Source of the DNA: Thermococci archaeon
GTDB taxonomy: Archaea; Hadarchaeota; B88-G9
NCBI GenBank assembly: GCA_003660555.1
Contig: QMUK01000058.1
Span: forward strand, 1-8,165
DNA length: 8,165 nucleotides
Direction: 5' to 3'
Shown here: positions 1-8,165 of the stretch, piece by piece
How positions within the stretch are numbered: position 1 is the first letter of the stretch
Layout of the letters: the number at the start of each line of letters is the position of its first letter
Notes under the pieces: model-generated
What the model was told of the DNA's origin: nothing
Database searches by the model: none
Seen by the model: only the letters and a program-made list of their open reading frames with translations
Program-made: the position numbers and the translations under genes

Positions 1-2
1 CG

Positions 3-200
3 AACAGGTTCTCCTTGCTTGGAGATAGGAAGAGAAAACCAAGGGGGTTAGTGCCTCCAAGGGAGAAAGGAGAGCCAATCCCTTACCCGGAGCCGACTGT
101 GGAAGGGGCTGAGGAGGAGATAAGTAGATTGTTGAATAGTTCTACTATCAAGCGGAGATTGGGAAATAATTGGCCGAAACGAGAACTATCCCCCGATTAA
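3..200 (+). CDS. 3' end of an unrecognised gene, cut by the left edge
   Basis: I do not recognise this protein. The reading frame is open from the first complete codon at position 3 to a TAA at 198-200, giving at least 65 residues. A TTG at 15 could serve as a start, but only 14 bases precede it and none form a Shine-Dalgarno sequence, so a truncated C-terminal tail is more likely than a complete small gene. The visible peptide is very hydrophilic: an Arg/Lys-rich stretch (GDRKRKPRG), a proline-rich stretch (GEPIPYPEP), an acidic helix (GAEEEISRLL) and a basic end. There is no membrane segment or catalytic motif. AGA/AGG-rich codon use matches the rest of the window. It converges on the TOPRIM gene with 67 bases between the two stops. 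Whether it belongs to the defence locus cannot be told. Confidence 0.4.
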   Translation, partial: NRFSLLGDRKRKPRGLVPPREKGEPIPYPEPTVEGAEEEISRLLNSSTIKRRLGNNWPKRELSPD

Positions 201-250
201 ATGAGGGAAGCGATGTACTAAGTAGGATCCAATGAATTTTGAGCAGATAA

Positions 251-269
251 TTCACTTTTCTCATTCTTC
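251..269 (+). terminator. Possible pyrimidine-tract terminator between convergent genes
   Basis: This is a T/C-rich tract (TTCACTTTTCTCATTCTTC) about 50 bases after the stop of the left-edge gene, and it runs into the last codon of the oppositely oriented TOPRIM gene. Archaeal transcription often ends at T-rich tracts without a stem-loop, so this is the best candidate for terminating rightward transcription. No hairpin is visible in 201-267. The tract has no run longer than four T, so the call is weak. Confidence 0.25.
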
Positions 270-933
270 ATAGCGATTTGAGAACTCTTACTAAGCTTGA
301 GAAAGACTTACTTAGAATCTCGGCATCACTCTTTTCAATTATTTCGATCTGGGAAATTCTAAGTTCTTCTAGAATTTCCTTTGATGAACTCTTCCCTACT
401 ACATCTCTTTCATTTAATTTTCCCGTGAGAATCATAACCTCTACAGAGTGGTCCTCGATACATTTCCTCTTAGTTCTTAATTCTGGAATTCCCAATAATA
501 GGACGATTAATTTTCTTGAGCTCTCAATTTCTGTTTCGTATATTGACCTGTTTACCTTAGAGAACTTTAAGTCTAATCCCTTGGATCTCAGTGCGTTCTC
601 TAGAGACTCAATTCTGTCTTCTGGGGAGTACTCGTCCATATCAATGAGAACTATTAACTTCTTAACTCTTTTCGATATTTTAGAGAGAGATATGATGTAT
701 CCGACTATCTCTGTGAGGTTATTAACTCCCTCGCAGTCAGTAATTCCAATGCCTTTGAGATCTACTCCGATTTTCTTAGATAGAACTTTGACTAACTCTG
801 AATCGCTTTTCCCCTCACAAATTAGTATGCTGTTGAACTTTAGAGCTTTCTTACAGAATTCAAAGAAGCTCTCTCTCATTGGTTTGAGTTGAATCAAATG
901 AAACACCTCAGAAGGCATATAGAAATCTGACAT
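268..933 (-). CDS. Stand-alone TOPRIM-domain protein (DUF3226/DUF4435-like), putative nuclease effector
   Basis: A 221-residue protein read as a TOPRIM (topoisomerase-primase fold) protein. The first hallmark is ILICEGKSD, with the catalytic-type glutamate at E40 after a hydrophobic strand. The second is LIVLIDMDE, with the D98-x-D100 metal-binding pair. A later acidic element, CIEDHSVEVM (about 158-167), resembles the conserved Glu/Asp segment near the end of DUF3226-type proteins. There is no signal peptide or membrane segment, so it should act in the cytoplasm. In OLD-family nucleases and PARIS, TOPRIM domains are metal-dependent nucleases controlled by an ABC-type ATPase. This gene overlaps the upstream ATPase gene by 26 bases, which supports that pairing. 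The ATG at 931-933 is preceded by AGGA four bases away; a second ATG at residue 6 has no such sequence. It is shorter than I recall for AriB, so I place it in a broader split OLD-like group. The target, DNA or tRNA, cannot be inferred. Confidence 0.75.
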   Translation of the reverse strand: MSDFYMPSEVFHLIQLKPMRESFFEFCKKALKFNSILICEGKSDSELVKVLSKKIGVDLKGIGITDCEGVNNLTEIVGYIISLSKISKRVKKLIVLIDMDEYSPEDRIESLENALRSKGLDLKFSKVNRSIYETEIESSRKLIVLLLGIPELRTKRKCIEDHSVEVMILTGKLNERDVVGKSSSKEILEELRISQIEIIEKSDAEILSKSFSSLVRVLKSL

Positions 934-1993
934 CTATTCCTATTTTCTCGAGATTTTCTAGGTCCTCTCCAGACAATTTCCTTGCACTGACAACTCCTTT
1001 GTTGTCTCTCTCTAAGAAGAACATAGATAGCTCGATTTCACTCTCTGAACAGATCTTGGAGACTATCTTCGATAGCTCGAGACTATGTGTAGTTATTAGT
1101 ATCTGATTATTCCTCTTTTTGGCAGACTTCAAAATCAAGTCCATGGTTTTGTAAAGTCCGAGCGGATGTTGATGACTTTCTGGCTCTTCTAATAGGAGAG
1201 CACTCCTCTCGCTTAATAAGGAAATCGAAGTCATCAGGAAGGACATTCTAGAACCGTCTCCCAAGTCATCTAGCCTAACACTACTTCTGGGGAGCCCAAC
1301 CATCAGAACGTTCTTATCTCCGAATGGAACATACGTTATGTTCTCTGCGTTTAATCCATATCCATCTCTGAGCAGGGATACTATTTCCTTATCTATTCTC
1401 CTCTTGAACACTTCTTCCCATATTCTCCTTTCCACCTCCTCAAACCTATGTAGCAGGCCAGAGTCGATAATTGTTATTCCTTTCATGTACTTGAGAAGGT
1501 CGCTCATTTCTCTTTTTTTAATTTTTAAGAGGCTCGAAGCACTATCTAAGGACGTTGTTTCAGAGCTACTTCCATCTGAGACATAGCTCCTTTTGTGAAT
1601 AGCACACCAGTATTTGTATCCGTACTTTTCTTCGTTTAAGATTACTAGTGGATGCTCGTGAATATCTGAAAGCTCTATCTCGATGTGAAAGTTATTGAAT
1701 CCAAGTTTGAATTGAATAGGTTTACTCTTCTCGTAGTTATACCAAAGTATTTCTGTGTCTCTTTTTCCTCCTTTTAAGCCTCTTTCGCACCTTCTGTTCA
1801 AGAGAACTTCCATTTTGTCCTTCCTATTTATTGAATCGAACTCAGAGAATCCGTAGGAAATTAGATATATAGACTCCAATATGGAAGACTTTCCAGAATT
1901 GTTCTTTCCGAGAAATAAATTTACTTTTCTAAGTCCAGATATTTTCATCTTTTTTATACCCTTGAAGTTCCTTATTTCAATTGAATTAATCAT
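908..1993 (-). CDS. OLD-like/AAA15-type ABC ATPase, partner of the TOPRIM protein
   Basis: A 361-residue ATPase with the RecF/SMC/OLD layout. Walker A is GKNNSGKSS at 29-37, following the typical N-terminal strand-turn-strand of this group ([15 protein letters not shown]). A signature-like segment ([11 protein letters not shown], about 243-253) precedes Walker B at [13 protein letters not shown] (265-277), whose second glutamate is the likely catalytic base. An H-loop follows at ILITTHS (298-304). The middle region, about 60-230, is the variable insertion seen in OLD and AriA-type proteins. There is no C-terminal TOPRIM domain; that activity sits in the next gene, so this is the split form of the OLD architecture. 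In OLD/Gabija/PARIS systems the ATPase assembles as an oligomer and gates the nuclease. The start ATG overlaps the EVE stop codon (ATGA at 1990-1993), with a GGGG element eight bases upstream, which predicts translational coupling. The ATPase call is secure; the defence role is inferred from neighbours. Confidence 0.88.
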
Positions 1994-2442
1994 ATTCCAG
2001 TCCCCTTTTCCATTATGAGGAGGAAATCCTCCTCTGGTATTTCCCTCATAGCTTTACCCATTAGGTGACCAGCCCACTTACTCTTGTTTCTTATGAATTT
2101 GAGCCTCGGAATCAATGGTTTAAAGTAAACTGGCTCATCGAAAACTCTTATTTCCCTTAGTTTTATCCTAAATGGGAATATTTCGTTTCCTAATTTAGGG
2201 GGAGACTTGAATATCCTAGTGTTATCCTTGAAGACTTCCTTGGTCACTTCGTATGCTCCAGTTACCCTTGATTCCTTAATTTCCTCTCCTATCTTCTCCT
2301 GTATTAGGTATATTAGGCACTTGTCTCCCTTTTTAACCCTTTTTATTGTGTTCTCGTGTCTCTTTGGAACTCCCCAAATTCTCTTATTCTTTATTACTCT
2401 CCAGTTCTCCTCGTTGGTTATGCATAACCAATACTTGGTCAA
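1990..2442 (-). CDS. EVE-domain protein (UPF0310 family), possible modified-base reader
   Basis: A 150-residue protein that is almost entirely one EVE domain, a PUA-like fold. The N-terminus [15 protein letters not shown] with W6 and W14, then RIWGVPKR with W23, is typical of UPF0310 proteins. So is the C-terminal half: [13 protein letters not shown] (111-123) followed by [10 protein letters not shown] (131-140). Conserved aromatic residues line the binding pocket in this fold. Some family members bind modified cytosines or other modified bases, and relatives occur in modification-dependent restriction. The start is forced to be TTG: an in-frame TAA lies 18 bases upstream (2461-2463), no ATG or GTG occurs between, and the domain begins at residue 3. 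GGGGA sits five bases upstream. It is the first gene of the minus-strand operon and overlaps the ATPase gene by four bases. A general RNA-binding or housekeeping role is possible, since UPF0310 proteins also occur outside defence loci. Confidence 0.88.
2414..2431. promoter_or_regulatory. Perfect 18-bp palindrome at the start of the EVE gene
   Basis: TTGGTTATGCATAACCAA equals its own reverse complement, with no mismatch over 18 bp. It spans codons 4 to 10 of the EVE gene, beginning 9 bases after the first base of the TTG start. On DNA it could be the operator of a dimeric repressor just downstream of transcription start. On RNA it could fold into a 7-bp stem with a UGCA loop next to the start codon. 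The encoded residues (YWLCITN) are conserved in the family, so part of the symmetry may be forced by the protein. Confidence 0.4.
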
Positions 2443-2464
2443 GTTCTTCCCCAGGCTTGATTAG

Positions 2465-2496
2465 CCATGAGAATTTATCCTTTTCTCTTCTCATGG
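2465..2496. repeat. 9-bp inverted repeat around the EVE operon promoter, candidate operator
   Basis: CCATGAGAA at 2465-2473 is matched exactly by its reverse complement TTCTCATGG at 2488-2496, with 14 bp between. Arm centres are 23 bp apart, about two helical turns, which suits a dimeric DNA-binding protein. The spacer contains most of the TATA/BRE-like element of the leftward promoter, so a bound protein would block TBP/TFB. It is also within 140 bp of the rightward helicase start, so it could control both operons. No binding protein is encoded in the window. Confidence 0.45.
2472..2486 (-). promoter_or_regulatory. Candidate BRE/TATA promoter of the EVE-ATPase-TOPRIM operon
   Basis: On the minus strand this reads AGAAAAGGATAAATT: a purine-rich BRE-like half followed by an AT-rich box (ATAAATT at 2472-2478). 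It lies about 30-36 bases upstream of the forced TTG start. Archaeal transcription normally begins some 26 bases past the TATA centre, which would give a leader of only about 6-8 bases. That is compatible with the near-leaderless first genes common in archaea. Confidence 0.4.
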
Positions 2497-2544
2497 AATG
2501 GACTGAGATACGAGTGAGTGAAGCTTACCAATTAACCGAACCAA

Positions 2545-2560
2545 AAAGTAGAAATAACCA
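2545..2560 (+). promoter_or_regulatory. Weak candidate promoter of the helicase-methyltransferase operon
   Basis: AAAGTAGAAATAACC is the best BRE/TATA-like stretch between the EVE and helicase genes on the plus strand. It would place transcription start near 2580-2585, leaving a leader of about 20 bases that contains the Shine-Dalgarno sequence. The box is not a good consensus. An alternative AATTAACC near 2530-2537 would give a longer leader. Confidence 0.27.
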
Positions 2561-2593
2561 GTTACTCTTACCCTAAACCCAAAAACCCCTAGA

Positions 2594-2599
2594 GGAGAG
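2594..2599 (+). promoter_or_regulatory. Shine-Dalgarno sequence of the helicase gene
   Basis: GGAGAG lies just upstream of the ATG at 2604-2606, with six bases between GGAG and the start. This supports that ATG; the protein's N-terminal GELVKARSLTWRV segment follows at once. Confidence 0.6.
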
Positions 2600-2603
2600 A
2601 GAC

Positions 2604-5489
2604 ATGGGGAAGATCCCAGAACCTGGAGAACTAGTTAAGGCCAGGAGTCTAACGTGGAGAGTAGAGGATGTGAGGGATTTAGGAACCGGATACGAAGTCA
2701 AACTACTCGGTGAGGAGGAAACGAATAAAGGGATTAGGATCTCGGTCCTAACTCAGTTAGAGGAATTGGAACCGATCTCAAGGGAACCAGAGGAATTAGG
2801 AATACCAGTAAGCCCAGAACATTGGAAGTTCTATTTAGATTCTATCGGTTTCTCAATGGCTCACTCAAACGAGTTCCTACTCTCTCTTCTGAATAGCAGA
2901 ATAGAATTGGAGGAATATCAGCTCCTACCAATAGTGAAGATGAGAGAGATCTCTAGACCTAGATTACTCATAGCTGACGACGTGGGACTTGGCAAGACAA
3001 TAGAAGCAGGATTAATCACGATGGAGCTTGCCTCTAGGGGAAGAGCCAATAGGATCCTAATAGTCACTCCAGCATCCCTCCAGGAACAATGGAGAGACGA
3101 GATGAAGGAAAAATTCAACCTAGATTTCAAAATATTCGATAGTTCAACTCTAAAGAAAATAGAAAGAGAAATTAGAGCGGATTTAAATCCATGGGAAGTC
3201 TACGACAAAGTGATAACCTCAATAGACTACGTTAAGAGAGAAGAAGTTCTTAAAAAACTTGAAAGGGCTAAGTGGGATTTGGTAATAATAGACGAGGCAC
3301 ATTATCTCTCCTACGTAAACAAAAAAACTGATAGAGCTAGATTCGGAGAGAAAATAGCGAAGAGATGCGAGGCCCTTCTTTTGCTGACAGCAACGCCTCA
3401 CACAGGCAAGCCAGAGAGTTTCAAGAGAATACTCAAACTATTGGACGAGAGACTCGTGAGAGGTAGGGGAGAAGAACTTTCACCAGAGTATAGGAAGCAC
3501 GTAGTTAGAAGACTAAAGGGAGAGATAAAAGACAAGTCTGGGAGGAAGAAGTTCGAGATCCCAGAAGTAGTGCCAATAGGACTCAAATTCACTGAGAAAG
3601 AGAAGAAAGTGTACGAAAAACTCAAGGAGTATACAGATTCCCAGTATAAGGTTGCTATTAGGACTAAAGGGGCCCAATCTGTTGCCTTCGCCATGATAGT
3701 CCTTAGGAAGAGACTTTTAAGCAGTTTCCATTCTTTGAAAGAGTCTCTCAAGAAGAGAATAGATACTCTAGAGACAGAGAGTTACGACATGGACACCTCA
3801 CATAGGATGAGCTACTTAGAAGGAAATACTCTAACCGAGAAACAAATAGAGAGGTTTGAGAAGGATTTGCTAAGGACAAGTCTCGCTAGAACTGAGGAGG
3901 AATTAGAAAAGGAGAGGGAAACCTTAGGAGAGATACTCCGACTAGTGGAGGAAGTCCTCGAAGAAGGCGACTCGAAGTCCAAAGAGATACTCCGCTTAGT
4001 AAATGAAATAACCTCCAGGGGAGAAAAAGTAATAGTTTTCACAGAGTACATAGATACTCAGAAGTACCTTTCGAAATATCTCTCTGAAAATGGATTTCAT
4101 GGAAAAATAGCCATCCTAAACGGGAAGATGACTCAAAAAGAAAGGAGAGAGCAGGACGAATTCTTCAACAGCCAAGAGTGTAGTGTATTAATAGCTACAG
4201 ATGCCGTCAGCGAAGGGCTGAACTTCCAAAAGAATTGCTCCGTCTTGATACATAACGAGTTACCTTGGAATCCAAATAGACTAGAGCAAAGGAATGGAAG
4301 AGTTGATAGATGGGGTCAGAAGAAGAGAGTGAAGATATTCAACCTCTACTACGAAGATTCCTATGAACAGGAAGTCCTTTCGCTCCTAGTAGAGAAATTG
4401 GAGAGAATCAGATCAGACCTAGGATCTGTGACAGATGTACTTGGGCTCTTGGATCAAGAGAAGATAAGAGATAGCATAATGTCCATAGAAACTGAGGAAG
4501 ACCTCAGGAAAACCGAGAAACTAATGGAAGAGATGGTAGAAGAAGCACTCAAGATATATAACAGGGAAATAAGGGAGAAAGCACTTTTCAGGGATGTTAG
4601 CGTAGATTCTGAGTTGAGTTCAAGACAATTGAATAGAAATAAGAGCCTTCCTGGGTTCGAAGATCTGGAAGGTTTGGTTAGACACATGATTGAAATCAGA
4701 GGAGGAAGTTTTCAGGAGGTCTCTCCCAGAATATTCAAGATAGTTGTTCCAAAGTCATTACAGAGGAGAGGAGTAAAAGAGGAATATGAAAAGACTACTT
4801 TTAGCAGAGAAGTTGCTGTTTCCAACAGAGAAGTAGAGTTTCTCACCCCAATGCACCCCTTAGTTAGGGCAATCCTCTCGGAATATAGGAAGTCTGCCAT
4901 GGAGGGAACTGAGGACTATTCATTTACATACAAGTTCTTTGGTAGAGAGGAAGGATTATTGTTCGTTTTCTTGGCGAAGTTCCAGAACGGATTGGGGAGA
5001 TTAGTAGAAGAGAGACTAATACCAGTTTTCTTGGACTCGAAGTTAAGGCCTTATTCTGGAGAAAGGGAGGAAGAGATGCTACTATCCATAGGATCTCACG
5101 GAAGTATATCCAGAAATGAGATAGAGAGGGGAAAGGAATTTTGGAGGAAATCAGTAGAGATAGCAAGGGAATTCGCTAGAGAAAGAGCTAATGAAATTTC
5201 CGAGGAGATAAGGAGTTTCATAGAGAGGATCGTGGATTCCGAGAAAAGAGATTTAGATGAGTTCCTAAAGGAGGAGAAAAGCAGATTAGAGGGAGAAATA
5301 GAGAAAATAAGGAAGAAATATGGAGAAGACGAGAGAGTAGTAAGGATGATGGTCGGAAAGATAGAAAACACCATTTACTCCCTTGAGAAATCCGTTAAAG
5401 AGAGAAAACAGAAACTAGAGAAGTCCTTGGAGATAAGACCACAGAGGGTGGAATTGATTGCATCTGCTCTGATATTTCCGGAGGTGTAG
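2604..5489 (+). CDS. drmD: SNF2/RapA-like helicase, DrmD-like (candidate class 1 DISARM component)
   Basis: A complete 961-residue superfamily 2 ATPase of the SNF2/RapA branch, which should move along duplex DNA. The N-terminal module carries GELVKARSLTWRV (8-20), a pattern I associate with DrmD and related defence helicases. Motif I is ADDVGLGKT (124-132), motif II DEAH (230-233) and motif III LLTATPHTGK (260-269). The second RecA lobe has an EYIDTQKYL strand (481-489), motif V ATDAVSEGLNFQ (531-542) and motif VI QRNGRVDRWGQ (562-572) with the arginine fingers. After it comes a family C-terminal region with LTPMHPLVRAIL (747-758), then a charged coiled-coil-like segment (about 850-945). No nuclease or methylase motifs are visible. 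The next gene is an adenine methyltransferase six bases away, matching drmD-drmMI order. A SNF2 helicase from a BREX variant or an orphan helicase-methylase pair remains possible. The helicase call is near certain; the DrmD name is moderate. Confidence 0.85.
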   Translation: MGKIPEPGELVKARSLTWRVEDVRDLGTGYEVKLLGEEETNKGIRISVLTQLEELEPISREPEELGIPVSPEHWKFYLDSIGFSMAHSNEFLLSLLNSRIELEEYQLLPIVKMREISRPRLLIADDVGLGKTIEAGLITMELASRGRANRILIVTPASLQEQWRDEMKEKFNLDFKIFDSSTLKKIEREIRADLNPWEVYDKVITSIDYVKREEVLKKLERAKWDLVIIDEAHYLSYVNKKTDRARFGEKIAKRCEALLLLTATPHTGKPESFKRILKLLDERLVRGRGEELSPEYRKHVVRRLKGEIKDKSGRKKFEIPEVVPIGLKFTEKEKKVYEKLKEYTDSQYKVAIRTKGAQSVAFAMIVLRKRLLSSFHSLKESLKKRIDTLETESYDMDTSHRMSYLEGNTLTEKQIERFEKDLLRTSLARTEEELEKERETLGEILRLVEEVLEEGDSKSKEILRLVNEITSRGEKVIVFTEYIDTQKYLSKYLSENGFHGKIAILNGKMTQKERREQDEFFNSQECSVLIATDAVSEGLNFQKNCSVLIHNELPWNPNRLEQRNGRVDRWGQKKRVKIFNLYYEDSYEQEVLSLLVEKLERIRSDLGSVTDVLGLLDQEKIRDSIMSIETEEDLRKTEKLMEEMVEEALKIYNREIREKALFRDVSVDSELSSRQLNRNKSLPGFEDLEGLVRHMIEIRGGSFQEVSPRIFKIVVPKSLQRRGVKEEYEKTTFSREVAVSNREVEFLTPMHPLVRAILSEYRKSAMEGTEDYSFTYKFFGREEGLLFVFLAKFQNGLGRLVEERLIPVFLDSKLRPYSGEREEEMLLSIGSHGSISRNEIERGKEFWRKSVEIAREFARERANEISEEIRSFIERIVDSEKRDLDEFLKEEKSRLEGEIEKIRKKYGEDERVVRMMVGKIENTIYSLEKSVKERKQKLEKSLEIRPQRVELIASALIFPEV
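3929..3994 (+). repeat. 12-bp direct repeat inside the helicase gene
   Basis: AGAGATACTCCG occurs at 3929-3940 and again at 3983-3994, 54 bp apart and in the same frame, so both copies encode EILRLV (residues 443-448 and 461-466). They lie in a helical, heptad-like linker just before the second RecA lobe. Both copies use a CGN arginine codon, which is rare in this gene. It could be an old 18-codon duplication or convergence of helical sequence. Confidence 0.4.
5480..5486 (+). promoter_or_regulatory. Strong Shine-Dalgarno sequence of the methyltransferase gene
   Basis: GGAGGTG matches the anti-Shine-Dalgarno core of 16S rRNA and ends nine bases before the ATG at 5496. It lies in the last codons of the helicase gene and is the strongest ribosome binding site in the window. 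It fixes the methyltransferase start and suggests coupled translation in one operon. Confidence 0.75.
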
Positions 5490-5495
5490 TTAGAG

Positions 5496-8165
5496 ATGCC
5501 TAAACATTACGAGAATCTCAAAACTCAGAATCCCCTAATTCCTGTATACTTCTTGGAGAGGATGTTCGAGGATAGAAGGCTTAAGAGAGAACTAGGAGAT
5601 GAAAGGGAATTTAGGGAGTGGTATCCAAGCATACTTAGACTATACAAGAGAAGAAGATACATGTTGGGCTCAGACGTAGACAAGGCCCAACTAAGAAAGA
5701 AGTGGATAATGCCGATCCTTAACTACTTGGGATTCTCCCCAGAAGCCGTCACTAGGATAGAAGGAGAGAAAAGAGAATATGTGATCTCCGGAATAGAATA
5801 TCACGAGATGAGACCGTTAGTACTATTTAAGTTCCTAGATTTCGCCAAGAATCCAGAGATATCTGATTGGAGGGGAAGACTAAGTCCTCAGAAAGAGATT
5901 CAGTTAGCTCTTTATTATTCAGATGCTAAATACGGAATAATAACCAATGGAAGGTCTTTCAGACTAATAGGGAGTGATCCAATAACTCAGGGGTATATAG
6001 AAGTGGATTTGATCTCATCCCTAGAGACGGAGGACGAGGACTCCCTCTTCCTCTTCTGGAACCTCTTCAGAAAGAACTCCTTCGTTCCTAGGGAAGACGG
6101 AAGATGCCTCCTCGATAGACTAATAGAAGAAGGGAGGAAGAACTCGATAGAAATGGGAGAAGGGCTAAGGGAAACAATAGTTAAGACTATGGAGAAGCTG
6201 ATGAGAGGCTTGATTAGAGAAAACGAGTGGTTGGCAAAAGAGAACCTTTACCGAGTATACGAGGAATGCCTAGTTTTTTTGTACAGAATCCTCTTTATCT
6301 TATATGCCGAAAGCACCGAGTTGCTTCCTGTAAGCAATCCCCTGTATAGGTCCTACAGCATGGAGTTCCTCAAGGAATTAGTCACAGATCCTAGGAGGGA
6401 ATTCGGAAAGGGAGAGTACTTCCTTTGGAGTACATTGAAGTCTCTCTTTAAGTTGATAAACGAGGGATTGGAGACAAGTGGCTTGGAAGTACCTGCATAT
6501 AACGGAGGATTGTTCTCCGAGAGCAAGACTCCCTTGCTGAATAAATGTAAGCTGAGTGATCACTCCCTTTGTGAGGTGTTAAGAGATCTATTCCTGACTC
6601 CCGAGGGAAGGGGTGGAAGGACTTTTATCTCGTACAGGGAGCTGGGAATAGACCAGTTAGGTTCCATATACGAGAACCTCTTGGAGTTGGAACCCAAGAT
6701 TGCAGACGAGGATTTGGCAGTAGTGAAGATTAAGAACGCCTACCAGATGGTTCCAAAGAGATCTGTCAAGAATGAAAGAATCATGGAAGAGATAAGGAAG
6801 GGAGAATTGTACCTCTCTTATTGGGGAGGGAGGAGAAAGAGCTCCGGGACTTACTACACCCCAAAGGAGATAACTAGGTTCTTGGTTAGGAGCGCACTGG
6901 AGCCAATTCTAGAGGGAAAGTCCTCTGATGAGATTCTAGAGGTAAAGGTACTGGACCCAGCAATGGGAAGCGGAGCCTTCTTAGTCTCTGCCTTGGAAGT
7001 AATATCCGAGAAGTACAAGGAAGCCCTCATTAGGGAAGGGAGAATATCTGAGGAGGAATTGGATGAAGAAAAAGAGGCAGAGATAAGGAGAAGAGTCTTA
7101 GAGAGGTGCATTTACGGAGTGGACTTGAATCCAATGGCAGTAGAGCTAGCCAAGGTCTCCCTGTGGCTCTCCACGATGGCTAGGGACAAGCCCTTGACCT
7201 TCTTGGATCACAAGCTGAAGTGTGGGAACAGCCTAATAGGGGCTAGCCTCAAGGATATAGCTAGGTATCCTAGGAAGAGAAGGAGAAGAGTTCCTAGAGA
7301 GGAGGAGCAAACTATTTTCATAGAGGGATTCAGCTGGGAGTCGATATCTAGAAAGTTGGAGAGACTGTCGAGATTAAGGGAGAGACTCAGCTTAGAGGAC
7401 GAGACATTGGAAGCAGTTAGAGCAAAGGAGGAGTTGTATCGAGATTTCTTAGATGGAAGAATCGACGAGGGACTGATCTACAGGAGGTTGAAGACTGCAT
7501 GCGATTTGTGGACTTATCTCTTCTTCGGCGGAGAACTAACCGATGGGGAATACTTCAGGGCACTTCATTTAATCTTGGAGGGAAGAGATCTAAATGAGGA
7601 ATTCCCTGGGCTATTAGAGAAGTTAGAAGAGGTTTCTGAGAGATACAAATTCTTCCACTGGGAACTCGAGTTCCCTGAGGTATTCGCTGGAGGAGGATTC
7701 GATGCGGTTTTCGGAAATCCACCTTGGGACATTGTGAAGCCGAATAGTGATGAGTTCTTCAGCAATTACGATCCCTATTTCAGGAGCTATAAGAAACAGA
7801 AGAAGAATAGGTTGATGAATAAGTTGATAGAAGAGAATGAGGATATAAGAAAAAGCTGGGAGGAATACGTTGATAGAATTGAGAGAGAATCTTTCTTCTT
7901 CAGGAACTCCGGACTTTATCCTCACCAGTATAAAGGAGATATTAATCTCTACAAGCTGTTTCTTGAGAGGTTCTTCTGGTTGATGAAAGAAGGAGGAAGG
8001 ATGTCGATAATAGTGCCATCAGGTCTTTACACGGACGAAGGATGTAAAGAGCTGAGGAGGATGTTTTTGGAGAATTCAAGAATCGAGTTCTTGATTGGTA
8101 TAGAGAACAGACAGGGAATCTTCCCAATACACAAAAGTTTTAAGTTCACACTACTTTCAACAAAG
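5496..8165 (+). CDS. drmMI: Eco57I/PglX-type N6-adenine DNA methyltransferase, DrmMI-like, cut by the right edge
   Basis: The frame is open from ATG 5496 to the window end: 890 residues and no stop. Residues 450-464 (SGTYYTPKEITRFLV) form motif X. VLDPAMGSGAF (485-495) is the SAM-binding motif I, and GVDLNPMAVELAKVSLWL (541-558) is the strand and helix after it. FGNPPWDIV (739-747) is catalytic motif IV of the NPPY/W type that methylates adenine N6. GDINLYKLFLERF (814-826), IIVPSGLYTDEG (838-849) and NRQGIFPIHKSFKF (871-884) are typical of the Eco57I-like family. The N-terminal 180 residues resemble the HsdR/type IIG nuclease-like domain (AKYGIITNGRSFRLIG, 144-159). However, the strand that should carry E-x-K reads PLVLFKFLDF (107-116), so cleavage looks unlikely. 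A target-recognition region is probably in the missing C-terminus; relatives often exceed 1,100 residues. It sits six bases after the helicase gene, behind a strong Shine-Dalgarno. It could instead be a BREX PglX or an inactivated type IIG enzyme. Confidence 0.88.
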   Translation, partial: MPKHYENLKTQNPLIPVYFLERMFEDRRLKRELGDEREFREWYPSILRLYKRRRYMLGSDVDKAQLRKKWIMPILNYLGFSPEAVTRIEGEKREYVISGIEYHEMRPLVLFKFLDFAKNPEISDWRGRLSPQKEIQLALYYSDAKYGIITNGRSFRLIGSDPITQGYIEVDLISSLETEDEDSLFLFWNLFRKNSFVPREDGRCLLDRLIEEGRKNSIEMGEGLRETIVKTMEKLMRGLIRENEWLAKENLYRVYEECLVFLYRILFILYAESTELLPVSNPLYRSYSMEFLKELVTDPRREFGKGEYFLWSTLKSLFKLINEGLETSGLEVPAYNGGLFSESKTPLLNKCKLSDHSLCEVLRDLFLTPEGRGGRTFISYRELGIDQLGSIYENLLELEPKIADEDLAVVKIKNAYQMVPKRSVKNERIMEEIRKGELYLSYWGGRRKSSGTYYTPKEITRFLVRSALEPILEGKSSDEILEVKVLDPAMGSGAFLVSALEVISEKYKEALIREGRISEEELDEEKEAEIRRRVLERCIYGVDLNPMAVELAKVSLWLSTMARDKPLTFLDHKLKCGNSLIGASLKDIARYPRKRRRRVPREEEQTIFIEGFSWESISRKLERLSRLRERLSLEDETLEAVRAKEELYRDFLDGRIDEGLIYRRLKTACDLWTYLFFGGELTDGEYFRALHLILEGRDLNEEFPGLLEKLEEVSERYKFFHWELEFPEVFAGGGFDAVFGNPPWDIVKPNSDEFFSNYDPYFRSYKKQKKNRLMNKLIEENEDIRKSWEEYVDRIERESFFFRNSGLYPHQYKGDINLYKLFLERFFWLMKEGGRMSIIVPSGLYTDEGCKELRRMFLENSRIEFLIGIENRQGIFPIHKSFKFTLLSTK

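Follow-up and report, generated by a model that had tools for sequence, protein, structure and literature searches.

An EVE-domain gene upstream of a conserved split OLD-type ATPase-TOPRIM pair in an archaeal contig, a candidate composite defence island

In an archaeal genome, genes for an EVE-domain protein, an ABC-type ATPase and a TOPRIM protein lie head to tail. Do they form one three-part defence system, or has the EVE gene landed upstream of a pair that is sufficient by itself?

Gene layout of the contig

The window, that is, the whole stretch of DNA analysed here, is one complete contig of 8,165 bases from a genome of 1.3 Mb in 150 contigs. The open reading frames for EVE (1990..2442), the ATPase (908..1993) and TOPRIM (268..933) are all open on the minus strand and follow one another in that order. 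Their Pfam scores were 80.7 bits for EVE (cut-off 23), 74.6 for AAA_15 (cut-off 32.1) and 45 for DUF3226 (cut-off 27), respectively. The EVE and ATPase genes overlap by 4 bases, with ATGA common to the EVE stop and the ATPase start. The ATPase and TOPRIM genes overlap by 26 bases only when the first ATG (933) of the TOPRIM frame is used; the ATG at 918 leaves an overlap of 11 bases and the GTG at 906 leaves none. A start at 918 or 906 seems just as likely as one at 933, because the relatives align from residue 11-12 and residues 1-10 were modelled with pLDDT below 50.

The sequence-only reading had described this gene order with overlaps of 4 and 26 bases, which we confirmed as 4 and up to 26 bases, and had taken the overlaps to imply fixed stoichiometry. 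The latter claim was rejected, since the TOPRIM start is uncertain and 44 of 414 close co-directional neighbours in these genomes overlap by exactly 4 bases. Being so common, such overlaps suggest co-transcription and not a specific partnership, and the EVE gene probably shares a transcript with the ATPase-TOPRIM pair.

On the other strand, divergent helicase and methyltransferase genes are present that had been absent from the earlier reading. The divergent intergenic region of 161 bases (2443..2603) between the EVE and helicase genes contains a perfect 9-bp inverted repeat (2465-2473/2488-2496), CCATGAGAA-N14-TTCTCATGG, spanning 2465-2496, which is a possible candidate operator. The plus-strand gene at 2604..5489 encodes a DrmD/BrxH-like SNF2 helicase of 961 aa, matching the PADLOC profiles DrmD (2.4e-145) and BrxHII (4.1e-134). 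Its score against DISARM_DrmD NF038317 was 526.6 bits, below the curated cut-off of 610, and DrmD was still the best PADLOC match. Next on this strand comes an Eco57I/DrmMI-like N6-adenine DNA methyltransferase gene (5496..8165; DrmMI, 1.9e-101), which is cut by the contig end. The core system, for which DISARM class 1 would call for drmA, drmB and drmC at one locus, therefore cannot be completed, and the missing remainder of the methyltransferase was found nowhere else in the assembly. A second DrmD-like helicase fragment, 858 aa long and 33% identical, lies on a different contig of this genome (L173). A general tie between EVE and DrmD-type helicases was also considered and rejected, as EVE was found within six genes in none of 13 DrmD-type loci. 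The ATPase-TOPRIM pair was likewise beside none of these 13 loci.

The ATPase-TOPRIM pair as a split OLD-type module

The ATPase (361 aa) is of the OLD/AbiL type and belongs to Pfam AAA_15. Walker A (GKNNSGKS), Walker B (EEPExHxHP) and a TTHS switch are conserved across the 21 family members aligned. The PADLOC matches were AbiLi (9.1e-38), PDC-M38A (5e-28) and AriA (2.6e-23), indicating an AbiLi/PDC-M38A/AriA-like profile type. The two AlphaFold2 models, one for each protein of the pair, had pLDDT values of 89.7 and 81.8. The ATPase model matched the heads of Rad50, SMC and PtuA with Z of about 18-20.5, and Thermus OLD with a Foldseek E value of 4e-12. In viral contigs, matches to the ATPase were weak and mostly N-terminal.

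The TOPRIM protein (221 aa with the start at 933) is a DUF3226 member with E40, D98xD100 and a conserved IEDH motif. Its model matched PH0156 with Z 13.4 (3.1 A over 175 residues) and GajA with Z 8.3 (4.0 A over 154 residues). It also matched the C-terminal regions of OLD proteins from bacteria, with Z 9.7-10.4 at 3.8-4.3 A over 157-164 residues. Solved AriA/AriB structures were absent among the fold matches listed, an absence that excludes nothing. E40 and D98 are retained in nearly all relatives, and the third acidic position is D, E or N. Catalysis is likely but not certain, because the second motif varies, reading NAE in locus L003 and DSN in locus L004.

Relatives of the ATPase were present in one Baldrarchaeota and one Bathyarchaeota genome and in Planctomycetes and Deltaproteobacteria. 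We examined the loci of 24 relatives (23, plus G861). In 18 of them a TOPRIM gene, detected by HMM or tblastn, lies directly downstream of the ATPase gene, mostly overlapping it or at most 25 bases away; two of these 18 (L003 and L004) contributed to building the HMM. Three further loci encode downstream a TOPRIM-like protein in which the TOPRIM motifs can be aligned, and in the last three a gene on the opposite strand adjoins the ATPase gene. ATPase relatives occurred in 3 of the 297 archaeal relatives sampled. In the phylum of the Bathyarchaeota genome (G029), 16 of 398 genomes had one, and in that of the Baldrarchaeota genome 3 of 227, where G697 is apparently the same as G537, with near-identical contig coordinates. 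The plasmid pDSM2661_1 of M. jannaschii carries a relative of the pair that is apparently broken (L016 7001-8733): its ATPase is split between two annotated ORFs, and a DUF3226 gene comes next.

Conservation, profiles and fold matches thus support the earlier view that the two genes resemble an OLD-type defence pair. Judged by sequence comparison and modelled folds, the pair is a real conserved split OLD module, predicted to act as an effector. Both genes match the PADLOC candidate PDC-M38 (PDC-M38A ATPase plus PDC-M38B), the ATPase almost from end to end (5e-28) and TOPRIM at 3e-07; the second-gene scores are weak, and PDC-M38 is a library candidate without a described function and with no EVE part listed. 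The best ATPase match is AbiLi of the AbiL system (residues 1-356), which 19 of the 21 family members also match, but AbiLii was not among the matches listed for the TOPRIM protein. PARIS (AriA plus AriB, class 4 OLD) is likewise a split ABC ATPase and TOPRIM pair; its AriB, however, is of the DUF4435 type. Pfam found no DUF4435 in the window TOPRIM at an E value of 0.1, and AriB was absent from the PADLOC listing. With its DUF3226 TOPRIM, the pair is therefore no PARIS system, strictly speaking. Similarity to Gabija and class 1 OLD is seen in the TOPRIM fold matches, whereas ATPase and TOPRIM are separate genes here and fused in GajA, and no GajB (UvrD-like helicase) is encoded in the 8165-base contig.

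One recent phylogeny reported class 4 OLD to be restricted to bacteria (PMC12796447), whereas the type of pair in the window occurs in both archaea and bacteria. The counts above place a split OLD-type pair in many archaea, across the phyla of both the Bathyarchaeota and the Baldrarchaeota genomes, in contrast to a split arrangement described as bacterial only for class 4.

The EVE protein and its neighbours elsewhere

The EVE protein (150 aa, TTG start) belongs to the archaeal PRK00809/UPF0310 subfamily (NF002008, 201.6 bits against a cut-off of 139; PF01878, 80.7 bits). It shares 60% identity with MJECL36 (structure 2P5D; E 7.6e-57), and W23, F78 and F89 align with the MJECL36 cage, so that all three aromatics are kept. 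With this identity and the retained cage it looks like an intact modified-base-binding fold, which supports that part of the earlier reading. MJECL36 has a YTH-like cage, and its binding of m6A was not detectable (PMC6112328). In VcaM4I, an EVE domain flips and binds the base and gates the nuclease (PMC7897488); by analogy, flipping and binding of a modified base are probable for the EVE of the window too.

A housekeeping EVE copy elsewhere in the same genome would have weakened the proposed link; EVE is instead single-copy in the assembly. A housekeeping role for EVE itself was ruled out by this single copy together with its patchy occurrence in its phylum, where full-length EVE was found in 2 of 28 genomes (that of the window included), plus a remnant in G027. 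The other full-length EVE and the remnant each adjoin an N6-methyltransferase. Among archaeal relatives EVE was present in 30 of 297; no EVE relatives were found in viral contigs, and M. jannaschii and T. barophilus provided the only plasmid relatives.

The sequence-only reading had placed EVE as a fixed third component of the ATPase-TOPRIM machinery and had named lack of adjacency in other genomes as the outcome that would refute it. EVE adjoined the pair in none of the 24 other loci, and since it is beside the pair in no other genome checked, a three-part system is unlikely. In the 398 genomes of the G029 phylum, EVE occurred in 20, the pair in 16 and both in one, on different contigs; this single co-occurrence is about what chance would give. 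All three pair-bearing genomes in the sample of 297 also have EVE.

The neighbours of EVE relatives varied. Of 38 EVE loci, 17 encode a protein of at least 250 aa with the motif [NDS]PP[WYF] no more than 6 kb away, against 0 of 23 ATPase loci (Fisher p 7e-5 by loci and 0.008 by genes). This proximity to methyltransferase-like genes is only indicative, because the motif also fits some non-DNA methyltransferases, several loci come from related genomes and the ATPase flanks were shorter. EVE directly adjoins a methyltransferase gene in L151, L137 and T. barophilus pTBMP1, and in L151 it overlaps a type IIG-like methyltransferase gene by 4 bases, as it overlaps the ATPase gene in the window. Standalone archaeal EVE genes beside type I RM and MTase-DUF499-SNF2 loci were noted by Bell et al. 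2020 (PMC7641849). What the window shares with those loci is a standalone EVE gene next to genes for an SNF2 helicase and an N6-methyltransferase. It differs from them in that the helicase and methyltransferase genes are divergent and DrmD/DrmMI-like, no DUF499 is in view and EVE lies in an ATPase-TOPRIM operon. A run that resembles the DUF499-centred loci of Bell et al. occurs in G528 (L119 683-8019), with a DUF499 ATPase, an interrupted SNF2 helicase, a NOV_C protein and EVE co-directional.

EVE and ABC ATPases do meet elsewhere, as two arrangements indicate. On M. jannaschii pDSM2661_1 (L017 10004-12717), EVE is followed 386 bases downstream by a fused OLD ATPase-TOPRIM gene on the same strand. 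In G622 (L124 7533-15073), an operon-like run consists of genes for an IIG/DrmMI-like methyltransferase, a MAD3-like AAA_15 ATPase, a protein of 633 aa whose end is weakly nuclease-like, and EVE. An EVE-OLD arrangement in G488 (L138) was left out of the count, being convergent and with stops in the EVE frame.

Functional partners of EVE and of the pair

With moderate confidence, we favour a composite archaeal defence island in which a self-sufficient split-OLD pair is joined by an accessory EVE from methylation systems, whose likelier partner is the helicase and N6-methyltransferase. The pair would act as an AbiL/PDC-M38/PARIS-like effector. As in OLD, Gabija and PARIS (PMC12796447, PMC10568477, PMC12839542), a dimer of the ABC ATPase would hold the TOPRIM nuclease inactive; by the same analogy, upon sensing of a virus the ATPase would release or activate TOPRIM, which would then cut nucleic acid. 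EVE may be an accessory reader of modified bases, its gene having come to lie in front of the pair and probably sharing the pair's transcript. Comparative evidence makes EVE look like an add-on recruited from methylation systems and not like a subunit, and because its lineage moves among methylation-based systems, the divergent helicase and N6-methyltransferase would be its likelier functional partner. Several observations count against such an island: EVE overlaps the ATPase gene, with the helicase and methyltransferase on the opposite strand, none of the 13 DrmD-type loci has EVE, EVE and ATPases meet in M. jannaschii and G622, and EVE is present in all three pair genomes of the archaeal sample. 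If correct, the island would exemplify the modular assembly of EVE readers, methylation systems and OLD effectors in archaeal defence islands.

The main rival, which we regard as possible though rather doubtful, is that the pair guards the helicase-methyltransferase core. The helicase, N6-methyltransferase and EVE would then form the restriction core of a single composite system, and the pair would be its reserve effector, coming into play once the core is blocked, in the way that PARIS responds to Ocr. The divergent promoter region with its 9-bp dyad and the tendency of EVE relatives to sit near methyltransferase-like genes are consistent with this, as is the finding that TOPRIM-linked OLD ATPases recur as back-up effectors at loci of BREX and related systems (PMC12839542). 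Neither a methyltransferase-like gene within 6 kb of the other pairs (0 of 23) nor a pair beside DrmD-type loci (0 of 13) was seen, however, and the core ends with the contig inside the methyltransferase.

We consider unlikely a three-part system in which EVE, on binding the modified (or unmodified) DNA of an invader, would allow the ATPase to switch on the TOPRIM nuclease. The probable common transcript with its ATGA overlap, the sole EVE copy in the genome, the M. jannaschii EVE near a fused OLD nuclease and the gating of the VcaM4I nuclease by its EVE domain (PMC7897488) all speak for it. Against it, the pair is complete without EVE and stands without it in all 24 other loci, 4-base overlaps are common and recur with the unrelated methyltransferase gene of L151, and MJECL36 shows no detectable m6A binding (PMC6112328). 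A related reading, which we hold to be quite unlikely, takes EVE as a modification-sensing subunit that gates the split-OLD TOPRIM nuclease, giving type IV-like restriction by recruitment of EVE to an AbiL/PARIS-like pair, with the M. jannaschii EVE and fused-OLD neighbourhood as a parallel. If EVE does gate the nuclease, base-modification sensing would be tied directly to OLD-type effectors.

A function outside defence is very improbable. The pair would then act in the cell cycle or in DNA processing, like the Sulfolobales protein Cran1, an archaeal OLD ATPase-nickase reported to be essential and apparently not antiviral (PMC12796447), and EVE would bind RNA. Against this stand the patchy occurrence of the pair (3 of 297 archaeal genomes) and of EVE (30 of those 297, and 2 of 28 in its own phylum), the relative of the pair on a plasmid and the defence-type genes that adjoin the window pair.
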